Below, piece by piece: positions 1 through 11,699 of a stretch of DNA of 11,699 nucleotides. Below the pieces are notes generated by a model. The model worked only from the letters and a program-made list of their open reading frames with translations. It was not told where the DNA came from and did not search any database. The first letter of the stretch is position 1; every line of letters starts with the position of its first letter. The position numbers and the translations under genes were made by a program. The stretch is from an uncultured Acidimicrobiales bacterium (GTDB lineage: Bacteria > Actinomycetota > Acidimicrobiia > Acidimicrobiales > Aldehydirespiratoraceae): NCBI GenBank assembly GCA_938091985.1, contig CALKOE010000255.1, forward strand, positions 1 through 11,699, in the 5' to 3' direction.

Positions 1-52
1 GATGTGCAGCGCCGACACCGATCAGAACGGGCAGGTTTGGATCCAGGCTCAT
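1..52 (-). CDS. Probable SCP2-type thiolase / acetyl-CoA acetyltransferase, N-terminal fragment
   Basis: Only the first 17 codons lie in the window; the gene continues past the left edge. They read MSLDPNLPVLIGVGAAH, starting at an ATG (50-52 on the complement). A short acidic/Pro lead followed by PVLxGVG is typical of the first beta strand of SCP2-like thiolases, which make or cleave the C-C bond of 3-ketoacyl-CoA esters. The active-site Cys and His lie outside the window, so the call rests on the N-terminal signature alone. The gene is divergent from the flavoprotein gene at 151, and the pair could share regulation in 53-150. A TAGGTT box (62-67, complement) sits nine bases before the ATG, which would fit a nearly leaderless transcript. 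Any other protein with a similar first strand remains possible. Confidence 0.5.
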   Translation of the reverse strand, partial: MSLDPNLPVLIGVGAAH

Positions 53-106
53 ACGAGCCGGAACCTACCCGGCACGACATCCAGGCCGCGAACTCGCCGA
101 CGAACA

Positions 107-118
107 AGAACGCGTTCT
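107..118. promoter_or_regulatory. Perfect 12-bp palindrome, candidate operator in divergent promoter region
   Basis: AGAACGCGTTCT is identical to its own reverse complement. It lies in the 98-base gap between the divergent thiolase and flavoprotein genes. It runs directly into a TAGTGT hexamer (118-123) that could be the -10 box for the plus-strand gene, with no convincing -35. A palindrome overlapping the core promoter fits a dimeric repressor such as a TetR-family protein. Its use as an operator is inference; no second copy was noticed by eye in the window. Confidence 0.35.
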
Positions 119-137
119 AGTGTCGCGGCACGACCTC

Positions 138-143
138 AGGAGG
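138..143 (+). promoter_or_regulatory. Strong ribosome binding site for the flavoprotein gene
   Basis: AGGAGG lies seven bases before the ATG at 151. It is a full Shine-Dalgarno match at good spacing and fixes the start of the downstream gene. Confidence 0.75.
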
Positions 144-150
144 CCCCCGA

Positions 151-1281
151 ATGACCATCTTGCTCGATGCCGCACGTGACCTTCGTTCCGCTCTGGACAA
201 GGAGGGGGCAAAGGCCGAAGCCGCCGGTTCGCCGATGACCGACGAGGCCGTCCGCCTCTGCAAGGAAGCCGACCTCTACGGCGCACTCGTCGCCAAGGAT
301 GTCGGCGGATCCGAGCTCAACGCAGCCGACAGCCTCGATGTCTTCACCGAGCTGGCCCGAGCCGACGGCTCGATCGGCTGGGTCGTGATGGCCGGCAGTA
401 CCGCCACCGCGTACTTCAGCTCGTACTGTCCCGACTCGTTCACCGACCAGATGTTCGCCGACGGCGTGCCACTCGTGGCCGGCCAGTTCGCCCCCAACGG
501 CACGGCGGTGCCCCAAGGCGACAGCTTCCACATCACCGGCAACTACTCGTTCGGCTCCGGCCTCGAGCACGCTGACTGGGCCGGAAGCGGCTCGTTCACG
601 CAGCCCGAAGAGGGCAACCCCGACTACATCTTCGCCGTCGTCCCGAAGGCCGAGGCGGAGGTCATCGGCAACTGGGATGTCATGGGCCTGCGTTCGACCG
701 CAAGCTACGACTACAAGATCGACAGCGACGTCCCCGCGGATCGGACGTTCTCGATGTTCGGCTTCACCCGCCACCGCGGCGGCAAGCAGTTCGATCTCGG
801 CATCCTCCACCTGACGGAGATCGGCCATGCCGGCTGGGCACTCGGTGTCATGCGTCGCGCCATCGACGAAGCCGCCGTGATCGCCAAGACCAAGCAGCGC
901 ATGACCGGCAAGACCGGCCTGGCCGACGACCCCCGGTTCCAATACGACCTCGCCGGGGCGGAAAGTCTCTACCGCTCAGGCGACCTGTGGATCCGCACCG
1001 CCTTCACCAAGGCCGAGAACTCCGCCCTCAACGACAACCCCGACCAGGGACTCGTCGGCGAAGCGCTGCAGGCGACCACCTGGTTCACCCAGCAGGCCAC
1101 GGAGTCGATCCAGAAGCTCTACCGCCACATCGGAACCACGGCCTTGCGCGACGGGGCCTTCCAGCGTGCATTCCGCGACATTCACGCGGGAAGCCAGCAC
1201 GCGATGGTCAGCCCGGCCCACACATTCGCGTTTGCCGAGAGCATCCTCGAGGCTGCCCCGGAGTCCGCAGTCGACTGGTAG
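151..1281 (+). CDS. Acyl-CoA dehydrogenase-family flavoprotein (HsaA-like monooxygenase group)
   Basis: This 376-residue protein has the layout of the acyl-CoA dehydrogenase C-terminal-domain-2 group: a helical N-terminal domain (about 1-110), a central beta domain (about 110-215, with GNYSFGSG and NWDVMGLRSTASYDY) and a C-terminal helical bundle ending in RDIHAGSQHAMVSPAH. Members of this group include HsaA-type flavin-dependent monooxygenases of steroid and phenol breakdown, which take reduced flavin from a partner reductase, as well as true acyl-CoA dehydrogenases. The central WDVMGLRST segment and the absence of an obvious catalytic Glu favour the monooxygenase-like group, but the substrate cannot be named. 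The start is set by AGGAGG seven bases upstream. The gene is divergent from a thiolase and ends 32 bases before a convergent metallo-hydrolase gene. Confidence 0.85.
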   Translation: MTILLDAARDLRSALDKEGAKAEAAGSPMTDEAVRLCKEADLYGALVAKDVGGSELNAADSLDVFTELARADGSIGWVVMAGSTATAYFSSYCPDSFTDQMFADGVPLVAGQFAPNGTAVPQGDSFHITGNYSFGSGLEHADWAGSGSFTQPEEGNPDYIFAVVPKAEAEVIGNWDVMGLRSTASYDYKIDSDVPADRTFSMFGFTRHRGGKQFDLGILHLTEIGHAGWALGVMRRAIDEAAVIAKTKQRMTGKTGLADDPRFQYDLAGAESLYRSGDLWIRTAFTKAENSALNDNPDQGLVGEALQATTWFTQQATESIQKLYRHIGTTALRDGAFQRAFRDIHAGSQHAMVSPAHTFAFAESILEAAPESAVDW

Positions 1282-1284
1282 TCA

Positions 1285-1323
1285 CTCAGACAGTGCTGCT
1301 CAGACAGTGCTACTCAGACAGTG
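1285..1323. repeat. Three tandem copies of CTCAGACAGTG at 14-bp period
   Basis: Exact copies of the 11-mer start at 1285, 1299 and 1313, with three-base spacers CTG and CTA. The array fills the gap between two convergent genes. Its third copy forms the last codons and stop of the metallo-hydrolase gene. Each copy carries TCA, which is TGA on the complement. Because the period is 14, the three TGAs fall in all three minus-strand frames. There is no strong hairpin or T-tract, so I do not call it a terminator. Confidence 0.8.
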
Positions 1324-2144
1324 ACAGTGGTGAGGTCGTCTCCCATGACGATCTCACCGTCGAAGTGCTCCGCCGCGATCGCGATCCACTCGTCGTATTG
1401 CTCGGGCTGTGGCGCCGGCACGTAGTGGGTCATCAGCAGCGTTGTGACGCCGTTGTTCGCTGCCGTCTGTGCGGCCTGCTCGACGCTCGAGTGGTAGTCG
1501 AGAATGTCCTGCAGGCGCTGGACAGGCACGAGCTTGACGAGGTCATCACGGATCACGGTTTGCACGTAGACATCGGCATCGGTCGTGAGTTCGTCGAGTC
1601 CGGCACACGGAATGGTGTCGCCCGCAAGAGCCACCACCTTTCCTTCGCGCTCGACCCGGAAACCGATCGTCGGCTCAACCGGAGCATGCATGGTCTGGTG
1701 CATCGAGACACTCATCGTGCCCAGCGTGAACGTATCGCCGGGTGAGACTTCAGTGACCTCGACGATCGGTTCCCAGGTGAGATCGTCGTGGTGGCCGATG
1801 CGGTATCCGACGTCGGGTTCGAGCGCCTTCATCATGTAGTCGACGTAGCGCTGGAGGCCGGGCGGACCCCACACCTTCAGCGGAGTCGGTTGTTGGGACA
1901 TGATCCAGTGAGTGGTCACGATGTCGCTGAAGTCGGTGAGGTGGTCGCTGTGCAGATGGGTGATCAACACGCCCTGGAGCAGACCAGGAAGCGAACCCGC
2001 TGCGGCCATGCGCATCACGCAACCGCGCCCCGTGTCGACCAGCACCTGTTCGAGGCCGCCTTCGCCGGCCTTCAGCAGTGTTGCCGGGCCGGCTCGGTTG
2101 GGATCGGGCATCGGCGAACCGGTGCCGAGGAGGACGACGTCCAT
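1314..2144 (-). CDS. Metallo-beta-lactamase-fold hydrolase, RNase Z/arylsulfatase-like group
   Basis: The 276-residue protein opens with the RNase Z-like strand LLGTGSPMPDPNRAGP and carries the metal-binding set expected for a two-zinc site: THLHSDH (His63, His65, Asp67, His68), His153, Asp176 in LAGDT, and His240 in LMTHYVP. DYHSSVEQAA around His218 matches the HSxxEQAA motif of RNase Z and related hydrolases. It lacks the long flexible arm of genuine tRNase Z, so a small-molecule ester or sulfate hydrolase is more likely than a tRNA processing enzyme. It is the last gene of the minus-strand block. AGGAG overlapping the TetR stop codon, eight bases before the ATG, supports the start and co-translation with the regulator. 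No signal peptide is seen, so it is probably cytoplasmic. Confidence 0.88.
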   Translation of the reverse strand: MDVVLLGTGSPMPDPNRAGPATLLKAGEGGLEQVLVDTGRGCVMRMAAAGSLPGLLQGVLITHLHSDHLTDFSDIVTTHWIMSQQPTPLKVWGPPGLQRYVDYMMKALEPDVGYRIGHHDDLTWEPIVEVTEVSPGDTFTLGTMSVSMHQTMHAPVEPTIGFRVEREGKVVALAGDTIPCAGLDELTTDADVYVQTVIRDDLVKLVPVQRLQDILDYHSSVEQAAQTAANNGVTTLLMTHYVPAPQPEQYDEWIAIAAEHFDGEIVMGDDLTTVTV

Positions 2145-2155
2145 CGTATGAGCTC

Positions 2156-2770
2156 CTAGCTCTGGGTTTCGGGACTGAGCAGCGCGAACACGGTGGATCG
2201 CATTACTGCAGTCGACTGATCGCGACTCAGCTGGCGGACCTGTCGGAGGTACTCGATCGAGTCGAGCGAGAGGCTGAGCGCCAGTGCCTCTTCCGCTGCG
2301 CGCCGGGGGCCGCTCTCGAGCCGCGCCAACTCAGGCGCAAAGTGTTGTGAGATCTGGTCGACCGCGCGAGCTGCGATATCGCGCCGGTGCGCAGCAATGA
2401 TCGGCTCCACCGGTGCGAGCATTTGCCCCACTCGCGAAGGGTTCTGCGCCACGTCGTAGATCGCCTGACGGTTCTCGATGATCGCGTCGACCCGGTCCCC
2501 GAACGGCCCTTCGCCGATCGCCGAGATCAGTAGATGATCGAGCATCGAGCGAAGTTGCCGCTCGATCGCCACCCGATAGAGCTCGTCGAGATCCTCGAAG
2601 TAGCGAAAGACGCTCCGGTGAGAGACTCCACTGCGCTCCGCGACCTCAGCCACGGCTGGTTGGAGGTTTCCGTCCCGGTAGATCTCCAGGAGCGCGTCGA
2701 CAACCCGGTCGCGATTCTGGTCGCGCCGAGCTCGACGCCCGTCGATCGTGGGCAGCATTTCGGCGTTCAT
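2156..2770 (-). CDS. TetR/AcrR-family transcriptional regulator
   Basis: This is a 204-residue protein, the usual TetR length. The N-terminal DNA-binding domain is clear: RRDQNRDRVVDALLEIYRDG, then the helix-turn-helix in VAEVAERSGVSHRSVFRYF (about residues 33-52), with the SVFRYF recognition helix end typical of the family. The remaining helical part is the variable ligand and dimer domain and gives no clue to the inducer. The frame is open to 3079, but the longer version would run through the upstream selenoprotein gene. The ATG at 2768-2770 puts the family's N-terminal arm right before helix 1 and starts ten bases after the upstream stop. It lacks a strong ribosome binding site, so translation may be coupled. 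Its neighbours suggest it controls the selenoprotein and metallo-hydrolase genes, and possibly the palindrome at 3971-3987. Confidence 0.9.
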   Translation of the reverse strand: MNAEMLPTIDGRRARRDQNRDRVVDALLEIYRDGNLQPAVAEVAERSGVSHRSVFRYFEDLDELYRVAIERQLRSMLDHLLISAIGEGPFGDRVDAIIENRQAIYDVAQNPSRVGQMLAPVEPIIAAHRRDIAARAVDQISQHFAPELARLESGPRRAAEEALALSLSLDSIEYLRQVRQLSRDQSTAVMRSTVFALLSPETQS

Positions 2771-2780
2771 CGCAGTCGAA

Positions 2781-3935
2781 TCATCGGTGTCCGGGCGCCA
2801 TGTAGAACCAGAACGGGAATGGCACGCCCTCGTCGGCCAGCGCCTTACGGGCGGCGAGCACCACCTTGCCGGCCTCTGTCTCTTCGAAGAACCAGTTCTC
2901 GATGGCACGACCGCTGCCCAGCGGTCCGTTGGCCAACTCGACGGCAGCCTCTTCGTAGTAGGTCCGCACGTCGTGGCAGACCGCCACCGTGTTCTTGCCG
3001 GGGAGGTCGGCCTCCTTGAGCGGGGTGCCGGCAGCCACGCGTTCGAGAGCCTCGATCGCTGCGGGAACGGTGTCGGCATCGATCGCTCGCCCGACGGAGC
3101 TCACACCCCGTCGCTCGACAATGCGGTCGTAGGCCTTGCGGATGCCGCGGGCTTCGGAAACGGCTGGAGACGCATCGCCATCGAAGGCGGGAGGCATCTG
3201 GCACGACACCGCGTCGGAGGCCTCTTCGATGACCACGGGGTGGCTCTCGATCACCGGACCCGACGTCGCATCAAGCAGAGCGAACGCGCGACCGATCACG
3301 TCGTGTTGGAACTCCGGATCGCTGGGTCGGCCGAGCGGCCGGCCGAGCGGGAATTCTCCGTGAAGGGTGCGCGGCGCGCCGACGAGCTCGGCAACGGGTC
3401 GCATCGACGCGAGGGCCACAGTGGCGATCCCGGCAGCTTCGATGATGTGAGCGAGCACACACACGGTGCGCGTACAAAGAGGTCAAACGGGCGTGAGCAG
3501 CACCACATCGACGCCGTCGGCCTTGAGCTCGGCCGCAGCCGCCGGGCCGGAGTCGTGGATGATCGTGGCGAGGTCGTCGGGCTGGTTGCCGGCAAAGGAG
3601 TAGTGCCGGTCGGCGACCGAGCCGATCACGCGCTGTGTGGCGAGCTCCTCGAGCCGGTCGATCGGAAAGACGACGTTGAGATCCTCGGTGAACCCAGCGC
3701 GATCGAAGTTCGGGCTCCAATGGCCGAGTACCAGGTCGCGCGCCTCGCGAGGAATCGATCGATAGCTCGTGTCGTTCTGGGCAAACGCGGTGTCGCTCGC
3801 ACGATGGAGCGCGGCCGACGTGACAATCGCGACCTTTGCCTGGGCGAGCGGCACGGGGGTGACGAACGCAGGATTCGGGAACTCAGGCGCGGGCAGGCTC
3901 CCTGCATGAGAACGCATCGGGGCATCACCAGACAT
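2781..3935 (-). CDS. GrdB-like selenoprotein (glycine/sarcosine/betaine reductase selenoprotein B family) with in-frame UGA
   Basis: Read through one TGA, this gene encodes 384 residues. Residues 1-150 show family features: VAIVTSAALH near the start, DLNVVFPIDRLEELA, VIGSVADRHYSFAG, then the strand ADGVDVVLLTPV. Codon 151 is TGA, followed by PLC, giving a UxxC redox motif where GrdB proteins have selenocysteine and many homologues have Cys. The same frame continues with VCVLAHIIEAAGIATV, GEFPLGRPLGRPSDP (about 197-211) and a C-terminal end FPFWFYMAPGHR, as in family members. AGGAGG four bases before the ATG at 3933-3935 sets the start. GrdB proteins attack substrate amines in Clostridia, but here GrdA, GrdC/D and GrdE are absent, and actinobacterial relatives have no known function. 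It follows the hydratase gene after 74 bases and precedes TetR by ten. The alternative is a nonsense mutation of an ancestral Cys codon; the intact downstream frame and the hairpin make this less likely. A caller that stops at TGA would report two fragments, 3483-3935 and 2781-3464. Confidence 0.83.
3455..3471 (-). promoter_or_regulatory. Candidate bacterial SECIS hairpin
   Basis: Eleven bases after the in-frame TGA the mRNA can fold GCGCAC / CGTGT / GTGTGC: a six-pair stem with one G-U pair and a five-base loop. The second loop base is G (position 3464), 19 bases past the TGA. This fits the known bacterial SECIS layout (short upper stem, small loop with G in the first two bases, loop 16-37 bases from UGA), which recruits SelB carrying selenocysteyl-tRNA. 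The fold was made by eye without energies, and short GC-rich hairpins are common, so it supports the recoding call but does not prove it. Confidence 0.6.
3483..3485 (-). other. Predicted selenocysteine codon (UGA, residue 151)
   Basis: The TGA sits between LLTPV and PLCTRTVC in one continuous frame. UGA is a normal stop elsewhere here: the ligase, metallo-hydrolase, transporter and glycosylase genes all end in it, so this is local recoding and not a changed genetic code. A Cys in place of U would give the common CxxC form of the family. Confidence 0.8.
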
Positions 3936-3939
3936 CAGG

Positions 3940-3945
3940 CCTCCT
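3940..3945 (-). promoter_or_regulatory. Strong ribosome binding site for the selenoprotein gene
   Basis: AGGAGG on the complement lies four bases before the ATG at 3933-3935. It favours this start over the second ATG six codons further in. Confidence 0.65.
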
Positions 3946-3960
3946 AGAAGAGATCGCCTG

Positions 3961-3990
3961 ACCCTACATATGGCAGTCCTGCTGCCACAA
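3961..3990 (-). promoter_or_regulatory. Candidate internal promoter with overlapping palindrome
   Basis: On the complement, TTGTGG (3985-3990) and TAGGGT (3961-3966) are 18 bases apart and resemble the -35 and -10 boxes of a housekeeping actinobacterial promoter. They would start transcription near 3954, just before the selenoprotein gene. The spacer holds the perfect inverted repeat TGGCAG-N5-CTGCCA (3971-3987), well placed as a repressor site. The same repeat could form an RNA hairpin at the end of the hydratase transcript, but there is no T-tract after it, so a terminator is the weaker reading. Confidence 0.45.
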
Positions 3991-4009
3991 GTTGTTTGGC
4001 CTCGGTCCG

Positions 4010-4777
4010 CTACTTCTGGGCCGAACCACGAGCCTGAATGGCTTCGCGGCTTGCGGCAAGACGCTCCGTGTCGAATCCGCCCGATTCCGACCAGCGCCGG
4101 TTGACTTCCTTCTCCACGAGCATCGCATCGCCAGCGGTCACGGCGTGGGTTGCCCAATAGAGCCGCTTCATCGCAGCTGAGGCCGCCGCTGGCACCGTCG
4201 CCATGTCGCGGCCGAGCGCACACGCGCGCGCGATCAGATCGCCATGCGGCACGACCTCGTTCACCAGTCCCCATTGCAGCGCTTGGTCGGCGTGGACATA
4301 GTTGCCGGTGAAGCTCATCTGACGCGCCCGGCGAACACCGATCGCTCGAGGCAACTCCACCGAGAGGCCCCAGCCCGGCAGAATGCCAACACGAGCGTGG
4401 GTGTCGGCGAACGACCCTCGATCCGAGGCGATCAGCAAGTCGCAGGCCAGCGCGATCTCGAGTCCGCCGGTGACCGCAGGTCCGTTGATCGCACCGATCA
4501 CCGGCGTCGCCATGTCGGGTGGGAATGGGTGACCGTCGCCGACCCCTGAGGAGATGCTGGCGCCAGAAGCGAGCTCCTTGAGATCGAGGCCGGCGCAGAA
4601 AGCGGGATCGGCGCCGGTGAGGACGATCGCCCGCACATCGTCACGTTCGTCCAGCGACGCAAGCGAGGCACGAAGTCCGCCGAGAAGCAACGAATTCAGA
4701 GCGTTACGACTGTCAGGCCGGTTCATCACGACCAGCGCAACCTCGTCTTCGACCTCGATGTGCAGCACGTCGTCCAT
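4010..4777 (-). CDS. Enoyl-CoA hydratase/isomerase (crotonase) family protein
   Basis: The 255-residue protein is full length for a crotonase. It has NRPDSRNALN near the start, the oxyanion-hole segments AFCAGLDL (59-66) and GPAVTGGLEIALACD (99-113), and the GILPGWGLS segment (131-139). Glu107 matches the first catalytic Glu of classical enoyl-CoA hydratases. The position of the second catalytic Glu is His127 in FADTHARVG, so water addition by the textbook two-Glu mechanism is doubtful. Isomerase, hydrolase or another CoA-ester reaction is possible; a FADTHARxG motif is, as far as I recall, frequent in actinobacterial paralogues. It starts 12 bases after the HAD gene and is followed by a 74-base gap with a candidate promoter. 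No clear ribosome binding site precedes the ATG. Confidence 0.88.
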   Translation of the reverse strand: MDDVLHIEVEDEVALVVMNRPDSRNALNSLLLGGLRASLASLDERDDVRAIVLTGADPAFCAGLDLKELASGASISSGVGDGHPFPPDMATPVIGAINGPAVTGGLEIALACDLLIASDRGSFADTHARVGILPGWGLSVELPRAIGVRRARQMSFTGNYVHADQALQWGLVNEVVPHGDLIARACALGRDMATVPAAASAAMKRLYWATHAVTAGDAMLVEKEVNRRWSESGGFDTERLAASREAIQARGSAQK

Positions 4778-4789
4778 AGACGAGCGAGG

Positions 4790-5413
4790 CTACGACCCAG
4801 GCGGGCGGAGGTCGAGACCGAGCGCGGTCAGTTCACTTCGACACTGAGCCGGCGAGACGAAGTGGACGGTCTCGAAACCCAACGCCGCGGCCGCAACGAC
4901 GTTGGCCTCGCTGTCGTCGATGAAGACCGCCGACTCCGGCTGCGTGCCATGACGGTCACACAGGAGGCGAAATATGGCCGGATCCGGCTTCACCACACCC
5001 TCGCGACCGCTGATCACGAGCGCATCGAAATGACGGAGAAACGGAAGGTGGGGCTCGGACTGAGCGAAGGTCTCGCGACCCCAGTTGCTCAGCGCGAACA
5101 GCGCCAACGGCTGAGCCCGCAACTCCTCGAGAATGGCGACGGAGTCGTGAAGGATGTCGCCGAGTGTCTCGGGCCATCGATCACGAAACGCCTCGATCAA
5201 CTTCCGATCGTCGGGATGGCGATCGGCGAGCGCCGCCGTCACGTCGTGCAAGGAGACCCCGCGGTCCAGGTCGGCGTTGATCTCGAGAGTGAGGACCTCG
5301 TCGAGAAATCGGTCGAGTTCGGCCTCGTCATCGATCAACTTCTCGTAGAGGAGTCGCCGGTCCCATTTGACGAGAACATTTCCGAGATCAAAGACGACAG
5401 TGTCGATCGGCAC
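4790..5413 (-). CDS. HAD-superfamily hydrolase (subfamily IA)
   Basis: All four HAD motifs are present in 207 residues: VVFDLGNVL with nucleophile Asp9, FALSNWG with Ser109, Lys142 in GVVKPDP, and FIDDSEANV with Asp166-Asp167. The cap lies between motifs I and II, as in type IA enzymes. The residue two after the nucleophile is Gly11, where phosphatases usually have the acid/base Asp. FDLGNV also occurs in YihX-type sugar phosphatases, so activity is not excluded, but the substrate is unknown. The start is GTG at 5411-5413, with no other start codon close by in frame and motif I beginning five residues later. No ribosome binding site is seen; see the leaderless promoter entry. It heads the minus-strand block. 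Confidence 0.87.
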   Translation of the reverse strand: MPIDTVVFDLGNVLVKWDRRLLYEKLIDDEAELDRFLDEVLTLEINADLDRGVSLHDVTAALADRHPDDRKLIEAFRDRWPETLGDILHDSVAILEELRAQPLALFALSNWGRETFAQSEPHLPFLRHFDALVISGREGVVKPDPAIFRLLCDRHGTQPESAVFIDDSEANVVAAAALGFETVHFVSPAQCRSELTALGLDLRPPGS

Positions 5414-5425
5414 GCGGGAACCATA
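5414..5425 (-). promoter_or_regulatory. Candidate leaderless promoter for the HAD gene
   Basis: TATGGT (5420-5425 on the complement) is a TAnnnT -10 box ending six bases before the GTG start. This would place the first transcribed base on the start codon. The lack of a Shine-Dalgarno sequence fits a leaderless mRNA. No good -35 is present. Confidence 0.3.
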
Positions 5426-5430
5426 GGGCG

Positions 5431-5436
5431 TACCAT
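5431..5436 (+). promoter_or_regulatory. Candidate -10 box for the ligase operon
   Basis: TACCAT in the 64-base divergent gap is a reasonable -10 match and would give a leader of roughly 35 bases, containing GGAG at 5468-5471, six bases before the TTG start. The -35 region is poor, so this is tentative. Confidence 0.22.
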
Positions 5437-5477
5437 CAGCAGTTCTTCGCCAGCGTTGCTACAGACCGGAGTCTCCC

Positions 5478-7028
5478 TTGAAGAACAACATCGGCCTCTT
5501 CATCACGAAGCGGGCCCAACTCACACCCAACATCGACGCAGTGGTCGACGTGGCCTCAGGCCGTCGTCAGAACTATGTGGAGCTCAATCAGCGCTGCAAC
5601 CGGGTCGCCAACTCGTTGGCCGATGCCGGTCTCGAGCTCGGCGACCGGGTGGCGACGCTGCTCATGAACGGTCCGGAGTTCGTGGAGACCTTCTTCGGTA
5701 CCGCCAAGGCCGGCGGCGTCATCGTTGCGCTCAACTGGCGCCTGGTCGCCGATGAGCTGTCGTTCATCCTCACCGATTCGGGCTCGACCACGCTCGTCTT
5801 CGGTACCGCCTTCAACGATGTGGTCACCGAGCTCCAGTCGCGAGGCACCGACGGCACCCAGGTGACCAACTGGATCCACGTGGGCGACGCCGCCGACCGC
5901 CCATCGTTCGCGGTCGGCTACGAAGACATGCTCGCCGGCGTGGGCGACACCGAGCCTGAGATCGTGGCGTGCGACGACGACCTGCTCTTCATCATGTACA
6001 CCTCGGGCACCACCGGGCTGCCCAAGGGCGTGATGCATTCCCACCTCACGGCGCTGTGGTCGGTCATCACCGGCAACACCACGGCCGACGTGCGCTACGC
6101 CGACCGCTACCTGATCTGTCTGCCGCTCTTCCACGTCGGCGCCCTCAACCCGCTGCTCAGCACCTTCCAGAAGGGTGGCAGCGCGATCATCATGGCCGAG
6201 TTCGACCCGGTGAAGATCTGGGAGGTGTTCGCCGAGGAGCGCATCACAGTCACCCTCGCGGTGCCGGCGATGCTCAACTTCATGCTGCTCACCTACGACA
6301 AGGAAAACCACGACATTTCCTCACTGCGGTGGGTCATGTCGGGCGCCGCGCCCGTCCCGGTCTCGCTCATCGAGACCTACGCGGCGATGGGTATCGAGAT
6401 CCATCAGGTCTACGGACTCACCGAGACCTGCGGACCGGGCTGCCTCATCTCGCCCGACGACGCACTCGTGCGGGCCGGTTCGACCGGCAAGGCGTTCTTC
6501 CACACCGAGGTTCGAGTGGTCGACGAGCAGGGCAACGACTGCGGCTCCGAGGAGTCAGGCGAAGTCCTGATCCGCGGCCCCCACATCATGCTCGGCTACT
6601 GGAACCGTCCCGAGGCGACCGCCGAGGCGATCGATGCCGACGGATGGTTGAAGACCGGCGACATCGCACTGCTGGATGCCGACGGATTCGTCTACATCCA
6701 GGATCGCCTGAAGGACATGATCATCTCGGGTGGCGAAAACGTCTACCCCGCCGAGATCGAGAACGTGATCATGTCGATGGACGGAGTCACCGAGGCCGCC
6801 GTGATCGGTGTGCCCAGCGACAAGTGGGGCGAGTCGCCGCTCGCGATCGTGGTGAAGTCAGACGACGACATCACTGCGCAACAGATCCTCGAGTACTGCG
6901 ACGGCAAGCTCGCCCGCTTCAAGTTGCCGCGCCTCGTGGAGTTCACCGACGTCATCCCCCGCAACCCGACCGGCAAGGTGCTCAAGCGCGTGCTTCGCGA
7001 TGAGTACAAGGAGACCACGACCCAGTGA
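5478..7028 (+). CDS. Acyl-CoA synthetase / fatty-acid-CoA ligase (AMP-binding, FadD-type)
   Basis: This 516-residue adenylate-forming enzyme activates a carboxylic acid to its acyl-AMP and then to the CoA thioester. It shows the ATP loop YTSGTTGLPKG (174-184), the YGLTE motif (312-316), TGD with Asp395, the hinge region DRLKDMIISGGENVYPAEIE (409-428) and the catalytic Lys500 in NPTGK. Length and motif order are complete. It resembles FadD-type ligases of medium or long-chain, aromatic or steroid side-chain acids; the acid is not evident. The start is a TTG with GGAG six bases before it, and KNNIGLFITKRAQLTP is a normal N-terminus. It is the first gene of a three-gene operon and overlaps the next by four bases (GTGA), so the two are likely translated together. 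Confidence 0.92.
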   Translation: MKNNIGLFITKRAQLTPNIDAVVDVASGRRQNYVELNQRCNRVANSLADAGLELGDRVATLLMNGPEFVETFFGTAKAGGVIVALNWRLVADELSFILTDSGSTTLVFGTAFNDVVTELQSRGTDGTQVTNWIHVGDAADRPSFAVGYEDMLAGVGDTEPEIVACDDDLLFIMYTSGTTGLPKGVMHSHLTALWSVITGNTTADVRYADRYLICLPLFHVGALNPLLSTFQKGGSAIIMAEFDPVKIWEVFAEERITVTLAVPAMLNFMLLTYDKENHDISSLRWVMSGAAPVPVSLIETYAAMGIEIHQVYGLTETCGPGCLISPDDALVRAGSTGKAFFHTEVRVVDEQGNDCGSEESGEVLIRGPHIMLGYWNRPEATAEAIDADGWLKTGDIALLDADGFVYIQDRLKDMIISGGENVYPAEIENVIMSMDGVTEAAVIGVPSDKWGESPLAIVVKSDDDITAQQILEYCDGKLARFKLPRLVEFTDVIPRNPTGKVLKRVLRDEYKETTTQ

Positions 7029-7819
7029 GCGAGCACACAGGCCGATTGGCCGGCCAGGTCGCAGTGATCACCGGCGGAGGCGGCGGCATCGGCGAGGCCT
7101 ATTGCCGTCGGTTCGTCGCCGAGGGCGCCAAGGTCGCGGTGATCGACATCGGACGAGAACAGGGCACCGAGGTAGCCGAGTCACTCGGCGACGACGCGGT
7201 GTTCGTTCACTGCGACATCTCCGACGAAGCATCCGTCGATGCGTGCCGCGATGCCGTGCTCGAAAGCTTCGGAACCGTCGACGTGCTGGTGAACAACGCA
7301 GCGATCTATGGCGAGCTCGACCTGAGCGACAACAGCGTCGACTACCTCCGCAAGGTCTACGACGTGAACGTCATCGGTCAATGGATGATGTGCCGTGCCT
7401 TCGCCCCGACGATGGTCCGCAAGGGCCGCGGCCGGATCATCAACATCGGCTCCATCGCCGGCTATCTCCCCCTCGGAGCGCTGGGCCCCCCGGGCGATCC
7501 TGAGGCATGGTCGCTGGGCTCCTACTCATACCAGCAGACCAAGTTCGCAGTGTTGGGTCTTACCCGACAGCTGGCCGGCGAGCTCGGGAAGTACGGCGTG
7601 ACCGCGAACACGATCGCGCCTGGGCTTGTGATGACCCCCGCGACCGACAAGCAGGTGCCCGGCGGATTCGATCAGGTCTTTGCCGACATGTCGGCCACCA
7701 AGCGCAACAGCCAAGCCGAAGACATGTGCGGACCCGTGGTGTTTCTCGCCAGCGACGAGAGCGCGATGGTCAACGGCCAGGTGGTCTGCGTCGACGGCGG
7801 CAACATCATGCCCACCTAG
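7025..7819 (+). CDS. Classical SDR-family NAD(P)-dependent oxidoreductase
   Basis: The 264-residue protein has every classical SDR mark: TGGGGGIG nucleotide loop (16-23), Asp41 at the end of the second strand (favouring NAD over NADP), NNAA (90-93), Ser143, and the catalytic pair Tyr169 and Lys173 in YQQTK, followed by NTIAPG (195-200). It would interconvert a hydroxyl and a ketone; next to an acyl-CoA ligase, a hydroxyacyl-CoA or a ring alcohol is a plausible substrate, which is inference. The GTG start overlaps the TGA of the ligase gene, showing tight coupling. The next gene begins four bases after its stop. Confidence 0.92.
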   Translation: MSEHTGRLAGQVAVITGGGGGIGEAYCRRFVAEGAKVAVIDIGREQGTEVAESLGDDAVFVHCDISDEASVDACRDAVLESFGTVDVLVNNAAIYGELDLSDNSVDYLRKVYDVNVIGQWMMCRAFAPTMVRKGRGRIINIGSIAGYLPLGALGPPGDPEAWSLGSYSYQQTKFAVLGLTRQLAGELGKYGVTANTIAPGLVMTPATDKQVPGGFDQVFADMSATKRNSQAEDMCGPVVFLASDESAMVNGQVVCVDGGNIMPT

Positions 7820-7823
7820 TGAC

Positions 7824-8921
7824 ATGACGAAAACGCTGGTAATCGGCGGGACCGGGCCGACCGGTCCCCCAATCGTCGCCGGACTCGAAGCGCGCGGTCA
7901 CGACGTCACCATCTGCCACACCGGCGGCCACGAGATCGACGAGGTCATGCATCTGCCCCACATCCACTGTGATGTGCGGGATCACGACGCATTCACCGAG
8001 GCCATCGGTGGCCAGGAGTGGGACGTCGCCGTCGTCACCTACGGACGCCTCCGCACCATCGCGGAGGTGCTCTCCGGCCGGGTCGGACACTTCGTGTCGG
8101 TCGGCGGCGGGCCGGCGCTTCGCGGCTACTTCGACCCCTGGGCCCACGAACCACCGGGTATGCCGCTCCCCACCCCGGAAACGGCGCCCACCTCGACCGA
8201 GGACGAGGACGGCAAGTCGTATCGCATTGCGCGCACGGAGCAATACGTCTTCGAGCACCACCCCACGGCTACTCATTTCCGCTACCCGTATGTCTACGGG
8301 CCGCGCCAGCTCGCCCCTCGGGAGTGGCTCATCGTCAAGCGCATCCTCGACGGTCGACCCCACATCGTGCTGGCCGACGGCGGCCAGTCAGCCCACAGCT
8401 TCGGCTACGTCGAGAACCTCGCACATGCGATCCATCTCGCCGTGGATCAGCACGAGGCTGCGGCCGGGCGGATCTTCCACGCCGCCGACGAAGAGCTGCT
8501 CACCGTGCGCCAGGTGGTGGAGATCTGCGCCGCTGCGCTCGACCACGATTGGGAGATCATCTCGATGCCGGCCGAGCTCGCCATACCGGCGCGACCGCTG
8601 ATGATGCAGCCTTCGACGCACCACCGCGCGTTCGACATCAGCTCACTTCGCCATGTGCTCGGGTACCGCGATGTGGTTCCCGCTCGCGAGGCCGTCGCCC
8701 GCACCGCGCGGTGGCTGGCCGACAACCCGCATCCACCCGGCGACATCGTCGAGCGAATCATGGAAGACCCGTTCGACTACGAGAACGAAGACCGCCTCAT
8801 TGCGTGGTGGAAGTCGGCAACTGCCTCACCACCCGACCTCGGGTGGGCGACGCCCCCTGGCTACGGGCTCTCGTACTCAGGCCCAGGCACCAGCTACGAA
8901 CGCCCTGATACTCGGATCTGA
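7824..8921 (+). CDS. Atypical extended SDR / NAD-dependent epimerase-like protein
   Basis: The 365-residue protein begins with a Rossmann loop VIGGTGPTGPPIVAGL (6-21) and contains HFVSVGGGPALRGYF (89-103), FRYPYVYGPRQL (152-163) and SFGYVENLAHAI (192-203). These are the usual stations of extended or atypical SDR proteins such as epimerases, reductases and isoflavone-reductase-like enzymes. The classic YxxxK pair is replaced by YRIAR (133-137), so Arg137 stands where Lys is expected. The C-terminal tail, rich in Pro, Gly, Trp and Tyr (about 316-365), is longer than in small SDRs. The ATG at 7824 is four bases after the previous stop; an in-frame start further upstream would overlap the SDR gene widely. 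It ends one base before the convergent transporter gene. Function is unknown, but operon placement ties it to the ligase and SDR. Confidence 0.82.
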   Translation: MTKTLVIGGTGPTGPPIVAGLEARGHDVTICHTGGHEIDEVMHLPHIHCDVRDHDAFTEAIGGQEWDVAVVTYGRLRTIAEVLSGRVGHFVSVGGGPALRGYFDPWAHEPPGMPLPTPETAPTSTEDEDGKSYRIARTEQYVFEHHPTATHFRYPYVYGPRQLAPREWLIVKRILDGRPHIVLADGGQSAHSFGYVENLAHAIHLAVDQHEAAAGRIFHAADEELLTVRQVVEICAAALDHDWEIISMPAELAIPARPLMMQPSTHHRAFDISSLRHVLGYRDVVPAREAVARTARWLADNPHPPGDIVERIMEDPFDYENEDRLIAWWKSATASPPDLGWATPPGYGLSYSGPGTSYERPDTRI

Positions 8922-8922
8922 G

Positions 8923-9807
8923 TCACTCGACCCGACTCGAGAGAAAGGCGCCGAGCAGAATCACGCCGGTGCCGACGATCGCGGCGATCGTGACTGTCTC
9001 GTCTCGAAAGACCACGCCGAGAACGATCGAGATCACCGGGATGACATAGGTGACGAGCGAGGCGCGCACCGCCCCGACGCGTCCGGTGAGGCTCGCAGCG
9101 AAGACGAAGGCAACACCCGTGCCCCCGGCCCCCACGATGAAGCAGGCGATCAGGGAGTCCCAGGCAAAGGTGGAGTCAGGGATGCCGACAATGCCATAGG
9201 GCAGGGTGAGCACGGTCGCCACCGCGAGGGCACGCACGATCACCGGCAACGAACCGTGGCGTTGCTGCAGCGGTCCCGCGATGTTCACCGCGACGCCGTA
9301 TGAGGCGACAGCGAGAACCACCAGTCCGACGCCGACGGCATTCGTGCCGGCGGTAGAGGCCTCAGGTACGCCGATCAGAAGAATCCCCACGAGGCCGACC
9401 GCCACGCCGAAGAGACGCCTCGGCCCAGTGGGCGTGTGGAAGATCAACCACGAGATCAGCACCGTCAGGAGCGGCATCGCCGCGTTGAGCATCCCGGCTA
9501 CCGACGAGTCGATCCACTGTTGCGCAATCGGAAACAAGGTGAGTGGAAGCGCCATCCACGTGATGCCGAGCAGAGCGATCTTCGGCAGATCTTCGCGGGG
9601 CACGCTCCTTCGCGCACCAGGGAGGAGCACCAAGGCCAGGGCGCCGAATCCAACCCGCAGCAAGGTGACCACACCCGGCTCGAACGCATCGAGCCCGATG
9701 GCCATGAAGAGGAACGAGCCGCCCCAGATCGAGGCGGCCCCAAGGACGAAACCCCAATCGAGCGGCGCGAACGGGGTGTCCTCCGGTCGAAGGTCTGTGG
9801 CGGTCAC
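8923..9807 (-). CDS. DMT/EamA-family inner-membrane transporter
   Basis: The 294-residue protein is almost wholly hydrophobic with about ten membrane segments in two EamA repeats (about 17-145 and 160-292). Typical pieces are the first segment with SIWGGSFLFMAIGL, the LLRVGFGALALVLL segment, and GGTGVAFVFAASLTGRVGAVRASLVTYVIPVISIVLG in the second half. Family members export amino acids, drugs or small metabolites, and some import; the cargo cannot be told from sequence. The start is a GTG at 9805-9807. It is convergent with the extended SDR, with a one-base gap, and 41 bases downstream of the glycosyltransferase gene. It may belong to the same transcript as the glycosyltransferase. Confidence 0.9.
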   Translation of the reverse strand: MTATDLRPEDTPFAPLDWGFVLGAASIWGGSFLFMAIGLDAFEPGVVTLLRVGFGALALVLLPGARRSVPREDLPKIALLGITWMALPLTLFPIAQQWIDSSVAGMLNAAMPLLTVLISWLIFHTPTGPRRLFGVAVGLVGILLIGVPEASTAGTNAVGVGLVVLAVASYGVAVNIAGPLQQRHGSLPVIVRALAVATVLTLPYGIVGIPDSTFAWDSLIACFIVGAGGTGVAFVFAASLTGRVGAVRASLVTYVIPVISIVLGVVFRDETVTIAAIVGTGVILLGAFLSSRVE

Positions 9808-9848
9808 TGCCGCACGCTATCGGTGACCGACGAGAGCCGAACGGCGAT

Positions 9849-10883
9849 TCAGCGCGGGCGCACCATGTCGATCATCTCGTCGCGCACGAACCGCAGCTTC
9901 TCCACGAGCGGGCCATCAGTCCCGGGCGGAATCTCCGGCGCCGACCGGCCGGCATCGAGTTCCTTCAACATCTCGGCGGTGAACTCGGCCACAGCGGCGC
10001 GGTCGTGGACGACCAGATCGCCGTTCACCCAGAGAGGCTTGCCGCGAGAGGCAACGGCCTCCGCATCGGTGAAGTCGATCTCGGGAGGCGCCAGGAAGTG
10101 GCTGAGTCCGCCGATGTGCACGAGTGCGTCGTGCTCTTCGTGCGCAAGCTGGTGGCCATCGGCCTGGAACAAGATGTTGAAGACCTTCGCCGTGTCGTAG
10201 ACCCACTTGTCCTTGCCGAGTTCGACGAGCCGGTTCCACCCCTCCTCACTCAGGTCACGTTTACTGGCGACATGAAACCCGATGTCCCATCGTTCACGGG
10301 TGGCGTCGAGGGCGCTACGTCGATACATCGCGAAGTGTGGGCTCCCGAAGACGAAGCCGTCGTGGTCGTAGAAGTGACGGCCCCCGACACCGGGCTCCTC
10401 TTCCCTGAGTGTGTTCACATCCGTCCAGACCTCGACACCTGACGTGAGCGCATCGAGCGATCCGAGGCGATCGAGAAAGTCGCCGAGGAACGGCCCGCTG
10501 GCCTTGATGTCAGCATCGATGAAACAGAAGAACTCTCCGTCGTCTCGGTTGTCGAGGGCGACGTCGAGGGCTGTGCCGTGAGGAACCATCCAGCCGTAGG
10601 GGCACTCCATCAACTCCACCACCCGGTCGGGGTAGGCGGCGGCGAACTCCTCCATCTCCCGGATCGATGCGGCCGTGCAGTTGTTGACGAGAAACCGGTA
10701 GCGACACGAGGTCTGGTCGAACAAGCTCAGCAGGAACCAGCGCAGATGGTGAAAGACCTCACCGGTCCACACGATGTTGAAGATCAGATCGGTCTCGGTG
10801 GTCGGCCTCTCGGCTCCTGCAGACTCCATAGGGGCCGGGCTCCGTTCATCGCGGCTCGTGCCAAAGATACCGGGCCGGATCAT
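9849..10883 (-). CDS. Glycosyltransferase-like protein (GT-A fold, DxD motif)
   Basis: The protein is 344 residues from ATG 10881-10883, or 326 from ATG 10827-10829. A GT-A type opening (DLIFNIVWTGEVFHHLRWF), RFLVNN, and FCFIDADIKASGPF with an Asp-Ala-Asp metal and nucleotide-sugar motif suggest a family-2-like sugar transferase; the rest matches nothing I recognise. VFGSPHFAMYRR and the C-terminal VHIGGLSHFLAPP look like acceptor-side segments. The upstream ATG overlaps the glycosylase stop as ATGA, which implies translational coupling and is why I chose it; the later ATG has GGAG ten bases upstream and is the alternative. No signal peptide or membrane segment is evident. Its pairing with a DNA repair gene is odd for a sugar transferase and may be only positional. 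Confidence 0.72.
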   Translation of the reverse strand: MIRPGIFGTSRDERSPAPMESAGAERPTTETDLIFNIVWTGEVFHHLRWFLLSLFDQTSCRYRFLVNNCTAASIREMEEFAAAYPDRVVELMECPYGWMVPHGTALDVALDNRDDGEFFCFIDADIKASGPFLGDFLDRLGSLDALTSGVEVWTDVNTLREEEPGVGGRHFYDHDGFVFGSPHFAMYRRSALDATRERWDIGFHVASKRDLSEEGWNRLVELGKDKWVYDTAKVFNILFQADGHQLAHEEHDALVHIGGLSHFLAPPEIDFTDAEAVASRGKPLWVNGDLVVHDRAAVAEFTAEMLKELDAGRSAPEIPPGTDGPLVEKLRFVRDEMIDMVRPR

Positions 10884-11512
10884 TCGCCTCGATAGGCCGG
10901 GCGGACCAAAGCAGAACGGGCAGCTTCGCATTCGATTCCTGCCGCACAGCCGGGCTGGTGATCGTTCACAAGTCCCATCGCCTGCATGAAGGCGTAGACC
11001 GTGGTCGGCCCGACAAAGCTCCAGCCCCGCTTCTTGAGGTCCTTGGCAATCGCCGTGGAGGTCGTGGTCGTAGCGGGCACGGGGAACTCGCCAGTGCGAT
11101 CGCCCTCGATCTCCTGTGGCTCCCATGCCCAGAAGTAGTTCGCCAGCGAACCCTGCTCCTCGATCAGGTCGAGCGCACGGCCAGCGTTGTTGATCGCCGA
11201 GCGAATCTTGCCCTGGTGGCGAACAATGCCCGCATCGTCCAGCATGCGAAGGACATCGGGTTCACCGAACGCCGCTACGAGTGCAGGGTCGAATCCGGCG
11301 AACGCTGCACGGAAGTTCTCGCGCTTACGCAAGATGGTGATCCAAGAGAGGCCCGACTGGAACCCCTCGAGGCAGATCTTCTCGAAGAGCCGCGTGTCGT
11401 CGACGACAGGGCGGCCCCACTCGTTGTCGTGGTACTCGACATAGTCCTCAGCAGTACCTGGCCACCAGCAGCGAGAAATGCCGTCGTCACCGGTCTGGAG
11501 CCATTCCGTCAT
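10880..11512 (-). CDS. tag: DNA-3-methyladenine glycosylase I
   Basis: The 210-residue enzyme removes 3-methyladenine from alkylated DNA in base excision repair. The family's zinc-binding residues are visible as Cys15 (SRCWW), His28 (EYHDNEWG), His185 and Cys189 (VNDHQPGC). The catalytic region LFEKICLEGFQSGLSWITILRKRENF (42-67) carries the conserved Glu49 and Trp57, and Tyr27 precedes His28. Length and motifs match Tag proteins closely, with an acidic insert near residues 131-143. Its ATG overlaps the stop of the upstream membrane-protein gene, and its stop overlaps the next ATG; both are ATGA overlaps. Confidence 0.95.
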   Translation of the reverse strand: MTEWLQTGDDGISRCWWPGTAEDYVEYHDNEWGRPVVDDTRLFEKICLEGFQSGLSWITILRKRENFRAAFAGFDPALVAAFGEPDVLRMLDDAGIVRHQGKIRSAINNAGRALDLIEEQGSLANYFWAWEPQEIEGDRTGEFPVPATTTTSTAIAKDLKKRGWSFVGPTTVYAFMQAMGLVNDHQPGCAAGIECEAARSALVRPAYRGE

Positions 11513-11699
11513 CCGAAGACCAGCATCACGCCGAACACGAGCGCGGCCAACGAGCCGAGGAGTCCGACTGCACCGGTGATGCCGCGAATCGCCGGCGACG
11601 AGGTCAACGAATGGACCGCCGCTGCCGTGCCAGAGGCGGCGACGACCAGGAGCTTCACGGCGAGCGTCACGTGGTAGGCGGTCGAGCGATCGCCAACGT
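11509..11699 (-). CDS. Integral membrane protein, C-terminal part
   Basis: A frame open from the right edge to a TGA at 11509-11511 encodes about 62 residues: DRSTAYHVTLAVKLLVVAAS, a short polar HSLTSSPAIRG turn, then ITGAVGLLGSLAALVFGVML and the ending VFG. Two hydrophobic stretches indicate membrane helices with a small loop. Codon use is strongly GC-ending and the stop is joined to the glycosylase start by an ATGA overlap, which supports a real gene. The HVTLAVKLLVV pattern resembles small actinobacterial membrane proteins of the CopD-like or unknown-function type, but I cannot name the family. The beginning lies outside the window. Confidence 0.7.
   Translation of the reverse strand, partial: VGDRSTAYHVTLAVKLLVVAASGTAAAVHSLTSSPAIRGITGAVGLLGSLAALVFGVMLVFG

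Follow-up and report, generated by a model that had tools for sequence, protein, structure and literature searches.

A long PrdB-like protein with a predicted selenocysteine in an uncultured Acidimicrobiales bacterium

A gene interrupted by a single in-frame TGA (positions 3483-3485, minus strand) was identified at 2781-3935 (minus strand) of the window, the whole stretch of 11,699 nucleotides analysed here. Its read-through translation is a protein of 384 residues containing U151-P-L-C154, which is very probably a selenocysteine (Sec)-decoded, long PrdB-like protein. This reading is drawn from sequence comparison: UGA codon 151 and a hairpin downstream of it have been kept by selection, in a lineage possessing the Sec machinery. 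Within the GrdB/PrdB superfamily, the protein belongs to the PrdB branch as a long form, with a predicted alpha/beta Sec domain (approximately residues 28-237) and a helical C-terminal domain.

The interrupted gene and its relatives

The features of the gene are as follows.

3940..3945 (-): Shine-Dalgarno sequence AGGAGG of the selenoprotein gene, read directly, 4 bases before the ATG at 3935
3486..3935 (-): N-terminal segment, residues 1-150 (PF07355, E 1.1e-7; TIGR04483, E 9.5e-24)
3483..3485 (-): in-frame UGA, predicted Sec151 of U-P-L-C (TGA in 80/80 nearest GTDB loci, and in 61/61 aligned loci that were mostly preselected for it)
2784..3482 (-): C-terminal segment, residues 152-384 (matches TIGR04483 alone, E 2.6e-8)
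3451..3475 (-): SECIS-like hairpin (alignment-level evidence)
2784..3203 (-): additional C-terminal domain made up entirely of helices, residues 245-384 (not covered by the PrdB profile of 238 positions)
2781..2783 (-): TGA that ends the gene (read from sequence)

When the window was re-read, the coordinates, strand, TGA position, U151 and 384-residue product given in the first-pass annotation proved exact, and the motifs DLNVVFPIDRL, HYSFAG, U-P-L-C and FPLGRPLGRP were present as it had claimed. Its proposal that the split gene encodes one protein was borne out by TIGR04483 (PrdB), which gives a single match across the UGA (residues 18-218, 134.9 bits, E 2.9e-39) and also matches each half separately (84.1 bits for the N-terminal and 33.6 bits for the C-terminal half).

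A search of the order sampled 198 genomes, 77 of which had a match, giving 150 match rows. An in-frame TGA was found in 139/150 rows, TAA or TAG in 0/150, and 11/150 were stop-free. Five of the stop-free rows extend over residue 151, where they read TGC or TGT (short paralogues from within the order), five end short of residue 151 and one (genome G188) starts there in a shifted frame; in this genome the TGA-form copy (L206) is apparently broken by a frame change, its other piece bearing the TGA. Codon-level alignment placed a TGA opposite U151 in 61/61 loci, a count that confirms only the position because 60 of the 61 were chosen from rows already containing a TGA. A GTDB scan was made without selection for TGA; it gave 390 candidate stretches, 372 of them relatives, and the best 80 of these 372 have TGA at the U151 site in 80/80 cases. 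Taken together with 42 long-form loci (the latter from TGA rows), TGA was found in 122/122 loci, 110 of them distinct. The long-form loci span 17 GTDB families, according to the GTDB labels of the order-search genomes, and the long form was counted in 41/198 sampled genomes of the order. Three genomes (G177, G069 and G024) hold 5-6 PrdB/GrdB-like match rows each, mostly TGA-bearing, an expansion of the family within the order. Six carriers (L132, L152, L163, L169, L177 and L179) are titled Bifidobacterium breve, Ferrithrix, Chloroflexota/Chloroflexi or Acidobacteria, with genes 60-65% identical to that of the window; either these bins are mislabelled or contaminated, or the gene has been transferred.

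The protein homologue search listed 120 of 1104 matches, and the figures that follow rest on those 120. Seventy-five of them are halves that begin only downstream of the UGA, and the other 45 span the full length and are stop-free. The truncated annotation that had been anticipated for this protein is thus common among the matches listed, the post-UGA halves being mostly called 'hypothetical protein' where a name is given; in these records both the length and the redox motif are wrong. Among the 45 listed full-length, stop-free homologues, the residue at site 151 is C in 29, G in 13, A in 2 and S in 1, and C154 is kept in 45/45. The expected continuous alignment with U151 opposite Cys or Sec was therefore found, with TGA in the nearest loci and Cys in homologues and paralogues. 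An in-frame UGA conserved at the redox position, with Cys homologues in existence, is the pattern looked for in a selenoprotein, and the UGA is almost certainly read as Sec, as judged from these comparisons.

Database gene calls, which yield a separate downstream protein of ~227 amino acids, would suit a real stop at this codon, whether through sequencing error, pseudogene formation or the presence of two separate proteins. The internal GTG at 3464 from which this 227-residue ORF starts, however, is without a Shine-Dalgarno sequence and sits within the hairpin, one profile continues from the first half into the second, none of the 150 order-search match rows has TAA or TAG, and the identical TGA occurs at the identical codon in all of the best 80 of 372 GTDB loci. 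A real stop is extremely unlikely, and sequencing error and pseudogene were rejected along with it, given the TGA in 80/80 loci and the single profile spanning both halves.

The downstream hairpin and the selenocysteine machinery

Just 3' of the UGA, a hairpin was identified with a conserved 6-bp stem, pairing UGA+14 to +19 with +25 to +30 (U of UGA = 0), a 5-nt loop with a G, and two additional lower pairs. A G in a small apical loop is described as a criterion for bacterial SECIS elements in the excerpted text of an earlier survey (PMC1088965). Covariation was analysed in 43 long-form loci including the window (35 distinct rows), with 18 paralogues excluded. The stem pairs in 98.6% of cells, compared with 95.1% in shuffled alignments, and slid stem registers pair in 68.9% and 61.1%. 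At pair 18-28, the 35 distinct rows divide into 18 with C-G and 17 with U-A (in the 122 loci, C-G 70, U-A 51 and C-A 1). The covariation score was 0.235 against 0.163 shuffled, and 18 cells were changed on both sides against 6.4 shuffled, values reached in 0/500 shuffles for either measure; the number of additional pair types, 4, was not above that of the shuffles (5.0), so that one covariation measure stands at shuffle level. The change at pair 18-28 links a synonymous third-position exchange in an Arg codon (CGC/CGU) to an amino-acid exchange (Val or Ala/Thr), a coupling that would not be expected from protein constraint alone. RNAalifold recovered the identical stem unaided. Among 71 degenerate codon columns (L079 left out), variation is lowest at T155, V158 and T157, all within the hairpin element.

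In single-sequence folding, the conserved stem is present in the lowest-energy structure of 28/43 loci, comprising 20/20 loci with U-A and 8/23 with C-G at pair 18-28. The other 15/43, the window included, prefer a different hairpin, that of the window being slid by two bases. Stability relative to synonymous recodings gave a z of -0.26 for the window, scarcely a gain in stability, and a mean z of -1.18 over 42 loci. A SECIS-like hairpin with a loop G just 3' of the UGA is therefore a feature of the alignment, not of the window's single fold.

The window belongs to a bin of 2.54 Mb in 507 contigs, 66% complete. The inferred high-GC actinobacterial host agrees with a GC content of 65% and with nearest relatives that are mostly Acidimicrobiia. 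The genes selA, selB and selD and that for tRNA-Sec had been suggested as a check on the reading, and the outcome was mixed for the bin itself. There, selB was identified (276 bits, above cut-off), with selA adjoining it and seemingly split across contigs C110 and C8. Neither tRNA-Sec nor a full selD was found in this 66%-complete bin, the four weak tRNA matches being Ser, Leu, Thr and Ser tRNAs and selD being represented by a 25-bit scrap at most; both are present in close relatives. Across the 26 genomes searched, the window's own included, tRNA-Sec was above cut-off in 22 and selD was found in 23. In 21 of these 23, selD itself contains a TGA (relatives including L112-L117). A selB above cut-off was found in 67/74 TGA-form genomes and in 41/124 others (p 4e-16, kinship ignored), matched genomes without TGA (G021, G061 and G172) being placed in the 'without' group. 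Six of the seven TGA-form genomes without selB over the cut-off are under 90% complete.

Decoding of the UGA as something other than Sec, through a TGA = Trp code or leaky read-through, would equally leave the frame open. Against this, TGA ends the gene itself and five other window ORFs that were checked, the homologues have Cys, Gly, Ala or Ser at the site (Trp in 0/45 examined), and a SECIS-like hairpin and selA/selB are present; such decoding is scarcely credible. An alternative genetic code was rejected on these grounds, and Sec remains the preferred reading of codon 151.

Relationship to proline and glycine reductases

The proposal of a Sec-containing member of the GrdB/PrdB superfamily is supported, with PF07355 (GRDB superfamily) matching the whole protein at 28.8 bits over residues 29-148, above its gathering score of 22. 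The 'GrdB-like' label of the first-pass annotation stands at superfamily level alone: the protein resembles PrdB more than GrdB, and the defining features tested for both reductases were not found. The UxxC motif of a GrdB-type Sec protein is likewise there, joined to an extra C-terminal domain beyond the PrdB profile that the label does not account for. PrdB, the D-proline reductase subunit, carries Sec in a UxxC motif according to a table in a recent review (PMC13188914), and its profile aligns over residues 18-218; the window protein differs in falling far under the TIGR04483 equivalog cut-off (134.9 against 300 bits), in possessing a C-terminal domain of ~140 additional residues, and in that PrdA was found in none of 25 carriers of window-type protein. 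With selenoprotein B of glycine, sarcosine and betaine reductase (GrdB/GrdF/GrdH) it has in common the PF07355 match and Sec in UxxC, but it matches just the later part of GrdB models, misses the TIGR01918 cut-off (55.8 against 65.45 bits), and its carriers have no detectable GrdE-type subunit.

An AlphaFold2 model, calculated with Cys at position 151 and 45 aligned rows, has a mean pLDDT of 93.9 and a pTM of 0.93. The predicted fold has an alpha/beta part followed by helices at the C-terminal end; the helical part is also predicted to fold alone (pLDDT 88.9). A Foldseek search of the PDB with the helical domain gave no match at E<=0.001.

The GrdE-type pyruvoyl subunit (PF09338) was found in 0/26 genomes, 25 of them carriers and some of them incomplete bins. 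The same profile matches 13/296 genomes of the phylum, which shows that the search is able to detect this subunit. PrdA (TIGR04480) was found in 0/25 carriers at E<=0.001, the window's own bin being 66% complete; TIGR04480 matches weakly in 5/7 PF09338-positive genomes, with no true PrdA genome as control. Because the cut-offs were missed and neither PF09338 nor PrdA was found in carriers, the window protein is probably not a Stickland reductase. That it could be a true PrdB of D-proline reductase, or a GrdB subunit of glycine, betaine or sarcosine reductase working with a pyruvoyl partner, is suggested by PrdB being its best profile, by the PF07355 score and by the UxxC motif; the missed cut-offs, the length of 384 residues with an additional domain, and the absence of PF09338 and PrdA from the genomes searched, with PF09338 detectable elsewhere in the phylum, make this very unlikely. 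Membership of either reductase was accordingly not accepted.

Reports of PrdB-type selenoproteins in surface seawater date back to 2005, and the long form is a variant of a known family. In the Sargasso Sea data of 2005, PrdB was the third most abundant known selenoprotein family with 42 genes (PMC1088965), and the Global Ocean Sampling analysis of 2008 counted 235 Sec and 110 Cys members of pfam07355 (PMC2398784), as stated in the excerpts of these papers. Both sets resemble the window protein in having Sec in UxxC and are abundant in ocean samples; the excerpts give no organism, length or partner for them. Sec in Actinobacteria is no news either, since the accessible part of a 2006 survey counts 12 selenoprotein families and 19 proteins there and calls the group selenoprotein-family-rich (PMC1794560), and a 2016 survey reports, in its excerpted text, Sec use by aerobic and anaerobic bacteria alike (PMC5029168). 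The review cited above, of 2026, gives GrdB and PrdB as UxxC selenoproteins, and its text has no word starting 'Actinomyc' or 'Actinobacter' (PMC13188914). The long Acidimicrobiia PrdB-type protein is not named in the accessible sections of the deep-Sep paper (PMC12013277), and no paper on this form was found in the open-access library searched. The long PrdB form is widespread yet overlooked.

Gene context, possible chemistry and site variants

On the minus strand, the gene order is HAD hydrolase, enoyl-CoA hydratase, selenoprotein, TetR regulator and metallo-beta-lactamase-fold (MBL) hydrolase. The neighbouring features are as follows.

5478..7028 (+): acyl-CoA ligase, divergent (NF004837 above cut-off; adjoins the gene in near relatives)
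4790..5413 (-): HAD-IA family hydrolase, upstream of the selenoprotein gene (TIGR01509 above cut-off)
4010..4777 (-): enoyl-CoA hydratase, upstream of the selenoprotein gene (NF004840 above cut-off)
2156..2770 (-): TetR-type regulator, directly downstream (weak NCBIfam regulator matches; downstream in near relatives)
1314..2144 (-): RNase Z-like MBL hydrolase (domain and profile matches)

The acyl-CoA-metabolism setting noted earlier is supported by the flanking NF004840 and NF004837 matches. Of the 122 loci (12 duplicates counted), 21 have a match to the window's hydratase no more than 5 kb away from the gene, 20 to its ligase, 18 to its TetR and 14 to its MBL hydrolase, and the context seen in the window belongs mainly to near relatives, not to the whole family. 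The RNase Z-like MBL hydrolase recurs near the selenoprotein gene in L050, L058, L059, L183 and L186. At 151-1281 of the window, on the opposite strand, a flavin monooxygenase/acyl-CoA dehydrogenase-like protein weakly similar to HsaA was identified.

Its likeliest role, though at somewhat less than even odds, is that of a stand-alone selenol reductase acting on a small electrophile, a mechanism put forward tentatively from sequence features. In the model, Sec151 occupies the turn that leads from strand 144-148 (GVDVVLLTPV-U) into helix 154-167; this helix starts with Cys154, and a selenol/thiol pair is therefore possible. SelB and Sec-tRNA would bind the hairpin, leading to insertion of Sec151. 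The selenolate of Sec151 would then attack an electrophilic carbon or heteroatom of the substrate, Cys154 would resolve the attacked intermediate as a selenenylsulfide, and a thioredoxin-type (dithiol) donor would return the Sec151/Cys154 pair to the reduced state. Because a pyruvoyl partner was not found in carriers, binding of the substrate as a Schiff base, as in glycine and proline reduction, probably does not occur. The best guess at substrate type is an organic-acid or xenobiotic catabolic one, for example with reductive removal of a leaving group, since the neighbours are a CoA ligase, an enoyl-CoA hydratase and a TetR regulator; it is highly doubtful that any particular substrate named at this point would be the right one.

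Precedents exist for parts of this scheme. It has been described, in the excerpted text, that a Se-C bond is broken during catalysis by glycine and proline reductase (PMC10298544). A GrdB-like selenoprotein has also been proposed to attack the C-F bond with no involvement of the pyruvoyl group, according to excerpts on the fluoroacetate reductase candidates FarB/FarE of Synergistota (PMC10838667). FarB resembles the window protein in being a GrdB-like selenoprotein for which pyruvoyl-free attack is proposed; it differs in working with the GrdE-like FarE, no GrdE-type gene having been found in carriers of window-type protein, and in being without a conserved CxxC, as described there.

Still more tentatively, the Acidimicrobiia may harbour GrdB/PrdB-fold selenoenzymes that are self-contained and make up a large clade so far unrecognised, in which Stickland-type selenol chemistry would have shifted from anaerobic amino-acid fermentation to (presumably oxic) organic-acid or xenobiotic catabolism. 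The pyruvoyl subunit would have been dropped and the helical domain gained, perhaps as its replacement, and one descendant clade would be Sec-free (Gly/Ala at 151) with the partner Cys kept. If the stand-alone reading is true, glycine and proline reductase would have in this protein a tractable relative that consists of one chain and needs no pyruvoyl partner; the protein might then also contribute to an explanation of why PrdB-type selenoproteins are so common in seawater data. Detoxification by a general oxidoreductase of thiol or peroxide type, as opposed to a substrate-specific catabolic reductase, would also be consistent with the UxxC motif and with diverse neighbourhoods containing GST, sulfatase, luciferase-like, SDR and TetR domains; many residues beyond the motif are strongly conserved, however, which suggests a defined pocket and leaves this general role unlikely.

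Variation at the two redox positions bears on the catalytic reductase proposed above. A quick maximum-likelihood tree was calculated with no bootstrap and with long branches flagged (Sec coded X, remaining letters at site 151 retained, L087 left out). The Gly/Ala homologues (13 G, 2 A; P0023, P0027, P0060 and 12 more) form a clade with 100% SH-aLRT, nested in a 38-row set holding 21 Sec forms (97% SH-aLRT), and label changes on the tree numbered 8 in total against 38.8 shuffled. Because the clade sits among Sec forms and C154 is kept, Sec was probably lost in it, as far as such a tree indicates. It may be that Cys154 is the essential residue and that Sec151 merely accelerates or protects it: C154 is present in 45/45 of the stop-free homologues listed, 16 of them without Cys or Sec at 151, and in the tree without bootstrap the Gly/Ala clade arises from within Sec forms. 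The Gly/Ala clade may, however, have switched function, and L094, L095 and L097 keep the UGA yet have Asp at the Cys position; an essential Cys154 with an auxiliary Sec is accordingly thought improbable. Since both the Gly/Ala clade and these UPLD paralogues exist, neither Sec151 nor Cys154 is universally needed, a reason not to assume a fixed Sec-Cys mechanism too readily. With C154 fixed and U, C, G, A or S occurring naturally at site 151, the family offers a ready test of the benefit of selenium to the enzyme. The Gly codon GGA is one base off TGA, the Gly/Ala clade being known here from protein sequences alone. The UPLD proteins are short PrdB-like paralogues (TGA at 7177 in L094, 7196 in L095 and 5229 in L097) and fall in three GTDB families.
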